Shown here: positions 1-64,000 of the stretch, piece by piece
Layout: the number at the start of each line of letters is the position of its first letter
Position numbering within the stretch: the stretch's first letter is position 1
DNA from: Bradyrhizobium cosmicum
GTDB lineage: Bacteria; Pseudomonadota; Alphaproteobacteria; Rhizobiales; Xanthobacteraceae
Reading direction: 5' to 3'
Assembly: GCF_007290395.2 (NCBI RefSeq)
Contig: NZ_CP041656.2
Location: 6,324,001-6,388,000, forward strand
Length of the DNA: 64,000 bases
Notes under the pieces: generated by a model
Seen by the model: the letters and a program-made list of their open reading frames with translations, nothing else
What the model was told of the DNA's origin: nothing
Databases searched by the model: none
Position numbers and translations under genes: made by a program

Positions 1-123
1 ACGTTGACGGGAAAGGTCACTCCCGGCAGGGCGGCCCGCAATCATTCGGGCACAAAGAGGGGGTTTTTGCACGAATTGCGGGTGGGCACGCACGAATTGC
101 GTCAGGGGTGGGGACGTATGGGC

Positions 124-263
124 AGCTTGCTCCGCTGCAACCTCTCCCGCTTGCGGGGGAGGTCGGCGCGAAGCGCCGGGTGGGGGCTCCCTCCTCTTGG
201 GGAATCTCTCTGCGGAGACACCCTCTCCCCGACCCTCCCCCGCAAGCGGGGGAGGGAGCGCAC
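124..263. repeat. Composite palindromic intergenic element, copy A
   Basis: Two G+C-rich hairpins lie about 100 bases apart: one around the CTCCCGCTTGCGGGGGAG core near 142-162 and its mirror, CCTCCCCCGCAAGCGGGGG, near 235-252. The outer halves are inverted copies of each other, so the whole is a ~140-bp MITE-like palindromic unit. The same arrangement recurs at 53573-53760. It lies just beyond the 3' end of the MHYT-LytTR gene on the minus strand and could end its transcript, though no T-run is seen. Bases 1-123 hold nothing recognisable. Confidence 0.7.
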
Positions 264-274
264 CTCCGATGCAG

Positions 275-1465
275 CTACGCCTGCCGCCGGTTCGCCAGAC
301 CCAGCCGCGCCTTCACTTCGGCGATTTTGGCCCGGCTTACGGGAACCCGGTGCGGCGACGGGCCGTCGAGCTCGAGCACGGCGCCATCGCCCTCCTTCCG
401 GACCAGCGCGACATGGGGGAGGGCGACGATATGGCTGCGGTGCACGCGGAGGAACAGCGAGGGATCGAGTTGCGCCTCGGCCTCCGAGATCGACCACGGG
501 CACATCCGCTCGCGGGTGCCGTCATGGACGCGGGTGTAATGAGCGTCGGCGCGAACGCTGCGGACATTGGCGGTGTCTATGAAGTGCGTGCCATCGGCGC
601 TCTCGACCGGAAGCCGCGGCGCGGGCGCGCGGGGCGGTTGACCAAGGCCACCGAGCGGCCCCAGCGGTCGCGCAGGTGCGGCAGCCGGCTCCGCAGCGGC
701 AGGTTCAGCCGGAGGGGGAGCCGGGTCAGCGGCAATTAACGCCGGAGCCTGCCGCCGTGAATCGGGAACCAGAGACAACAAGAAGCCGGCCGCAATCACG
801 AAGCACAGCACGGCGACCACGATCGAGAGAATTTGCTGCGACGCGGCAAGGCCGCCGACATGGTGGTGCGCCGCGCCCGTCAGCGGCTCGAAATGCATGC
901 CCAGCATCGCCGTGTAGTGCATTCCCGAGACAGCCACGCCGAAAACGACCGAGCTGACGATCAGGCGAACGCCCTCCTGCTGCGCGAGGAAGGCGCGCAG
1001 GCCGCCATAGGCGGTGACGATCGCAACCAGAACCGACAGCAGCACCATGGTTCGGTCGTGCACGATGGCAAACGGCCCGGCGAGTCCGTGAATCCCGACA
1101 TAATGCATGCTGGCGATGCCGACGCCGAGCAGCACGGCCGAGGAGGCTACCCTTCTCAAAGACGGCTCGCCGATGGAGACAAAGAACAGTGAGATGCCGA
1201 CCACCAATGCGCAGATCAGGAATGAGATGATGGTGGGCAGGACGAGGTAAGCCGTGTCGGGCGGCAGCGGCGCGGCCAGCATGCCGACGAAATGCATGGT
1301 CCAGATGCCGACGGCCAGAAACGCGGCCGCACCCGCGAGCAGAACCCGGTTGCTGACGCCGGGCGTGTTGCGGATGCGAGCCGCAAGCGCAAAGCCGGTA
1401 TAGCCACCCAGACTCGCGATCGCCACAGAGAGCGCGACGAGATAGGGATCGTGTCCTTCGAACAT
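275..1465 (-). CDS. MHYT-LytTR integral membrane sensor/transcription regulator
   Basis: 396 aa. The N-terminal ~240 residues form about seven hydrophobic segments carrying the three MHYT signatures, M57-H58, M120-H121-Y and M182-H183-Y-T, whose His/Met residues are thought in this family to bind copper and sense O2, CO or NO. A Pro/Ala-rich linker (about 245-285) leads to a C-terminal LytTR DNA-binding domain (about 290-390; FLRVHRSHIV is the typical core). The architecture matches the CoxC/CoxH regulators of carboxydotrophic Rhizobiales, but no cox genes are visible here, so the regulon is unknown. The protein would sit in the inner membrane with its DNA-binding domain in the cytoplasm. It appears monocistronic. 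Confidence 0.85.
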   Translation of the reverse strand: MFEGHDPYLVALSVAIASLGGYTGFALAARIRNTPGVSNRVLLAGAAAFLAVGIWTMHFVGMLAAPLPPDTAYLVLPTIISFLICALVVGISLFFVSIGEPSLRRVASSAVLLGVGIASMHYVGIHGLAGPFAIVHDRTMVLLSVLVAIVTAYGGLRAFLAQQEGVRLIVSSVVFGVAVSGMHYTAMLGMHFEPLTGAAHHHVGGLAASQQILSIVVAVLCFVIAAGFLLSLVPDSRRQAPALIAADPAPPPAEPAAAEPAAAPARPLGPLGGLGQPPRAPAPRLPVESADGTHFIDTANVRSVRADAHYTRVHDGTRERMCPWSISEAEAQLDPSLFLRVHRSHIVALPHVALVRKEGDGAVLELDGPSPHRVPVSRAKIAEVKARLGLANRRQA

Positions 1466-1576
1466 GATCTTATTGGCCGCCCCGTCTCCACGGCACGGCC
1501 TCCTCCCGCCGCCGACTTTATAGGGACGGCGGCGGGATTGACAATCAGCGGCGCGTGACTTGGCACGGTGCTAGAC

Positions 1577-1684
1577 CCTCATGGTGAGGAGGCGCGCGAG
1601 CGCCGTCTCGAACCATGCAGGCCGAGAAGCAATAGTCGGGCCTTCATCCTTCGAGACGCGCTACGCGCTCCTCAGGATGAGGGA
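1577..1684. repeat. Dispersed palindromic repeat (CTTCGAGACGCGC...CTCCTCAGGATGAGG family)
   Basis: Two inverted arms are seen: CTCATGGTGAGGAGGCGCGC near 1577-1597 and, in opposite orientation, GCGCTCCTCAGGATGAGGG near 1666-1684. They enclose about 65 bases of lower similarity. From memory of bradyrhizobial genomes this is a common dispersed intergenic repeat. It lies between the divergently read MHYT gene promoter and the 3' end of ribH2, so it may also separate transcription units. The rest of 1466-1701 holds no gene. Confidence 0.6.
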
Positions 1685-1701
1685 TGAGAGCTGTTGCGTC
1701 C

Positions 1702-2262
1702 TCACACAATTCCCGCCGCGACCTGGCCGCGCAGGCGCTCGAGGCCGAGCAACGTCTCCGCACAGGCTGCCGCAACTTCGACGCCCTTGATCGCAAAGTG
1801 CCTGCGGAAGAAATCGTAGTGCACTTCGGTCTCGTGGAATTGCTGCGGCGTCAGCACGGCCGAGAACACCGGCACTTCGGTGCGCAGTTGCACGTCCATC
1901 AGCGCCTTGATCACGGTGTCGGCGACGAACTCGTGACGATAGATGCCGCCGTCGACGACGAGGCCGGCGGCGACGATCGCGGTGTAGCGCCGTGTCTTGG
2001 CCAGGACCTGCGCATGCAGCGGGATCTCGAACGATCCCGGCACCTCGAAAACGTCGACATGGGTGAGATGCCGCGCCTCGGCCTCCCTGACGAAGGCGAT
2101 GCGGGCTTCCTCGACGACGTCGCGGTGCCAGCAGGCCTGCACGAAGGCCACCCGCTGCGGTTTTGCAAAACGCGGATGTTCGGTGACTGGAACCGGCGGC
2201 TGTGTCTGGGACGTTTCGGCTTTGGAGGTTTCAGCTTGGGGGTCTTGCAACATCTGATTCAT
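1702..2262 (-). CDS. ribH2: 6,7-dimethyl-8-ribityllumazine synthase, type II (RibH2)
   Basis: 186 aa. It condenses 5-amino-6-ribitylaminouracil with 3,4-dihydroxy-2-butanone-4-phosphate to give lumazine, the penultimate step of riboflavin synthesis. The core from about residue 30 has the family landmarks: a substrate-binding FVQACWH segment, FEVPGSFEIPLHA (the usual PGAxEIP loop), and GLVVDGGIYRHEFVA, where other lumazine synthases have G-x-I/V-x-G-x-T-x-H. The G-I-Y-R-H variant and overall sequence resemble Brucella/Mesorhizobium RibH2, a decameric type II enzyme. The first ~29 residues are a low-complexity extension. It is monocistronic and preceded by an FMN riboswitch. A second housekeeping RibH1 would be expected elsewhere in the genome. 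Confidence 0.93.
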   Translation of the reverse strand: MNQMLQDPQAETSKAETSQTQPPVPVTEHPRFAKPQRVAFVQACWHRDVVEEARIAFVREAEARHLTHVDVFEVPGSFEIPLHAQVLAKTRRYTAIVAAGLVVDGGIYRHEFVADTVIKALMDVQLRTEVPVFSAVLTPQQFHETEVHYDFFRRHFAIKGVEVAAACAETLLGLERLRGQVAAGIV

Positions 2263-2335
2263 GGCTTTCCCTTAAAGGACCAGAATCAGGGCACACGGAA
2301 CGACAAACAGCCGCACCTCGCGATGCGTCTGCCAC

Positions 2336-2492
2336 CGACCGTTCTCTTTCATCCGGACTTTAACCGTCGGCTTCGGAGTCGCACCGAATCTGCTGACCCC
2401 TCCCCTTGGCAAGAAACCTTGGGGAAGGCGCTCGCGGGCTTAGGCCTTTCGGCCCTTACCGCCGGTGGGGACTTTCACCCCGCCCTGAGAAC
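2336..2492 (-). promoter_or_regulatory. FMN riboswitch (RFN element) controlling ribH2
   Basis: Read on the minus strand, the segment starts with TCTCAGGGCGGGGTGAAAG, then has the invariant CCCACCGGCGGTAA, a GGCC/GGCC hairpin, a variable stem-loop (CCTTCCCC...GGGGAGG), GTCAGCAGATTCGGTG, GACTCCGAAGCCGACGG and the closing AGTCCGGATGAAAGAGAACGG. These are all the conserved blocks of the RFN family in order. It ends about 70 nt upstream of the ribH2 start, so it very probably represses ribH2 when FMN is abundant. The 70-nt linker probably holds the ribosome-site sequestering part. No second riboflavin gene follows. Confidence 0.95.
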
Positions 2493-2916
2493 ATCGGCCG
2501 TCCGGAATGAACGGCCTGGATGGAAATATGACGCCGGTTCGGGGCTGCAGCAAGCGTGTTCCGCATGGAAAAACGCATGGTCCCATGCCGGCCTGGGGGT
2601 GCTCCTGAAGGTCCGGGCCTCCCGCGGCGGAATTAACGATTGGCGCCTTTGGCGAATCCGATTCCTGTTTGTTCTCTTCGTTAAGAATTGTGGCCGTGAG
2701 ATGAGCTGTGGACGAACGAGTCCTGACTTGTGGACGGACTCGGCAGCCAGTTGCGCAGATTCCGCAAATCACATCAGTTGATCCGCGACAAGCCGCGCTG
2801 ATCCCGGGACCGCAACAGCGACTCCGAGGGATCGTCCCAGCGATAACTGGGGGAGCGCGCGCCGGACCAACCGCGTGCGTATCAAAGACAACAAAAAGGC
2901 AAGAGGTCGAGACGGC

Positions 2917-3417
2917 ATGTCCCTGCTCGAAGGCACTATCGATTCCAGAAGTCACCCGCTCGCGGTGGTCGAAGATATTGCTGCCAGCAACAACTGGCCG
3001 TTTGAACGCTCCGGCGAAGACGAACTCACGATTGTCTCCAAGGGACAATGGACCGACTACCAGATCTCCTTCACCTGGATGGGCGAGATCGAGGCGCTGC
3101 ATCTGGCCTGCGCCTTCGACATGAAGATTCCGGTCGCGCGCCGGAGCGAGGTGCAGCGGCTCGTCGCCGCGGTCAACGAGCAATTGTGGGTCGGCCATTT
3201 CGACCTCTGGACCAACAGCGGCATGATCATGCATCGTCAGGCCCTGGTGCTGCCGGGCGGCCTCACCGCCTCGACCGCGCAATGCGAAGCCATGCTCGCC
3301 GGCGCCATCCACGCCTGCGAGCGCTACTTCCCCGCGTTCCAGTTCGTGGTGTGGGCCGGCAAGACCACCGCGCAGGCGATGGACGCCGCGATGTTCGACA
3401 CGGTGGGAGAGGCGTAG
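2917..3417 (+). CDS. YbjN domain-containing protein
   Basis: 166 aa from the ATG at 2917 (MSLLEGTIDS...). The upstream ATG-less extension to 2875 adds 14 basic residues with no improvement in the ribosome site, whereas AAGAGG lies about ten bases before 2917. The sequence shows the YbjN/DUF1790 pattern: an early aromatic segment (NNWPFER), a central FTWMGEIEALHLACAFDMKI strand region, and C-terminal HACERYFPAFQFVVW. The family is soluble, has a type III secretion chaperone-like fold, and has no enzymatic residues assigned. In Rhizobiales the gene is regularly found immediately before proC, as here. Function is not known. Confidence 0.8.
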   Translation: MSLLEGTIDSRSHPLAVVEDIAASNNWPFERSGEDELTIVSKGQWTDYQISFTWMGEIEALHLACAFDMKIPVARRSEVQRLVAAVNEQLWVGHFDLWTNSGMIMHRQALVLPGGLTASTAQCEAMLAGAIHACERYFPAFQFVVWAGKTTAQAMDAAMFDTVGEA

Positions 3418-3430
3418 GCCCGGCCTCGCT

Positions 3431-3574
3431 CTCCGCCGTCGTCTCGGACAAGCGAAGCGCAGATCCGGGAGCCATACCGCGTAATTTCGCTTTGTCTCGC
3501 GACGCTTGTTGCTCTGCCCTTCGTCCATTAGAACCGCCTGTGTTTATGGGTCCCCGCCTTCGCGGGGACGACAC
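3431..3574. repeat. ~145-bp palindromic element, copy 1 (upstream of proC)
   Basis: It begins CTCCGCCGTCGTCTCGGAC and ends GGGTCCCCGCCTTCGCGGGGACGAC. The two ends are inverted with respect to each other (GTCGTC... / ...GACGAC). The same layout, in the same orientation, occurs at 4826-4968 on the other side of proC, and a third, more GC-symmetric copy lies at 40742-40873. It covers the region where a longer proC reading frame would start, which argues against that longer start. The proC ribosome site lies after it. Confidence 0.75.
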
Positions 3575-3592
3575 GAGTATGTGGCAGCAGCG

Positions 3593-4417
3593 ATGGCAAA
3601 CAGCACTCTCCAAAACATCTCCGGCACCATCCTGCTCGCCGGCGCCGGCAAGATGGGCGGCGCGCTGCTGACCGGATGGCTGGCGGGCGGGCTCGACCCG
3701 CGCCGCGTCGCGGTGGTCGATCCGCACATCTCGCCCGAGATCACCGCGCTTGCCGGCAGGGGCGTGGCGCTCAATCCCGATGTGAAGGCGGCCGGTGCCG
3801 TCGAGACGATGGTCGTCGCTGTGAAGCCGCAGATGTTCCGCGAGGCCGGCGCCAGGCTGAGATCGTTCGTTTCGGAGACAACCTCGGTCGTCTCGATCAT
3901 GGCGGGAACCACGATCGCCTCGCTTCAGGAGGCCTGCGGCGGCGCCGTCGTGCGCGCGATGCCGAACACGCCGGCCGCGATCGGCCGCGGCATCACCGTT
4001 GCGGTCGCCGCGAACGATGTCAGCGCACAGCAGCGCGCGGTGGCGGATGCGCTGCTGCGCGCCACCGGCTCGGTCGAATGGGTCGAGGATGAAGGCCTGA
4101 TGGATGCGGTGACCGCCGTCTCCGGCTCGGGCCCGGCCTATGTGTTCCTGCTCGCCGAAGAGCTCGCGCGTGCCGGCGTCGAGGCGGGATTGCCCGAGGC
4201 GCTGGCGACGAAGCTCGCGCGCGAAACGGTCGCCGGCTCCGGCGAACTGCTGCACCAGTCGGAGCTTGCCTCCAGCACGTTGCGCCAGAACGTCACCTCG
4301 CCCGGTGGCACCACTGCCGCGGCCCTCGGCGTGCTGATGGGCGAGCCCGGCCTGCGTGACCTGATGATCCGCGCGATCGCCGCGGCGACGCTGCGGTCGA
4401 AGGAATTGGCGAAGTAG
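3593..4417 (+). CDS. proC: Pyrroline-5-carboxylate reductase
   Basis: 274 aa. It reduces 1-pyrroline-5-carboxylate to L-proline with NAD(P)H, the last step of proline synthesis. The Rossmann motif is GAGKMGGALLTGW (about residues 14-26). The C-terminal signature is seen in TAVSGSGPAYVFLLAEEL and in NVTSPGGTTAAAL, the P5CR family pattern. The start at the ATG in AGCGATGGCAAAC was chosen because the 29-residue extension to 3506 is encoded by the palindromic repeat and resembles no P5CR. Length is normal for the family. It follows the YbjN gene and is convergent with the thioesterase gene, with only three bases between the stops. Confidence 0.95.
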   Translation: MANSTLQNISGTILLAGAGKMGGALLTGWLAGGLDPRRVAVVDPHISPEITALAGRGVALNPDVKAAGAVETMVVAVKPQMFREAGARLRSFVSETTSVVSIMAGTTIASLQEACGGAVVRAMPNTPAAIGRGITVAVAANDVSAQQRAVADALLRATGSVEWVEDEGLMDAVTAVSGSGPAYVFLLAEELARAGVEAGLPEALATKLARETVAGSGELLHQSELASSTLRQNVTSPGGTTAAALGVLMGEPGLRDLMIRAIAAATLRSKELAK

Positions 4418-4420
4418 CGG

Positions 4421-4813
4421 CTACGCCTCGAGTCGTTTGTTGAACATCTCGACATTGACGAGCCCGCGGGCGTGGCGGCCTTCGCCGAGCTTGCGGGTGC
4501 CTTCGAACGCCTCAACCTCGAAACGGATGACACGGCGCTCGACCGCAACGACCTTCGCGGTGGTCCGCACCGTTGCACCGACCAGCGCCGCGGCAAGATG
4601 GCGGATGTCGACCTCTGTGCCGACCGTGACCCAGCCCGGCTGCAGCGCCGCGCGGATCGCATCGCCCGACGTCATCTCCATCTCCAGGATCATCATCGGC
4701 GTCGCATAGACCATCGGCATACCCGGCACGAAATGCCCGACGGTGCGCTCCGCCGGGACCACCAGCATGCGCTCGGCACTCATGCCGACCTTGATGAAAT
4801 CGCGTGCGTCCAT
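4421..4813 (-). CDS. Hotdog-fold thioesterase, FlK-like family
   Basis: 130 aa from the ATG at 4813 (MDARDFIKVG). A longer frame to 4876 is encoded by the repeat and was discarded; GGAG lies about 12 bases before 4813. The protein has a single hotdog domain with VPMMxxxEM-like helix residues (TPMMILEMEM) and the later GTEVDIRHLAAALVG strand-loop. This pattern belongs to the thioesterases related to fluoroacetyl-CoA thioesterase FlK, in which a Thr/Glu/His set is catalytic. Here E is present in ILEME and H in DIRHLAA. The substrate is unknown. It may be worth reading alongside the fluoroacetate-dehalogenase-like gene at 46827-47732, but the two are not linked. Confidence 0.75.
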   Translation of the reverse strand: MDARDFIKVGMSAERMLVVPAERTVGHFVPGMPMVYATPMMILEMEMTSGDAIRAALQPGWVTVGTEVDIRHLAAALVGATVRTTAKVVAVERRVIRFEVEAFEGTRKLGEGRHARGLVNVEMFNKRLEA

Positions 4814-4825
4814 GGGTGCCTGAAA

Positions 4826-4968
4826 CTCCGCTGTCGTCCCGGACAAGCGAAGCGCCGATCCGGGACCCATCATCACAGGATTGAGTTTGGCGAAGACTCG
4901 GAGTTACCGGTTCGCTTCCACAACCACTCTCTGTGGTTATGGGTCCCCGCTTTCACGAGGACGACAGT
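4826..4968. repeat. ~145-bp palindromic element, copy 2 (downstream of proC)
   Basis: It starts CTCCGCTGTCGTCCCGGAC and ends GTCCCCGCTTTCACGAGGACGAC. It matches copy 1 (3431-3574) in order and orientation, so proC plus the thioesterase gene sit between direct repeats about 1.4 kb apart. The middle third is the least alike between copies. It overlaps the discarded N-terminal extension of the thioesterase frame. Confidence 0.75.
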
Positions 4969-4991
4969 GGTGCTTGCCGATATACCGGTGG

Positions 4992-5195
4992 CTATTTCTT
5001 CGCCGCCGCCGCGCGCTCGACGAACGTCTTGCCGCCCTTCATCTTATGGCGGAGCGGGGCTTCGTTGATCTGGATGACGACGGCATCGGCATCGACGCCG
5101 AGATTCTTCACCAGCGCCTGGGTGATGTCGCGCATCATGCCGGCCTTCTGCTCGTCGGTGCGGCCTTCGGCCATGCTGACAGTAATCTCAGGCAT
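4992..5195 (-). CDS. 4-oxalocrotonate tautomerase family protein
   Basis: 67 aa from the ATG at 5195 (MPEITVSMAEGRTDEQKAGM). After Met removal Pro1 is exposed, the catalytic base of the tautomerase superfamily. The start is fixed by this Pro and by GGGAG just upstream; the longer frame to 5267 has neither. Later residues VVIQINEAP and the C-terminal KTFVERAAAAKK fit the small 4-OT type. Such enzymes ketonise unsaturated dicarboxylates, but the physiological substrate cannot be told. It is transcribed on the same strand as hisS and lies downstream of it across a small repeat. Confidence 0.88.
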   Translation of the reverse strand: MPEITVSMAEGRTDEQKAGMMRDITQALVKNLGVDADAVVIQINEAPLRHKMKGGKTFVERAAAAKK

Positions 5196-5244
5196 CGTTC
5201 TCTCCCTTGCGGCCGAACACCGGCCATTGACGGTCGCCATCAAA

Positions 5245-5281
5245 CAAGACGTGGATGCCCGGGACAAGCCCGTGCATGACG
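5245..5281. repeat. Short palindromic repeat (ACGTGGATGCCCGGGACAAGC family)
   Basis: The sequence reads AAGACGTGGATGCCCGGGAC followed by AAGCCCGTGCATGACG. It is one arm of the palindromic family whose complete double-arm copies lie at 13969-14050, 27811-27896 and 43959-44046. It fills the gap between the tautomerase and hisS genes. Confidence 0.6.
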
Positions 5282-5294
5282 CCTGCCGGAATGG

Positions 5295-6815
5295 CTATCC
5301 CCACTTTACGTCATGGCGCGCCAGCACCTCGCGCACTTTCGCGACGAGATCGACTTCGCTGCATGAAAACTGCGCCGGGCGGCTCTCGCGCCATTCCTGG
5401 TTGGAGGCGATGGCCGCGGCGGCCTTGGCGCCTTCGATCAGATCCTTGATCTGCACCTCGCCGCGCGCCTTTTCATCGGAGCCCTGGATGATCACGCAAG
5501 GCGCATTGCGGCGGTCGGCATATTTGAGCTGGTTGCCCATGTTCTTGGGATTGCCGAGATAGAGCTCGGCGCGGATGCCGGCGGTGCGCAAGCTTGCCAC
5601 CATCTTCTGGTAGTCGGCGACGCGATCGCGGTCGAACACGGTGACGACGACGGGACCGAACTCGGGCCGCGTGTCGAGCTTGCCGAGCAGCGTCAGCGCC
5701 GCCTGGAGCCGCGACACGCCGATGGAGAAGCCGGTCGCCGGCACCGGCTCGCCGCGGAAGCGCGAGACGAGGCCGTCGTAACGACCGCCGCCGCCGACAG
5801 AGCCGAAGCGCACCGGGCGCCCCTTCTCGTCCTTGGTCTCGAGCAACAGTTCGACCTCGTAGACGGGGCCGGTGTAATATTCGAGGCCGCGCACGACGGA
5901 GGGATCGATCTTGATGCGATCCGCACCGTAACCCGACGCCGCGACCAGCTTGGCAATCTCTTCCAGCTCGCTCACGCCGGCCTGACCGACATCGCTCCTG
6001 GCGAGAAAGGTTTCTGCCGCGGCAATGGCCTCTTTCCAATCGTCCCGCGGCTTGGTGATGGCGAGAACGACGTCGGCCTCCGCCGCGCTCAGATTGGCGC
6101 CCTTCGTGAAGTCGCCCTTGCCTTCTTCGCCCCCATCCCACCGTCCGGGACCAAGCAATTTGCGGACTTCGTCGGCGGGAAATTTGTCGAGCTTGTCGAT
6201 TGCGCGCAGCACCGTCAGCCTGCGGCCCGCATTCTCGTCACCGGCGAGCCCGATGGCTTCCAGAACGCCGTCCAGCACTTTGCGATTGTTCACCTTCACG
6301 ACATAGGAGCCGCGCTGCACGCCCAGCGCTTCCATCGTATCCGCCGCCATCATGCAGATCTCGGCATCCGCCGCCGGCGTCGCCGAGCCGACCGTGTCGG
6401 CGTCGAACTGCATGAACTGGCGGAAGCGGCCGGGGCCGGGCTTCTCGTTGCGGAAGACGTAGCCGACGCGGTAGCTGCGATAGGGCAACACCAGACCGTC
6501 GGTGCCGTAGCGCTCGCCGACATAGCGGGCGAGCGGCGCGGTCAGGTCGTAGCGCAGGCTGATCCACTGCTCGTCGTCGTCCTGGAACGAGAACACACCC
6601 TCGTTCGGACGATCCTGGTCAGGCAGGAACTTGCCGAGCGCGTCGGTGTATTCCATCGCCGGCGTCTCCACCGGCTCGAAGCCGTAGAGCTCGTAGACGG
6701 CGCGGATCTTCTCGACCATCTCGCGGGTCGCCCGGATCGCGGCGGGGTCGCGATCCTCGAGCCCGCGCGGCAGGCGCGCCTTCAGTTTCTGGGGTTTTTT
6801 GGGTTTTTCGGCCAT
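5295..6815 (-). CDS. hisS: Histidine--tRNA ligase
   Basis: 506 aa. This class II aminoacyl-tRNA synthetase charges tRNA-His in the cytoplasm. Visible landmarks are [12 protein letters not shown] (about residues 89-99), motif 2 in [22 protein letters not shown] (about 113-134), the histidine-A motif [20 protein letters not shown], and motif 3 in [13 protein letters not shown]-terminal anticodon-binding domain follows ([11 protein letters not shown] onward). The protein is longer than E. coli HisRS (424 aa) but typical of alphaproteobacteria, with an inserted segment around 200-290. The Lys-rich N-terminus ([21 protein letters not shown]) is also typical. It is followed by the tautomerase gene. 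Confidence 0.96.
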
Positions 6816-6863
6816 GCGCGGCGTTTACCAGCCGGCGCGGGACGCGGCAACCGGCGGCTTGCC

Positions 6864-7388
6864 TTACGGCTGCTCCATCCGGGCCCTCAGCGCATCCGCA
6901 TCCGCCTTCGGCAGCGATTTCAGCGTCGGCTTGATGGTTTCCCCGCCGACGATCTTGCCGTTGCGCATGAACATCCAGTCCGAGATGTCGGCCTCGCTGA
7001 ACTTGACCTCGTCGCCTGCCCGCTTACCGGGCAGATCGCGCGGCTCGTTGGCGAAGCGGCCGGAATAGGCCCCGTTCGGCAGCTTCTTCACCTCGGCGAT
7101 CCAGATGTGCTCGCCGCCCCTGCGGGTCGAAAAGCGCACTTTCAGGGCGTGGCCGGTTTCCGACGGCTTTGGTGCTTCATAGGAGGCCCAGAAGGTCGGG
7201 AGCGTGCCGCGGGCGCGCGCGATCGCCGTGTTCATTTCGGGATCGGTGGTGCGCACGTCGACGATTGGCGAACGGTCCTCCGCGGCAACCTCCGGCACGG
7301 GGCCGATGGTCAGGAGGCCGAAGATGGTGACGCCGGTAAGTGCGGCGAGAATGGCCCATTTCAGGGGCTGGGGGAGCGTGGATGCCAT
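6864..7388 (-). CDS. DUF2314 domain-containing exported or membrane-anchored protein
   Basis: 174 aa. Residues 10-30 (WAILAALTGVTIFGLLTIG) form a signal peptide or anchor. The remainder has the DUF2314 pattern: TFWASYE, a HIWIAEVKKLPNGAYSGRF strand pair, NEPRDLPGKRAGDEVKFSEADISDWMF, and a final MFMRNGKIVGGETIKP. The domain is small and has no known activity. The gene lies between ilvE and hisS on the same strand, with 48 bases to the hisS start, and may be cotranscribed with hisS. Confidence 0.75.
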   Translation of the reverse strand: MASTLPQPLKWAILAALTGVTIFGLLTIGPVPEVAAEDRSPIVDVRTTDPEMNTAIARARGTLPTFWASYEAPKPSETGHALKVRFSTRRGGEHIWIAEVKKLPNGAYSGRFANEPRDLPGKRAGDEVKFSEADISDWMFMRNGKIVGGETIKPTLKSLPKADADALRARMEQP

Positions 7389-7464
7389 GATCGCGGTGTC
7401 CGGGATGCCTTGATATCTCCGGGCTTTGTCGCAGGATCATGGCGAGGCGTTCATGGCGCTCGCT

Positions 7465-7500
7465 CTTCTCCCTCTCCCCGCAATCGGGGAGAGGGAGAAG
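7465..7500. repeat. Perfect hairpin at the 3' end of ilvE
   Basis: CTTCTCCCTCTCCCCG and CGGGGAGAGGGAGAAG form a perfect 16-bp stem with a four-base loop. It starts four bases beyond the ilvE stop codon. It is one arm of the same palindromic family as 124-263. With no T-run it is not a classical terminator but probably protects or ends the ilvE mRNA. Confidence 0.7.
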
Positions 7501-7503
7501 AAA

Positions 7504-8586
7504 TCAAAACACCTTGCGGATCCAGTTGTGCGGATCGTTGGTGCGGCCGTACTGGATGTCGACGAGCTGCTTGCGCAGGCCCATGGCGACGGGGCCGGCG
7601 GCGCCGCCGCCGATCTCGAAATCGCCGCTCACCGAACGCACCTTGCCGATCGGCGAGATCACGGCGGCAGTGCCACAGGCAAACGCCTCCTTCAGCTTGC
7701 CGGAGGCCGCGTCCTTGCGCCACTGGTCGAGCGAGTACGGCTCCTCGCGCACGGTCTTACCGGCATCCCGGGCGAGCGTGATGATGGAGTCGCGGGTGAT
7801 GCCGGGCAGGATGGTGCCGAGCGGCGGCGTCGACAGCGAGCCGTCCTCGAACACGAAGAACACGTTCATGCCACCGAGCTCCTCGATGTAGCGGCGCTCG
7901 ATCGCGTCGAGGAACACGACCTGATCGCAGCCGTGCTGGATCGCTTCGGCCTGCGCACGCAGGCTCGCCGCGTAATTGCCGCCGCATTTGACGGCACCGG
8001 TGCCGCCGACGGCCGCACGCGTGTAGTTCTCCGACACCCAGATCGAGACGGGCGCGGGTCCGCCCTTGAAATACGAGCCGACCGGCGAGGCGATCACCGC
8101 GAAGATGTATTCGGACGACGGCTTGACGCCGAGGAAGGTCTCGCTCGCGATCATGAAGGGCCGCAAGTAAAGGCTGCCCTCGCCGCCCGGCATCCAGGCG
8201 CGGTCAATGCGCACGACCTGCTCGACCGCTTCGATGAAGACGTCCTCGGGCAGTTGCGCCATCGCCATGCGATCGGCGGAGTCCTTGAAGCGCCGCGCAT
8301 TGGCGTCGGGGCGAAACAGGTTCACGCCGCCGTCGTCGCGCTTGTAGGCCTTGAGCCCCTCGAAGATTTCCTGGGCATAGTGCAGGACGGCGCCGGCCGG
8401 ATCGAGCTGGAAGTTGGTGCGGGCCTCGATCTTGGCCTCGTACCAGCCGCCCTTGGCCTGGTTGTAGCGGACGATCGCCATGTGATCGGTGAAGACCCGC
8501 CCGAAGCCGGGGTCCACCAGCTTGGCGACGCGGTCCTTTTCTGGCGTAGGGTTGGATGCGGGCTGGATGTCGAATTTCATGCTCAT
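7504..8586 (-). CDS. ilvE: Branched-chain amino acid aminotransferase
   Basis: 360 aa. A PLP-dependent fold-type IV transaminase that interconverts leucine, isoleucine and valine with their 2-oxo acids. K200 in GAVKCGGNYAAS is the PLP lysine. YAQEIFEGLKAYK (about 70-82), LYLRPFMIASE (about 139-149) and the C-terminal GTAAVISPIG are typical of the longer (~360 aa) BCAT subclass. The start may be 8586 (ATG) or the second ATG at 8580; AGGAC lies before the first. It is divergent from the marR-type gene, with about 340 bases between the starts. Confidence 0.95.
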   Translation of the reverse strand: MSMKFDIQPASNPTPEKDRVAKLVDPGFGRVFTDHMAIVRYNQAKGGWYEAKIEARTNFQLDPAGAVLHYAQEIFEGLKAYKRDDGGVNLFRPDANARRFKDSADRMAMAQLPEDVFIEAVEQVVRIDRAWMPGGEGSLYLRPFMIASETFLGVKPSSEYIFAVIASPVGSYFKGGPAPVSIWVSENYTRAAVGGTGAVKCGGNYAASLRAQAEAIQHGCDQVVFLDAIERRYIEELGGMNVFFVFEDGSLSTPPLGTILPGITRDSIITLARDAGKTVREEPYSLDQWRKDAASGKLKEAFACGTAAVISPIGKVRSVSGDFEIGGGAAGPVAMGLRKQLVDIQYGRTNDPHNWIRKVF

Positions 8587-8862
8587 GTCCTTAGGCCTCC
8601 CGCTGCCGGTGGCGGCTGTCCTGGCGCCTGCCTACCCTGTTTCGGGCCCGGCTGGCTTGATGTGGTTTCTGGCCGGACCACCGCCAGCCTTGTTACGGCC
8701 GGTTTCCGTGGCCAGCATGTCGCCGAGGACATGCTTTTGCGGAAGGCGGAAGTCCAGTATGTTTTGCCGAAATGCCGCTCGACAATCGCACGGTAGATCT
8801 GCTTCGGCCGTCGCCGCCTGTCCGGCTCACTCCGGCCGCCTGCTTCGATGCGCCCCCACGCG

Positions 8863-8896
8863 AAACGATCTAAAATTTCGTGCGGGTCGATCGTTT
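8863..8896. promoter_or_regulatory. Inverted repeat in the ilvE / marR-type divergent region
   Basis: AAACGATC (8863-8870) and GATCGTTT (8889-8896) are exact inverted copies separated by 18 bases, just upstream of the marR-type start at 8925. A MarR dimer usually binds shorter-spaced palindromes, so this is only a candidate operator. Nothing else is recognisable in 8587-8862 apart from the likely ilvE promoter region. Confidence 0.35.
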
Positions 8897-8924
8897 TGTA
8901 ACATTGAACCCAAGATACGTCAAT

Positions 8925-9467
8925 ATGCCTGACATAAATTTCGCGACTCCCCCTCAAGACGCTGCCGAGCCTCGGCCGGCCGCAGGCGATGGAGGCAATT
9001 TGCGCTGGGATATCATCGAGCTGCTGTTCTTCGCCTATCGTGATTTCGTCGGCGATCCCGACCAGGAGCTGGAGGCCTTTGGCTTCGGCCGGGCCCATCA
9101 CCGGGTCATGCATTTCGTCTATCGCTATCCCGGTCTCAAGGTCGCCGACCTGCTCGACGTCCTGCGCATCACAAAACAGTCGCTCGGCCGGGTGCTCAAG
9201 CAGCTGCTGGACGAGGGCTATATCGTGCAGAAGACCGGCGACAATGACCGCCGCCAGCGCCTGCTCTACGCGACGCCGAAGGGCGAGGCGCTGGTGCAGA
9301 AGCTCGCCGGTCTGCAGACCACGCGGATAACCAGGGCGCTGGCCGAGATGGCGCCGGAGGATGCCGAGACCGTCAAGCGCTTCCTGCGCGCGATGATCGA
9401 CCGCGACGATCCGGACAAGGTGCTGGAGACGATCTTCGCCAACGTCAATCAAGACGGAAAGGAGTGA
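8925..9467 (+). CDS. MarR family transcriptional regulator
   Basis: 180 aa from the ATG at 8925 (MPDINFATPP). A GTG at 8880 would add 15 residues but lies inside the inverted repeat. The winged helix-turn-helix reads HRVMHFVYRYPGLKVADLLDVL, ITKQSLGRVLKQLLDEGYI and the wing DNDRRQRLLYATPKG, all normal MarR features. It heads an operon with the response regulator gene, which starts inside its stop codon (GTGA overlap), and the histidine kinase. Such regulators act as dimeric repressors, often of themselves. The ligand is not known. Confidence 0.88.
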   Translation: MPDINFATPPQDAAEPRPAAGDGGNLRWDIIELLFFAYRDFVGDPDQELEAFGFGRAHHRVMHFVYRYPGLKVADLLDVLRITKQSLGRVLKQLLDEGYIVQKTGDNDRRQRLLYATPKGEALVQKLAGLQTTRITRALAEMAPEDAETVKRFLRAMIDRDDPDKVLETIFANVNQDGKE

Positions 9468-10195
9468 CCGTGCCACTCGCTGCCACGCTCGCCCGCCCAC
9501 CGGTGCAACCGGCCGATGACGCGCCTCATCTGCTTTTGGTGGATGACGACCGCCGCATCCGCGATCTGCTGTCGCGCTTCCTCGCCAGCGAAGGCTATCG
9601 CGTCACCACCGCGGCGAGCGCCGGCGATGCGCGCTCGAAGCTGCTGGGCCTGCATTTCGACCTGCTGATCCTCGACGTGATGATGCCCGGGGAGACCGGC
9701 TTCGATCTCGCCCGCTTCATCCGGACCTCCTCCTCGGTGCCGATCGTGATGCTGACGGCAAGGCACGAAGCCGAAGCCCGCATCGAGGGCTTGCAGATCG
9801 GCGCCGACGACTATGTGGCAAAGCCATTCGAGCCGCGCGAGCTGGCGCTGCGCATCAACAACATCCTCAAGCGTGCCGCACCGCCGCCGCAAACCGCGGC
9901 GGTCGAGAAGATCGCGTTCGGTCCCTACGTCTACCATCTCGACCGCGGCGAATTGCGCCAGGGCGAGGAGGTCATCCACCTCACCGACCGCGAGCGCGAG
10001 ATGCTGCGCATTCTCTCGGAGACGCCGGGCGAGACCATTCCGCGCAGCGCGCTGACCGGCAATGGCAGCGTCAACGAACGCGCCGTCGACGTGCAGATCA
10101 ACCGCCTGCGGCGCAAGATCGAGACCGACCCGGCCAATCCGTTGTTCCTGCAGGCGGTGCGCGGCATCGGCTATCGCCTGGTGGCCTCGCCATAA
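9464..10195 (+). CDS. OmpR-family response regulator
   Basis: 243 aa. It has a receiver domain at about residues 22-140, with acidic pocket DDD at 27-29, phospho-acceptor D71 in LILDVMMPGETG, T98 and K120 in YVAKPFEP. The C-terminal winged helix (about 150-240) ends NERAVDVQINRLRRKIE and FLQAVRGIGYRLV, as in OmpR/PhoB. The GTG start overlaps the stop of the MarR-type gene by four bases, implying translational coupling. The kinase gene follows after 22 bases and is the obvious cognate sensor. Targets are unknown. Confidence 0.92.
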   Translation: MTVPLAATLARPPVQPADDAPHLLLVDDDRRIRDLLSRFLASEGYRVTTAASAGDARSKLLGLHFDLLILDVMMPGETGFDLARFIRTSSSVPIVMLTARHEAEARIEGLQIGADDYVAKPFEPRELALRINNILKRAAPPPQTAAVEKIAFGPYVYHLDRGELRQGEEVIHLTDREREMLRILSETPGETIPRSALTGNGSVNERAVDVQINRLRRKIETDPANPLFLQAVRGIGYRLVASP

Positions 10196-10217
10196 AAAGA
10201 TCAGTGAAGCGCGACCG

Positions 10218-11603
10218 ATGAGCACGATCGATACCGGCCTGACGCTGCTCAAGAGCGCTGCCGGCCGCGTTTCAGCCGCCAATGGCTGGATGGGCAACGC
10301 GTTCAAGGGCTGGATGCCGACCGGCCTCTATGCCCGCGCGCTGCTGATCATGATCGTGCCGATGGTGATCCTGCAGACCGTGGTCGCCTTCGTGTTCATG
10401 GAGCGGCACTGGAATACGGTGACGCGACGGCTATCAGCCGCGGTGGTGCAGGACATCGCCGCGCTGATCGACGTCTACAAGAGCTATCCGCAGGACAAGG
10501 ACCGCGCCCAGCTCAAGAGCATCGGACAGCGATTGCAGTTGGTGGTCGATTTTCTGCCCCCCGGCGACATGCCACCCCCGGGACCAAAACCGTTCTTCTC
10601 GCTGCTTGACCAGACGCTGTCGGTGCAGCTCGGCCGCCAGATCGGACGCTCGTTCTGGATCGACACCGTCGGCCGCTCCAACCTTGTCGAGATCCGCATC
10701 CAGCTCGACGATGCCGTGATGCGCGTGTTCGCGCAGCGCAGCGCCGCCTATGCCTCGAACTCGGAGATCTTCCTGTTCTGGATGGTCGGCACGTCATCGA
10801 TCCTGCTGATCGTCGCGGTGCTATTCCTGCGCAACCAGATCAAACCGATCCTGCGCCTTGCGGATGCCGCGGAGAGTTTCGGCAAGGGCCGCGAGGCGCC
10901 AAACTTCAGGCCGCGCGGCGCGCGCGAGGTGCGGCGCGCAGCGGTCGCCTTCCTGGAAATGAAATCGCGCATCGAGCGCACGATGGAGCAGCGCACCGCG
11001 ATGCTTGCGGGCGTCAGCCACGATCTGCGCACCATCCTGACCCGCTTCAAGCTCGAGCTGGAGTTGATCGGCGACAGTCCCGAGCTCGAGGGCATGCGCA
11101 AGGACGTCGACGAAATGTCGATGATGCTTGAGGACTATCTCGCTTTCGCCCGCGGCGATTCCGGCGAGCAGTCGCAGCCGACCGACATGGCGCAGGCGCT
11201 CGAAGAGCTGCGCAGCGACGCCGAACGCCACGGCCACACCGCCACCGTCGCGTTCCACGGCCTGCCTGTGGTCACGGTGAAGCCGGCCTCGTTCAAGCGC
11301 TGCCTCGCCAACCTCGTCACCAACGCCGCGCGCTACGGCAAGAGCATCGCCATCACCGGCCAGCGCGATCACCGTTATTTGACCGTGACGGTCGACGACG
11401 ACGGGCCGGGCATTCCCGTCCATCTGCGCGAAGACGTGTTCAAGCCGTTCCTGCGGCTGGACAACGCGCGCAACCAGGACGAAGGTGGCACGGGCCTTGG
11501 CCTCGCCATCGCCCGCGACATCGCCCGTTCACACGGCGGCGACATCACTCTCGGCGACAGCCCGATGGGGGGATTGAGGGCGAGTGTGAGGATTCCGGTG
11601 TAG
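10218..11603 (+). CDS. EnvZ-like sensor histidine kinase
   Basis: 461 aa from the ATG at 10218 (MSTIDTGLTL); the frame continues upstream into the response regulator gene and was trimmed. There are two membrane segments, about 38-62 and 182-205, enclosing a ~120-residue periplasmic region with a Pro-rich turn (FLPPGDMPPPGPKP). A HAMP domain follows (about 206-258). H268 in GVSHDLRTILTRF is the phosphorylated His. The ATPase domain has the N box (NLVTNAARY), DDGPGIP and GTGLGLAIARDI. The layout is that of EnvZ, which senses osmotic or envelope state; the actual signal is unknown. Confidence 0.93.
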   Translation: MSTIDTGLTLLKSAAGRVSAANGWMGNAFKGWMPTGLYARALLIMIVPMVILQTVVAFVFMERHWNTVTRRLSAAVVQDIAALIDVYKSYPQDKDRAQLKSIGQRLQLVVDFLPPGDMPPPGPKPFFSLLDQTLSVQLGRQIGRSFWIDTVGRSNLVEIRIQLDDAVMRVFAQRSAAYASNSEIFLFWMVGTSSILLIVAVLFLRNQIKPILRLADAAESFGKGREAPNFRPRGAREVRRAAVAFLEMKSRIERTMEQRTAMLAGVSHDLRTILTRFKLELELIGDSPELEGMRKDVDEMSMMLEDYLAFARGDSGEQSQPTDMAQALEELRSDAERHGHTATVAFHGLPVVTVKPASFKRCLANLVTNAARYGKSIAITGQRDHRYLTVTVDDDGPGIPVHLREDVFKPFLRLDNARNQDEGGTGLGLAIARDIARSHGGDITLGDSPMGGLRASVRIPV

Positions 11604-11616
11604 GCTACGATCCCAC

Positions 11617-12147
11617 CTACTTCGGCAGCAAATTCTTCAGTTTGTCGATGTCGCGCACGTTCATCTTGAAGCCGCCGGGCATCACGATGTCGCCGGGCTT
11701 CTGCTCCGGCTTGCAGGCGCCGAGCCACTTGGCTTCGAGGGTCATGGTGGTGTCGCGCCCCGCGGCACCGACAGCGCCGCCTTGCGCATGCGACGAGGTC
11801 TTCACCGTATAGGCCGAGTTGAAATCGCCAGTAATCTCGGCATGCGAGGTCGTGCTGATGCCGGCGACGCTGCACTCGGAATCGCTGACATAGCCGGTCG
11901 CGGTCTTCTTGATCTCCTGCTTGGCGCAGATCTGCTTGGCCATCGGGGAGACGTTGTTGTTCATCTCCTTGTCGACGGTCTCGTCGGTGCAGTGCTGCAT
12001 GGTCATCTCAGGGACAGGCGTGCCCGTCCTGACCATCTTCAATTCCCACAGACCGGCCTTGCGCACCGGCAGATCATCCGCGCAAGCCGCGCCTGCCGAC
12101 AGAACGACGCAAAGGGCCGAGCCGAGCAAAGCGAGTTTGCGCGTCAT
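11617..12147 (-). CDS. DUF3617 domain-containing exported protein
   Basis: 176 aa with a clear signal peptide (MTRKLALLGSALCVVLSAGAA, cleavage near CADD). The mature part fits DUF3617: LPVRKAGLWELKMV near the N-terminus, then paired Cys residues (QHC, KQIC, DSEC, GAC), and the late SSHAQGG / TMTLEAKWLGAC segment. Probably periplasmic and disulphide-bonded. No function is assigned to the family. It is convergent with the histidine kinase gene (13 bases between stops). Confidence 0.8.
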   Translation of the reverse strand: MTRKLALLGSALCVVLSAGAACADDLPVRKAGLWELKMVRTGTPVPEMTMQHCTDETVDKEMNNNVSPMAKQICAKQEIKKTATGYVSDSECSVAGISTTSHAEITGDFNSAYTVKTSSHAQGGAVGAAGRDTTMTLEAKWLGACKPEQKPGDIVMPGGFKMNVRDIDKLKNLLPK

Positions 12148-12192
12148 GTTTCGATGCTCCCGGCTGAGAGATTGCGGCGCGATGAGAGCGCT

Positions 12193-12486
12193 TTAGTAGA
12201 GCGTGCGGATCGGCTGCTCGGCGGCGCCATAGGGCACCCAGCGGCAGGAGAACGAGATGTAGCCGCCCTCATAGGCCTGCACCGCGAGAAACTTCACCAC
12301 CTTGCCGTAGCGCGCGCAGTGATCGACCGCGACCTGACGCGCATCGACCTGGGTCGCCATCGAATAGGCGATGATGCCGCCGGTGTCGTTGCCCTTGAAC
12401 GGCGGCACCGGAAGGAGATCGGCGCGCGCCGACTGGCTCGCCACAATACCCAAGGCAAGAATGCCCGCGGCCGCAATGATTCGCAT
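12193..12486 (-). CDS. Small exported protein of unknown function
   Basis: 97 aa. Residues 1-22 (MRIIAAAGILALGIVASQSA) are a typical signal peptide with an ARA-D cleavage site. The mature ~75 residues contain two Cys (DHCARYG and FSCRW), which could pair, and Trp/Tyr-rich C-terminal strands. No family is recognised. It is transcribed like the DUF3617 gene, 45 bases before that start, so the two may share a message. Similar small secreted proteins are common in bradyrhizobia. Confidence 0.7.
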   Translation of the reverse strand: MRIIAAAGILALGIVASQSARADLLPVPPFKGNDTGGIIAYSMATQVDARQVAVDHCARYGKVVKFLAVQAYEGGYISFSCRWVPYGAAEQPIRTLY

Positions 12487-12667
12487 TCCCGTTACTCCAA
12501 TTGGTTGGCGCCAGTTTACGGTGCCGGAATGGAAGTGAAAAGAACTGAAGCCCTGCCGGCTGCGACGTTATGGTCAACTCTTGGGTAAGTGTTGCCGCGC
12601 TGCACTTGACCTGCCCGGGCCTTCGCGGCACCGTCCAGCCTTCAAGACCCAGCTGTCCGGATTGCCC

Positions 12668-13129
12668 ATGCGCGCCCCCTCCCTGAAATCGCTCCGCTTT
12701 GCCGCCGTGTTCGGCCTCATGTTCGGAGCGCTGTCGCTCGGCGAGGCCAGGGCCGCCAATCCACTGGAGCTGAACTTCTGGCTCAGCGGGCCGCGCTATG
12801 ACGGCGCCGTCGCCGATTGCGACAAGGCGCTGCCGACCATCGCCACCCAGTTCTGGGAAAAGGAAAGCTCGTTCTGGAATTCCTCGTTGAAGATCACCGG
12901 CTTCGCCGCTGTTCACGAGGTCGCTTTCCGGCCCTGGCAGTCCGACAACATTCCGCGCCGCTATTGCACCGGTGAGGCCATGCTCAATGACGGCAAGGCA
13001 CGCAAGGTGCATTTCTCGATCATCGAGGACGGCGGCTTTGCCGGCTACGGCAACGGTGTCGAATGGTGCGTGGTCGGGGTCGATCGCAACTGGGCCTACA
13101 ATCCGGCCTGCCGCGCCGCCAAGCCGTAA
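12668..13129 (+). CDS. Exported protein of unknown function
   Basis: 153 aa from the ATG at 12668; the frame to 12581 adds 29 residues without a signal or ribosome site. A Lys/Arg N-region and hydrophobic core (SLRFAAVFGLMFGALSL) end at an ARA-A cleavage site, so the protein is exported. The mature part has a WLSGPRYDGAVADCDKAL start, four or five Cys and a closing CVVGVDRNWAYNPACRAAKP, a disulphide-rich small domain. No family is recognised. It is divergent from the 97-aa secreted protein gene. Confidence 0.75.
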   Translation: MRAPSLKSLRFAAVFGLMFGALSLGEARAANPLELNFWLSGPRYDGAVADCDKALPTIATQFWEKESSFWNSSLKITGFAAVHEVAFRPWQSDNIPRRYCTGEAMLNDGKARKVHFSIIEDGGFAGYGNGVEWCVVGVDRNWAYNPACRAAKP

Positions 13130-13248
13130 TTCGACCAGCCCTGATTCGGACCGATCAGGAGCCAAGCCAGCGCCGCTCGAAATTTGTTCTTGAAATGTTC
13201 TTTTCGCCTGCTAGGCTCGATTGCACAGTCTAGTTGAGGGGCGTCGCC

Positions 13249-13953
13249 ATGTTTCATTCCAGATTGCAATCTTTCTCCCGCCTGATGATCTCACTGACGC
13301 TTGCCCTGCCCCTTGCAGCCGGGCTGGTCGTCTTCGCGAGCGGTGCAAAGGCCCAGGACAAGCGGCAGAACGCGCCCGGCGAATTCGATTTCTATGTGCT
13401 GTCGCTGTCGTGGTCGCCCTCGTTCTGCGAGGAGGCCGTCGAGCGCGGCGGGCGCTCGCAGATGCAGTGCGGCGGGCGGCCCTATGCCTTCGTGGTGCAC
13501 GGGCTATGGCCTCAATATGAGAACGGCTTCCCCGAATATTGCCAGCGGCCGTCGCCGCGGCTGAACCGCAACATCGTCTCCTCGATGCTCGACCTCATGC
13601 CGGCGCCGGGCCTGATCTTCAACGAGTGGGACAAGCACGGCACCTGCTCCGGGCTCGACGGCCGCAATTATTTCGAGACGATCCGCAAAGCGCGCGCCGT
13701 GGTGAAGATCCCGGCCGAATATCTCGACCTGTCGCAGGCCAAGACCGTGGCGCCAAGCGAGGTGGAAGAGGCCTTCGTCAAGGCCAATCCGGGCCTGAGC
13801 AATGCGGCCGTGTCGGTCACCTGCAACCGGACACGGCTCTCCGAAGTCCGAATCTGCCTCAGCAAGGATCTGCAGTTCCGCGCCTGCGAGGAAACCGACC
13901 GCCGCGCCTGCCGCCGCGACCAAGTCACGATGCCGCCGATCAGGGGTGGTTGA
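13249..13953 (+). CDS. Ribonuclease T2 family protein
   Basis: 234 aa from the ATG at 13249, preceded by GAGGGG. It has an N-terminal signal (about residues 11-36), so it is exported to the periplasm or outside. Both catalytic blocks are present: CAS I in FVVHGLWPQ with H84, and CAS II in NEWDKHGTCSG with E126 and H130. Eight or more Cys residues support the disulphides of this fold. RNase T2 cleaves single-stranded RNA through a 2',3'-cyclic intermediate; bacterial members act as scavenging periplasmic RNases such as RNase I. It stands alone. Confidence 0.93.
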   Translation: MFHSRLQSFSRLMISLTLALPLAAGLVVFASGAKAQDKRQNAPGEFDFYVLSLSWSPSFCEEAVERGGRSQMQCGGRPYAFVVHGLWPQYENGFPEYCQRPSPRLNRNIVSSMLDLMPAPGLIFNEWDKHGTCSGLDGRNYFETIRKARAVVKIPAEYLDLSQAKTVAPSEVEEAFVKANPGLSNAAVSVTCNRTRLSEVRICLSKDLQFRACEETDRRACRRDQVTMPPIRGG

Positions 13954-13968
13954 GGTCAGTACGGCCTC

Positions 13969-14050
13969 CGTCATGCCCGGGCTTGTCCCGGGCATCCACG
14001 TCCTTCCTGCGTGCGGTTTCGCGTGATGGCCGGGACAAGCGCGGCCGTGA
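13969..14050. repeat. Double-arm palindromic repeat (GTCATGCCCGGG family)
   Basis: The left arm is GTCATGCCCGGGCTTGTCCC with GGGCATCCACGT; the right arm is degenerate, GTGATGGCCGGGACAAGCG with GGCCGTGACG. The arms are in opposite orientation. It lies just beyond the RNase T2 gene stop. Full copies are at 27811-27896 and 43959-44046. Confidence 0.7.
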
Positions 14051-14098
14051 CGAGTAGAAGATGCTGCGCATCTTCTCTCATGAGCCGCAGATCCTTCC

Positions 14099-14959
14099 AT
14101 GAACTACCGTCACGCCTTCCACGCCGGCAGCTTCGCCGATGTCATCAAGCACATCGTGCTGGCGCGCATCATCACCTATCTGCAGGACAAGCCGGGGGCG
14201 TTCCGCGTCATCGACACCCATGCCGGCGCCGGGCTCTACGATCTCGACAGCGACGAGGCGCGCCGCAGCGGCGAGTGGCTGACGGGCATTGCGCGGCTGA
14301 TGCAGGCACGGCTGTCGAACGACACCATCGCGCTGATCAAGCCCTATCTCGACATCGTTCGCGCCTTCAATCCGAAGGCCGAGCTCAAGGCCTATCCGGG
14401 CTCGCCGCTGATCGCGCGCAGCCTGATGCGGCCGCAGGACCGTCTGGTCGCCTGCGAGCTCGAGCCGAAGGCCCGCAAGGCGCTGATCGGCGTGCTGCGC
14501 CGCGACGAACAGGCCCGCGTGGTCGATCTCGATGGCTGGGTTGCGCTCCCTGCCTTCGTGCCGCCGAAGGAGCGGCGCGGCATCGTGCTGATCGATCCGC
14601 CGTTCGAGGCAAAGGACGAGTTCGAAAGGCTCGGCGAGGCCTTCTCAGCGGCCTTCGCGAAATGGCCGACTGGTATCTATGTAATCTGGTATCCGGCCAA
14701 GAGCCGGCGCGCCACCGACGCGCTGTCGCAGCTCGTGGCGCGGCTCGCAGCCGCAGCAAAGCCGCCGGGAAAATGTCTGCGCCTCGAATTCAGTGTCGCG
14801 CCGCAGCTCGACGGCGCCGCCCTCACCTCCACCGGCCTGCTGATCGTCAACCCGCCCTACACGCTGCACGGCGAGCTAAAGACGATCCTGCCCGAGCTGG
14901 AAATGCCGCTCGGCCAGGGCGGAGCTGCCAGATTCCGATTAGAAGTGCCGCGGCCGTAA
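14099..14959 (+). CDS. rlmJ: 23S rRNA (adenine(2030)-N6)-methyltransferase RlmJ
   Basis: 286 aa. It methylates A2030 of 23S rRNA using SAM. The N-terminus MNYRHAFHAGSFADVIKH is the family hallmark. VIDTHAGAGLYDL (about 37-49) is the SAM-binding motif, and IDPPFEAKDEF (about 163-173) is the DPPF catalytic motif. IVNPPYTL in the C-terminal part completes the pattern. Length matches E. coli RlmJ (280 aa). The start is fixed by the conserved N-terminus. No partner genes are evident. Confidence 0.94.
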   Translation: MNYRHAFHAGSFADVIKHIVLARIITYLQDKPGAFRVIDTHAGAGLYDLDSDEARRSGEWLTGIARLMQARLSNDTIALIKPYLDIVRAFNPKAELKAYPGSPLIARSLMRPQDRLVACELEPKARKALIGVLRRDEQARVVDLDGWVALPAFVPPKERRGIVLIDPPFEAKDEFERLGEAFSAAFAKWPTGIYVIWYPAKSRRATDALSQLVARLAAAAKPPGKCLRLEFSVAPQLDGAALTSTGLLIVNPPYTLHGELKTILPELEMPLGQGGAARFRLEVPRP

Positions 14960-14979
14960 CGCTCCGGCATTCTTGGGAA

Positions 14980-15212
14980 AAATATGCAGTAGCGGTAGTC
15001 AATCTGCAGAGAACCGTATTATGCTGTTTCAGTGACTGGCTTTACGTTCCGCTTCCGCGAATGGTTGCGGCGGAGTGAAGGCCTAAGAAAGATCCGGCCG
15101 GACCGACAAGGTCCGTTCAAGGATGGCCAGCTCTCCCGGGCTCCGTAAGGCCCGGTCATGTCGTGGCGTGCGTCTGCGTCGCGACGGAGGAGCAATGAGG
15201 GGGAGTTTCCCG
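14980..15212 (+). other. Long, structured leader of the cold-shock gene
   Basis: Between rlmJ and the csp start there is a ~230-base stretch with no gene. An AT-richer block with CCGTATTATGC at about 15015-15025 could be a -10 region. The following sequence has several small inverted repeats: CGGACC/GGTCCG at about 15099-15115, CCCGGGC/GCCCGG at about 15136-15155, and the GGAGGAGCAATGAGGGGGAG stretch just before the start. Long foldable leaders are typical of temperature-regulated csp mRNAs. The promoter and fold are inference. Confidence 0.4.
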
Positions 15213-15428
15213 ATGGCCATGACGGGAACGGTTAAGTTCTTCAACGGCGAGCGCGGCTACGGTTTCATCAAGCCGGACGACGGCGGTCGCGATGTGTTCG
15301 TTCACATCACCGCTGTGGAGCGGGCAGGATTGAAGGACCTTGCCGAAGGACAGCGTATTACATTCGAAGTCGAACCGGACAAGAAAGGGAAGGGACCGAA
15401 GGCGGTCAATTTGGTCATCCTCTCCTAG
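15213..15428 (+). CDS. Cold-shock protein, CspA family
   Basis: 71 aa from the ATG at 15213 (MAMTGTVKFFNGERGYGF), chosen because GGGGGAG lies about ten bases upstream and the cold-shock fold begins here; the frame to 15123 would add 30 unrelated residues. RNP1 is RGYGFIKP and RNP2 is DVFVHITAV, the single-stranded nucleic acid binding surfaces. The protein acts as an RNA chaperone in the cytoplasm. The long leader suggests post-transcriptional control. It is convergent with the outer-membrane barrel gene across a hairpin. Confidence 0.93.
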   Translation: MAMTGTVKFFNGERGYGFIKPDDGGRDVFVHITAVERAGLKDLAEGQRITFEVEPDKKGKGPKAVNLVILS

Positions 15429-15453
15429 CGGCCTGGCGCAAACCACCTGGCGC

Positions 15454-15481
15454 AAAAAAATCCCGGCCGCGAGCGGCCGGG
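15454..15481 (-). terminator. Intrinsic terminator of the outer-membrane barrel gene
   Basis: Read on the minus strand, CCCGGCCGC and GCGGCCGGG form a nine-base G+C stem with a two-base loop, followed directly by A-TTTTTTT. It lies 30 bases beyond the barrel gene stop. On the plus strand the same hairpin is 33 bases after the csp stop but is followed by AGGTTGTTG, a weaker signal. Confidence 0.85.
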
Positions 15482-15511
15482 AGGTTGTTGTCCGGTATTT
15501 TCTTGTTGCTA

Positions 15512-16138
15512 TCAGAAGTGATAGTTCACGCCTGCGCGCACAACGCTGGCGCTATAGCCGTTTGACACGCCCGTAATTCCGAACTGGCTGGTCGACAGGT
15601 CGATGTAGAGATATTCGAGCTTCACGCTCCAGTTCTGCGCAAGGCCGAGCTCTGCGCCGGCACCGATGGTCCAGCCGGCGCTGGTGTGCGACTCCGTCCA
15701 GCCGAACGTCTGCGCGCGCAGTTCGCCGAAGGCGAGGCCGGCGGTGCCGTAGAACAGCACGTTGCTGAAGGCATAGCCGGCGCGGCCGCGCAGGGTACCG
15801 AACCAGGGATTGGAGAACTTCCACGGCGCGAAAGTGTCGTCGGCGCCTGCGGCCTGGATGTCGCCCTCGACACCGAACACCCACGGACCGTTCTGGAAAT
15901 TGTAGCCGGCCTGCGCGCCACCGACGAAGCCGGAGGGCTTCACGGGACTGTTGCTCACCGAGCCCCACTCGTAGCCGAGATTGGCGCCGAGATAGGGGCC
16001 CGCCCAGCTATAGGCGTTGAGCGGCTGATTGACCGTGTAGGGCGCACGCTGCCCGTAACTGAGATCGGCGGCCTCTGCCGAAGCTGTCCAGCCGGCAGCA
16101 ACCAACGCGGCTGCGCCCACGACGAACCCCTTCATCAC
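15512..16138 (-). CDS. Outer-membrane beta-barrel protein, Omp25/31-like
   Basis: 208 aa. The signal peptide is MMKGFVVGAAALVAAGWTASAEA, then ADLSYG. The YSWAGPYLGANLGYEWG segment opens an eight-stranded porin-like barrel of the Rhizobiales Omp25/31 (OmpA-like transmembrane) family. Amphipathic strands repeat at ~10-residue intervals (PSGFVGGAQAGYNFQ, WVFGVEGDIQ, TLRGRAGYAF, WSVKLEYLYID). It ends VVRAGVNYHF, with the terminal Phe needed for BAM-dependent assembly. It is monocistronic with a strong terminator. The 250 bases upstream (16139-16390) hold an AT-rich promoter-like region and no gene. Confidence 0.9.
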   Translation of the reverse strand: MMKGFVVGAAALVAAGWTASAEAADLSYGQRAPYTVNQPLNAYSWAGPYLGANLGYEWGSVSNSPVKPSGFVGGAQAGYNFQNGPWVFGVEGDIQAAGADDTFAPWKFSNPWFGTLRGRAGYAFSNVLFYGTAGLAFGELRAQTFGWTESHTSAGWTIGAGAELGLAQNWSVKLEYLYIDLSTSQFGITGVSNGYSASVVRAGVNYHF

Positions 16139-16390
16139 ACACTCTCCAACGCAACTGCCGTCACCGGATGCTGCCTTGCGCCGCCGCGCCGGGCCAAAAA
16201 CGCATGGTTACGGAACCAAGAACTTTTCGCGTAAGATTTATCGAGAGTTTTAAGTTAAAGGGCTGTTAAGGCGGGTTACCGCGCTGTTAACAGACTTAAG
16301 GAAGCGTTACCGGGAACCGCGCCCGCCATCCCTGTGCGTGCCGCACCGCCGGAACTTCAAATCGGCATCCCCAGCGCTTAAATTCGCACC

Positions 16391-18454
16391 ATGGTTCACG
16401 ATTCCACCGACAATCCGGATGAGGCGCGCGCGCGCAAATCGCCGCGGGCCACTGCGACCGACACGCCGCCCGAGGGGCTGACGCCGCCGGATCTCGATCC
16501 TGCGGCCGCCGGCGGCGACGACGAGGACGAGGCGCGGCTGCCGGACATCCTGGAGGAGAGCGGCGCGGTCGGCGAGGAGCCGCTGGCGACGGGTCATGAG
16601 GCGATCGAGCGCGCGGTCCGGCTCGCCCCCACCTCGCCCGGCGTCTATCGCATGCTCAGTGCGAATGCCGACGTGCTGTATGTCGGCAAGGCCAAGAACG
16701 TCAAAAAGCGCCTGTCGAACTATGCGCGCCAAAGTGCGCCGCAGCCGGCGCGCATCCTGCGCATGATCGCCGCCACCGTAACCGTGGAAATCATCTCGAC
16801 CACGACCGAGACCGAAGCGCTGCTGCTCGAGGCCAACCTCATCAAGCAGCTCCGGCCGCGCTTCAACGTGCAACTGCGCGACGACAAGTCGTTTCCCTAT
16901 ATCCTGATCACCGGCGACCATTGGGCGCCGCAAATCCTCAAGCACCGCGGCGCCCAGTCGCGGCCCGGCCGCTATTTCGGCCCATTCGCTTCCGCCGGCG
17001 CCGTCAACCGCACCATCACGGCCCTGCAGCGCGCGTTCCTGATCCGCTCCTGCACCGACTCGTTCTTCGAGAGCCGCACCAGGCCCTGCCTGCTCTACCA
17101 GATCCGCCGCTGCGCCGGTCCCTGCACCCGCGAAATCGACTTCCCCGGCTACACGACGCTGGTGCGCGAGGCGACCGACTTCCTGTCCGGCAAGAGCCAG
17201 GCCGTCAAGCAGGAGCTCGCGGGCGAAATGGAAAAGGCCTCGGGCGAACTCGAATTCGAAAGCGCCGCGCTCTACCGAGATCGCCTCGCCGCGCTGTCGG
17301 CGATCCAGTCGCAACAGGGCATCAATCCGCGCACCGTGGAAGAAGCCGACGTGTTCGCCATCCACCAGGAAGGCGGCTTCTCCTGCGTCGAAGTGTTCTT
17401 CTTCCGCACCGGCCAGAACTGGGGCAACCGCGCCTATTTCCCGCGCGCAGAGAAGACCTACACGCCGGAGGAAGTGCTCGGGTCCTTCCTCGCACAGTTC
17501 TACGACGACAAGCCGCCGCCCAAGCACATCCTGCTCTCGCACGAGATCGAGGAGAGCGAGTTGCTGGCCAATGCGCTGTCGATCAAGGCTGGCCACAAAA
17601 TCGAGGTCACGACGCCCAAGCGCGGCGAGAAGAAGGAGCTGGTCACCCACGCGCTGACCAATGCGCGCGAGGCGCTGGGCCGCAAGCTCGCGGATACCGC
17701 GACGCAGAGCCGGCTGCTGGATGCCATGGCCGCGACACTGAGCCTGCCGCATTCGCCCAAGCGCATCGAGGTCTACGACAACAGCCACATCCAGGGCACC
17801 AACGCGGTCGGCGCGATGATCGTCGCCGGCCCGGACGGCTTCGTCAAAAATCAGTACCGCAAGTTCAACATCAAGTCGGAAGGGCTCACGCCCGGCGACG
17901 ATTACGGCATGATGAAGGAGGTGCTGGAGCGCCGCTTCAAGCGCCTGGTCAATCCGCCTGAAGAGGGCGCAGCCAAGACCAAGGAGGACGATTTCCCGCA
18001 ATGGCCCGACCTCGTCATCATCGACGGCGGCCGCGGCCAGCTCAATGCGGTCCGGGAGATCTTCACGAATCTCGGCCTGACCCAGGTGTCGCTGATGTCG
18101 GTCGCCAAGGGGCCGGACCGGGATGCCGGCCGCGAGACCCTGTTCATGCCGGAGCGCGAGGCGATCAAGCTGGAGCCGCGCGACCCCGTGCTGTATTTCA
18201 TCCAGCGGCTGCGGGACGAGGCCCACCGCTTCGTCATCGGTTCGCACCGCAAGCTGCGCAAGAAGGACATTCGCGAGGCCGGCTTGCAGGAGATTCCGGG
18301 CATCGGCCCGTCACGCAAACGTGCCTTGCTGCATCATTTCGGAACCCTGAAGGAGATCGAACGGGCCTCGATCGCCGATCTCGGCAAGGTTCCGGGGGTG
18401 AGCGCCGAGAGCGCGCGCAGGATTTTCGACTTTTTCCATCCCCAGCCGGGGTGA
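16391..18454 (+). CDS. uvrC: UvrABC system protein C
   Basis: 687 aa. The nuclease subunit of nucleotide excision repair. The first ~75 residues are an acidic, Pro-rich extension absent from E. coli UvrC (610 aa) but common in bradyrhizobia. The GIY-YIG domain follows ([20 protein letters not shown], about 80-160). A UVR-like region, the RNase H-like endonuclease domain ([20 protein letters not shown] with the catalytic Asp) and C-terminal helix-hairpin-helix motifs ([31 protein letters not shown]) complete it. It lies upstream of pgsA on the same strand. Confidence 0.96.
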
Positions 18455-18550
18455 ACTCAAGGGAGCCGCGGTCATATGGTCGTCGCATCCCGCACCCCAT
18501 TTGGGATCGGGACGGTTGACCTTCAGGCACCAGCGGTATTGGTAGGACGG

Positions 18551-19168
18551 ATGAACATCGCCACGACACGAGGGACGAACAGCCGCGCGATGTCCCTCCC
18601 GAATATCCTGACCTATGGCCGGATCGCCGCGATCCCGGTCGTGGTCGGGTGCATCTACGCGCAATCGATTCTGGATCAGCCGCTGTGGCTGCGCTGGGTG
18701 GCGGTCGCCATCTTCATCGCCGCAGCAGTGACCGATTACCTCGACGGCTATTACGCCCGGATATGGAATCAGCAATCGGCGTTCGGCCGGATGCTCGATC
18801 CAATCGCCGACAAGCTGCTGGTCGCCTCCTGCCTGCTGATGCTGGCCGCCGACGGCATCATCCATGGCTGGTCGCTGTGGGCCGCGATCGTGATCCTGTG
18901 CCGCGAGATCCTGGTCTCGGGCCTGCGCGAATACCTCGCCGCGCTGCGCGTCAGCGTTCCCGTGACCAAGCTTGCCAAGTGGAAGACGACGGTCCAGCTC
19001 GTCGCCATCGGCTTCCTGATCGCCGGCCCGGCCGGCGACGAGGTGGTGCCGATCGTCTCGATGATCGGACTGGTGCTGCTATGGGCCTCGGCGATCCTCA
19101 CCATGTACACCGGCTACGATTATTTCAGCTCCGGCATCCATCACCTCATCAAGGAGGATGAGGCATGA
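18551..19168 (+). CDS. pgsA: CDP-diacylglycerol--glycerol-3-phosphate 3-phosphatidyltransferase
   Basis: 205 aa from the ATG at 18551 (MNIATTRGTN). A start at 18590 (MSLPNILTYG) is also possible; the longer frame to 18476 was rejected. It makes phosphatidylglycerol phosphate in the inner membrane. The CDP-alcohol phosphotransferase motif D-G-x2-A-R-x8-G-x3-D-x3-D is seen in DYLDGYYARIWNQQSAFGRMLDPIADK. About five membrane segments follow. The gene overlaps moaD by four bases (ATGA), so it is cotranscribed with the moaDE-prmB group. Confidence 0.94.
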   Translation: MNIATTRGTNSRAMSLPNILTYGRIAAIPVVVGCIYAQSILDQPLWLRWVAVAIFIAAAVTDYLDGYYARIWNQQSAFGRMLDPIADKLLVASCLLMLAADGIIHGWSLWAAIVILCREILVSGLREYLAALRVSVPVTKLAKWKTTVQLVAIGFLIAGPAGDEVVPIVSMIGLVLLWASAILTMYTGYDYFSSGIHHLIKEDEA

Positions 19169-19416
19169 AGGTGAAGTACTTCGCCTGGGTGCGCGAGCGC
19201 GTCGGCAAGGCCGAGGAGACGATCGAGCCGCCGGCGACCGTGCGCACCGTCGAGGAGCTGATCACCTGGCTGTCCGGCCGGAGCGAGGCTTATGCCTATG
19301 CCTTCGAGAAGCCGAAGGTGATCCGCACCGCGATCGACCACGCCCACGTCAAGTCCGACGCCGCCATCGCCGGCGCCCGCGAGATCGCGTTCTTCCCGCC
19401 GATGACCGGCGGCTAA
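19165..19416 (+). CDS. moaD: Molybdopterin synthase sulfur carrier subunit MoaD
   Basis: 83 aa. A ubiquitin-like sulfur carrier whose C-terminal Gly-Gly (PMTGG) is adenylated and thiocarboxylated, then donates sulfur to precursor Z in the MoaD-MoaE complex. KVKYFAWVRERVGKAEETI is the usual beta-grasp start. It is translated through a four-base overlap with pgsA, and moaE begins four bases after its stop. Linkage to pgsA is a repeated alphaproteobacterial arrangement. Confidence 0.94.
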   Translation: MKVKYFAWVRERVGKAEETIEPPATVRTVEELITWLSGRSEAYAYAFEKPKVIRTAIDHAHVKSDAAIAGAREIAFFPPMTGG

Positions 19417-19419
19417 TCC

Positions 19420-19902
19420 ATGACATCCGCTGCCACCACCTGCCCCGTCACCATCCGCATCCAGGAGGACGATTTCGATATCGCGCGCGAGATCGCGGTC
19501 CTGACCAAAAGCCGTACCGACATCGGTGCCGTCGTCAGCTTCTCCGGCATCTGCCGCGGCGACGAGGACAGCGCGAAGATCGCGTCACTGACGCTCGAAC
19601 ATTACCCCGGCATGGCGGAGGAAGAGATCAAGCGCCACGCCGACGAGGCGACCTCGCGCTGGCCGCTCAACGGCGTCACGGTAATCCATCGCGTGGGACG
19701 GTTCATGCCCGGCCAGAACATCGTGCTGGTGCTCACCGCCTCGCAGCACCGCCAGGCAGCCTTTCAGGCCGCCGAGTTCCTGATGGACTATCTCAAGACC
19801 AACGCGCCGTTCTGGAAAAAGGAAGAGAGCGCCACCGGCACCGGCTGGGTCGAGGCCCACGCCCGTGACGACGAGGCCGCCGCACGCTGGACCCGATCCT
19901 GA
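19420..19902 (+). CDS. moaE: Molybdopterin synthase catalytic subunit MoaE
   Basis: 160 aa. Together with MoaD it converts cyclic pyranopterin monophosphate to molybdopterin. Landmarks are GAVVSFSGICRG (about 32-43), LEHYPGMAEEEIKRHADEA (about 57-75), VIHRVGRFMPGQNIVLV with the conserved His-Arg-x-Gly, and the lysine-bearing LMDYLKTNAPFWKKE near the end. It follows moaD by three bases, and its stop overlaps the prmB start by one base (TGATG). Confidence 0.95.
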   Translation: MTSAATTCPVTIRIQEDDFDIAREIAVLTKSRTDIGAVVSFSGICRGDEDSAKIASLTLEHYPGMAEEEIKRHADEATSRWPLNGVTVIHRVGRFMPGQNIVLVLTASQHRQAAFQAAEFLMDYLKTNAPFWKKEESATGTGWVEAHARDDEAAARWTRS

Positions 19903-20861
19903 TGGCAAGAGCATCCAAGAAGACCGTGCGCGGCCGCGCCGCCCCGAAACTCGCGAAGGTCGGCCGCGGCGAGCTGCTCACGCTGATCGATTTTGTCCGC
20001 TATGCAGTGAGCCGCTTCACCGAGGCCAAGCTCGCCTTTGCGCACGGCACGACGGATCCGGTCGCCGAAGCCGTCTTCCTGGTCAGCGAGGCCCTGCACC
20101 TGCACCCCGACCAGTTCGAGATCTTTGCCCATGCCTGCGTCACGACAGCGGAGGGCAAGATCCTTCTCGACCTCATCCATAAGCGCGTGACCACGCGCAA
20201 ACCGGCCGCCTATCTCGTGAACAAGATCTACATGCGCGGCCTGCCCTTCTATGTCGACGAGCGCGTCATCGTTCCGCGCTCCTTCATCGGCGAGCTGCTG
20301 GAGTCGCATTTCGGCGGCGACGGCGAAGTGGGGTCCCTGATCGACGACCCCACGGCCGTCGAGCGCGTGCTCGACCTCTGCACCGGCTCAGGGTGCCTGG
20401 CGATCCTCGCTGCGCATCATTTCCCGAACGCGACGATTGATGCCGTCGATATCTCGAAGGGCGCACTCGAAGTCGCCGCGCGCAATGTCAGCGAACACGG
20501 GCTCGACGAGCGGATCACGCTCCACCGCGGCGATCTGTTCGCCCCGCTCGGCGACAACAAATACGATCTGATCATCACCAACCCGCCTTATGTCGATGCC
20601 GAGGGCATGGCGGCATTGCCGCCGGAATGCCGGGCCGAGCCGAAGCTCGCCTTCGACGGCGGCGCCGACGGTCTCGACGTGGTGCGCCGCATCGTGCACG
20701 ACGCGCCCGATCATCTCACGCCGGATGGCGGGCTGCTCTGCGAGATCGGCCGCGGCCGCGAATTGGTCGACGAGGCGTTTCCGGAACTGCCGCTGCTCTG
20801 GCTCGACACCGAGGAGTCAGAGGGCGAGGTGTTCTGGATCGCGGCCGCCGATCTCGGCTGA
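19902..20861 (+). CDS. prmB: 50S ribosomal protein L3 N(5)-glutamine methyltransferase PrmB
   Basis: 319 aa. Methylates the side-chain amide of a Gln in ribosomal protein L3, using SAM. The basic N-terminus leads to an N-terminal helical domain (about 20-110). The catalytic part has VLDLCTGSGCLAI (SAM motif I), and IITNPPYVDAEGM holds the NPPY that positions the Gln amide. The following ECRAEPKLAFDGGADGLDVVRRI is the PrmB/PrmC signature, and IVPRSFIGEL separates it as PrmB rather than PrmC. It is the last gene of the pgsA-moaDE operon. Confidence 0.9.
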   Translation: MARASKKTVRGRAAPKLAKVGRGELLTLIDFVRYAVSRFTEAKLAFAHGTTDPVAEAVFLVSEALHLHPDQFEIFAHACVTTAEGKILLDLIHKRVTTRKPAAYLVNKIYMRGLPFYVDERVIVPRSFIGELLESHFGGDGEVGSLIDDPTAVERVLDLCTGSGCLAILAAHHFPNATIDAVDISKGALEVAARNVSEHGLDERITLHRGDLFAPLGDNKYDLIITNPPYVDAEGMAALPPECRAEPKLAFDGGADGLDVVRRIVHDAPDHLTPDGGLLCEIGRGRELVDEAFPELPLLWLDTEESEGEVFWIAAADLG

Positions 20862-20951
20862 TCCGTCACGACAATCGAGCTCCGGCGGAACAAGTCAAAT
20901 TCCGCCACGTTCATCCCCCGGACGAAGTTCTCGCTTTCGGAGGATATCCGC

Positions 20952-21551
20952 ATGCTCGCGCCATCGGGCGAATTGCTGCGCGCCGGCATGGCGCTGAAAC
21001 TCAACCATCTCAAGCGGGCCACGCAATCCTATCTGCGTGACCGCACCAATCAAGCCACCGGACACGTGACCACCTATGCGGTCGCGGCGGGGTTGTTTGC
21101 CGCGGCCGGGCTGTTCGTGATTGCGACCTTCTTTGTCGGCCTGATCGCCCTGTACCGTTGGGTCGCCATCGCCTACGGGCAATTTTGGGGTTTTGGCGCC
21201 GTTGCTTCCGTCTTGCTGGTGCTGGCAGGTGCCTGTGCCGGCGTGGCGGTGGCGCAGATGAATCGCAAGACCAGGCCCATCGTCCCCCTCGCCAGTCGTC
21301 TGCGCGTGGCGATCGCCACGCCGCGGATCCCCCGTGGAACTGTCCAGCAGGCGGTCAAGGAGGTCGCGACCGCGATTCCCCTGGTGCCGCTCGGGCCAGA
21401 CGAAGAACCGGGCGCAGGACGTCATGACGGCCGAACGAAGCCGGCTCGCAACAGCCGGCCACTGCAGCTTGGCCTGATGGTCGCCGCCGCCGGATTGCTG
21501 GGCGTGACCGTGGTGCGGCGGAAGTACCGTCACCACCGCCTGGACATATGA
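20952..21551 (+). CDS. Membrane protein of unknown function, holin-III-like
   Basis: 199 aa with two adjacent membrane segments (about 43-70, TYAVAAGLFAAAGLFVIATFFVGLI, and about 80-102) and a third near the C-terminus (about 170-185). The helical hairpin after an amphipathic N-terminal stretch resembles the putative actinobacterial holin superfamily III (DUF1469), an assignment I hold loosely. It overlaps the YihY gene by four bases, so the two are probably made together at the inner membrane. GGAGGATATCCGC is a good ribosome site. Confidence 0.55.
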   Translation: MLAPSGELLRAGMALKLNHLKRATQSYLRDRTNQATGHVTTYAVAAGLFAAAGLFVIATFFVGLIALYRWVAIAYGQFWGFGAVASVLLVLAGACAGVAVAQMNRKTRPIVPLASRLRVAIATPRIPRGTVQQAVKEVATAIPLVPLGPDEEPGAGRHDGRTKPARNSRPLQLGLMVAAAGLLGVTVVRRKYRHHRLDI

Positions 21552-22675
21552 TGTCCACGCCGCGATCAGGACAGTTCGACAGTTGGCTCCTGGTCGCCGC
21601 CACGACCGTGTTCGTGCTGACCGCGGAACGGTATCTCAAGGGCTTCGCTCCGCCGAAGCCGGCCGAGACCCGCCGCAACCTTGAAACCAGTTCCCCCGAA
21701 ACGAATCCAGCGTATGCGGCTGCGCAGCCCGGCCGTGGCCGACGTTCGAACAACCCGTTCACGATCCCCTGGGCCGGCTGGAAGGACATCCTCTGGCGGA
21801 CTTATCCCCGGATCGACGATGATCGCCTGCTCGCCACGGCGGCCGGTGTCGTCTTCTTCGGCCTGCTCGCGATCTTTCCGGCCGTCACCGCGCTGGTCTC
21901 GTTCTACGGCCTGTTTGCCGATCCCGTGACCATCGGCGACAATCTCCAGACCCTCGCGGTGATGCTGCCGGAAGGCACCTATCAGATCATCGGCGACCAG
22001 GTCACCCGCGTCGTCTCCAGCGGCAACGCCGAGCTGGGCACGACCTTCCTGTTCGGCCTCGTGCTCGCAATCTGGAGCGCCAATGCCGGCGTCAAGGCCA
22101 TCATCGACGCCCTCAATGTTGCCTATGAGGAGCGCGAGAAGCGCAGCTTCATCCGGCTCAACATGGTGTCGCTGGCGTTTACCGTCGGCGGCATCATGGC
22201 ACTCCTGCTGATGGTCGGCGCCGTCGTCGCCTTCCCGCTCGCGCTTGATCACCTCCGGCTCGCGCCCGAAAGCAAGCTGATCATCGCGATTGCGCGCTGG
22301 CCCCTCCTGCTGGTGTTCCTGCTTGCTGCGCTGGCGCTGCTGTATCGGTTCGCGCCAAGCCGGGACGCACCGCGCTGGCAGTGGCTGAGTGTGGGCGCAT
22401 TGACCGCTGCCGTGCTCTGGATCGCCGGCTCGGCGCTGCTGTCCTGGTATCTGTCGGCCTTCGCCAACTACAACGCGACCTACGGCTCGCTCGGCGCTGC
22501 GATCGGCCTGATGATGTGGATGTGGATGTCCGTCATCGTCATCATGTTCGGGGCCGAATTGAACTCGGAGATCGAGCGGCAGACCCTGCACGACACGACC
22601 ACCGGGCAGCCGAAGCCGCTCGGCAGCCGTGAGGCCGTCTCCGCCGACACGGTCGGCGCCGCCGCGCCGTCCTGA
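21548..22675 (+). CDS. YihY/virulence factor BrkB family membrane protein
   Basis: 375 aa. After a first segment (about 10-27) and a polar stretch comes the YihY domain (about 85-340) with six membrane helices. DDRLLATAAGVVFFGLLAIFPAVTALVSFYGLF and the YGSLGAAIGLMMWMWMSVIVIMFGAELNSEIER block near the end are family signatures. The role of the family (once called RNase BN by mistake) is unknown. The ATG at 21548 overlaps the preceding stop (ATGA); a second ATG at 21551 is possible. Confidence 0.88.
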   Translation: MMSTPRSGQFDSWLLVAATTVFVLTAERYLKGFAPPKPAETRRNLETSSPETNPAYAAAQPGRGRRSNNPFTIPWAGWKDILWRTYPRIDDDRLLATAAGVVFFGLLAIFPAVTALVSFYGLFADPVTIGDNLQTLAVMLPEGTYQIIGDQVTRVVSSGNAELGTTFLFGLVLAIWSANAGVKAIIDALNVAYEEREKRSFIRLNMVSLAFTVGGIMALLLMVGAVVAFPLALDHLRLAPESKLIIAIARWPLLLVFLLAALALLYRFAPSRDAPRWQWLSVGALTAAVLWIAGSALLSWYLSAFANYNATYGSLGAAIGLMMWMWMSVIVIMFGAELNSEIERQTLHDTTTGQPKPLGSREAVSADTVGAAAPS

Positions 22676-22717
22676 TGGCGATGGTCAGGCCGAAGCCGGC
22701 CTGACCGAACCCAGCCC

Positions 22718-23557
22718 TCAGCGCCTGGTTATGACGGCTTCCAGATATTCGCTGTGCACGACCACCGTGCCGTCGTCGGCATGGTTGAACTCGCCCAGCA
22801 AAGTCATGAGATCGCGCCGCAGCGCCGCCTGGCCGGTCTCGTCGAGCGCGGCGAAGGCCTTCAGCATCGGTCCGTAGTACGATTTGAAGACATCGAGCCA
22901 GTGCTCCGGCGAGCGATAGCGGAACACGAACATGCGCGGTTCGGCTGATATCTCCGAGGCCTTGGTGATGAACATCTCCTCGAGCCGTGCCTGCGTGCCC
23001 CACAAGGCCGGCGATTTCACACCCGCCGGTGGCGCCACATGCTTGCCGATGGTCTTGAAGAGCTGGCCGATGAACCCCTGCGGCGTCCAGTTGGCGAGGC
23101 CGATCTTGCCGCCGGATTTGCAGACCCGCGCGAGCTCGGAGGCCGCCTTGTCCTGATCCGGCGTGAACATCACGCCGAAGGTCGAGACGACGACGTCGTA
23201 GCTCGAATCCGCAAAGGGAAGCGCCTCGGCATCAGCCTCGCGAAATTCGACCGTCAGATGATCCGCTGCCGCGCGCTCCTGACCGCGCTTGAGCAGCGCG
23301 GGCACATAGTCGGTCGATGTGACGTCACACCAGCGCCGCGCCGCCGCCAGCGTCGCATTGCCGTTGCCGGCGGCGACGTCCAGCACCTTGCTGCCGGCGC
23401 GCAAGTCGAGTGCCTCACAGAGCTGCTCGCCGACGATCTGCAAGGTGGTGCCTACGACGGCGTAGTCGCCGGACGACCAGGCGCCTTGCTGGCGCTGCTT
23501 GACGGCGGCGAGATCGGGTTGGGCGGGAGCCGGCTTGAGCGCTGCGGATGTCGACAT
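22718..23557 (-). CDS. Class I SAM-dependent methyltransferase
   Basis: 279 aa. SAM motif I is VLDVAAGNGNATLAAARR (about 59-76). Motif II-like FREADAEALPF and DVVVSTFGVMF fit the UbiE/Methyltransf_11 group. A C-terminal region (EHWLDVFKSYYGPMLKAF) is shared with small-molecule methyltransferases of unknown substrate. It is convergent with the YihY gene and divergent from the CadC-like regulator gene. No substrate can be given. Confidence 0.85.
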   Translation of the reverse strand: MSTSAALKPAPAQPDLAAVKQRQQGAWSSGDYAVVGTTLQIVGEQLCEALDLRAGSKVLDVAAGNGNATLAAARRWCDVTSTDYVPALLKRGQERAAADHLTVEFREADAEALPFADSSYDVVVSTFGVMFTPDQDKAASELARVCKSGGKIGLANWTPQGFIGQLFKTIGKHVAPPAGVKSPALWGTQARLEEMFITKASEISAEPRMFVFRYRSPEHWLDVFKSYYGPMLKAFAALDETGQAALRRDLMTLLGEFNHADDGTVVVHSEYLEAVITRR

Positions 23558-23677
23558 GGCAATTCTCCTGGGGTTGAAAACGCCGGGACGATAGGGCGCA
23601 TGCGGCTCGCTGGCCTTGAGAGCGGCGTTATTTTACGCTGAGACTGCCTTGATTTCCCCGCGGGAGCCGAGGGCAGC

Positions 23678-25240
23678 GTGACATTCCATTTCGAGGACTT
23701 CGTACTCGATCCCGAACGCCGCGAATTGCGGCAGATGGAGACGCATGTCGCGCTGGAGCCCCAGGTGTTCGACCTGCTGCTCTATCTGGTCCGCAACCGC
23801 GAGCGCGTCGTGACGCGGGACAATCTGCTCGACGCGATCTGGAACGGCCGTGTCGTCTCGGAATCGACGCTGACCAGCCGGATCAACGCGGCACGCCGTG
23901 CCGTCAACGACAATGGCGAGGAGCAACGGCTGATCCGCACCATCGCGCGCAAGGGCATGCGCTTCGTCGGCGAAGTCACGGAGATTCCCGCGGCGATCAC
24001 GCCCGCAGCGCCAGGCAAGGCGTCCAGCGCGCCGCCAACGGGATTGCCGCTGCCGGATCGTCCGGCCATCGCGGTGCTGCCGTTCACCAACATGAGCGGC
24101 GAGGCCGAGCAGGACTATTTCTCCGACGGCATCAGCGAGGACATCATCACCGCGCTGTCGAAGCTGCGCTGGTTCTTCGTGATCGCGCGCAACTCGTCCT
24201 TCATCTACAAGGGCCGCACGGTCCATCTGCGGCAGGTCGCTGAGGAACTCGGCGTGCGCTACGTCGTCGAGGGCAGCGTCCGCAAGGACGGCGACCGCGT
24301 CCGCATCACCGCCCAGCTCAACGACGTTGCCACCGGCAGCCATCTGTGGGCCGAGCGGTACGACCGCGAACTTGCCGATGTCTTCGCGGTGCAGGACGAG
24401 ATCACGGAGGCGATCGTCGCCGCGATCGAGCCGCAGCTCTACGCCGCGGAAAACTTCCGCGCCCAGCGCAAGCCGCCGGACAGCATGGACGCCTGGGATC
24501 TCGTGATGCGCGCGCTATCACATTACTGGCGCGTGACGCGGCAGGATCATGTCGTGGCGCAGGCGCTGCTCGAAAAGGCCATCGCCCTCGACCCGAACTA
24601 CGGCAAGGCGCTCGGCCTGCTCGGCACCAGCTACATGTTCACGGCGCATATGGGCTGGATGGAGATGGCCAGCGCAATAGCCGCCGCCGAGCGCGCCGCG
24701 CGTGCGGCGACCCGGGCCGACGACGAGGATGCCTGGGCGCACAACGCGCTTGGCCATGTCCACCTGTTCGCGCGGCGCTTTGAAGACTCGCTCGCCGAAT
24801 TCGAGACTGCGCTGCGGCTCAATCCGAACTTCGCGCTGGCGCAAGGCTATTACGGCCTGACGCTGGGCTATTGCGGCCGCTGGCAGGATGCCGACGAGGC
24901 CGCGCGCAGGGCGATCCGCCTCAGCCCGCGCGATCCCTATGCCCCGGTGTATTTCGGCATCGCCGCCTATGCCCGCTTCCTCGGCGGCGACGACGCAGAG
25001 GCAATCCGGCTGGCCCAGGAGGCCTTGCGCCAACGCAGCGATTTCGTCGGCGCGCATCGGGTGCTGACCGCAGCCGCCGGCATGGCCGGGCAAACCGAGA
25101 TCGCTCACGCGGCCCTGAAGGAGCTCCGCCGCGCCCAGCCGAACGTGTCGCTCGCCTGGATCGCCGAGTTCATACCGGTCAAACTCGCCCCCGACCGCGA
25201 GCGCTATCTCGAGGGCTTTCGCCGGGCAGGCCTGACATAA
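23678..25240 (+). CDS. Winged-helix (CadC-like) / TolB-like / TPR regulator
   Basis: 520 aa, GTG start. An OmpR-type winged helix (residues 1-105; FHFEDFVLDPERRELRQ, LEPQVFDLLLYLVRNRERVVTRDNLLDAIW, ESTLTSRINAARRAVND) has no receiver domain. A TolB/adenylate-cyclase-associated N-terminal-like domain follows at about 125-250 (PAIAVLPFTNMSGEAEQDYFSDGISEDIITALSK). TPR helices fill 270-510 (FALAQGYYGLTLGYCGRWQDADEAARRAIR). Unlike CadC, no membrane segment is seen between the DNA-binding and sensor parts, so it is probably cytoplasmic. Large paralogous groups exist in bradyrhizobia. The target is unknown. Confidence 0.85.
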   Translation: MTFHFEDFVLDPERRELRQMETHVALEPQVFDLLLYLVRNRERVVTRDNLLDAIWNGRVVSESTLTSRINAARRAVNDNGEEQRLIRTIARKGMRFVGEVTEIPAAITPAAPGKASSAPPTGLPLPDRPAIAVLPFTNMSGEAEQDYFSDGISEDIITALSKLRWFFVIARNSSFIYKGRTVHLRQVAEELGVRYVVEGSVRKDGDRVRITAQLNDVATGSHLWAERYDRELADVFAVQDEITEAIVAAIEPQLYAAENFRAQRKPPDSMDAWDLVMRALSHYWRVTRQDHVVAQALLEKAIALDPNYGKALGLLGTSYMFTAHMGWMEMASAIAAAERAARAATRADDEDAWAHNALGHVHLFARRFEDSLAEFETALRLNPNFALAQGYYGLTLGYCGRWQDADEAARRAIRLSPRDPYAPVYFGIAAYARFLGGDDAEAIRLAQEALRQRSDFVGAHRVLTAAAGMAGQTEIAHAALKELRRAQPNVSLAWIAEFIPVKLAPDRERYLEGFRRAGLT

Positions 25241-25399
25241 GCTTTGCTGACATAAGCCTTACAGAGGCAGCTATCCCCTCGAATCAACAATGATGTTAGG
25301 GTCATGCCGCTTGGGGGAGCATGAGGCGTAACGGGTTCGCACAGCAGCCCGTGTTTTCCCGGGGTGAGGCAGTCAGCTCTTTGAGGCGTAACGCGCGGC

Positions 25400-26887
25400 A
25401 TGATTCGCATTTCGACGATCTTCATCGCCATCTGCATGGTTCTGGTCGCGGCCTCGCTCGGGCTCGTCCTCTACTCGGTTGCCGGCATCAGCGGAACCGA
25501 ATCCGCGATCGTGGCACTGACCGCGCTGACCTTCCTGATCCTGTACAACGCGGTGTCGATGCGGCTGCGCGATCGGAACGACGTCGGCGGTCAGATCGCC
25601 GACCTCTCGCGCGGCACCGCCGACCTCGCCCGTCAGGTCGCCGAGTTCGGCCGACGGCTGGCTGCGATCGAGGGGCGCATCGCCTCGTCCAATTCGACCA
25701 ACACCGACCGCATCCAGTCGGTGGCGGGCGAGATTAACGAGCTCGGCGGGCTCGTCAGGCAGCTCGCGACCACCGTGTCGGCCCATGAGGATCTTCTGGC
25801 GGGCAACGCACCCGTCACCTCTCCTGCTCCCGCTCCGGTCCCGATGCCGGAACCTGAGGCGCCGATCGACCTGATTGCAACGTCCGAGGAGCGCGCGCTT
25901 GCGCCTCCCCCGCTCCCGGCAGCGGCACCGCGGCCGACGCCGCCAGCGGTTCAGACCAAGACCGCCAACGCGGTTCAGGCGGTCGACGGACGCAACCAGA
26001 CCCAGATGCTGGCGACGCTGCGCAACGCGATCGACGAGAACCGCATCGACATCTTCCTGCAGCCGATGGTGACGCTGCCGCAGCGCAAGGTGCGGTTCTA
26101 CGAGGCGGTAACGCGGGTACGTGACGGTCGCGACCAGTTGATTGCCGCCGAGGAGTTCATCAGCATCGCCGAGGCCTCGGGGCTGATCGGGCGCATCGAC
26201 AACATGGTGATGCTGCGCTGCGTGCAGGTGCTGCGCCGCCTGATGGTGCGCAACAAGGATGTCGGCGTATTCTGCAACGTCGCGGCCTCCACGCTCGGCA
26301 ATTCGACCAGCTTCGCGCAGTGCCTCGACTTCCTCGAAGCCAACCGGGCACTGGCGCCGTCGCTGGTGCTGGAGTTCAAGCAATCGACCTTCCGCAATCT
26401 CGGCCCGGCGGAAACCGAGAATCTCGCAGCTCTCGCCCAGCGCGGCTTCCGCTTCTCGATCGACCACGTCACGGATCTGCGCATCGAGCCGCGCGAGCTC
26501 GCCGACCGCGGCGTGCGCTTCATCAAGGTGCCGGCCTCGCTCCTGCTCGACCCCAGGCAGGCCTCGACCTCGGACATCCACCCCTCCGACCTCTCCGATC
26601 TGCTCGGCCGCTTCGGCATCGACCTAATCGCCGAGCGCATCGAAGGCGAGCGCGCGGTGGTCGATTTGCTCGACTATGACGTGCGGTTCGGCCAGGGCTT
26701 CCTGTTCGCGCCGCCCCGGCCATTGCGGCCGGAAGGGGCATCTGCTACCGGCGGGGCCGCGCCGAACCAGGTGCAGGACACTCAGGGATCCAATGGCTCC
26801 GCTCCCCCCAGCCCAGGTGCGACGTCTTCAGCACCTCCAGCCCAACGCATCACCACCGGCAGCGCCGCTCTCGCGCGGCGTATCTGA
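25400..26887 (+). CDS. Membrane-anchored EAL domain protein, probably catalytically inactive
   Basis: 495 aa. Two membrane segments (about 5-28 and 34-52), a coiled-coil-like stretch (60-135), a Pro/Ala linker (140-200), then an EAL domain (about 203-445). EAL reads EAV at 235-237. N293, E325, D355, K376 and E412 are at expected positions, but the DDFGTG metal loop is DHVTDL (second Asp replaced by H356), and the usual LExTE is LEFKQ. Loss of a metal ligand and of loop 6 suggests c-di-GMP binding or none, rather than hydrolysis. It is followed by the HAD hydrolase gene after 15 bases. The 159 bases before it hold no gene. Confidence 0.88.
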   Translation: MIRISTIFIAICMVLVAASLGLVLYSVAGISGTESAIVALTALTFLILYNAVSMRLRDRNDVGGQIADLSRGTADLARQVAEFGRRLAAIEGRIASSNSTNTDRIQSVAGEINELGGLVRQLATTVSAHEDLLAGNAPVTSPAPAPVPMPEPEAPIDLIATSEERALAPPPLPAAAPRPTPPAVQTKTANAVQAVDGRNQTQMLATLRNAIDENRIDIFLQPMVTLPQRKVRFYEAVTRVRDGRDQLIAAEEFISIAEASGLIGRIDNMVMLRCVQVLRRLMVRNKDVGVFCNVAASTLGNSTSFAQCLDFLEANRALAPSLVLEFKQSTFRNLGPAETENLAALAQRGFRFSIDHVTDLRIEPRELADRGVRFIKVPASLLLDPRQASTSDIHPSDLSDLLGRFGIDLIAERIEGERAVVDLLDYDVRFGQGFLFAPPRPLRPEGASATGGAAPNQVQDTQGSNGSAPPSPGATSSAPPAQRITTGSAALARRI

Positions 26888-26902
26888 TCGGCCGCGCGCA
26901 TC

Positions 26903-27757
26903 ATGACGACGCTGCATTTTGCCGAAAGCCTGCGCGAGCTCGTGGGCGATGTGGACGTCGTGCTCAGCGACATCTGGGGCGTGGTCCATAACGGCCTGGA
27001 ATCCTTCCCGGAGGCCTGCGAGGCGCTGCACACCTATCGCAGCCGTGGCGGTACGGTGATCCTGATCACCAATGCGCCGCGCCCGGCGGATTCGGTACAG
27101 CGGCAGCTCCGCAAGCTCGGCGTCGCGGACGAGACCTATGATGCCATCGTCTCGTCCGGCGACCTGACGAGGCTCTATGTCGCCGAGCATCCCGGCCGCA
27201 AGATGTTCTGGCTCGGGCCCGAACGCGACAACTCGATCTATCGCGGCCTGGATGCGGTGACCGCGCCGCTGGAAGAGGCCGACTATATCGTCTGCACCGG
27301 GCTCTACGACGACGAAACCGAGACGGCGGAAGACTATCGCGGCATGATGCTGCAGGCGCGCGAGCGCAAGCTGACGCTGGTCTGCGCCAACCCCGATATC
27401 GTGGTCGAGCGCGGCGACCGGCTGATCTATTGCGCCGGCGCGATTGCCGAACTCTATCGCGAGATCGGCGGCGAGGTGATCTTCTACGGCAAGCCGCATC
27501 GGCCGATCTACGAGCGCGCGATGGCGCTCGCCGGCGAGCGCCAGGGCCACCCGATCGACCGGAAAAAGGTGCTGGCGATCGGCGATTCCGTCCGCACCGA
27601 CCTGACCGGGGCGCGCGAATTCGGTATCGACTGCCTGTTCGTCACCCGCGGCATCCATGCCGAGGAGTTCGAGGGGCTCGACCAGCTCGACCCGGCATCG
27701 GTGATGGAATTGTTCGGCCACCCGCCGAAGGCGCTGATGCGCGAACTGAAGTGGTGA
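26903..27757 (+). CDS. TIGR01459 family HAD-type hydrolase
   Basis: 284 aa. A class IIA HAD phosphatase of the CECR5/NagD-like group restricted mainly to alphaproteobacteria. Motif I is LSDIWGVVHNG (about 22-32), with the first Asp as nucleophile. Motif II is LITNAPRP (about 54-61); motif III lysine lies in FYGKPHRPIYERA; motif IV is GDSVRTDLTGAREFG. The ADYIVCTGLYDDETE segment is typical of IIA caps. The substrate is unknown. It follows the EAL gene after 15 bases and may be cotranscribed. Confidence 0.88.
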   Translation: MTTLHFAESLRELVGDVDVVLSDIWGVVHNGLESFPEACEALHTYRSRGGTVILITNAPRPADSVQRQLRKLGVADETYDAIVSSGDLTRLYVAEHPGRKMFWLGPERDNSIYRGLDAVTAPLEEADYIVCTGLYDDETETAEDYRGMMLQARERKLTLVCANPDIVVERGDRLIYCAGAIAELYREIGGEVIFYGKPHRPIYERAMALAGERQGHPIDRKKVLAIGDSVRTDLTGAREFGIDCLFVTRGIHAEEFEGLDQLDPASVMELFGHPPKALMRELKW

Positions 27758-27810
27758 GGGTGGAGCTCTCAGCGACTCAGGCTTAGACGAATTGCCAAGC
27801 TCCAGACGCC

Positions 27811-27896
27811 GTCATGGCCGGGCCTGACCCGGCCATCCACGTCTTGCTTCCAGCATCAAGAACGTGGATGCCCGGGACAAGCCCGGGCATGACGTT
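27811..27896. repeat. Double-arm palindromic repeat (GTCATGGCCGGG / GCCCGGGCATGAC)
   Basis: A left arm, GTCATGGCCGGGCCTGACCC with GGCCATCCACGT, and a right arm, ACGTGGATGCCCGGGACAAG with CCCGGGCATGACG, are each palindromic and inverted relative to one another. It sits between the convergent HAD and CheY-like genes. It is a complete member of the family at 13969-14050 and 43959-44046. Confidence 0.8.
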
Positions 27897-27931
27897 CCAA
27901 ATAGAAAATGATTGTCCGGCGAAGAGCGCGC

Positions 27932-28327
27932 TTACGCGCTCGCCATGTCCGGGAAAACCGCCTCGATCTTGGTCTTCAGCGTCGCCGCGTTGAACGGCTT
28001 GACGATGTAGTTGTTCACGCCGGCCTTCTTGGCCGCGATCACGTTCTCGGTCTTCGATTCGGCCGTGATCATGATGAAGGGCGTGGTGGCGAGGTTCGGA
28101 TCCGCGCGCACTTCGCGCAGCAAATCGTAGCCCGTCATCGGCTCCATGTTCCAGTCGGAGATCACGAGGCCGTACTTCTTGCCGCGCATCTTGTTCAGCG
28201 CCGCCGAACCATCGCTGGCATCATCGATATTCTCGAAGCCAAGCTGCTTCAGCAGATTCCTGATGATACGGATCATGGTGCTGTAGTCGTCAACCACCAG
28301 AACCGACATCGACAAATCAACCGCCAT
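27932..28327 (-). CDS. Single-domain CheY-like response regulator
   Basis: 131 aa; only a receiver domain. The acidic pair DD is at 13-14, phospho-acceptor D58 in GLVISDWNMEPMTG, T88 in MITAES and K109 in NYIVKPFNAATLKTK. The segment ISDWNMEPMTGYDLL is very like the motility-type CheY of alphaproteobacteria. No chemotaxis gene cluster surrounds it, so it is an orphan here, perhaps signalling to a flagellar motor or a phosphorelay. It is convergent with the HAD gene and divergent from ribF (about 225 bases without a gene). Confidence 0.9.
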   Translation of the reverse strand: MAVDLSMSVLVVDDYSTMIRIIRNLLKQLGFENIDDASDGSAALNKMRGKKYGLVISDWNMEPMTGYDLLREVRADPNLATTPFIMITAESKTENVIAAKKAGVNNYIVKPFNAATLKTKIEAVFPDMASA

Positions 28328-28554
28328 CTCGACTCCCCCAACGCAAACCAGGAATGTTACAATCAGAACCCGCCAGCTCTAGCCCCGCGGTTCCACGTTT
28401 CAAGCACTAGCACCAAGGCGTTAAACAGCGCGTTAATCGCGGGCGCCCTCGAAGTACTGAAATCGCATTCAATGCGGCCGCCCCTCCCGCTTGACTTCAT
28501 CCAGCCGGTCAAGCCACGGTCCGCGAAGGTCCTGCCGCTTCGAGAATTCCCCTG

Positions 28555-29526
28555 ATGGCCCAGCATTTTACCGTTATTCGCGACACCACGCCGGATTCCG
28601 CGATTTTAAGGGGCGCCGTGGTCGCGATGGGCAATTTCGACGGCGTTCATCTCGGCCATCGCGCGGTGATCGCGGCGGCCCTGGAAATGGGCAGAGCGCA
28701 TGGCCGTCCTGCACTGGCGTTGACCTTCGAGCCGCATCCGCGCCGGTTTTTCAGCCCGAACACACCCCAATTCCGCCTGACGGACGAGCCGGCGAAGCTG
28801 CGGCTGCTGGCCGGCACCGGGCTTGCCGGCGCCGTGGTCATGACCTTCGACAAGGCGCGGGCCGGCACCAGTGCGCAAGACTTCATTCACCATGACCTGA
28901 TCGGACGTCTGGGTGTCAGCGGCATAGCGGTCGGCTACGACTTCCATTTCGGCAAGGGACGGGTCGGCTCGCCGAGCCTGCTCGCCGACGAGGCACCCCG
29001 GCTCGGCATCGAGGTCGACGTGCAGCCGCATGTCGACATCGACGAGCGGCCGGTCTCCTCCAGCGCCATCCGGATCGCACTCGCCGAAGGCCAGATCGAC
29101 GAGGCCACCACCATGCTGGGCGCCCCCTGGTTCATCACCGGCGAAGTGATCCACGGCGAGAAGCGCGGCCGCGACCTCGGCTATCCCACCGCCAACATCC
29201 GCCTCGATGCCAATTGCGGCCTCAAGCACGGCATCTACGCGGTGCGGGTCGGGCGCGGCGCCGAGCGGCTGGACGGGGTGGCAAGCTTCGGCCGCCGCCC
29301 GACCTTTGATAATGGCGCGCCCCTGCTGGAAATCTTCCTGTTCGACTTCAAGGGCGACCTCTACGGCCAGGCACTCGACTGCGCCTTCGTCGGCTTCATC
29401 CGCGAGGAGCTGAAATTCGACAATCTGGAGGCCCTGATCCGCCAGATGGACGACGATTCCATCCGCGCCCGCACCATTCTGGCCGCCGCCCCGGACGCCT
29501 TTCCGCGGCTTGGCGCCGTTGATTGA
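28555..29526 (+). CDS. ribF: Bifunctional riboflavin kinase / FAD synthetase
   Basis: 323 aa. It phosphorylates riboflavin to FMN and adenylates FMN to FAD. The N-terminal FAD synthetase domain has MGNFDGVHLGHRAV (about 24-37), and SSSAIRIALAEGQID is the ISSTxIR-type loop. The C-terminal riboflavin kinase domain begins VIHGEKRGRDLGYPTANI with the GxPTAN signature, and the catalytic Glu lies in LLEIFLFDF. It lies 200 bases before ileS, the common ribF-ileS-lspA order of proteobacteria. It consumes the riboflavin pathway product made with RibH2. Confidence 0.96.
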   Translation: MAQHFTVIRDTTPDSAILRGAVVAMGNFDGVHLGHRAVIAAALEMGRAHGRPALALTFEPHPRRFFSPNTPQFRLTDEPAKLRLLAGTGLAGAVVMTFDKARAGTSAQDFIHHDLIGRLGVSGIAVGYDFHFGKGRVGSPSLLADEAPRLGIEVDVQPHVDIDERPVSSSAIRIALAEGQIDEATTMLGAPWFITGEVIHGEKRGRDLGYPTANIRLDANCGLKHGIYAVRVGRGAERLDGVASFGRRPTFDNGAPLLEIFLFDFKGDLYGQALDCAFVGFIREELKFDNLEALIRQMDDDSIRARTILAAAPDAFPRLGAVD

Positions 29527-29728
29527 GGCCGAAAGACCGGCCCGCCGGGCCTTTGCGCTTCCCCCGGCCGGCTGCTATGGAGGGCCATGTTTGCGCGGCG
29601 CATCATAGGGATTAGCGGCCCGGCTTCCGCCTGAGCTTTCGGCTCGGCGCAAGACCGGGATTTCGTCGTTCCGCCCCGCGATTCCGCATCGCCATCCGTT
29701 TCCGCGCCATTCCGAGCCAGTCAGCATC

Positions 29729-32728
29729 ATGTCCGAAAAGCCGCAAAAGTCCGACGCCAAAGACTATTCGAAGACCCTGTTCCTGCCGCAGACGGAATTC
29801 CCGATGCGCGCCGGCCTGCCGCAGCGCGAGCCGGAGATCCTGAAATACTGGAACGACATCGGCCTCTACGACAAGCTGCGCAAGGAAGCCGAGGGCCGCG
29901 CCAAGTTCGTGCTGCATGACGGCCCGCCCTACGCCAACGGCAACATCCATATCGGGCACGCCCTGAACAAGATCCTCAAGGACGTCGTGACCAAGAGCCA
30001 GCAGATGCTCGGCTACGATTCCAATTACGTGCCCGGCTGGGACTGCCACGGCCTGCCGATCGAATGGAAGATCGAGGAGGAGAATTACCGCTCCAAGGGC
30101 AAGCAGAAGCCGGACTTCCGCGACTCCGCCGCGATGGTGGCGTTCCGTAAAGAGTGCCGCGCCTATGCGACGCACTGGATCAACGTCCAGCGCGAGGAGT
30201 TCAAGCGGCTCGGCATCATTGGCGACTGGGATCATCCCTACCAGACGATGAGCTATCCCGCCGAGGCGCAGATCGCTCGCGAACTGATGAAGTTCGCGGC
30301 CAACGGCACGCTCTATCGCGGCTCCAAGCCGGTGATGTGGAGCGTGGTCGAGAAGACCGCGCTTGCGGAGGCCGAGGTCGAGTATGAGGACCACACCTCC
30401 GACACGGTGTGGGTGAAGTTTCCCGTCACGTCTCCGGCACATGGCGCGCTCGCCTCGGCCAGCGTCGTGATCTGGACCACCACGCCATGGACGCTGCCTG
30501 GCAACCGCGCCATCTCGTTCTCGCCGAAGATCGCCTACGGCCTCTATGAGGTGACGGAATCGCCCGCAGACAATTGGGCGAAGACCGGCGATCTGCTGAT
30601 CCTGGCCGATGCACTAGCCGACGGCGTGTTCAAGCAGGCCCGCGTCACCGCTTTCAAGAAGGTGCGCGACATCCCGGCCGACACGCTCGATGCGGTGGAA
30701 TGCGCGCATCCGCTGAAAGGCGTCGGCGGCGGCTACGAGTTCACGGTCCCACTGCTTCCTGGCGATCACGTCACCGACGACACAGGCACCGGCTTCGTGC
30801 ACACCGCGCCCGGTCACGGTCGCGAAGACTTCGACGTCTGGATGGCCAATGCGCGAGAACTGGAAGCACGCGGCATCAACACCACCATCCCCTACACCGT
30901 CGACGAAAATGGCGCCCTCACCGACCACGCGCCGGGCTTCACCGGCAAGCGCGTGCTCACCGACAAGGGCGAGAAGGGCGATGCCAACGAGGCCGTGATC
31001 AAGGCGCTGATCGAGGCCGGCAAGCTGCTCGCGCGCGGCCGCCTCAAGCACCAATATCCGCATTCCTGGCGCTCGAAGAAGCCGGTGATCTTCCGCAACA
31101 CGCCGCAATGGTTCATCGCGATGGACAAGGACATCAGCGAGGACGGCCACGCGAAGAAGGGCGACACGCTGCGCGCCCGCGCGCTGTACGCGATCTCGGT
31201 CACACAATGGGTACCGCCGTCGGGCGAGAATCGCATCAACGGCATGATCGCCAATCGCCCGGACTGGGTGATCTCGCGCCAGCGCGCCTGGGGCGTCCCG
31301 ATCGCCGTGTTCGTGCGCGAGAAGGCCGACGGTTCGGCCGAAATCCTGCAGGACGAGATCGTCAACCAGCGCATCACCGAGGCCTTCATGGAAGAAGGCG
31401 CCGATGCTTGGTACATGGACGGCGCCCGCGAGCGCTTCCTCGGGTCCCGTGCGGCTGAGGACTGGAAGAAGGTCGACGACATCTGCGACGTCTGGTTCGA
31501 TTCCGGCTCCACCCACGCCTTCGTGCTCGAGGATCGCCAAAACTTCCCGCAGCTCGGCAACATCGTCCGCAAGGTCGACGGCGGCAGCGACACCGTGATG
31601 TATCTCGAAGGCAGCGACCAGCATCGCGGCTGGTTTCACTCCTCCTTGCTGGAAAGCGCAGGCACCCGCGGCCGCGCGCCCTACGACATCGTGCTGACCC
31701 ACGGCTTCACGCTCGACGAGAACGGCCGCAAGATGTCGAAGTCGATCGGCAACACCGTCGAGCCGCAGAAGGTAATCAAGGATTCGGGCGCGGACATCCT
31801 GCGCCTGTGGGTCTGCGCCACCGACTATGCCGACGACCAGCGCATCGGCCCGGAGATCCTGAAGAACACCATCGAGACCTATCGCAAGCTGCGCAACACC
31901 GCGCGCTGGATGCTCGGAACGCTGCATCACTTCAAACCGAGCGAGAAGGTCGCCCATGCCGACATGCCCGAGCTCGAGCGGTTGATGCTGCACGAACTGG
32001 CCGGGCATGCCGAAACCATTCGCAAGGCCTATGCCGCGTTCGACTACAAGACCGTCGTCGCAAGCCTCTCGGCCTTCATGAACTCCGAGCTGTCCGCGTT
32101 CTATTTCGACATCCGCAAGGACACGCTGTATTGCGATCCGCCGTCCTCGGTGGCCCGCAAGGCAGCGCTCACCACGATCGACCTGTTGTGCGACGCCATC
32201 CTGAAGTGGCTCGCCCCGATCCTCAGCTTCACGACCGACGAAGCCTGGCGGATGTTCCGGCCGAATGAGGCGCCTTCCGTCCATCTGACCCTCTTCCCCG
32301 AGGGCCTCGAACAATTCCGTGACGCAAGGCTCGCCGCGAAATGGGAGATCATTCGCAACGTCCGCCGCGTCGTCACCGGCGCGCTCGAACTCGAGCGTGC
32401 GGCCAAGAACATCGGCTCGTCGCTGGAGGCATCGCCGGTGATCTATGTCGCCGACCGCGACATGCTGGCGACGCTGTTCGACATCGATCTCGCCGAAATC
32501 TGCATCACCTCGAATTACGAGGTGCGCGAGGGTGAAGCACCGGCATCGGCGTTCCGTCTCGATGCCGTGCCGGGTGTCGCGGTGATCGTCGAGAAAGCGG
32601 TCGGCACGAAATGCGCCCGGTCCTGGAAGATCTCGCCGACGGTCGGCGAAGATGCTGAATACCCCGACGTCACCCCGCGCGACGCCAAGGCGCTGCGCGA
32701 ATGGAAGGCGTTGGGGGTGGGCGTCTGA
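29729..32728 (+). CDS. ileS: Isoleucine--tRNA ligase
   Basis: 999 aa. A class Ia synthetase. HIGH is in [10 protein letters not shown] (about 72-81) and KMSKS in [22 protein letters not shown] and [14 protein letters not shown] are family blocks, and the central editing domain (about 220-420) has [11 protein letters not shown] and [15 protein letters not shown]. The C-terminal zinc finger of E. coli IleRS is eroded here: KCARSWK keeps one Cys pair position only partly, and the second knuckle reads PDVTPRDA. This is frequent in alphaproteobacteria. The start is ATG at 29729. lspA follows after nine bases. Confidence 0.96.
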
Positions 32729-32737
32729 TCCCCGGCC

Positions 32738-33232
32738 ATGGCCCCGCTCCGCGCCGGCATCCTCACGGCCCTGGTCACGCTCGTGGCCGACCAGGCCTCA
32801 AAGCTCTGGCTGCTGAACGGGTTCGACCTCGCCCGCAAGGGCGTGGTGACGGTGACGCCGTTCTTCGACCTGGTACTGGCCTGGAACATCGGCATCAGCT
32901 TCGGCTGGCTCCAGAACGACAGCCAGGCCGCCCAGATCGCGCTGATGGCGGTCAAGGCCGTTGCGGTGGTCGCCCTCGCCATCTGGATGGTCCGCTCCCA
33001 CACCCTGCTGGCGACGGTCGCGCTGGGCCTGATCATTGGCGGCGCCATCGGCAACGGCATCGACCGCTTCGCCTATGGCGCGGTGGTCGATTTCGCCCTG
33101 TTCCATATCGAGATCGGCGGAAATACCTATAATTGGTACGTGTTCAACCTCGCGGACGTGGCCATCGTTGTCGGGGTGGCGGGGCTATTGTATGATTCCT
33201 TCCTGGGGGTACCCGCCGCAAAAGCGCCCTGA
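32738..33232 (+). CDS. lspA: Lipoprotein signal peptidase
   Basis: 164 aa. The inner-membrane aspartyl protease that removes signal peptides from prolipoproteins. There are four membrane segments. The catalytic Asp pair is in GGAIGNGIDRFAYGAVVDF and VFNLADVAI, the standard LspA blocks. LVADQASKLW near the N-terminus is conserved as well. It follows ileS by nine bases and is likely cotranscribed. Confidence 0.95.
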   Translation: MAPLRAGILTALVTLVADQASKLWLLNGFDLARKGVVTVTPFFDLVLAWNIGISFGWLQNDSQAAQIALMAVKAVAVVALAIWMVRSHTLLATVALGLIIGGAIGNGIDRFAYGAVVDFALFHIEIGGNTYNWYVFNLADVAIVVGVAGLLYDSFLGVPAAKAP

Positions 33233-33338
33233 TCCCGGCCGATACGGGCTGGCAGGTGGAACCTTGCTTTTTGCGAGGGTTGGCCGCGTTTGAGCGGCAA
33301 AGAGCAGCTATCTGCCACAATATGGAACAGGTACAGTA

Positions 33339-34067
33339 ATGCGCAGCTCCGAGACCAGCGGTTCGATGGTTCGAGACCCCAAAGCGGGGTTCTGGCGGGC
33401 GTTGAAATTGTCCGCTGTCGTGCTCGGCATCGGTCTCGTCATGTCGGCAGGCCCGGTGCGCGCCGGTGACGACGACGAGGACGACGATGGGATGACCTTC
33501 GAAGAGAAGATCATTGACAATCTGATGTCCGGCATCGGCGCCAAGAGCATGGAAAAGCCCGGCATCGAATACCGCGAGCGCTCGCCGCTGGTCGTGCCGC
33601 CCAAGCTGGACCTGCCGCCGCCCGCGACGCAGGCCAAGAATGCGCCGAACTGGCCCAAGGACCCCGAGGAAAAGCGCCGCAAGGAAGCCATCGCCGCGCG
33701 CAAGAAGGCCACCAAGGCCACCGAGAACTGGCAGGCGGCCCAGCCGCTGACGCCCGCCGAGATGAAGGCCGGCGAGGTCGCCGCTGCCCCTCGCACCAGC
33801 AACGACCCGATCCAGCCGGGCACCAACGGCAACCCGTCGCTCAGCCCTGCCGAGCTGGGTTTTTCCGGCGGCCTGTGGAATATGATGAGGGGCGTCGGCG
33901 GCAAGGGCGAGACCAAGCAGTTCACGACCGAGCCCCCGCGCCAGTCGCTGGTCGAGCCGCCGCCGGGCTACCAGACGCCGTCTCCGAGCTACGCCTATGG
34001 CGCTGGAGAGGACAAGTCGCGGCGGACCTATTTCGACATCATGTCGGGCAAGGACAAGGAACAATAG
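33339..34067 (+). CDS. Exported or membrane-anchored protein of unknown function
   Basis: 242 aa. A polar N-terminus (MRSSETSGSMVRDPKAG) precedes a hydrophobic stretch (about 27-44, LKLSAVVLGIGLVMSAG), then an acidic run (GDDDEDDDGM), Lys/Glu/Ala-rich helix (PEEKRRKEAIAARKKATKAT) and a Pro-rich C-terminal half. The protein is probably periplasmic and largely disordered. It is seen beside lspA and M16 peptidases in bradyrhizobia, to my recollection. Function is not known. The ~200 bases after it (34068-34269) show no gene. Confidence 0.65.
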   Translation: MRSSETSGSMVRDPKAGFWRALKLSAVVLGIGLVMSAGPVRAGDDDEDDDGMTFEEKIIDNLMSGIGAKSMEKPGIEYRERSPLVVPPKLDLPPPATQAKNAPNWPKDPEEKRRKEAIAARKKATKATENWQAAQPLTPAEMKAGEVAAAPRTSNDPIQPGTNGNPSLSPAELGFSGGLWNMMRGVGGKGETKQFTTEPPRQSLVEPPPGYQTPSPSYAYGAGEDKSRRTYFDIMSGKDKEQ

Positions 34068-34269
34068 CGTTCCCGCCCTGCCGCGGTATCCTGACCGCAG
34101 CGAATCCGGCGCCACCGGCGGATGCACGCCGGGGCGCGATCTAGATTGCCTATCAGTAACTTGCCACCGCGTTGAGTTCTCTGCTTCGTGACGCGAAGCC
34201 TCAGCCGCACGGTGTAGCATGCCGTGCCTTTCGAGCCGGACGTCCGGGCTCGGCCTTTCACCAGGGATC

Positions 34270-35664
34270 ATGATGTCCGCTAACCGATCGGTTGCCTGCC
34301 TCCTTGCCGCGCTGCTTTCGACGAGTGTCCTGACAGCCGGCGCGGCCCTCGCCCAGACCACGGTGACATCGGCTCCGCCCGCCAGCTTCACGCTCGGCAA
34401 TGGCATGCAGGTCGTGGTGATCCCGGACCACCGCACGCCCGTGGTCACCGAGATGATCTGGTACAAGGTCGGTTCGGCCGACGAGACGCCGGGCAAGTCC
34501 GGGCTCGCGCACTTCCTCGAGCATCTGATGTTCAAGGGCACCTCGAAGCATCCGGTCGGCGAATTCTCACAGACCGTGCTCCGCGTCGGCGGCAACGAGA
34601 ACGCCTCGACCTCGGTCGACTACACCAATTACTACCAGCGCGTGCCGAAAGAGCAGCTGCCGACCATGATGGAGTTCGAGGCCGATCGCATGACTGGCCT
34701 GATCCTCAAGGACGAGAACGTGCTGCCCGAGCGCGACGTCGTGCTCGAGGAATACAACATGCGCGTCGCCAACAATCCGGATGCGCGGCTCAACGAGCAG
34801 ATCATGGCCGCGCTCTATCTCAATCATCCCTATGGCCGGCCCGTGATCGGCTGGCACCAGGAGATCGAGAAGCTCGACCGTGAGGACGCGCTCGCCTTCT
34901 ACCGCCGCTTCTACGCGCCGAACAACGCGATCCTGGTCATCGCAGGCGACGTCGAGGCCGCCGACATCCGTCCGCTGGTCGAACGCAATTTCGGCTCGAT
35001 CCCGGCCCAGCCCGCGATCCCGGCACGCCGCGTCCGCCCGCAGGAGCCGGAGCCGGCCGCGCCGCGCACCGTCACGCTGGCCGATCCCCGCGTCGAGCAG
35101 CCAAGCCTGCGCCGCTATTATCTCGTTCCTTCCGCAACCACGGCCGCAGCCGGCGAAAGCGCGGCCCTCGATGTGCTGGCGCAGCTGATGGGCAGCGGCA
35201 GCAACTCCTATCTCTACCGCGCGCTCGTGGTCGACAAGCCGCTCGCGGTCTCGGCCAACGCCAGCTATTCGAGCATCTCGCTCGATCCGACCCAATTCGC
35301 CGTGTCGGCTTCGCCGAAACCCGGCGTCAGTTTCGCCGAAGTCGAGCAGGTGATCGACGGCGTCATTGCCGACGTGGCGCAGAATCCCATCCGCGCCGAG
35401 GATCTGGAGCGGGTCAAGACGCAGCTGATCGCTGAAGCGATCTACGCGCAGGACAATCAGGCGGTGCTGGCGCGCTGGTATGGCGGCGCACTGACGACGG
35501 GCCTGTCGATCGAGGACATCCGAAGCTGGCCCGACCGCATCCGTGCCGTCACCGCCGAGCAGGTTCGCACGGCTGCGCAGAAATGGCTCGAGAAGAAGCG
35601 CTCGGTGACGGGCTATCTGATCAAGGACACCGGCGCCGCCAAGCGCGAGGAGAAGCGTTCGTGA
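34270..35664 (+). CDS. M16 family zinc metallopeptidase, catalytic subunit
   Basis: 464 aa from the ATG at 34270, chosen because a signal peptide begins there (MMSANRSVACLLAALLSTSVLTAG...ALAQ); the frame to 34219 lacks it. The inverted zinc motif HFLEH is in GLAHFLEHLMFKGT, with the distal Glu in the following ~75 residues (VLEEYNM). It degrades peptides in the periplasm. The next gene, overlapping by four bases, encodes a homologue without the zinc site, so the pair probably forms a heterodimer like the mitochondrial processing peptidase or the Sphingomonas SPH2681/2682 pair. Confidence 0.93.
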   Translation: MMSANRSVACLLAALLSTSVLTAGAALAQTTVTSAPPASFTLGNGMQVVVIPDHRTPVVTEMIWYKVGSADETPGKSGLAHFLEHLMFKGTSKHPVGEFSQTVLRVGGNENASTSVDYTNYYQRVPKEQLPTMMEFEADRMTGLILKDENVLPERDVVLEEYNMRVANNPDARLNEQIMAALYLNHPYGRPVIGWHQEIEKLDREDALAFYRRFYAPNNAILVIAGDVEAADIRPLVERNFGSIPAQPAIPARRVRPQEPEPAAPRTVTLADPRVEQPSLRRYYLVPSATTAAAGESAALDVLAQLMGSGSNSYLYRALVVDKPLAVSANASYSSISLDPTQFAVSASPKPGVSFAEVEQVIDGVIADVAQNPIRAEDLERVKTQLIAEAIYAQDNQAVLARWYGGALTTGLSIEDIRSWPDRIRAVTAEQVRTAAQKWLEKKRSVTGYLIKDTGAAKREEKRS

Positions 35665-37028
35665 CCTATCCCTTCCTTCGACGCATTGCATTCTCCCTTG
35701 CCGCCGGCACCGCGTTCGCGCTCGCGACCGTCTCGCCATCGCAAGCCGCAGCAAAGATCCAGCGCCTGGTCTCGCCTGGCGGCATCGAGGCTTGGTTCGT
35801 GCAGGATGCGACCGTGCCGCTGATCGCCATGGAATATTCCTTTGCCGGCGGCTCGTCCCAGGACCCCAGGGACAAGTCGGGTGTCGCCAACCTCGTCGGC
35901 GACCTCCTCGACGAAGGTTCCGGCGATCTCGATTCCAAGACCTTCCACGAACGGCTCGACCGCCGCGCCATCGAGCTCAGTTTCAGCACCAGCCGCGATA
36001 CCTTCCGCGGCAGCCTGCGCATGCTGCGCGACAACAAGGACGAGGCCTTCGACCTGCTCCGGAGCGCCCTGACCTCGCCGCATTTCGACACCGCCGACGT
36101 CGAGCGTATCCGTTCGCAGGTGATCTCGGGCCTGCGCCGCGAGACCACCAACCCGACCTCGCTGGCGAGCCGCAAGTTCCTGGAGGTTGCATTCGGCGAC
36201 CATCCCTACGGACGGCAGACCAACGGCACGCTCGACAGCGTGCCGACCATCACGGTCGCCGACATGAAGGATTATGTCGGCCGCGTGCTCGCCAGGGACA
36301 CCTTGAAGATCGCGGTCGTCGGCGACGTCGATCCGGCCACGCTCGGCAAGCTGCTCGACCACACCTTCGGCAGCCTGCCCGCCAAGGCCAACCTCACGCC
36401 GGTCGCTGACGTCGAGGCGGCCAAGCCGCCGCAGCGCGCCTTCGTGCCGCTCGACGTGCCGCAAACCGTCATCACCTTCGGCGGCCCCGGCGTGAAGCGC
36501 AGCGATCCGAACTTCATGGCAGCCTATGTCGTCAACCACATTCTCGGCGGCGGCGGCCTCTCCTCCCGGCTCTATCGCGAGGTCCGCGAGAAGCGCGGGC
36601 TGGCCTATTCGGTCTTCGAATCGCTGCTCTGGATGGAGCATTCGGCGATCTTCATCGGCAATACCGGCACGCGCTCCGACCGCGCCGGCGACACCATCGA
36701 CGCCATCGAGAAGGAGGTGCGCCGCATCGCCGAGGAGGGCCCGACACAGAAGGAGCTCGACGAGGCCAAGTCCTACCTCAAGGGCTCGCAGATGCTGGCG
36801 CTCGACACCTCCTCCAAGCTGGCGCAGGCGCTGCTGCAATATCAGCAGGACAAGATGCCGATCGACTACATCGAGAAGCGCAACGCCATCGTCGATGCCG
36901 TGACGCTCGATGACGCCAAGGCGGCCGCCAAGCGGCTCTGGGGCCAGGGCCTCCTGACCGTCGTCGTCGGCCGCGCCCCGCAGGCCGCCGCGCAGCCGGC
37001 AGCAGCACCGGCGACGAAGTCCAACTGA
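35661..37028 (+). CDS. M16 family peptidase-like protein, non-catalytic subunit
   Basis: 455 aa from the GTG at 35661, overlapping the preceding stop by four bases (GTGA). The longer frame from 35583 lies inside the upstream gene. A signal peptide (about 8-30, RIAFSLAAGTAFALATVSPSQA) directs export. The region where HxxEH should be reads GVANLVGDLLDEGSG, so no zinc ligand is present. GGGGLSSRLYREVREKRGLAYSV carries the R/Y pair that helps substrate binding in the partner. The C-terminus is Ala/Pro rich. A terminator hairpin follows. Confidence 0.92.
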   Translation: MTYPFLRRIAFSLAAGTAFALATVSPSQAAAKIQRLVSPGGIEAWFVQDATVPLIAMEYSFAGGSSQDPRDKSGVANLVGDLLDEGSGDLDSKTFHERLDRRAIELSFSTSRDTFRGSLRMLRDNKDEAFDLLRSALTSPHFDTADVERIRSQVISGLRRETTNPTSLASRKFLEVAFGDHPYGRQTNGTLDSVPTITVADMKDYVGRVLARDTLKIAVVGDVDPATLGKLLDHTFGSLPAKANLTPVADVEAAKPPQRAFVPLDVPQTVITFGGPGVKRSDPNFMAAYVVNHILGGGGLSSRLYREVREKRGLAYSVFESLLWMEHSAIFIGNTGTRSDRAGDTIDAIEKEVRRIAEEGPTQKELDEAKSYLKGSQMLALDTSSKLAQALLQYQQDKMPIDYIEKRNAIVDAVTLDDAKAAAKRLWGQGLLTVVVGRAPQAAAQPAAAPATKSN

Positions 37029-37046
37029 CGACCCTTAGGTTTCCTG

Positions 37047-37073
37047 AAATGGCCGGGCTCGCCCGGCCATTTG
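37047..37073 (+). terminator. Hairpin terminator after the M16 pair
   Basis: AAATGGCCGGGC and GCCCGGCCATTT form a 12-base perfect stem with a short loop (TC), followed by GCGTTTGG. It begins 19 bases after the second M16 stop codon. The T-tract is short, so termination may be partial. Confidence 0.65.
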
Positions 37074-37143
37074 CGTTTGGCATGGGCGCCATTGCCGAAT
37101 GGTGACGTCCGGGATATGTCCGGACATCACGAATGGTGTTCCC

Positions 37144-37560
37144 ATGCTGCGGATATCCCGCGATCTCGTCATCGACGAGGACGACATCGAGATCGGCTTT
37201 GTTCGCGCCTCGGGCCCCGGCGGCCAGAACGTCAACAAGGTCGCGACCTCGGCGCAACTGCGCTTCGACACCCGCAAGCTGACCTTGCCGGAGGATGCCG
37301 CACTGCGCCTTGCCCGTCTCGCAGGCCAGCGCATGACCAAGGACGGCGTCATCGTGATCCAGGCTCAGCGCTTCCGCACCCAGGAGCGCAACCGGCAGGA
37401 TGCGATCGACCGCCTCACCGAGATCCTGAGCGAGGCGATGATACGGCCGAAGCCGCGACGTGCGACAAAGCCGACCTTCGGCTCCAAGCAACGCCGCCTC
37501 GAGGGCAAGAAGCGCCGCAGCGATATCAAGTCGAAGCGCGGCGGACATTTCGACGATTGA
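37144..37560 (+). CDS. arfB: Alternative ribosome-rescue factor ArfB (ICT1/YaeJ-type peptidyl-tRNA hydrolase)
   Basis: 138 aa from the ATG at 37144 (MLRISRDLVI); the frame to 37099 adds residues from the intergenic region. GGQ is at 26-28 in ASGPGGQNVNKV, the catalytic loop shared with release factors. The C-terminal tail is strongly basic (KPTFGSKQRRLEGKKRRSDIKSKRGG), the part that enters the empty mRNA channel of a stalled ribosome. It frees nascent chains from non-stop ribosomes. Length matches E. coli ArfB (140 aa). Single gene. Confidence 0.92.
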   Translation: MLRISRDLVIDEDDIEIGFVRASGPGGQNVNKVATSAQLRFDTRKLTLPEDAALRLARLAGQRMTKDGVIVIQAQRFRTQERNRQDAIDRLTEILSEAMIRPKPRRATKPTFGSKQRRLEGKKRRSDIKSKRGGHFDD

Positions 37561-37696
37561 TCGCGGCAGTCGATCGCACCGCAGATCGGTGCGAGGCACA
37601 TCGGACGCTTCACGTTTGTTCCCATCCAAAACAGCCCGCTACTACCACCGCATGTTTGGCGGCGCCTAGAGTTTGCGCACGCTGAATTTGACGTGG

Positions 37697-38101
37697 ATGG
37701 GCGAGCTTTTGGCGATGCGCGCGGTCGTGCTGGGATTGTGCACTGCAGTGATGCTGGTGGTGCGGGTTGCCGGCGCGCAGATGCCATTGCCGGCCGCAAA
37801 GCCGCCGGATGGTGCGACGCTGTTCAAGCAGCAATGCGCCGTGTGCCACACGTTGAGTTCGTCGGAGCCGATGCGACAAGGCCCGCCGCTGGTCAAGGTC
37901 GTCGGGCGGCCCGCCGGTAAGGTCGAGGGCTTTCGCTATTCCGAGAACCTCGCCAAAGCCGACTTCGCCTGGGACGAGACGAAGCTCGACGCCTGGCTGA
38001 CCAATCCGCAAGCCGTCATTCCCGGCGTGGTCATGGTCTACCGGCAGGCCAAGCCGGAGACGCGCGCCGCCATCATCGCCTTTCTGAAGGAGCAGAACTG
38101 A
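37697..38101 (+). CDS. Class I c-type cytochrome
   Basis: 134 aa from the ATG at 37697; another ATG at 37715 and a TTG at 37673 are possible. The hydrophobic N-terminus (about 7-30) exports the protein to the periplasm. One heme site, CAVCH, lies in LFKQQCAVCHTLSS, and the axial Met is probably the one in IPGVVMVY. The pattern GPPLVKVVGRPAG and FAWDETKLDAWLTNPQ is that of small cytochromes c550/c2. The VOC gene starts directly after the stop. It may take electrons from the GMC oxidoreductase encoded downstream. Confidence 0.88.
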   Translation: MGELLAMRAVVLGLCTAVMLVVRVAGAQMPLPAAKPPDGATLFKQQCAVCHTLSSSEPMRQGPPLVKVVGRPAGKVEGFRYSENLAKADFAWDETKLDAWLTNPQAVIPGVVMVYRQAKPETRAAIIAFLKEQN

Positions 38102-38497
38102 ATGGCAAAGCCTGTTCATTCCATGATCCGCGTGTCCGACGAGGCACGTTCGCTTGACTTCTACAGACGCGCCTTCGGCCTCGAGGTCGCCGACCATCTG
38201 AAATTTCCCGATTTTGCCCTGATCTACCTGCGTCACCCCTCGTCACCTTTCGAGGTGGAGTTGACGGTCAATTTCGATCGCAAGGAGCCTTACGCGCTCG
38301 GTGACGGCTACGGCCACCTCGCAGTGGTGGTCGAGGATCTCGATGCCGAACATGCCCGCTTCGAGCGCGAGAAGCTGGCGCCGGGTCCGCTGCGCGACTT
38401 CAAGCACGACGGCAGGACGCTGGCACGCTTCTTCTTCGTCAGCGATCCCGATGGCTACAAGATCGAGGTGATCCAGCGGGGCGGACGTTTCAACTAG
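38102..38497 (+). CDS. VOC family protein, lactoylglutathione lyase-like
   Basis: 131 aa with two beta-alpha-beta-beta-beta units of the vicinal-oxygen-chelate fold. The metal ligands expected in glyoxalase I are H (KPVHSMIRVSDEARSLDFYRRAFGL), E (SPFEVELTVN), H (GYGHLAVVVEDLDAE) and E (DGYKIEVIQRGG). All four are present, so glyoxalase-I-type activity on a glutathione hemithioacetal is plausible. It begins at the base after the cytochrome stop and precedes the Tat protein gene by 35 bases. Confidence 0.85.
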   Translation: MAKPVHSMIRVSDEARSLDFYRRAFGLEVADHLKFPDFALIYLRHPSSPFEVELTVNFDRKEPYALGDGYGHLAVVVEDLDAEHARFEREKLAPGPLRDFKHDGRTLARFFFVSDPDGYKIEVIQRGGRFN

Positions 38498-38532
38498 CCA
38501 AAATCAAAAAACCAAAATTAACGGAGGAAACC

Positions 38533-39081
38533 ATGAGAGAAGTCGATCGTCGAAGCAAGCACAGCCGCCGCGTCTTTCTCAAGGGCGCGGCGGCCGCAGT
38601 GCCGGTCGCCGCCGTCGCGACCGGCGTCACCGTCAACATCGAAGACGCCTGGGCCGATGAGGCCGGCACGCTGTCACCGGCGACGATGAAGACACTGCTG
38701 AAGGTCGCGCGCGACATCTATCCGCACGATGTGCTCGGCGACAGCTACTACATCACCGCGATCAAGCCGTGGGACGGCAAGGCGGCCAAGGATCCCGCCG
38801 TCAAGTCGCTGATCAGCGACGGCGTCACGCGGCTCGATCAGAATGCGCGGGATCGCCACAAGGTGCCCTACGCCGAGGTGCCGTGGGAAACCGATCGCGT
38901 CGTGCTGCTGAAGGAGATCGAGCAGAGCGACTTCTTCCAGAAGGTGCGCGGCGACCTCGTCGTCTCGCTCTACAACCAGAAAGAGGTCTGGCCGCGGTTC
39001 GGCTACGAGGGCTCCTCCGCCGAACACGGCGGCTACATCAACCGCGGCTTTGCCGACATCGACTGGCTGCCCAAGGCTTAA
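38533..39081 (+). CDS. Tat-exported small subunit, gluconate 2-dehydrogenase subunit 3-like
   Basis: 182 aa. The signal SRRVFLKGAAAAVPVAAVATG (residues 11-30) carries the twin-arginine motif. The mature part has TMKTLLKVARDIYPHD near the start and ends HGGYINRGFADIDWLPKA. Position and design match the gamma/small subunit (subunit 3) of membrane FAD-dependent sugar/alcohol dehydrogenases, which carries the flavoprotein across the membrane by hitch-hiking on its Tat signal. GGAGG lies six bases before the ATG. The GMC flavoprotein gene follows after 30 bases. Confidence 0.85.
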   Translation: MREVDRRSKHSRRVFLKGAAAAVPVAAVATGVTVNIEDAWADEAGTLSPATMKTLLKVARDIYPHDVLGDSYYITAIKPWDGKAAKDPAVKSLISDGVTRLDQNARDRHKVPYAEVPWETDRVVLLKEIEQSDFFQKVRGDLVVSLYNQKEVWPRFGYEGSSAEHGGYINRGFADIDWLPKA

Positions 39082-39111
39082 GGGCCACCCCAACGGTTCA
39101 GGAGAACGCAT

Positions 39112-40680
39112 ATGGCAAAATTCGATCTGAACGACTCCAGCGTTGTGGTGATCGTCGGCTCCGGCGCCGGCGGCGGCACGCTGGGCAACGAGCTCGCGCA
39201 GAAGGGCGTCAAGGTGGTCATCCTCGAGGCCGGGCCGCGCATCGAGAACCAGGACTTCGTCAACGACGAGTGGGAGAGTTTTTCCCAGCTCGCGTGGACC
39301 GATGCGCGCACCACGTCGGGCAATTGGCGCGTCGCGAAAGACTTCTCGGGTCTTCCGGCCTGGATCGTCAAGGCGGTCGGCGGCTCGACCACGCACTGGG
39401 CCGGCGCGTCGCTGCGCTTCGACGAGCATGAGTTCAAGGTGAAGAGCACCTATGGCAACATTGCCGGCGCCAACCTGCTGGACTGGCCTGTGACGCTGGC
39501 GGAGATCGAGCCGTGGTACGCCAAGGCCGAGAACAAGATGGGCGTGACCCGCACCAACGGCATTCCCGGACTTCCCGGCAACAACAATTTCAAGGTGCTG
39601 GAGGCCGGCGCGAAGAAGCTCGGCTACAAGACCGTGCACACCGGCAACATGGCGATCAACAGCCAGCCGCGCGACGGCCGCGGCGCCTGCCAGCAGATCG
39701 GCTTCTGCTTCCAGGGCTGCAAATCCGGCGCGAAATGGTCGACGCTCTACACCGAGATCCCCAAGGGCGAGGCGACCGGCAATCTCGAGGTGCGGCCGGG
39801 CAGCATGGCGATCAAGATCGAGCACGACGCCAGCGGCAAGGTCACCGGCGTGGTCTACGCCGACGAGGCCGGTGCAATGCAACGCCAGAAGGCACGTATC
39901 GTCGCGGTGGCCGGCAACTCGATCGAAAGCCCGCGGCTGCTGCTCAACAGCGCCTCGACCATGTTCCCCGACGGCCTCGGCAACTCCTCGGGCCAGGTCG
40001 GCCGCAACTACATGCGGCACATGACCGGCAGCGTCTACGCCGTGTTCGAGAAGTCAGTGCACATGTATCGCGGCACCACCATGGCCGGCATCATCCGCGA
40101 CGAGGCCGCCAACAACCCGAAGCGCGGCTTCGTCGGCGGCTATGAGATGGAGACGCTGTCGCTCGGACTGCCGTTCATGGCGGCATTCCTCAATCCCGGC
40201 GCCTGGGGCCGCCCGTTCACCGCAGCACTCGACGGCTATCCCAGGATGGCCGGCATGTGGCTGGTCGGCGAGGACATGCCGCAGGAGACCAACCGCATCA
40301 CGCTCGATCCCGTCGTGAAGGACAAGTTCGGACAGCCGGTCGCAAGCGTGCATTTCGACGATCATCCCAACGATCTTGCGATGCGCGCGCATGCCTACAA
40401 GCAGGGGGCGGCGGTCTACGACGCCGTCGGTGCTACCGTGACCTATCCGACGCCGCCTTATCCGAGCACGCACAATCTCGGCACCAACAGGATGAGCGAG
40501 AAGCCGCGCGACGGCGTCGTCAACAAGTTCGGGCAAAGCCACGACGTCAAGAACCTGTTCGTCTCCGACGGCAGCCAGTTCACCAGCGGCGCGGCCTGCA
40601 ACCCGACGCTGACCATCGTCGCGCTGGCGATCCGGCAGGCGGACTACATCGCCGGGGCGATGCAGAAGAAGGAGATTTGA
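39112..40680 (+). CDS. GMC family FAD-dependent oxidoreductase, dehydrogenase large subunit
   Basis: 522 aa with no signal peptide of its own. The FAD Rossmann motif is VVVIVGSGAGGGTLGNELA (about 10-28), then GGSTTHWAGASLRFDEHEF. The catalytic C-terminal His/Asn pair is in STHNLGTNRMS and GAACNPTLTIVALA. A Cys cluster (ACQQIGFCFQGCKSGAK, about 190-206) resembles the Fe-S binding insertion of fructose- and glucose-dehydrogenase large subunits. It probably forms a complex with the Tat protein and passes electrons to a cytochrome c. The substrate is not identifiable. It is the last gene of the unit. Confidence 0.9.
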   Translation: MAKFDLNDSSVVVIVGSGAGGGTLGNELAQKGVKVVILEAGPRIENQDFVNDEWESFSQLAWTDARTTSGNWRVAKDFSGLPAWIVKAVGGSTTHWAGASLRFDEHEFKVKSTYGNIAGANLLDWPVTLAEIEPWYAKAENKMGVTRTNGIPGLPGNNNFKVLEAGAKKLGYKTVHTGNMAINSQPRDGRGACQQIGFCFQGCKSGAKWSTLYTEIPKGEATGNLEVRPGSMAIKIEHDASGKVTGVVYADEAGAMQRQKARIVAVAGNSIESPRLLLNSASTMFPDGLGNSSGQVGRNYMRHMTGSVYAVFEKSVHMYRGTTMAGIIRDEAANNPKRGFVGGYEMETLSLGLPFMAAFLNPGAWGRPFTAALDGYPRMAGMWLVGEDMPQETNRITLDPVVKDKFGQPVASVHFDDHPNDLAMRAHAYKQGAAVYDAVGATVTYPTPPYPSTHNLGTNRMSEKPRDGVVNKFGQSHDVKNLFVSDGSQFTSGAACNPTLTIVALAIRQADYIAGAMQKKEI

Positions 40681-40741
40681 TCTTACGTTGCCTACGCGCT
40701 CGCCGGGACCACGTTGAGGAGGATTGCGTATCCACACTCAC

Positions 40742-40873
40742 GGTGTCGTCCCGGCGAACGCCGGGACCCATAACCACAGGGAGCAGTTTGACGAAGTCCA
40801 AGCGTTCGGTACTCAGATCACCTACGCCCGATAGGTTCCTCGGTATGGGTCCCGGCGTTCGCCGGGACGACAT
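40742..40873. repeat. ~130-bp palindromic element (GTCGTCCCGGCGAACGCCGGG family), copy 3
   Basis: The left arm, GTCGTCCCGGCGAACGCCGG with GACCCATAACCACAG, is mirrored by TATGGGTCCCGGCGTTCGCC with GGGACGACA at the right. The centre (~70 bases) is unrelated. The element belongs to the same family as the copies flanking proC. It fills the gap between the GMC gene and the RHH gene. Confidence 0.75.
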
Positions 40874-40906
40874 CGAGAATGCGGATGCTGGCTCTCGCGG
40901 TTGGGG

Positions 40907-41215
40907 CTATTCGGCCGCATCGAGGATAGGCGCCTTGAACTGCTGCACCGGTGCCATCGTCTTCGATCGATAGATCAGGCAGGAGCACCTCAGCAGCGAG
41001 GCAAAATTGTTGACCTCGCCGTGATGGTCGAGCACTTCGTTATAGAGCGTGGTCAGGAACTTGCCGACGCTCATGTTCTCCTTGGCCGCGATTTCCTCCA
41101 ACGTGTCCCAGAACGCCATTTCCAGCCGGATCGACGTGCAGTGTCCGCCGATCCGCAGAGAGCGGGTCTGGGATTCGTAGTCGCGTTGGGGCTGATGCGC
41201 GAAGAGATGGCACAT
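40907..41215 (-). CDS. Ribbon-helix-helix domain protein (RHH_4 type)
   Basis: 102 aa. Residues about 25-85 fit the alphaproteobacterial RHH_4 domain: TSIRLEMAFWDTLEEIAAKENMSVGKFL, with an N-terminal DNA-contact strand (RSLRIGGHCTSIRLE). It is preceded by GGGAGGAC. It could be a dimeric DNA-binding protein; no partner toxin is present, so it is not obviously part of a toxin-antitoxin pair. It is convergent with the GMC gene and divergent from mutL. Confidence 0.8.
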   Translation of the reverse strand: MCHLFAHQPQRDYESQTRSLRIGGHCTSIRLEMAFWDTLEEIAAKENMSVGKFLTTLYNEVLDHHGEVNNFASLLRCSCLIYRSKTMAPVQQFKAPILDAAE

Positions 41216-41463
41216 GGCGTCCTCCCGTCCTGTTGCCGTTTTTTCGCGATGCTACACCGCGGCCCGGCGGCTCACAATCGGGACCGAGGGAGACGAGCGG
41301 ATCGCGTGTGGGGAAGGATTTTCGCGAACGTCCAATATCTTCAATGTGATAGATGCCGTTCTTCCCCAGCCCGGTACGTTCCTGTTGCCCAACACATGCT
41401 TTTGACGCAACACAGCCTAGAATAGCGCTGCAGCGAATCCCAATCGAGCCCAAGATCGAGTTA

Positions 41464-43275
41464 ATGCCCGTCCGCCAGCTTCCAGAACAGGTCGTCAACC
41501 GCATCGCCGCCGGCGAGGTGGTCGAGCGCCCGGCGAGCGTGGTCAAGGAACTGGTCGAGAACGCGATCGATGCCGGGGCGAGCCGGATCGACGTCTTCAC
41601 CGATGGGGGCGGCCGCCGCCGCATCGGCATCACCGACGACGGCAGCGGCATGACCGCGAAGGACCTCGCGCTCGCGGTCGAGCGCCATGCCACCTCCAAG
41701 CTCGACGACGAGGACCTGCTGCAAATCCGCACCCTCGGGTTCCGCGGCGAGGCGCTGCCATCTATCGGCTCCGTGGCGCGGCTTTCCATCACGACGCGGC
41801 ATGCCAGCGAGCCGCATGCCTGGGCGCTCACCGTCGAGGGCGGCGAGAAGTCCGAGATCATGCCGGCGGCGCTGGCCCATGGCACCCGCGTCGAGGTCAA
41901 CGATCTCTTTTATGCGACGCCGGCGCGGCTGAAATTCCTGAAGACCGACCGCACCGAGGCGGAAGCCATCCGTGAGGTGGTGCGACGCCTGGCGATGGCG
42001 CGGCCGGACGTCGCCTTCACGCTCGCGGGCGAGGAGCGCGCACCGGTGACCTGGGCCGCTGCATTGCCCGGCGCCGCCGGGCGGCTGACGCGGCTCGGCG
42101 ACATTCTCGGCGCCGAGTTTAGCAGCCACGCCATCGAGGTCCATGCCGAGCGCGAGGGCGTCGTGGTCGCCGGCTATGCCGCAGCGCCGGCGCTGACCAA
42201 GGCGAATGCGCTCGGGCAATATCTCTTCGTCAACGGCCGCCCGGTGCGCGACAAGCTGATCCTGGGCGCGGTGCGCGGGGCCTATGCCGACTATCTGCCG
42301 CGCGACCGCCATCCGGTGCTGGCGCTGTTCGTCACGCTCGATCCGCGCGAGGTTGACGCCAACGTGCATCCGGCCAAGACCGAGGTGCGCTTCCGCAATT
42401 CCGGCCTCGTCCGTGCGTTGATCGTGCACGGATTGAAGGAGGCGCTGGCGCGCGAGGGGCGGCGCACCGCCGCCAACAGCGGCGAGAGCGCATTGTCCTC
42501 GTTCCGGCCCGCCTTCACGCCGCGCCCTGCAAGCTGGGACTGGCGGGCCTCGCCATCCGCCCCGGTCGCACCGATGCCGTCATTCGACGGCAGCGCCGCG
42601 CCCGCCTTTGCCGAGCGCGCGCAGGCTGCGTTCGATGTCGGTGGGCCCAGCGCTGACATCAGGTTCGAGACGCAGCCGGTAGCCGACCTCGTCGACCGTC
42701 CGCTCGGCGCGGCGCGGACCCAGATCCACGAGACCTACATCGTCTCGCAGACCCGCGACGGCCTGATCATCGTCGACCAGCATGCCGCGCATGAGCGCAT
42801 CGTCTACGAGCGGCTGAAGGCCTCGCTGGCCGCTAACGGCGTGCAGCGGCAGATCCTCTTGATCCCCGAGATCGTCGAGATGGACGAATCCACGGTGGAG
42901 CGCCTGCTGGAGCGCAGCGAAGAGCTCGCCTCGTTTGGCCTTGCCATCGAATCCTTCGGCCCCGGTGCGGTCGCGGTGCGCGAGACGCCGTCGCTGCTCG
43001 GCAAGACCAATGCGGGCGGCCTGCTCCGCGACCTCTCCGAGCACATGGCCGAATGGGACGAGGCGCTGCCGCTGGAGCGCCGCCTGATGCATGTCGCCGC
43101 CACCATGGCCTGCCACGGCTCGGTGCGCGCCGGACGGAGACTGCGTCCGGAAGAGATGAATGCGCTGCTCCGCGAGATGGAGGAGACGCCGAACTCCGGC
43201 CAATGCAATCACGGCCGTCCGACCTATGTCGAGCTGAAGCTGAGCGATGTGGAGAAGCTGTTCGGGCGGCGGTGA
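41464..43275 (+). CDS. mutL: DNA mismatch repair protein MutL
   Basis: 603 aa from the ATG at 41464 ([18 protein letters not shown]); the 37-residue extension to 41353 is not family-like. GHKL ATPase motifs: [28 protein letters not shown] and [15 protein letters not shown]. The dimerisation/endonuclease region has [14 protein letters not shown], fitting the DQHA(x)2E(x)4E metal motif of latent-endonuclease MutLs, plus ACHGSVRAG and [10 protein letters not shown]. This fits an organism using MutL nicking rather than MutH. The linker (about 345-410) is Pro/Ala rich. Confidence 0.95.
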
Positions 43276-43288
43276 GATTGGAATCTGC

Positions 43289-43377
43289 GTAGGGTGGGTC
43301 AGCGCAGCGTAACCCACCACTTCTGCCACCGCGGAGATCAAAGAGGGGGGTTACGCCTTCGGCTAACCCACCCTACA
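43289..43377. repeat. Palindromic repeat (GTAGGGTGGGTTAGC family)
   Basis: GTAGGGTGGGTCAGCGCAGC with GTAACCCACC at the left is mirrored by GGGTTACGCC-TTCGGCTAACC with CACCCTACA at the right. From memory this is one of the commonest bradyrhizobial intergenic repeats. It lies between the convergent mutL and rsmD genes and could act as a bidirectional transcription end. Confidence 0.8.
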
Positions 43378-43391
43378 CACCGAGTTCGAGA

Positions 43392-43946
43392 CTACGGCTT
43401 CTTCAAAAACACGAATTCCGTATCATCGTACGCGCGCCGCTCCAGTTCCTCGAAGCCCTCAGGCGCCGCGAACTGCGCGGCCTTCGCCTCTTCCACCACC
43501 AGCAGCGCACCCGGCGTCAGCCAGCCGCCGTCGCGCAAGCTCGCCAGCGCCTTCTCCGCAAGACCCTTGCCGTAGGGCGGATCGAGGAACACCAGCGAGA
43601 ATGGCTCGACCGGATGCGCCGGGCCGAGGTCGGCCGCATCGCGGCGGTAGACTTTCGTCACCCCGCCAAGGCCGAGCGACTCGACATTGTTACGCAGCAA
43701 AGCGCGCGCTTCCGCGCCGTTGTCGACGAACAGCACGAACTTCGCACCGCGCGAGGACGCCTCGATGCCGAGTGCGCCGGTGCCGGCGAATAGATCGAGC
43801 ACGCGCGCGTCCTGGATCGGATCCTCATAGGCGTGCACGAGGATGTTGAACACGGACTCGCGCAGGCGGTCCGCCGTGGGGCGGATGTCACGCGAGGACG
43901 GTGAGGCCAGATTGCGCCCCTTCAAACGACCGCCGACGACGCGCAT
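43392..43946 (-). CDS. rsmD: 16S rRNA (guanine(966)-N2)-methyltransferase
   Basis: 184 aa. It methylates G966 of 16S rRNA. The start MRVVGGRLKGRNLASP is the family's conserved N-terminus. Motif I is VLDLFAGTGALGIEASSRGA (about 48-67), and FLDPPYGKGLAEKAL holds the DPPY catalytic motif. Length is normal. It is on the same strand as the pseudouridine synthase gene, about 140 bases downstream of it, with a palindromic repeat between them. Confidence 0.94.
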   Translation of the reverse strand: MRVVGGRLKGRNLASPSSRDIRPTADRLRESVFNILVHAYEDPIQDARVLDLFAGTGALGIEASSRGAKFVLFVDNGAEARALLRNNVESLGLGGVTKVYRRDAADLGPAHPVEPFSLVFLDPPYGKGLAEKALASLRDGGWLTPGALLVVEEAKAAQFAAPEGFEELERRAYDDTEFVFLKKP

Positions 43947-43958
43947 CTAGATGTCTCC

Positions 43959-44046
43959 GTCATGCCCGGGCTCGTCCCGGGCATCCACGTTCTTCAGCCG
44001 TGGACGCAAGCAAGACGTGGATGGCCGGGTCAAGCCCGGCCATGAC
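43959..44046. repeat. Double-arm palindromic repeat (GTCATGCCCGGG / CCCGGCCATGAC)
   Basis: The left arm GTCATGCCCGGGCTCGTCCC with GGGCATCCACGT is followed by a short spacer and the right arm ACGTGGATGGCCGGGTCAAG with CCCGGCCATGACG. Each arm folds alone and the two are inverted to each other. The layout is the same as 27811-27896. Confidence 0.8.
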
Positions 44047-44086
44047 GACCTGAGGTAGGGCGTCGGCGTCGTATCAACCATCGGCC

Positions 44087-46252
44087 TTACTCGCCGTCCT
44101 TCGGCGTCAGGTCGCGCTTGCCGTGATAGCCGCGCTTGGGACGGCGCGGCGGACCGTAGCCGCTCGCCTCGGCCTCGTTGCGCTCGCGCGCCTCCTCGCT
44201 GCCGGTGCGCTGCACCAGCACGCGGCGGCCCTTGCGGTCGGCGATCACGTCGCGCTTGCTGGCGGGCTTCTTCTCGCGCGGTGCGCCATCGTCGCCGGTC
44301 GAGGCGGACTTCTGCGGCACGTCGAACTGCGCGCCCGACTTCTCGATAATCTTGTCGCCGAGCTGGTCACGCAGCACGCGGGACTTGATCTCCTCGACCT
44401 CGCCTTCCGGGACCTCGCCGAGCTGGAACGGGCCGTAGGAGACGCGGATCAGCCGGTTCACCTCGAGCCCGAGATGGGCGCAGACGTTGCGAACTTCGCG
44501 ATTCTTGCCTTCGCGGATCGCGAACACCAGCCAGACATTGGCGCCCTGGTCGCGCTCCAGCGTCGCATCGATCGGGCCGTATTTGACGCCCTCGATCTCG
44601 ACGCCGTTCTTGAGCTCGTCGAGCTGCGCCTGGGTGACGGCGCCATGGGCGCGGACGCGGTAGCGGCGCAGCCAGCCGGTGTCGGGCAATTCGAGCGTGC
44701 GCGCGAGCCCGCCGTCATTGGTGAGCAGCAGCAGGCCTTCGGTGTTGAAGTCGAGCCGGCCGACCGAGATCAGACGCGGGAGGCCTTCGGGCAGATTGTC
44801 GAACACGGTCGGACGCCCTTCCGGGTCGTCATGCGTCGTCATCAGGCCGCGCGGCTTGTGGTAGAGGAACAGCCGCGTGCGCTCACGCTCCGGCAACGGC
44901 TTGCCGTCGATGGTGACGACGTCGTTCGGCGTGATATCGAGCGCCGGCGAGTTGATGACGCGGCCGTTGACGGTGACGCGGCCCTGCGTGACCATCTCCT
45001 CGGCATCGCGCCGCGAGGCGAGGCCCGCGCGCGACAGCACCTTGGCGATGCGCTCGCCGGCCTTCTTCGGCTTCGGTTCTTCTTCCCGGCGCGGCCGGCG
45101 ATCGAAATCACGATCGCGCTCGCGATAGGCGCCGCGGCCGCCGAACGCGGGGCGCTTCTCGAAGATCCGGCTCTCGTCCTCGTTTTCCCGGCGCGGACGA
45201 TCGCCGAAGCCACCTTCATTGCGCGGATGCTCGTGCCAGTCGGACCGCCCCTCGGAGCGCTCGCGCGGCCGGCTGAATTTCGGACGGTCGCCGCCGCGCT
45301 CACCGCGGTTACCATCGCCGTCGCGACGGGGCCGATCGAACTTGGGCCGATCCCCGTGCGGACGATCGAATTTCGGACGCTCGCGGAACGGACGATCCCC
45401 CGAGGGGCGATCGTCGCGCGAACGCTGGAAACGCGGCCGGTCCTCGCCGCCTTCGCGCTTCTGCCAGGGCTTGTCCCCGCCGCGGTCACGACCGCCGAAA
45501 TCCTTGCCAAATTCCTTGCGCGGCCCGCGATCGGGTGCGCCTCGCGAAAACTTCCGCTCGCCGTCGAACTTGCGCTCCGGACGGTCGCCACGCGGCGCGC
45601 GATCACCGCGATCGAAATTCGGGCGATCTCCACGCGGCTTGAAACTGCGCTCGCCACGATCTTCGCGCGGCCCGCGATCCCCACGGTCGCGTTCGCGATC
45701 CGGTGCGCCCCGCGAGAACTTCCGCTCGCCGTCGAACTTGCGGTCCGGGCGGTCGCCGCGCGGCGCATAGGGCTTCTTGTCGCCGAACTTCCTGTCACCG
45801 GTCCGGCCGGCCGGGCGGGAGTCGTCGCGATCCCGGCGCGGCGGACGGTCGTCACGGCCGTAGGACGGGCGATCACCGCGCGGCTTGAACGGCCGCTTCT
45901 CGCCATCGCGCGAGGAGCGATCGGAGAACGGACGGTCGCCACGCGGCTTGAAGCTGCGCTCGCCGCGATCCTCGCGGGGCCGGTCGTCGCGATTGAATTT
46001 CGGCCGGTCGCTGAAGTCGCGGCGCGGGGCATCGCCGTCCGCGCGAGGGCGGAACGGACGGTCGCCGCGATCGGTGCGAGGCGGGCGGCTGTCGCCACGG
46101 GGCGGGCGGGCGTCGCCCCGGCCCTCGGGGCCGCGCTTGGCGAACTTCTTCTCGGGGCCACGCGGCTTGCCGGATCGGCCCTTCGGCGGGCCGTTCCTGG
46201 ACGGGCCTCGCCGGCCGCGGGAATCGTTGTCTTTGTCGCTGTCGCGAGGCAT
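44087..46252 (-). CDS. rRNA pseudouridine synthase (RsuA/RluB family) with long Arg/Asp-rich N-terminal tail
   Basis: 721 aa from the ATG at 46252 (MPRDSDKDNDS); a GTG at 46264 is possible. The last ~330 residues are a standard enzyme: S4 domain (ERIAKVLSRAGLASRRDAEEM), then the RsuA/RluB/E/F fold with catalytic Asp in VGRLDFNTEGLLLLTNDG and a closing KNREVRNVCAHLGLEVNRLIRV. The first ~395 residues are low-complexity, rich in Arg, Asp, Gly and Pro, with recurring units such as GERSFKPRGDRP and FDGERKFSRGAPDR. Such tails are common on this enzyme in Rhizobiales and would bind RNA and be disordered. Closest to RluB by core pattern. The long opposite-strand frame is a coding shadow. Confidence 0.9.
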   Translation of the reverse strand: MPRDSDKDNDSRGRRGPSRNGPPKGRSGKPRGPEKKFAKRGPEGRGDARPPRGDSRPPRTDRGDRPFRPRADGDAPRRDFSDRPKFNRDDRPREDRGERSFKPRGDRPFSDRSSRDGEKRPFKPRGDRPSYGRDDRPPRRDRDDSRPAGRTGDRKFGDKKPYAPRGDRPDRKFDGERKFSRGAPDRERDRGDRGPREDRGERSFKPRGDRPNFDRGDRAPRGDRPERKFDGERKFSRGAPDRGPRKEFGKDFGGRDRGGDKPWQKREGGEDRPRFQRSRDDRPSGDRPFRERPKFDRPHGDRPKFDRPRRDGDGNRGERGGDRPKFSRPRERSEGRSDWHEHPRNEGGFGDRPRRENEDESRIFEKRPAFGGRGAYRERDRDFDRRPRREEEPKPKKAGERIAKVLSRAGLASRRDAEEMVTQGRVTVNGRVINSPALDITPNDVVTIDGKPLPERERTRLFLYHKPRGLMTTHDDPEGRPTVFDNLPEGLPRLISVGRLDFNTEGLLLLTNDGGLARTLELPDTGWLRRYRVRAHGAVTQAQLDELKNGVEIEGVKYGPIDATLERDQGANVWLVFAIREGKNREVRNVCAHLGLEVNRLIRVSYGPFQLGEVPEGEVEEIKSRVLRDQLGDKIIEKSGAQFDVPQKSASTGDDGAPREKKPASKRDVIADRKGRRVLVQRTGSEEARERNEAEASGYGPPRRPKRGYHGKRDLTPKDGE

Positions 46253-46371
46253 GAATGATCTCACTCAGGGGGTGGCCGGAAAGCATTGCGCGCGCTCATT
46301 GCGGGCCGCATGCTCAGGCAAATTCGATAAGCACTTCTGCTGAAGGCGCAGCTACTAGCAGGTTTCTTCGG

Positions 46372-46830
46372 ATGATACGAGGCTTGAAAGCCCCCTCTTT
46401 CATGGATTTGGCGCTCAAAACGGCCGAAAATGCCGGAAAGGCGGGCGAAGTCCCGATCGGATGCGTGGTGGTCCGCAATTACGAGGTCATCGCCACCGCC
46501 GCCAACCGGACCCTGACCGATTACGACCCCACGGCCCATGCCGAGATCGTGGCGCTGCGCGAGGCGGCCAGGAAGATCGGCAGCGAGCGCCTGGTCGACT
46601 GCGACCTCTACGTGACGCTCGAGCCCTGCACCATGTGTGCGGGCGCGATCTCCTTTGCAAGGGTGAGGCGGCTCTATTACGGCGCGGCCGATCCCAAGGG
46701 CGGCGCGGTGGAGTCGGGCGTGCGGTTCTTCACCTCGCCGACTTGCCACCACGCGCCGGATGTCTATTCCGGGGTCGGGGAGAGCGAGGCGGCGCGTCTG
46801 CTCAAGGACTTCTTTCGCGAGCGGCGTTAG
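46372..46830 (+). CDS. tadA: tRNA-specific adenosine deaminase
   Basis: 152 aa from the ATG at 46372 ([16 protein letters not shown]); the ATG at 46402 is a shorter alternative. It deaminates A34 of tRNA-Arg(ACG) to inosine. Zinc site: H56 and the proton-shuttle E58 in TAHAEIV, C86 and C89 in [20 protein letters not shown] is the TadA-specific tail that contacts the anticodon loop. It is divergent from the pseudouridine synthase gene, and its stop overlaps the convergent hydrolase gene by four bases. Confidence 0.95.
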
Positions 46831-47732
46831 GGCGCGAGGAAGAACTCGCGCAGGGCCTTCGCTGTCACATCGGGGTTTTCCTCGGTGAGGAAGTGGCCGG
46901 AGTCCACCGGCATGCCCTCGACATTGGTGGCCCATTGCTTCCAGGTGTCGAGCGGCGTCGCGGCGGCTTGGGCGATGCCGGCGTTGCCCCACAGGGCCAG
47001 CATCGGCACCGTGATCTTCTTGCCGGCTTCGACATCGGCCTTGTCGAGCTCGTAGTCGAAAGTGGCGCCGGCGCGGTAGTCCTCGCACATCGCGTGGATG
47101 CGGGCGGGGTCGCGGAACGGGGCGATGTAGTGCTCGAGCGCGCGCTTGTCGATGGCGTCCAGCGTCTTCGACTTTGTCTGGCTCGCCATCTTGAAGCGCA
47201 GGAAGAACTCGCCCTCAGCCGCGATCAGCGTCTCCGGCAATGGGGCGGGCTGGGCCAGAAACGTCCAGTGCCAGATCTTCAGCGCGTAGGCGCGGTTCAT
47301 CCGCTCCCAGTAATTATAGGTCGGCAGGATATCCAGCACGGCGAGCTTCGACAGCCGGCCGGGATGGTCGAGCGCGAGCCGGTACGACACGCGGCCGCCG
47401 CGGTCGTGGCCGGCGAGCGCGAAGTGGACGTGGCCGAGCTGCTCCATCGCCTCGACCATCGCTTTCGCCATCGCGCGCTTGCTGTAGGGGATGTGCAGCG
47501 CGTCGCTCTCGGGCATGTCGGACCAGCCATAGCCCGGCAGGTCGGCGATGATCAGCGTGAAGGCGTCGGCCAGCTGCGGCGCGACGCGGTGCCACATCAC
47601 GTTGGTCTCGGAGAAGCCGTGCAGCAGCAGCAGCGGCGGGCCGCTGCCGCCGACGCGGGCGAAGATGCGGCCGAACGAGGTGTTGATCCACTCGGAGGCG
47701 AAGCCGGGATAGAGGTCGGCGAGATCGGACAT
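46827..47732 (-). CDS. Alpha/beta hydrolase, probable fluoroacetate/haloacetate dehalogenase
   Basis: 301 aa. All functional residues of the R. palustris fluoroacetate dehalogenase RPA1163, as I recall it, occur at the same residue numbers: nucleophile D110 in GHDRGGRV, acid D134, base H280 in SGHFL, carboxylate-binding R111 and R114, and the halide (fluoride) pocket H155, W156 and Y219. Surrounding blocks ([60 protein letters not shown]) are also close. The enzyme hydrolyses haloacetate to glycolate and halide in the cytoplasm. Substrate is inferred from residues. Convergent with tadA. Confidence 0.88.
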
Positions 47733-47924
47733 GGGTTACTCCCACTTGTCGTTCCGGGGGGCCTCAACAAAAGACGTCGAAAACAACCCCATGCACAGTA
47801 GCGGTATTATCAGCGGGGCGGCTAACCCCAACAGTTAATTGTGCATTTCCGGGATGTCGAGATCGCTCCGCCCACATCGAGGTTCCGGATCGGCGCCTTG
47901 CCGGCGCCGTCCGGAATGACGGGC

Positions 47925-49208
47925 TCAGAGCTTCGCCTTCTCCGCCTCCACCGCCTGCCAGCCGATGTCGCGGCGGCAAAAGCCCTCCGGCCAGCGGATG
48001 CGGTCGACGGCCTGGTAGGCGCGGCGCTGCGCCTCCGTCACGGTCGCGCCCAGCGCGCAGACGTTGAGCACGCGGCCGCCATTGGCGAGGATCGCGCCGT
48101 CTTTCGCAACGGTGCCGGCATGGAAGATCTCGGCGCCTTCGACCTTGGCGGCGTCATCGAGCCCCTCGATGCGCGTGCCCTTCTGGTAGTCGCCGGGATA
48201 GCCCTTCGCCGCCATCACCACGGTGAGCGCGGCGTCCGGATGCCAGCGCAGATCGAAATTCTTCAGCTGCCCGTCGCAGGCGGCGAGGAACGCCGGCACG
48301 ATGTCCGACATCATGCGCAGCATCAGCACCTGGCACTCGGGATCGCCGAAGCGGACGTTGAACTCGAACAGTTTTGGGCCCTGCGTCGTCAGCATGATGC
48401 CGGCGTAGAGAATGCCGCGGAACGGCGTGCCGCGCTGCTTCATGCCGGCGACGGTCGGCAGGATGATCTTCGCCATGATGGCGTCGTGGACCGCAGGCGT
48501 GACCAGCGGCGTCGGCGAATAGGCGCCCATGCCGCCGGTGTTCGGGCCGAGATCGTGGTCGAACACGCGCTTGTGGTCCTGCGCGGAGGCCAGCGGGATC
48601 GCGGTCTCGCCGTCGCACAGCGCAAAGAAGCTGATCTCGCGGCCCGCCAGGAATTCCTCGATCACCACTTCCGCGCCGGCCTCGCCGAACGCGCCCTCGA
48701 ACATCATGGCGATGGCGTCCTCGGCCTCGCGCACGGTCTTGGCGACGACGACGCCCTTGCCGGCGGCAAGACCATCGGCCTTCACCACGATCGGCGCGCC
48801 CTGGCTCTGCACATAGGCGCGCGCATCATCGGCATTGGTGAAGCGCTTGTAGGCGCCGGTGGGAATGCCGAACTCGGTGCAGAGCGCCTTGGTGAACCCC
48901 TTGGAGCTTTCGAGCTGGGCGGGGATCTTGTTCGGCCCGAACGCCTTGATGCCGGCGGCGGTGAGATCGTCGACGATGCCGGCCGCCAGCGGCGTCTCCG
49001 GCCCGACCACCACGAGCTCGACCGCATTGGTCTTGCAGAACGCGATCACGGCGGCATGGTCGGCCACATCGAGCGCCACGCACTCCGCCTCGCGCGCGAT
49101 GCCGGCATTGCCGGGCGCGCACCAGAATTTGGTCACCAGGGGAGAGGCTGCGATTTTCCACGCCAAGGCATGTTCACGGCCGCCGGAACCGAGGAGGAGA
49201 ATGTGCAT
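47925..49208 (-). CDS. purD: Phosphoribosylamine--glycine ligase
   Basis: 427 aa from the ATG at 49208 ([18 protein letters not shown]); the frame to 49298 adds 30 unrelated residues. An ATP-grasp ligase making GAR in purine synthesis. [45 protein letters not shown] (ATP-grasp) and [16 protein letters not shown] are family blocks. Length is typical. The 192 bases between its end and the dehalogenase-like gene start hold no gene, though TCGAAAACAACCCCATGCAC there may be a dispersed motif. Confidence 0.95.
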
Positions 49209-49416
49209 CAGAGGCTCAGAAATGAGGGGTTTGGCTGGAGCGGAGGTCGCACGAATCTGGGTGAGGCTCAAGGGGCTGGACGCCGAACTCACCGCCACTC
49301 CGGGGCGCGCCGCTTGCGCGCGACCCGCCGTGCCATGCGCAGACCGGGTTGGCGACGCTCGGCTTTCGGCGAAATAATGAACGTTGCCGAAGCTGCTGCC
49401 TGTCCCCAGCCGGTTG

Positions 49417-49737
49417 CTATGCCGAAAGGTGGTTACCCCTTACAGTCCGCTGAGTTGCTCGCAAGACGTCCATGCCTTCTCGAACCCAGAGACAGCTCCT
49501 AGCGCCTGTCTCGGGAGCAGCGCGGTCGGCGTGTCGTCCGGGATCGATATAGGCTGACGGGATCACCCTCAATGCCTCATCATTTAACGTGCCCACCAAC
49601 TCAACAGCGGCGCGCTTGGCATACCCTTCGATAGCATGGAGGTGCCGTTGGCGGCTGCTGTTCCGCCCCAACTCAAGCACGCGCATGCCCTGATAGATCT
49701 TATTAACTATCGGAGGTCCCATCTCCTTGAATAACAT
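49417..49737 (-). CDS. Doubtful small open reading frame at the island edge
   Basis: 106 aa from the ATG at 49737. Composition is mixed: [50 protein letters not shown] and a basic tail. No domain, signal peptide or convincing ribosome site is seen. It may be a gene remnant at the left boundary of the low-G+C block, or chance. The rest of the ~700-base stretch from 49209 to 49918 holds no recognisable feature; no tRNA or att-like direct repeat was found there by eye. Confidence 0.25.
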
Positions 49738-49918
49738 CACATTTTTGGAAATAGGCTCAGTCGCGCCGACGCAATGACAAGAGTCTTCGAGAGCCGATGG
49801 TGTGCAAATCGAAAGGTCGAACTAATGGATCGGACTTGGTCCGCTGTCTTCGAACGAAAGAGGGCGCTCGCGCATAGGCCACCATCGAGCCGTCAGCAGG
49901 TAGTGGCGTGATGCCGCG

Positions 49919-50551
49919 ATGCGGCGAAAATTTGTGTACTATCTGATTGGCTCCGTGGGAGTAGGCAAATCGACAGCAATCTCCAACTTTCGAAATCTTA
50001 CAACGTACGACGAATGGATCGACGAGCGTCGTTCCGACATGGCTGTCCCAGAGAAGCGTTTGCCTGCTTCACAAAGGAAGAAGCATGTCACGGAGATCAA
50101 TGTTTGGACAGCTGAGCAGTTTAGAAAGAAGAATCTTGCTCTAGAGAAGAATAGAAGCGGGATACATCTGGTCGATCGATGCCCGCTTGACCCTTTGACG
50201 TTCGGAGCAAAGTCGGAGCGGCGAGCAAAAGCGAAGAGTCTTTTGAACACAATTACGGACTCACGCTCACACGCAATTGAGAAGGGCCATCTGATATTTC
50301 TCGATGGCGATGTCGGTGACATTCAGCAGCGAAACACCTATAAGCATAAATATTGGACTGAGGCCGAAATCGAAGAACTCATGGGCAACATCGACTCGGT
50401 CTACCAAGACGTTCCAAAAACGACAATCTGCACAAGAGGCCGAAGCGCGGCTCAAGTTGCGCGCGAGATGGCGAAAGTGATCTTTCTTGATAACTACTGC
50501 GACATCAGTTTGGAAGATCGCCTCGAGCAGTTTGCCGGGGCAGCAAAGTGA
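49919..50551 (+). CDS. P-loop NTPase, nucleoside/nucleotide kinase-like
   Basis: 210 aa. Walker A GSVGVGKST is at residues 11-19 right after a hydrophobic strand (FVYYLIG). D86-R87 in HLVDRCPLDPLTFG resembles the DR(S/Y) motif of deoxynucleoside and thymidylate kinases, and RCPLDPLTF follows the ...R.P.DPLAF pattern of that group. LIFLDGDVGDIQQRN could be the LID-side strand. The C-terminal third is helical. It is encoded in A+T-richer DNA than its neighbours, a sign of transfer. Its stop overlaps the next start (TGATG), so the two proteins are made together. Substrate unknown; an AAA_33-type polynucleotide kinase is an alternative. Confidence 0.65.
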   Translation: MRRKFVYYLIGSVGVGKSTAISNFRNLTTYDEWIDERRSDMAVPEKRLPASQRKKHVTEINVWTAEQFRKKNLALEKNRSGIHLVDRCPLDPLTFGAKSERRAKAKSLLNTITDSRSHAIEKGHLIFLDGDVGDIQQRNTYKHKYWTEAEIEELMGNIDSVYQDVPKTTICTRGRSAAQVAREMAKVIFLDNYCDISLEDRLEQFAGAAK

Positions 50552-51060
50552 TGGTTGAGAAGCGAATGCGCGCCTATTTCGCGGCGCCTCTCTTCAATGC
50601 AATGGAGAGACGGCACAACTTAGAAATAGTCGAGCATATTGAGGCTTGGCTGAAAGTCTTTTTGCCACAGCGCGATGGCGGCTTATTGACGAAACTCGTT
50701 AACGAGGGGATGCCGGTCGATGCAGCTGAACGTCTCGTTTTTGAAACAGATCTGCGCGCAATCGCCGCGGCTGATGTTGTGGTTACAGTCTTGGACGGAG
50801 CGCACATCGATGAGGGCGTCGCCTTCGAGGTGGGATTTGCATACGCGCTGGGCAAGCCGTGTGTAGGACTTCAGACTGATGCGCGTCGTCAACTTCCTAC
50901 CGGTAACAATCCGATGTTGAGCAAGTCTTTGACTGCCGTCTTTCAGGCGGAGCATGATCTATATAATTGGCTACAAGACTTCGCGGCTGGCCGTACGACG
51001 CGAACTGATCGATTCGAATTGATGTCGCATCAGTTGTACGGACAACCGACGGCGGACTAG
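50551..51060 (+). CDS. Nucleoside 2-deoxyribosyltransferase family protein
   Basis: 169 aa from the ATG at 50551 (a GTG at 50548 is possible). Family pattern (PF05014): MRAYFAAPLFNAMERRHN at the start, FETDLRAIAAADVVVTVLDG with D67 and D82, and HIDEGVAFEVGFAYALGKP with D88 and probable nucleophile E93. GNNPML near 130 is also typical. Such enzymes exchange or hydrolyse the base of a 2'-deoxynucleoside; relatives include dNMP N-glycosidases. Coupled to the kinase-like gene by the one-base overlap. The pair could remodel the deoxynucleotide pool. Codon use is A+T-richer than in core genes. Confidence 0.8.
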   Translation: MVEKRMRAYFAAPLFNAMERRHNLEIVEHIEAWLKVFLPQRDGGLLTKLVNEGMPVDAAERLVFETDLRAIAAADVVVTVLDGAHIDEGVAFEVGFAYALGKPCVGLQTDARRQLPTGNNPMLSKSLTAVFQAEHDLYNWLQDFAAGRTTRTDRFELMSHQLYGQPTAD

Positions 51061-51145
51061 TTGCGCCGCCTTAATAAGGGCACCTCCTAAGAGCCGCTGT
51101 GGACTGTCACCGTAATTGCGGGCTCGGCAAAGACGTGGAGGGGCG

Positions 51146-51874
51146 CTAGGCCGCGAAATGTGCGAGCTCCGAGATCAGTTTCGCATAGTCGAGCCGATAG
51201 GCGTCTATGTCCTTCTGACGCGTGACGTAGACAGGGTGGTGGGCGCCCGTGTCGCCTAGCTTCTTAATGGCTGTCATCGAAGCATCGGTCCCGCGGGTCA
51301 GTTTGAGGTATTGTCCAGACGCGGCAAGGCGGATGATGTCTCCAAGGCCCTTGTACTCGCCCGAACCATCCCGAATTACAGAACCATGCCCCCTTTTTTC
51401 AAATGCAAGTATCAATAGACACTCCATGAGGCGCCGACAGAGCACTGCGCAACCATCGTGAAAGCCATAATGGTAACAGCCGTTGATCTGAGCGACTATT
51501 CGCGCGAGGTAGGTTGGACCCGCCGAGAAGAGGTCTGATGCGAGGATGTGATCATCAGTCAGAGTCGGTGTGGCGCTCCCGCAAAACGGCAAGTATTTAC
51601 CGTCTAAGCGAGACTTGCTCACCAGTCTGAGTTTCACTGTGCCACGCACCTTTCCGCGAATGACATCCGCGTTTTCGAGCAATTGGCGAGTGAAGCGGGA
51701 CAGATTAATTTTTCCCTTTAAAGCCAAATCGTGCATCAGGTCTGCCAGTCGAGCAGGCGTTACGTCAGTTACACCTTCTCGTTCAATAAACCACAAGAGA
51801 GCGACTGCGCAGCCAACTTCGCTGAGGCCCAGTCTCGAAATCTTCTGCGCGAACTGCTGCAAATTAGCCTGCAT
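51146..51874 (-). CDS. Protein with winged-helix-like N-terminus and HEPN/DUF4145-like C-terminus
   Basis: 242 aa. Residues 1-90 are helical and then beta (ARLADLMHDLALKGKINLSRFTRQLLENADVIRG), resembling a winged helix. Residues 115-240 are all-helical, with CRRLMECLLILAFEKRG (146-162) and KKLGDTGAHHPVYV (204-217), the R-x2-E ... G(N/D)xxAHH pattern of DUF4145/HEPN-like domains, which in conflict systems are often RNases. No strict RxxxxH motif is seen, so RNase activity is unproven. Its ATG lies 11 bases inside the end of the upstream frameshifted gene, so they form one operon, convergent to the kinase-deoxyribosyltransferase pair (85 bases between stops). Confidence 0.6.
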   Translation of the reverse strand: MQANLQQFAQKISRLGLSEVGCAVALLWFIEREGVTDVTPARLADLMHDLALKGKINLSRFTRQLLENADVIRGKVRGTVKLRLVSKSRLDGKYLPFCGSATPTLTDDHILASDLFSAGPTYLARIVAQINGCYHYGFHDGCAVLCRRLMECLLILAFEKRGHGSVIRDGSGEYKGLGDIIRLAASGQYLKLTRGTDASMTAIKKLGDTGAHHPVYVTRQKDIDAYRLDYAKLISELAHFAA

Positions 51875-52429
51875 CGCTAGCGTTCAGCCATTTTTCGAAT
51901 TCAGCGTGGGCCTTCGCCGTCAGTCGGTAGGCTGGAGGCGGGCCTCCCCGCTTGCGCCTTCCCGTGGTGGTGAATTGCTGCAAGTGTTTTTTCATAATGC
52001 GCGAGACCGCAGCTGGATCAATTCGCACTCCAAGCGCATCGAGTACACGGTGGACTGCCCCGGACGTAAGGGCGTCCCCAACGAACCAAAGTACGAATGC
52101 AGCTTTATTGTAGCTGTCGCGCGGTGTGTGAAGGATTTTTCGCTCAATCAGATGGAATTGGTCGCTTTCCTTTACTTCGTTGGCGACTTCATTTGGGTCT
52201 ATACCCTCTGGTCTCTTAATTTCGTCAGAGGATTGATCGGAACTGCGACGTCGAGCGGCCTTGCGTCCACCGGCTCCTTCAGATGCGCGCGCAGGCTGCT
52301 GGTGAGCGGAGTACGGTGTTCCTTGCTTCTCCCACCACCGCTCCAAGAGTTGGTCAACATTGGCTCGTGGCCTTCAAGCTCAATTTCTGCGTCGCCGGAC
52401 CTAAGGCGGATTTTGACCGTGTCGACCAT
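51864..52429 (-). pseudogene. Frameshifted DNA-binding-like gene
   Basis: An ATG at 52429 (MVDTVKIRLRSGDAEIELEG) opens a good frame that breaks after HEPMLTN near 52350. The following bases read in the next frame as LERWWEKQGTPYSAHQQ and continue to a stop at 51864. The span is 566 bases, one short of 189 codons, so a single missing base near 52347-52353 restores a 188-residue protein (ALTSGAVHRVLDALGVRIDPAAVSRIMKKHL is a winged-helix-like stretch). It is either a real inactivating mutation or a sequencing error. A TTG at 52346 could start the distal part alone. The last 11 bases overlap the HEPN-like gene. Confidence 0.65.
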
Positions 52430-52676
52430 GGCAATCCCCATCCCGTTCGTACTGGAAGTTGAGGGATCGAGCCGGGACAGTCCAGAGGAATCACGGCCCC
52501 TTGCGGGCAATCCACCGACGTGAAAAAAATGTCCCCCAGCGCAAAAAATTGGGTGTCACTGCGACTATAAAAATCGGCTACAAAAGACGAAGGATTGCTG
52601 GCAAATAAGTCAATTTCTTCAATGCTTTTGGGTATTTTGCGGTCCCCGCCCAACTTTGCCGGACTTGCCAAAGGGC

Positions 52677-52976
52677 CTACCCTTGCTTCCCCGCAATAAT
52701 CTCCTGCAACGTCGCCACATGCCGCGCGAACGCGCCGCGACCCGCAGCCGTTGCGGTGACCGTCGTCTGCGGCTTCTTCCCCACGAACGCCTTCTCCACC
52801 GAGACATAGCCCGCCTTCGCCAGCGTCTCGATATGCGCACCGAGATTGCCGTCGGTGGCGCCGGTGAGCTTCTTCAGCCGCGCGAATTCCAGTCCTGCCG
52901 TCGCAGGCAGCGCGTTCAGCGCCGCCATGATCTTCAGCCGCAACGGCTGGTGGATGATGTCGTCGAGTTCGGCCAT
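52677..52976 (-). CDS. Small winged-helix transcriptional regulator
   Basis: 99 aa. Single winged HTH: IIHQPLRLKIMAALNALP, FARLKKLTGATDGNLGAHIETLAKAGYVSVEKAFVGKKPQTTVTATAAGRGAFARHV. The wing VGKKPQTTV and overall pattern match the 'transcriptional regulator' wHTH family that usually pairs with a membrane protein. Its ATG overlaps the stop of the upstream membrane protein gene by one base, so they are cotranscribed. It marks the return to core-like, G+C-rich DNA after the island; the 250 bases before the island genes (52430-52676) are promoter-like and A+T-rich. Confidence 0.8.
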   Translation of the reverse strand: MAELDDIIHQPLRLKIMAALNALPATAGLEFARLKKLTGATDGNLGAHIETLAKAGYVSVEKAFVGKKPQTTVTATAAGRGAFARHVATLQEIIAGKQG

Positions 52977-53530
52977 CAGATCCGCCGCATCCAGAGGCCG
53001 CCGAGGATCAGGCCGCCGCCGTTGACGAAGGCCATCCAGAGCGGGAAGGCCTCGCCGATATAGAAGAAGCCGATCAGCGTCAGTGCGGAGATGCCCAGGC
53101 CAATCGCGACGAAGGCAGTGCCGAACCAGAGGCCCGCCAGAGTGTAGAACAGCATGAAGTAGAGCGGCCAGAACGCGCCCAGCTGGCGCGGGCCGAAATG
53201 GCCGATGACGTCAGTGCAGAGGTAGCCGAAGGCGAAGAACGACGCGAAGACCAGCAGCAAGCGGACGTCGAAGCCGGCTGCGCGCGGGTGATGCGGCGGG
53301 TTGAGCAGGCGGAGCCCAACCATGCCGAGGACGCCGACGACGTCCACGGCGACCCAGGCATGGACCGCCCAGACCGGCCAGAGCCAGGTGACGAGGTTGC
53401 CTGCGAACACCAGGATGCCCCACCAGATCGCCGCGAGGCTCGCCAGCTCATAGAGCTGCGATTGCTTGACGCGCTGGACGATGTCGTCGATGTCGGCCAG
53501 CGCCGCGGAGGCTTCCTTGCTGTCGATCAT
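52976..53530 (-). CDS. Five- or six-helix membrane protein of unknown function
   Basis: 184 aa from the ATG at 53530 (MIDSKEASAALADIDDIV); the 37-residue extension to 53641 is encoded by the palindromic repeat and was discarded. After a soluble N-terminal helix there are five or six membrane segments (YELASLAAIWWGILVFAGNLVTWL, VGVLGMVGL, LLVFASFFAFGYL, YFMLFYTLAGLWFG, FVAIGLGISALTLIGFF). It is paired with the wHTH regulator, which starts in its stop codon. Such pairs are widespread in proteobacteria; the role is not known. Confidence 0.75.
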   Translation of the reverse strand: MIDSKEASAALADIDDIVQRVKQSQLYELASLAAIWWGILVFAGNLVTWLWPVWAVHAWVAVDVVGVLGMVGLRLLNPPHHPRAAGFDVRLLLVFASFFAFGYLCTDVIGHFGPRQLGAFWPLYFMLFYTLAGLWFGTAFVAIGLGISALTLIGFFYIGEAFPLWMAFVNGGGLILGGLWMRRI

Positions 53531-53572
53531 GTCGGCTCTTTCAGGTGCGGGGCTGGCGGGTTCTGCGCGGTG

Positions 53573-53760
53573 GCAGCGGAGCTTGCTCCCGCCTCTCCCG
53601 CTTGCGGGAGAGGCCGACGCGCCCCGGGCGATGCGAAGCATCGTCCCGCGCGCGGCGGGTGAGGGTTCTCACCATGCGGGGACAGTCTCCACAATTCTCG
53701 ACAATCCCTGTACGGAGACAACCCTCTCCCCAGCCCTCTCCCGCAGGCGGGGGAGGGAGC
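53573..53760. repeat. Composite palindromic intergenic element, copy B
   Basis: It begins GCTTGCTCCCGCCTCTCCCG with CTTGCGGGAGAGG and ends CCCTCTCCCGCAGGCGGGGG with AGGGAGC, with a third small hairpin (GATGCGAAGCATCGTC) inside. Left and right halves are inverted. The order of blocks, including CTCTCTGCGGAGAC-like and ACGGAGACAACCCTCTCC segments, is shared with copy A at 124-263, though this copy is longer. It lies between the membrane protein and alpha/beta hydrolase genes. Confidence 0.75.
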
Positions 53761-53818
53761 CCGCCGCCGATGACGCTCCATCGTTCGCTCTCATAGGCGC
53801 CTGGCGTGGCGGATCGTA

Positions 53819-54928
53819 TCATGACTGCCCTGCCCCGCGCGTGGCGACGTCCTCGGCGATCGCGTTGACCGCCTTCGGGTTGGTGACGATGCCCATGTGG
53901 TTGATGCCGTCGAGCAGCTTGACGTCGACCGACGGTTTGATGGCCTGCACGGTTTCCGCATATTTGTCGGAGATCATCATCTCGTCTTCGGCGCCGCCGA
54001 AGATCGTCATCGGATGGGTCACCGCCGGCAAATCGAGGCGATAGCCGCGCGTCGCGTAATTGCGCATCAGGCGATCGGAATAGGTGGAGACGAGGATCTT
54101 CTCCATGTTCGGGCGCACCGCCAGGGCCAGCACCGGGAGCTGCGCGCAGCAGTCGATGCCGAGCTTGCGCAATGCAGCGAGGCCGAGGAAGCGCGGGATG
54201 TCGGCACTGGCCCAGCCGCCGGAATTCGGACGGTTGGTCGGCGCGTCATAGCCGAGATAGGGCGCGAGCAGCACGGTGCGCACGAACATGTCCTGCATGA
54301 TCGGCGTCGCGGCGACGCGCAGCGAGAAGCCGGCGCCGGCGGAGTGGCCGACGAGAGTCAGCGGCAGATCCGGCGCGGTCTTGCGCACTTCGGCGACGAA
54401 ATCGACGAGATCGTCCTCGAGCTGGCCGACGTAACCGATATCGCCGCGGGTGCCAGAGCCGCCGTGGCCGCGGATGTCGAGCGCCCAGGTCTCCACCCCG
54501 TGCGCTGACATCGCATGGGTCAGTGCGTGGTTGACGGTGGCGCTGGAGCCGGAGGAGCCATGGATGAAGATCGCGCCGCGGCCGGTCGCAGCACCGGAGC
54601 CGTTTCCGTTCCGATGGGATCGGAACGGGGCTCCTGATTCTTGTTTTGACGCGTTTTCTTCACGCGAACCGGCTTCCACTTCGCTTGAAAACGCTTTGGC
54701 GGCGTAGTGCCGAAAGCCGAGCCAGGTGCCGTCGCGCGCCTGGAAGCGCTCGAGTGGCGGCAGGGTGGACCAGTCGATGCCCTTGGATGAGTCGGAGACC
54801 GACCGCATCTCGGGCGGCCGCTGCAGCGGCGTCGCGATCATCGCGGTCAGGACCAGCGCGACGGCGCCGACCGCACACAGGGCCCATTTCAGTGCGTTGA
54901 ACATGCCGCGCAGCAACCGGATCGCCAT
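53819..54928 (-). CDS. Membrane-anchored alpha/beta hydrolase
   Basis: 369 aa. A hydrophobic segment near the N-terminus (about 12-33, [20 protein letters not shown]) anchors it. The oxyanion region is [10 protein letters not shown], nucleophile Ser in [13 protein letters not shown], Asp in [15 protein letters not shown] region and His in INHMGIV, a serine hydrolase triad. The [29 protein letters not shown] pattern is that of lysophospholipase/monoacylglycerol lipase-type enzymes. An Asn/Gly-rich, Ser-rich insert (about 76-110) separates the cap. Substrate unknown. It is divergent from xseA. Confidence 0.82.
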
Positions 54929-55065
54929 GGCTCGATCTCCCTCGATGCACCATCAATAGAGAACTCTATATTACAGAGTACTCTCCATATCAACCCCGGG
55001 ATTGGCGCCGCGCCGCGAAAATCCTTAACGTTGGATCTGACCCCACCCTGCCGAATCGTTTGCCG

Positions 55066-56688
55066 ATGCCGCCTGCGGAACCCCTGCTGAACGCCCCCGA
55101 ATTCACCGTTTCCGAGCTCTCCCAGTCCCTGAAGCGGACGGTGGAGGACGCCTTCGGCCATGTCCGGGTGCGCGGCGAGATCTCCGGCTTCCGCGGCGCC
55201 CATTCCTCCGGCCACTGCTATTTCGCGCTCAAGGACGAGAGCGCCAAGATCGAGGCGGTGATCTGGAAGGGCGTGCACGGGCGGATGCGCTTCAAGCCCC
55301 AGGAGGGGCTCGAGGTCATCGCCACCGGAAAGCTGACGACCTATCCGGGCTCCTCGAAATACCAGATCGTGATCGAGGCGCTGGAGCCGGCCGGCATCGG
55401 CGCGCTGATGGCGCTGATGGAGGAGCGCAAGAAGAAGCTCGCCGCCGAGGGCCTGTTCGACGAGGCGCGCAAGCAGCTCTTGCCCTGGCTGCCGGACGTG
55501 ATCGGCGTGGTGACCTCGCCGACCGGCGCGGTGATCCGCGACATCCTGCACCGCTTGGAAGATCGCTTCCCGCGCCATGTGCTGGTGTGGCCGGTGAAGG
55601 TGCAAGGCGAAGGCTCGGCCGAGCAGGTCGCCGCCGCGATCCGCGGCTTCAACGCGCTGCCGGAGGGCGGCAAGATTCCGCGGCCCGACGTGCTGATCGT
55701 CGCGCGCGGCGGCGGCTCGCTGGAGGATCTCTGGTCGTTCAACGAGGAGATCGTGGTGCGCGCGGCAAGCGAGAGCATGATCCCGCTGATCTCGGCCGTG
55801 GGCCACGAGACCGACATCACGCTGATCGATTTCGTCGCCGACAAGCGCGCGCCGACGCCGACGGCGGCGGCCGAGATGGCGGTGCCGGTGCGCAGCGATC
55901 TGTTCGTCGAGGTCGCCGATCTCGGGCGACGCACGCATGCCTATTGGATGCGCGCCCACGAAAGCCGCCGCAACGAGCTGCGCGCCGCCGCGCGCGCGCT
56001 GCCGTCGGCCGGCGATCTCCTGGCGATCCCGCGGCAACGGCTGGATTCGGCGGGCGCCTCGTTGCCGCGCGGGCTGAAGGCCAACACGCACGCGCATTTC
56101 CGCAGGTTCACCGCGGCGAGTTCAAAGCTGACGCTGCGGGTGCTGCATGGCCAGATTTCGCAGGCCGATCACCGCCTCACCGTATGCGGCGAGCGGCTTG
56201 GCCTGTCCGCGCGGTCCTTGTTGCGGCAGCGGCGCGATCGTTTCGACGGGCTTCAGGTGCGCCTGCGCGCTTCCAAGCTTGCCAATGCGCAAGCGCAGCG
56301 CAACGCGATTGTCCGGCAGCGCGAGCGCACGCAGCGTCTTGGCGAGCGTGCTGGCCGCGCGCTGGCGACGTTGATGCAACGGCTGGATGCCCGCGTCGGG
56401 AACAGCGGCAAGCTGCTTTCGGCGTTGTCCTATCGCGGCGTGCTCGCGCGCGGCTTTGCGCTGGTGCGCGACGAGGCGGGGCATCCCGTGCATGCGGCGG
56501 ATGCGATCGGCCCCGGCGCAAGGGTCGAGATCGAGTTTGCGGATGGTCGTGTGGGCGCGACGACCGATGCGGATCGCCCGGCGCCGGCGACCAAGCGCGC
56601 GCCAGCGCAGGCAAAGGCTGCCGCGCAGGAGACAAAACCCGCGCCGAAGCGCGTGGGCAAGCCGGTGGATCAGGGGACGTTGTTCTAA
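55066..56688 (+). CDS. xseA: Exodeoxyribonuclease VII large subunit
   Basis: 540 aa from the ATG at 55066; a TTG at 55060 would add two residues. An OB-fold N-terminus ([53 protein letters not shown]) precedes the catalytic domain ([63 protein letters not shown]). A long coiled-coil region (about 300-440) carries the XseB subunits. The C-terminal tail is Ala/Pro/Lys rich. It degrades single-stranded DNA from both ends in complex with XseB. Longer than E. coli XseA (456 aa), typical of the clade. Confidence 0.95.
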
Positions 56689-56716
56689 GGGGCGAGGGAA
56701 GGTGCTTCCACGAACT

Positions 56717-56796
56717 CGTCATTGCGAGCGCAGCGAAGCAATCCAGAATCTTTCCGCCGAGGGACTCTGGATTGCTTCGCTGCGCTCGCAATGACG
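56717..56796. repeat. Long perfect hairpin repeat (CGTCATTGCGAGCGCAGCGA family)
   Basis: CGTCATTGCGAGCGCAGCGA continues AGCAATCCAGA, and the complementary TCTGGATTGC continues TTCGCTGCGCTCGCAATGACG, giving a ~31-bp stem with a ~17-base loop. It lies 28 bases after xseA and just before the end of the convergent small-protein gene, so it may terminate both. From memory a widespread repeat in bradyrhizobia. Confidence 0.85.
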
Positions 56797-56814
56797 GTGT
56801 GGAGGCAGCCCGCC

Positions 56815-56964
56815 TTACCTACACGACAATCCCGCGTCGATCGTGGTCCAGAAGCCGCAATGCTCGGGCGCCTGCATGGGCGCGCCGGCGTGGGCTTCGA
56901 ACAGGAAGATCGCGACGGTGAAGACGATCAGTGCGGAGGAGAACAGGGCGAAGCGGTTGCGCAT
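56815..56964 (-). CDS. Small membrane or exported protein, 49 residues
   Basis: 49 aa from the ATG at 56964 (MRNRFALFSSALIVFTVAIF), trimmed from the longer frame because basic residues followed by a hydrophobic stretch begin here. One hydrophobic segment (about 5-22) is followed by a short mature part with two Cys (PEHCGFW and GLSCR). It may be a small exported or single-pass membrane protein. No family is known to me. It follows the dienelactone hydrolase-like gene on the same strand. Confidence 0.6.
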   Translation of the reverse strand: MRNRFALFSSALIVFTVAIFLFEAHAGAPMQAPEHCGFWTTIDAGLSCR

Positions 56965-57002
56965 GGGGATTGCGTTTAATCGACATCGTGGTCGAACTAA
57001 GG

Positions 57003-57824
57003 CTACCGCGCCAGCCACTGCGAAACTTCCTTCTGCGAATCGGCCCGGGCGACCGCATCGGTGCCGAGATGGCCGTGCTCGGGCGCCGCGGCATCGCTGC
57101 CGGCAGCGGCATGCAGCGGCGTGTTGGCGCGGTCGAAATCGTGATAGGCGCCGGGATAGACCACGATGCGCGTGAGCGCGCTGCGGCCGCGCGCGCCGTC
57201 CACCATCTGGCGGCAGGCCGGCGGCGACGAAACGTCGTCATCGGCGCCGATCAGCACCAGCGTCGGCACCCGCGCGCTCCAGCCGAGACCGGCCGAGATC
57301 CGGCAGTCCGGATAGAACGCGATCGCCGCGCGAAAATCCGGGCCCGCATCGCGCGCCGCGCTCTGCGGCCGCACCGCCCAGAGCAGCGCGCTGGCGCCGT
57401 TGGCCCAGCCGATCAGGCTGACGCGGTCGCGCGCCACCCAGCCCTGCTTCATCAGCCAGGCGCGGGAGGCCGCGATGTCGGTGACGCGCTCGCGCCGCGC
57501 CTTGACGTGCATCTCCTTGACGCGGCATTGCGGCCCGAGCTCGCGCGAGCCGTAGCTGTCGGGCAGCAGCACGGCGTTGCCGGCCTTGAGCAGCCGCTCG
57601 GCCCAGTCGCGATAGCGCGGCAGGACGGACTCGGAATGGCTCCCGAGGCCGCCGCAGCCGTGCAGCGCGATCACGGTCGGAAACGGCCCCTCGCCTTCAG
57701 GCTTGTAGAGCTGCGCATGCAGCACGCCGGACGACAGCGGAATGTCGACCTGCTGCGGCGCCGGCGCTGCGCGCGCCGCCGACATCAGCAGCATCAGGAA
57801 CAGGGCGGTCGATCGAAGGCGCAT
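57003..57824 (-). CDS. Dienelactone hydrolase-like exported protein lacking the nucleophile
   Basis: 273 aa from the ATG at 57824 (MRLRSTALFLMLLMSAARA); the 27-residue extension to 57905 precedes a good signal peptide and was dropped. The fold is dienelactone hydrolase: LHGCGGLGSHSESVLPRYRDWAERLLKAG, VTDIAASRAWLM, Asp in GADDDVSSPPAC and His228 in PGAYHDFD. The nucleophile elbow reads GWANGAS: Ala141 occupies the position of the usual Cys/Ser. If real, the enzyme is inactive or uses another residue. Exported by its signal peptide. The role cannot be given. Confidence 0.8.
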   Translation of the reverse strand: MRLRSTALFLMLLMSAARAAPAPQQVDIPLSSGVLHAQLYKPEGEGPFPTVIALHGCGGLGSHSESVLPRYRDWAERLLKAGNAVLLPDSYGSRELGPQCRVKEMHVKARRERVTDIAASRAWLMKQGWVARDRVSLIGWANGASALLWAVRPQSAARDAGPDFRAAIAFYPDCRISAGLGWSARVPTLVLIGADDDVSSPPACRQMVDGARGRSALTRIVVYPGAYHDFDRANTPLHAAAGSDAAAPEHGHLGTDAVARADSQKEVSQWLAR

Positions 57825-58018
57825 CGGACTCCGCGGTCGGAGGTGCCGGAACAAGCCCCCCTTCGCGCGAAGCACTATCATGCGGAAACGGCGGCAAAAC
57901 ATCACAAACCGGTGGGTTTACCGGGCGGACAAGCCACCCTATCTATGCTACATCCCGTCCAACACATCGTGCCCTCCAGGGTTTGCCTGGACGCGGCCTT
58001 CCACGGAGACTTTCGACC

Positions 58019-58246
58019 GTGCTGAACAAGTTCGGCCCCTCGGGCAGCGGCGAGGCGCAGGTGCAATATCTCGACGGCGACTTCCGCGTGATCTCGCCGG
58101 GGACCTATGTGCGCTGCGCCATCACCGACACGCGGATACCGCTCGACGAATTGAAGTACTGGAGCGTGGACCTGCAGGAGGCCTACGCCACGCCAGCCGC
58201 CGTGCTGCAGCGGCACTTCCCCGGCGCGCCGAAGCCGCAGCCGTAG
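58019..58246 (+). CDS. DUF2093 family protein
   Basis: 75 aa from the GTG at 58019 (VLNKFGPSGSGEAQVQYLDG), preceded by CGGAGAC; the longer frame to 57983 has no such site. The whole protein is the DUF2093 domain, found in Rhizobiales: QYLDGDFRVISPGTYVRCAITDTRIPLDELKYWSVDLQEAY. The two-Cys potential is low, and no activity is known. It is divergent from the dienelactone hydrolase-like gene and convergent with lpxK (about 100 bases without a gene). Confidence 0.85.
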   Translation: MLNKFGPSGSGEAQVQYLDGDFRVISPGTYVRCAITDTRIPLDELKYWSVDLQEAYATPAAVLQRHFPGAPKPQP

Positions 58247-58349
58247 GGTCGCCGGCGGTTGTTGCATCGAAGTCTCCTGATCAAGAGAGATCAGTAAGAG
58301 TCTCGCGATGAATGTCCCCTGAATGCAGGTGCCGTAGGGTTGGGCGAAA

Positions 58350-59366
58350 TCACCGCCTGCCGAACCGCCGCTCGCGCGCCTTGTAGAGATGATCGCTGAT
58401 CAGCTGCCGCAGCTTGGCGGGGTCATCGAATTCGAGCTGCACCGCGAACGGCACGATGCCGTCAGGCACGCCCTCGCTGCCGCGCAGGCGCGCAAGGTCC
58501 TTTTCCGTCGTCACCAGCGTGAGCTGCTCGGCTTTCGCCTCTGCTGCGAGCGCGGTGATCTCTTCGCGCGAGAACACGTGATGGTCGGCGAAGGGACGCG
58601 TGCGCGCGACATCGATACCGCTGGCGCGCAAGGAGCGGAAGAAACGCTCGGGATCGCCGATGCCGGCGAAGGCCAGGACCCGCTTGCCCAAGAGCTGGGC
58701 GACCGTGGCCGCGTCCGGCTTGAGGCGCGCGCGCAGCTCCGGCTTGTTGCGCTTGGCGATCTCGGCCGCGACATCGTTGGCGGCACGGCCGTCGCCGATC
58801 ACCACCAGCGCGTCGGTACGCGAAAGCTGCGCCTTCAGCGGCGCGCGCAGGGGACCTGAGGGAAACACCTTGCCGTTGCCGAGGCCGCGCTCGCTGTCGA
58901 TCACGATCAGGGAGGCATCCTTCAACAGCCGCGGATTCTGGAAGCCGTCGTCCATCAGGATGACGGTGGCGCCTTGCGACTTGGCGAGGATCACGCCTTC
59001 GAGGCGGTCGCGCGCGACCGCGACAGGGACGTCGCGCGCCATCATCAGCGGCTCGTCGCCGACATCGGCCGCAACGTGGCGTTCGCGGTCAACCATGACC
59101 GGGCCCTGCAACCGCCCGCCATAGCCGCGGCTGAGCACCACCGGGGTCTCGCCGAGCTCGCGCAACAGCTTGGTCAGCGCCAGCACGGTCGGCGTCTTGC
59201 CGGCACCGCCGACATGGTAGTTGCCGACGCAGATCACCGGGATGCCGGCGTCGACGCCCTCGCGCGCCATGCGGCGCGCGGTGATGGCGCCATAGAGGGC
59301 ACCGAGCGGGCTGAGGACAAGGGATTGCGGGGAACGCGGCCGGTACCAGAAGGCCGGCTCACGCAT
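58350..59366 (-). CDS. lpxK: Tetraacyldisaccharide 4'-kinase
   Basis: 338 aa. It phosphorylates the 4' position of the lipid A disaccharide at the inner membrane. The Walker A-like block is ICVGNYHVGGAGKTPTVLAL (about 45-64), preceded by a membrane-associated N-terminal helix. VILMDDGFQNPRL is the conserved DDGFQ motif. VLAFAGIGDPERFFRSL and VTTEKDLARL are typical of LpxK. Its ATG overlaps the kdtA stop by eight bases, so the two enzymes of lipid A/Kdo assembly are coupled. It is the last gene of the operon. Confidence 0.95.
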   Translation of the reverse strand: MREPAFWYRPRSPQSLVLSPLGALYGAITARRMAREGVDAGIPVICVGNYHVGGAGKTPTVLALTKLLRELGETPVVLSRGYGGRLQGPVMVDRERHVAADVGDEPLMMARDVPVAVARDRLEGVILAKSQGATVILMDDGFQNPRLLKDASLIVIDSERGLGNGKVFPSGPLRAPLKAQLSRTDALVVIGDGRAANDVAAEIAKRNKPELRARLKPDAATVAQLLGKRVLAFAGIGDPERFFRSLRASGIDVARTRPFADHHVFSREEITALAAEAKAEQLTLVTTEKDLARLRGSEGVPDGIVPFAVQLEFDDPAKLRQLISDHLYKARERRFGRR

Positions 59367-60675
59367 TGGCGGCCCCCATCTCGATCCGCAACTGCAGCAG
59401 ATAGGGTTCGAGCGCGGTCATGGTGCGATTGAGCGCACCGCCGAGCTCCTCGACCACGCTCGCGCCGGCGTGTTGCATCTTGTTGCGGATGGTCGGCTCG
59501 GCCAGCAGCAGGCCGAGCTGCTTGACCAGCGCCTCCTGCGTGTCGGCCTGGCGTGCACCGCCTCTGCTGTCGAGCGCCTCGTAGACGTCGGCGAAGTTGA
59601 AGACGTGCGGACCATGAACGATGGCAGCACCGAGCTTGATCGCCTCGATCGGATTCTGTCCGCCGTGGCGGATCAGCGATCCCCCCATGAACACGACCGG
59701 CGAGAGCCGGTAGAACAGGCCGAGCTCGCCCATGGTGTCGGCGATGTAGACATCGGTGGTCGGGGCGGGAAGCTCGTCGCGCGAGCGCAAGGCGGGTTTC
59801 AGGCCGGAGGCCGTGACCAGGCCCGAGATCTGGGAGCCGCGATCCGGATGCCGCGGCACGATCACGGTCAGAAGGTGCGGGAAGAACCCGACCAGGCTGC
59901 GATGCGCCGCGACCAGCATCTCGTCCTCGCCCGGATGGGTCGAGGCCGCGACGATGATCGGGCGCCCCCGCGTCATCGCCATCAGCCGTTCGAGCTTGGC
60001 CGGATCGGCCGGCGGCGCCGATACGTCGAGCTTGAGGTTGCCGGTGGTGACGACGTCGCGGCCGCCGAGCGCGGAGAAGCGTTCGGCATCGGTCTTCGAC
60101 TGGGCAAGGCAGATGTCGAACCGCGACAGCAGCGCCGAGATGGTGCCGTACATCCGCCGCCAGCGCGGAAAGGACCTCGGCGACATCCGCCCGTTGATCA
60201 GCACCATCGGCAGCCGGCGCGTCGCGCCGGCCAGGATCAGGTTCGGCCACAGATCGGATTCGATGAACAGCGCCAGCGACGGCTTCCAATGGTCGAGGAA
60301 GCGCGCGACGTAGCGCGGGGAATCATACGGCACGTATTGATGGATGACGTCGGGCGGAAAGCGTTTCGCCACGACGGCGGCCGAGGTGACGGTGCCCGAG
60401 GTCAGGAGGATGCGCAGATTGAGATCGCGCAGGCGCTCGATCAGCGCGGCCGCGGCCAGCACCTCGCCGACGCTGGCGCCGTGGATCCAGACCAGCGGAC
60501 CATGCGGCCGCACGTCCCGGGACAGGCCTCGCCGCTCGCCGACGCGCGCGGGATCCTCCTTGCCCTGCTTCAGCCGCCGCTTGATCAGCGCAGGCGCGAG
60601 CGGCACCAGGCCTGATGCCAGGCGCCGATACATCCGCAGCGTCATCGGCAGCGCTCGTGGCAGCGAATTAGCCAT
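59359..60675 (-). CDS. kdtA: 3-deoxy-D-manno-octulosonic acid transferase
   Basis: 438 aa from the ATG at 60675 (MANSLPRALPMTLRMYRRLASG); an ATG at 60705 is an alternative. It transfers Kdo from CMP-Kdo to lipid A precursor. Membrane-proximal N-terminus, then PLVWIHGASVGEVLAAAALIERL (GASVGE motif), RFLDHWKPSLALFIESDLWPNLI, and C-terminal PVVFMGGSLIRHGGQNPIEAI, the GT30 donor-site pattern. It overlaps the DUF374 gene stop by eight bases and the lpxK start by eight bases. Confidence 0.95.
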   Translation of the reverse strand: MANSLPRALPMTLRMYRRLASGLVPLAPALIKRRLKQGKEDPARVGERRGLSRDVRPHGPLVWIHGASVGEVLAAAALIERLRDLNLRILLTSGTVTSAAVVAKRFPPDVIHQYVPYDSPRYVARFLDHWKPSLALFIESDLWPNLILAGATRRLPMVLINGRMSPRSFPRWRRMYGTISALLSRFDICLAQSKTDAERFSALGGRDVVTTGNLKLDVSAPPADPAKLERLMAMTRGRPIIVAASTHPGEDEMLVAAHRSLVGFFPHLLTVIVPRHPDRGSQISGLVTASGLKPALRSRDELPAPTTDVYIADTMGELGLFYRLSPVVFMGGSLIRHGGQNPIEAIKLGAAIVHGPHVFNFADVYEALDSRGGARQADTQEALVKQLGLLLAEPTIRNKMQHAGASVVEELGGALNRTMTALEPYLLQLRIEMGAANA

Positions 60676-61381
60676 CTTCAGGTCCCGGGCGGCCGAGTTG
60701 CGCATAGGCGCGGCGGGTCGCCTCGTTCAAGGTCTCTTCCAGCTCCAGCCGCAGCGCTTCCATCGTGGCCGCGTCGGCATCCGCGGGAACGTGAATTTCC
60801 TTGATGCCGACCAATGCGCCCCGCCCGAACGGCAGGTTGATGGTGGTGCGGTCCCAGTTCTTGAGCCGGATGAAGCGGCTGGTCGCCATCGCGAAAGGCA
60901 TGATCGGCCGCCCCGATTCCCGTGCCAGCATAATGATGCCGAGCCCGGCCACGCGCGAGCGCTTGGGGACATCGGCGGTCAGCGCGACATTACAACCGTC
61001 CTGGAGCGTCCGCACCATTTCCTTGAAGGCGCCGACGCCGCCCTTGCGGTGGAAGGCGCCGCCGTGGTCGCCCGAACCGCGGATGGTGCCGATGCCCAGC
61101 CGCTCTGCGGCGATCGCATTGAACTCGCCGTCGCGGTGGCGGGAGATCAGGACCCTGGCCTTGTACCAGTCCTTGTTCTTGATGAAGGGCGTGAGGAAAT
61201 GCTGGCCGTGCCAGAAGGCAAAGATCGCCGGGATCTGCGGCTCGACGCGGTCATAGACGTCCGGCGGATCGAACGTGAATTTGTTGGTCCGCCAGACCAG
61301 ACGCAGATATTCGGCCGCCAGGATACCCACGGCGCGTTGAACGAAGCTGCTCCGCAGCGTATTGCGAAGCAGTTTTGTCAA
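60668..61381 (-). CDS. Lysophospholipid acyltransferase-like protein (DUF374)
   Basis: 237 aa. A LPLAT-superfamily protein: AFWHGQHFLTPFIK carries the HGQ/H(x)4D-like site (motif I), VLISRHRDGEFNAIAAERLG, and GTIRGSGDHGGAFHRKGGVGAFKEM are DUF374 signatures. The usual DGP-type motif reads TADVPKRSRVAGLG here. It has a hydrophobic N-terminal region and probably acts on acyl chains of lipid A or phospholipid; in Rhizobiales it sits with kdtA and lpxK, which suggests a lipid A role. The DUF4170 stop overlaps its start (ATGA), so translation is coupled. Confidence 0.85.
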   Translation of the reverse strand: MTKLLRNTLRSSFVQRAVGILAAEYLRLVWRTNKFTFDPPDVYDRVEPQIPAIFAFWHGQHFLTPFIKNKDWYKARVLISRHRDGEFNAIAAERLGIGTIRGSGDHGGAFHRKGGVGAFKEMVRTLQDGCNVALTADVPKRSRVAGLGIIMLARESGRPIMPFAMATSRFIRLKNWDRTTINLPFGRGALVGIKEIHVPADADAATMEALRLELEETLNEATRRAYAQLGRPGPEDG

Positions 61382-61620
61382 CGCGCCGGTTCTTGATTCG
61401 GGTCGAGCAGCCGGTGGAGATGGACGATGAAATAGCGCATCTGCGCGTTGTCGACCGTGCTCTGCGCCTTGGCGCGCCAGGCGACGTGGGCCGCCGCATA
61501 ATTCGGATAGAGGCCGACGACCTCGACCTCGTCGAGATTCTTGAAGGTGTTGTGCTCGAGATCGAGCAGTTCACCACCGATGACGAGATGGAGCAGTTGT
61601 TGCGGGGCACTATCTGGCAT
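61378..61620 (-). CDS. DUF4170 domain-containing protein
   Basis: 80 aa. LLHLVIGGELLDLEHNTFKNLDEVEVVGLYPNYAAAHVAWRAKAQ and MRYFIVHLHRLLDPNQ define DUF4170, an alphaproteobacterial small domain. Its stop codon overlaps the acyltransferase start. It probably works with the neighbouring lipid A enzymes, but no activity is known. The 58 bases after the IMPase gene show a normal ribosome-site region. Confidence 0.85.
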   Translation of the reverse strand: MPDSAPQQLLHLVIGGELLDLEHNTFKNLDEVEVVGLYPNYAAAHVAWRAKAQSTVDNAQMRYFIVHLHRLLDPNQEPAR

Positions 61621-61678
61621 GGTTCTGTTCCTAACGGGCTGCCCGGCAAAGCAGTGTTCGAAAAGCTACGGACGCGCT

Positions 61679-62494
61679 TCAGGGCAAGGGACGATCTCGA
61701 AAATGCGCGACAATGCTCGCATGACGATCGCGTCCCGCTGCCACCAGCACCCCGTGCGTAACTTCCCTGCGGTTATAGAGGATGGGGTCTCCGGAGAGGT
61801 CGCTCATCCTACCATCCGCTTCCTGCACGATCAAATCGGCCGCCGCAAGGTCCCAATCATGGCTGTTGCCGCCCGCAAAAGCCGCATCCAGCACACCATC
61901 GGCGACCCGGCAAAGGCGTAGCGCCAGCGAACCGATTCGCGGATGCAGCTTGATGTCGCCGCCCGAGGTGTGTAGCCGCTCTACCATCGGCTTCGGGCCG
62001 GCGACGCGGGAGAAGTCGAGCGTCGATCCGCCCGCCGCCCGAACGGCTTGACCGTTGAGCGTCGTGCCCTGGCCGCGGGCCGCGAAGAAGAACTCGTCGC
62101 TGGCAGGCGCGAATACCGCAGCCAGCACCGGCGCAGCATCCTCGACCAGCGCGACGCTGACGCACCATTCGTCATGGCCGCCCAGATAATTGCGGGTGCC
62201 GTCGATGGGATCGACGATCCATGTCAGCCGCCGCGACAGCCGGCTCGAATCATCGGCGCTCTCCTCGGACAGCCAGCCGTAGTCCGGCGTCGCCGAACGC
62301 AGCCGCGCTTCGAGCAGATCATTGACGGCGATATCGGCTTCCGACACCGGCGAGGACGCGCCCTTGGTCCATGTCTTCAGTTCGGTGCGGAACATCGACC
62401 GCGCGAGCGCGCCCGCTTCCCGCACCGTGTCTTGCAGCAGCGCCGCGTCGCGCTTCAGGATGGTTTGGAGAGAGTGCGCGTCAACGTCCGCCAA
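61679..62494 (-). CDS. Inositol monophosphatase family protein, CysQ-like 3'(2'),5'-bisphosphate nucleotidase
   Basis: 271 aa. Metal-site residues are all present: Glu in WLSEESADD, DPIDGTRNYLGG (the WIVDPIDGTxN box), and WDLAAADLIVQEADGRMSDLSG at the C-terminal. In this family Li+-sensitive enzymes hydrolyse inositol phosphates or 3'-phosphoadenosine 5'-phosphate; which one cannot be told from sequence alone. Its ATG overlaps the pmbA stop by 14 bases. Part of the pmbA-to-lpxK operon. Confidence 0.88.
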   Translation of the reverse strand: MADVDAHSLQTILKRDAALLQDTVREAGALARSMFRTELKTWTKGASSPVSEADIAVNDLLEARLRSATPDYGWLSEESADDSSRLSRRLTWIVDPIDGTRNYLGGHDEWCVSVALVEDAAPVLAAVFAPASDEFFFAARGQGTTLNGQAVRAAGGSTLDFSRVAGPKPMVERLHTSGGDIKLHPRIGSLALRLCRVADGVLDAAFAGGNSHDWDLAAADLIVQEADGRMSDLSGDPILYNRREVTHGVLVAAGRDRHASIVAHFRDRPLP

Positions 62495-63872
62495 GCGTCA
62501 AACCCTCGATGCGCACCGTCGGCGCATTGACGCCGTAGCGGAACTCGAGATTGTTCGCAGGCTGCATCGACTTGAAGATCTCGAACAGGTGGCCCGCGAT
62601 CGTCACCTCGCTGACGGGATAGGTGAGTTCGCCGTTCTCGATCCAGAAGCCCGAGGCGCCGCGGCTGTAATCGCCGGTGACGCCGTTGACGCCGGAACCG
62701 ATCAGGTCGGTGACGTAGAAGCCCTGCTTGATGTCGGCGATCAGCTCGGCCGGCGTCGGGATGCCGGGCTCGAGATGCAGATTGTACGGTCCCGGCGAGG
62801 GCGAGGACGAGACGCCGCGATGGGCGTGGCCGGTGGTGGTAAGGCCGAGTTCGCGCGCGGTGGCACAGTCGAGCAGCCAGGTGGTCAGCACGCCCTCGTC
62901 GATCAGCGCGGTCCTCCTGACGGCAACGCCCTCGGCGTCGAAGGTCTGCGAGCGCAGGCCGCGCTTGCGCAGGGGATCGTCGATGATGCGGATGTTCTTC
63001 GCGAACAGCTGCTGGCCAAGCTTGTCCTTCAGGAAGCTGGTCTTGCGCGCGATCGAGGCGCCGTTGATGGCGCCGACGACGTGGCCGACCAGCGAGCCCG
63101 CAACGCGGGGATCGAACACCACCGGCACCTTGCAGGTCTCGACCTTGCGCGGATTGGCGCGCGCCACGGTGCGCTCGCCGGCGGAGCGGCCGACGATCTC
63201 CGGCGACAGCAGGTCGGCGCCGTGCGGCGCCGAGGTGAAGTCGTAGTCGCGCTCCATGCCGGTGCCTTCGCCCGATATCGCGGTTGCCGAAATGCCCTGG
63301 CTGGAACGCAGATAAGAACCGTGGAAACCGGTGCTGGTGACCAGCACCATGCCGCCCATGCCGGCGGAGGCCGAGGCGCCGCCGGACTTGGTCACGCCCT
63401 TAACGGCGAGCGCGGCGGCCTCGGCCTCGAGCGCGCGGCGCTCGAGCTCGGAGGTCGCAGGCACGTCGGGATCGAGCAGGTCGAGATCGGGGAAGTCGCG
63501 CGCCAGCAGCGCGGGATCGGCAAGGCCGACATATTTGTCGTCGGGCGCCACCCGCGCCATCGCCACGGCGCGCTCGGCAAGCTTGGTCACCGCATCGCCG
63601 CTGGCGTCGTTGGTCGAGACCACGGCCTGGCGCTGGCCGACCAGCACGCGCAGGCCGACATCGTCGCCCTCGGAGCGTTCGGATTCCTCGACGCGGCCGT
63701 CGCGCACTTCGACGCCTTGCGAGATGCCGCGCACCGCGACCGCATCGGCCGCGTCGGCGCCGGCGCGCCTGGCCGCCTCGACCAGCCGCTGCGCGAGATC
63801 GGAGAGCGCGGACTGGTCGAACAGGTCGCGATTGGCTTTGGACGAAAGCGTCGAGCTTGGTGAAGGGTTCAC
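62481..63872 (-). CDS. pmbA: TldD/PmbA family metallopeptidase-like protein (PmbA/TldE)
   Basis: 463 aa. The PmbA/TldE subunit of the TldD-TldE peptidase that processes modified peptides. Conserved blocks include ADAADAVAVRGISQGVEVRDGRVEESER, VVFDPRVAGSLVGHVVGAINGASIARKTSFL and DLIGSGVNGVTGDYSRGASGFWIENGELTYPVSEVTIAG. PmbA lacks the zinc motif HExxH found in TldD, and none is seen here. Length is normal. The 127 bases upstream to the window end (63873-64000) have no gene. First gene of the lipid A-linked operon. Confidence 0.92.
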   Translation of the reverse strand: MNPSPSSTLSSKANRDLFDQSALSDLAQRLVEAARRAGADAADAVAVRGISQGVEVRDGRVEESERSEGDDVGLRVLVGQRQAVVSTNDASGDAVTKLAERAVAMARVAPDDKYVGLADPALLARDFPDLDLLDPDVPATSELERRALEAEAAALAVKGVTKSGGASASAGMGGMVLVTSTGFHGSYLRSSQGISATAISGEGTGMERDYDFTSAPHGADLLSPEIVGRSAGERTVARANPRKVETCKVPVVFDPRVAGSLVGHVVGAINGASIARKTSFLKDKLGQQLFAKNIRIIDDPLRKRGLRSQTFDAEGVAVRRTALIDEGVLTTWLLDCATARELGLTTTGHAHRGVSSSPSPGPYNLHLEPGIPTPAELIADIKQGFYVTDLIGSGVNGVTGDYSRGASGFWIENGELTYPVSEVTIAGHLFEIFKSMQPANNLEFRYGVNAPTVRIEGLTLGGR

Positions 63873-64000
63873 AAACGAAATCCTGTTGCGGCGGGAGGTT
63901 TCGGGGCGAGAGCGGCCCTGAACACCAGATGTGCCCTGATGGTGCGGACTTCAAGCATTTTCAGCCTGCAAAAGGCTCAGATTCGCGACTTCAGCGCAAC

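What the first reader, a model, noticed from the sequence alone, without database searches (positions are those of the whole stretch)
49919..51060. Coupled P-loop kinase and nucleoside deoxyribosyltransferase pair in an A+T-richer island
A kinase-like P-loop protein (GSVGVGKST, DR motif at 86-87) and a nucleoside 2-deoxyribosyltransferase-family protein (E93 in GVAFEVG) share a TGATG junction, so they are made in fixed ratio. Base composition is visibly lower in G+C than in flanking core genes. Deoxyribosyltransferase-fold enzymes are known in nucleotide-centred conflict systems and in phage base exchange. The pair might damage or remodel dNTP pools on infection, or salvage unusual nucleosides. 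Function is inference.
Basis: partly seen in the sequence, partly recalled or inferred. Interest (0 to 1): 0.75.

Follow-up and report, generated by a model that had tools for sequence, protein, structure and literature searches.

The report
Truncated SIR2-kinase/deoxyribosyltransferase system remnant
Two overlapping genes on a foreign DNA island in a soil bacterium are the intact tail end of a rare, apparently undescribed mobile system, probably anti-virus, that in relatives joins a SIR2 domain, a deoxynucleotide-kinase-like domain, a base-swapping enzyme and often modified-guanine enzymes.

Summary
In detail: kinase ORF 49919-50551 and nucleoside-deoxyribosyltransferase (NDT) ORF 50551-51060 overlap at TGATG, on a ~3.4 kb low-G+C island between purD and an HTH_34 gene. 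In relatives read, the kinase is the C-terminal domain of a SIR2-kinase fusion, with NDT directly downstream in 16 of 16 other loci that keep the kinase (14 of 14 not found through NDT). A DUF6884 protein lies directly upstream in 11 of 15; a QueC is in the operon in 7. Copies lie on plasmids, beside SIR2-HerA, on phage contigs, and in one relative at the same purD spot; three other copies are broken. The window copy lacks SIR2, DUF6884 and QueC, yet keeps 38/38 and 42/42 near-invariant kinase and NDT positions. Best reading: a 5'-truncated copy of a mobile, probably anti-phage, deoxynucleotide-centred SIR2 system. That kinase plus NDT make or sense an unusual, perhaps 7-deazaguanine, deoxynucleotide gating SIR2 is inference; the usual SIR2 catalytic His position holds Asn in 14 of 14 aligned fusions, so NADase activity is unproven. 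My literature searches showed no description of this combination.

The parts
49314..52672 (.). Variable island between purD and the HTH_34 gene (ends approximate), G+C about 0.54 against 0.66 for the rest of the window
   Evidence: Flanks conserved in relatives while the middle matches none of the 40 relatives searched apart from one short 73% hit; spot nearly empty in 7 of 14 relatives with both flanks on one contig; G+C
49919..50551 (+). dNK/TMPK-like P-loop kinase ORF (stop included), equivalent to the C-terminal domain of SIR2-kinase fusions; in-frame TAG at 49901-49903 upstream
49949..49975 (+). P-loop GSVGVGKST (residues 11-19)
50174..50179 (+). Asp86-Arg87 of DRCPLDPLTF, invariant in the aligned relatives
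50549..50553 (+). TGATG stop/start overlap
   Evidence: with the first possible NDT start, reading frames also overlap in 13 of the 14 other loci whose SIR2-kinase is unbroken (L030 is the exception)
50551..51060 (+). Nucleoside 2'-deoxyribosyltransferase-family protein; conserved Y9, D67, D87, E93, N120, M122
49904..49918 (+). Point where relatives continue upstream into the SIR2 domain; here no SIR2-coding sequence of this family was found upstream

Best explanation
SHOWN: the pair is the 3' part of a recurrent, patchily distributed gene cluster whose core is a SIR2-kinase fusion followed, usually with overlapping reading frames, by an NDT; 11 of 15 loci also have a DUF6884/PF26468 protein directly upstream and 7 a QueC. 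The window copy keeps the kinase domain and NDT without visible decay but lacks the SIR2 domain and the upstream genes. INFERRED: the full system is anti-phage. NDT transfers a base, possibly a 7-deazaguanine from QueC, to or from deoxyribose; the dNK-like domain binds or phosphorylates the resulting deoxynucleoside or deoxynucleotide; this state gates the attached SIR2 domain, which consumes or senses NAD+. The window copy therefore cannot run the SIR2 step and is most likely a 5'-truncated remnant; at most its NDT and kinase activities survive.
For: NDT lies immediately downstream in all 16 other loci that keep the kinase domain (L002-L008, L024-L030, L093, L094); 14 of these were found through the kinase or SIR2-kinase, 2 (L093, L094) through NDT. 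SIR2_2 passes its Pfam cut-off in 6 of 6 fusions scanned (L002, L003, L007, L029, L093, L094). The SIR2-kinase profile's best PDB matches include ThsA (8.9e-11) and KomC (7e-7). DUF6884 protein directly upstream in 11 of 15 loci whose upstream side is held, QueC in the operon in 7; QueC of L007 and L027 pass the TIGR00364 equivalog cut-off. Mobile or defence contexts: SIR2-HerA beside L024, a phage tail gene beside L094 and a phage replication gene about 3 kb from L093's NDT, plasmids, the same purD spot in L025. Kinase and NDT pairwise identities correlate over 15 loci, the window included (r 0.65, 0 of 5000 label permutations). Nearest solved NDT, 49% identical, is that of Desulfotalea psychrophila. 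SIR2-kinase and DUF6884-protein queries of this family find no further copy in the genome at E <= 0.001.
Against: No experiment. In all 14 aligned fusions the residue before the SIR2 Gly (YHxNG), where ThsA has the His of its HG motif, is Asn; an invariant His lies two residues earlier, so NADase activity is uncertain (L094, not in that alignment, reads HPHG). QueC was not seen in 8 of 15 loci, in the stretches read, so a 7-deazaguanine substrate is not general. The window genes show no decay (38/38 and 42/42 near-invariant positions), which is also what a working SIR2-less form would show. PADLOC has no dedicated model for the fusion, whose SIR2 part matches ThsA and LmuA models only weakly (best 1.4e-7), nor any match for the NDT. 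Not every insert at the purD spot looks like defence (L108).
Confidence: 0.6

Rival explanations
1. The window pair is a working SIR2-less variant: kinase and NDT still act on deoxynucleosides and serve as a modifier, a signal maker or a brake for other systems.
For: No loss at conserved positions in either gene; several database kinases also begin at or near the domain boundary (P0003, P0010, P0015, P0017).
Against: All 16 other loci that keep the kinase carry SIR2, intact or in pieces; broken copies occur elsewhere (L026 with a stop, L028 with an insertion, L031 without kinase and NDT); the short database forms may be contig or assembly ends, which could not be checked; promoter-like sites are not above chance (3 found in 49200-52700, 1.8 expected).
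Confidence: 0.18
2. The full cluster makes a modified deoxynucleotide for DNA: QueC makes preQ0, NDT puts it on deoxyribose, the kinase starts its conversion to a triphosphate, DUF6884 (DpdC family) hydrates it; a DNA-modification rather than an abortive system.
For: QueC passes the equivalog cut-off; DUF6884 is the DpdC family (passage; cross-match of a DpdC to PDC-M57A); an NDT 47% identical to the window's sits in a QueD-QueE-x-QueC-NDT operon on a Streptosporangium plasmid; QueC-like cluster 4 is coupled to PfkB-NDT proteins (PMC13329287 section 8).
Against: No transglycosylase or polymerase noticed by eye in the loci; SIR2 is the most constant partner besides NDT; QueC not seen in 8 of 15 loci; 9 other genomes with copies or fragments had no DpdA-like protein at E <= 0.001.
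Confidence: 0.12
3. Plain nucleoside salvage or exchange pair in an acquired island (the ordinary version of the first reader's idea).
For: The nearest solved relative is an exchange enzyme and the kinase fold fits deoxynucleosides; NDT relatives also occur away from SIR2-kinase genes.
Against: Kinase family not found outside SIR2 fusions in any other locus read; patchy presence (matches, own genome and fragments included, in 7 of 242 genus, 5 of 248 family, 1 of 385 class and 3 of 398 phylum genomes).
Confidence: 0.07

Closest known systems
Thoeris (ThsA SIR2-SLOG effector with ThsB TIR signal maker)
   Same: Two-gene logic: a SIR2 protein with a C-terminal nucleotide-binding domain next to a TIR/NDT-like glycosidase-fold enzyme; ThsA is the best PDB match of the SIR2 part; ThsB2 active site resembles NDTs (PMC11204291 passage)
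   Different: dNK-like kinase in place of SLOG, NDT in place of TIR, Asn in place of the SIR2 HG-motif His in the aligned fusions, extra QueC and DUF6884 genes
Kongming (KomABC)
   Same: SIR2 subunit gated by an unusual purine deoxynucleotide made with a deoxynucleotide kinase (PMC12774641 passage); KomC among the best PDB matches
   Different: Kongming uses a phage kinase, KomA and a separate KomB (a deaminase and a HAM1 protein, recalled); here the kinase-like domain is fused to SIR2 and the partner is an NDT
PADLOC candidate system PDC-M57 (A = DUF6884, B = PF26468-like)
   Same: The upstream protein of L007 is a fusion of PDC-M57B- and PDC-M57A-like parts (1.3e-64 and 2.1e-31)
   Different: PADLOC has no dedicated model for the SIR2-kinase and none matched the NDT of these loci; the window lacks the DUF6884 protein
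Dpd 7-deazaguanine DNA-modification island
   Same: QueC and DpdC-family DUF6884; the host genome carries a separate true dpd island
   Different: No DpdA or DpdB noticed in the SIR2-kinase loci (by eye; no DpdA at E <= 0.001 in 9 of their genomes)
Type IV CBASS Cap9 and QatC (QueC-family protein deazaguanylation)
   Same: QueC-family enzyme in a conflict operon; L002 has a KAP/QatA-like ATPase upstream
   Different: QueC here keeps canonical motifs and passes the metabolic equivalog cut-off; no conserved N-terminal Gly seen by eye in partner proteins
Retron-Eco1 NDT-like effector
   Same: NDT-fold enzyme in an anti-phage operon (title of Carabias 2024 seen in a reference list; NDT nature of the effector recalled)
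   Different: No reverse transcriptase noticed in the loci; window NDT scores higher on PF05014 than on PF15891

Membership tests
Nucleoside 2'-deoxyribosyltransferase (PF05014) | Family profile above curated cut-off | tested here: met
   79.3 bits against 28.8
Nucleoside 2'-deoxyribosyltransferase (PF05014) | Catalytic Glu with Tyr, Asp, Asp and Asn-x-Met from the neighbouring subunit (roles other than Glu recalled) | tested here: met
   Y9, D67, D87, E93, N120, M122 invariant in 43 sequences
Nucleoside 2'-deoxyribosyltransferase (PF05014) | Transferase activity | not testable with these tools
   Nearest solved relative 7o62 (49% identical) is called an NDT in PMC9570332 (passage)
Deoxynucleoside/thymidylate kinase fold | Fold and P-loop | tested here: met
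Deoxynucleoside/thymidylate kinase fold | Curated Pfam cut-off of a kinase family | tested here: not met
   Best is AAA_28, 23.2 bits against 27, for the window; L029 passes AAA_28 at 29.3
SIR2-kinase/NDT system (described here) | SIR2 domain fused N-terminally to the kinase | tested here: not met
   Absent from window and not found elsewhere in the genome with this family's query
SIR2-kinase/NDT system (described here) | Kinase domain followed directly by NDT | tested here: met
   relatives
PDC-M57 (PADLOC candidate) | DUF6884 (A) and B proteins | tested here: not met
   Not in window nor in the genome with the L007 query; present in L007
SIR2 NADase | Catalytic Asn and His of the domain in full-length relatives | tested here: inconclusive
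   NFDD kept in 13 of 13 sequences reaching it; HG motif reads YHxNG in 14 of 14 aligned fusions, HPHG in L094
Thoeris | ThsA with SLOG plus ThsB TIR | tested here: not met
   Kinase and NDT occupy these places; no SLOG in the Pfam scan of the fusions
Kongming | KomA deaminase, KomB HAM1 and KomC SIR2 as separate genes (recalled) | not tested
   Neighbour ORFs were read but not scanned for KomA or KomB

The most novel reading that the evidence does not exclude
The full operon is a self-contained modified-guanine deoxynucleotide alarm: QueC supplies a 7-deazaguanine base, NDT mounts it on deoxyribose, the SIR2-fused dNK-like domain phosphorylates or reads the product, and this switches SIR2, with the DUF6884 protein sensing or processing modified DNA. 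In this host, which has its own dpd 7-deazaguanine DNA island, the SIR2 part was lost because the alarm would be self-reactive. Nine other genomes with copies (intact, broken or fragmentary) showed no DpdA-like protein; the one genome with both has the SIR2-less copy. DpdA is rare anyway (4 of 53 genomes, one of them weak), so this is no test.
Probability: 0.12. Interest if true: 0.85.

Novelty: new variant of a known kind. Interest (0 to 1): 0.6.

Why it matters
It links three themes so far met separately: SIR2 effectors gated by nucleotides, QueC/DpdC 7-deazaguanine chemistry in conflict, and NDT-fold enzymes in immunity. If true it would be a SIR2 system that builds its own unusual deoxynucleotide signal, and intact natural operons are named here for direct testing. 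The window copy is a ready natural test of what kinase plus NDT do without SIR2.

Tried and rejected
Rejected: a free-standing kinase family (all 16 other kinase loci carry SIR2, whole or in pieces). Viral collections: the kinase query found nothing in 50,697 phage records, and pattern scans of IMG/VR with the kinase and DUF6884-protein profiles found no relative; yet two contigs brought in by the NDT scan (L093, L094) do hold the SIR2-kinase, and L094 the DUF6884 protein too, so those two scans missed true members and prove no absence. The DUF6884 domain alone matches 16 phage records. The other four NDT loci were not counted: three were read in part (L095, L097) or not at all (L096, L098), and no SIR2-kinase was noticed in the two read. 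Dropped as not members: G163 (a 79-residue match to the SIR2 part only) and G955 (match 2.3e-4; the ORF nearest it reads like a shikimate kinase by eye).

Contig-length pairing of database proteins (lists capped at 120, or 40 of 43 kinases with a length): 8 kinase/NDT, 15 DUF6884-protein/NDT and 3 DUF6884-protein/kinase equal lengths, against offset-control means of 0.43, 0.95 and 0.27 and maxima of 4, 4 and 3; the last is not above its control's maximum, and equal length is not proof of one contig. None of the 15 DUF6884-protein/NDT lengths is in the kinase list, which hints at loci with another middle gene or with kinases too diverged for that search; not followed.

Literature: nine searches touching the system listed no paper that I could see describing a SIR2-kinase with NDT and QueC. 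I saw listings and abstract starts for these, passages of PMC11888242, PMC11701544, PMC9570332, PMC12774641, PMC10952713, PMC11204291, PMC13174449, PMC6884629 and PMC12548924, the outline of PMC13279940, and two of five parts plus one section of PMC13329287 (it does not mention SIR2 or DUF6884). PMC7159879 holds none of six terms. Burroughs 2015 and a 2024 review are not held, so a prior description there is not excluded.

Full report

WHAT IT BELONGS TO. Kinase homologues in the protein database (43 hits) include longer proteins with SIR2-like N-terminal sequence, one with a precomputed SIR2_2 domain. Loci fetched by kinase or SIR2-kinase searches (plasmids; genome contigs; genus 242 genomes; family 248; class 385; phylum 398) and by NDT in viral contigs gave 16 other loci that keep the kinase domain: L002-L008, L024-L030, L093, L094. 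In all 16 the kinase is the C-terminal part of a SIR2 protein (in L026 and L028 broken; L004 starts at a contig end) and an NDT follows directly. L093 and L094 were found through NDT, so the unbiased count is 14 of 14. DUF6884/PF26468 proteins lie directly upstream in L005-L008, L024-L029 and L094 (11 of 15, L004 being cut), and QueC in the operon in L005-L008 and L028 (upstream) and L026, L027 (downstream); it was not seen in the other 8 within the stretches read. L031 keeps the DUF6884 protein and a SIR2 fragment but no kinase or NDT. Two further matches were dropped (G163, SIR2 part only; G955, apparent shikimate kinase). The class search found only the window's own genome; first-look limits apply. 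The link is one-sided: the NDT family is large (1051 proteins) and occurs without the kinase.

MOBILE CONTEXT. L002 and L003 are plasmids. L024 sits beside SIR2-HerA genes (PADLOC 7e-84 and 1e-168). L094 adjoins a phage tail gene and L093 lies about 3 kb from a phage replication O gene. The purD/HTH_34 spot of the window is nearly empty (gap up to 261 bp) in 7 of 14 relatives with both flanks on one contig, holds 624 bp in one and 2.1-7.8 kb in six (gaps approximate). Of the six inserts, one (L103) has a DGQHR/DpdB-like and a weakly DrmC-like gene, one (L107) a weak AbiJ match, one (L105) a TcmP gene; L108 looks metabolic by eye, and one protein each of L104 and L106 had no PADLOC match. G239 (L025) holds a DUF6884/SIR2-kinase/NDT locus at this same spot, though its kinase is only 28% identical to the window's.

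THE WINDOW COPY. No SIR2, DUF6884-protein or QueC sequence of this system is found in the window; in the genome the SIR2-kinase query hits only the kinase part and the DUF6884-protein query nothing at E <= 0.001 (a profile gave one weak hit, E 2.9e-4, which lies in the dpd island's DpdC). Another SIR2_2 protein exists at 4.76 Mb, and two full-length QueC matches lie elsewhere in the genome. The remaining genes keep 38 of 38 and 42 of 42 near-invariant positions. So the copy is truncated at its 5' side but not decayed: either the loss is recent or the remainder still works. The database record of the same protein begins 15 bases later, at a GTG (P0001).

MECHANISM, inferred. ThsA and KomC are among the closest solved SIR2 proteins. 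Kongming shows SIR2 gated by a deoxynucleotide made with a deoxynucleotide kinase (PMC12774641, passage); Thoeris shows a SIR2 effector paired with a TIR enzyme whose active site resembles NDT (PMC11204291, passage). Here kinase-like domain, SIR2 and NDT are encoded together, and QueC, which in L007 and L027 passes the metabolic equivalog cut-off, could supply the base. Two other QueC-NDT couplings support a base-to-deoxyribose step: a Streptosporangium QueD-QueE-x-QueC-NDT operon and QueC-like cluster 4 with PfkB-NDT proteins, which its authors assign to purine salvage (PMC13329287). Against: QueC was not seen in 8 of 15 loci, and the SIR2 HG-motif His is Asn in all 14 aligned fusions, although L094, not in that alignment, reads HPHG.

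SELF-REACTIVITY IDEA. The host carries a dpd island (DpdC 5e-130, DpdB twice, DpdA 4e-163, QueC; QueE- and QueD-like genes read by eye). Of 53 genomes checked, 4 had a DpdA-like hit (three strong, one weak at 8e-5), among them none of the 9 others with SIR2-kinase copies or fragments. The numbers are too small to test; this is offered as the boldest reading only.

VERDICT. Observation confirmed; interpretation partly right; the object is the truncated end of an apparently undescribed SIR2-kinase/NDT system, a new variant of nucleotide-centred SIR2 systems.

Noticed in passing
own genome, L114 (G000:C1:544500-556500): dpd 7-deazaguanine DNA-modification island: DpdC, two DpdB, DpdA, QueC, QueE- and QueD-like genes, with a terminase-like gene upstream by eye
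   Followed up: partly
window 51146-51874 (-) and 51864-52346 (-): Two further island genes: a protein with sub-threshold DUF4145 similarity and a protein without Pfam match that reads like a winged-helix regulator by eye; function unknown
   Followed up: no
window 49314-52672: purD/HTH_34 intergenic spot is an insertion hotspot in the genus with differing cargo
   Followed up: partly
L030 3706-5439: 577-aa protein without Pfam or PADLOC match just upstream of a SIR2-kinase/NDT locus; maybe an alternative to the DUF6884 protein
   Followed up: no
L026 2757-4820 and L027 1460-3778: GHKL-ATPase gene (HATPase_c_3 in L026; L027 by eye) upstream of the DUF6884 protein; possibly another system part
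   Followed up: no
database proteins P0003, P0010, P0015, P0017: Kinase-only predictions beginning at or near the domain boundary, like the window copy; contig ends could not be checked
   Followed up: no
L028 6049-8167: Insertion, transposase-like by eye, splits the SIR2-kinase gene of a copy whose fragment is named Rhodopseudomonas palustris (P0040)
   Followed up: partly
one search lists: Fifteen DUF6884-protein/NDT pairs on equal-length contigs, none of those lengths in the kinase list, hint at related operons with other middle genes
   Followed up: no
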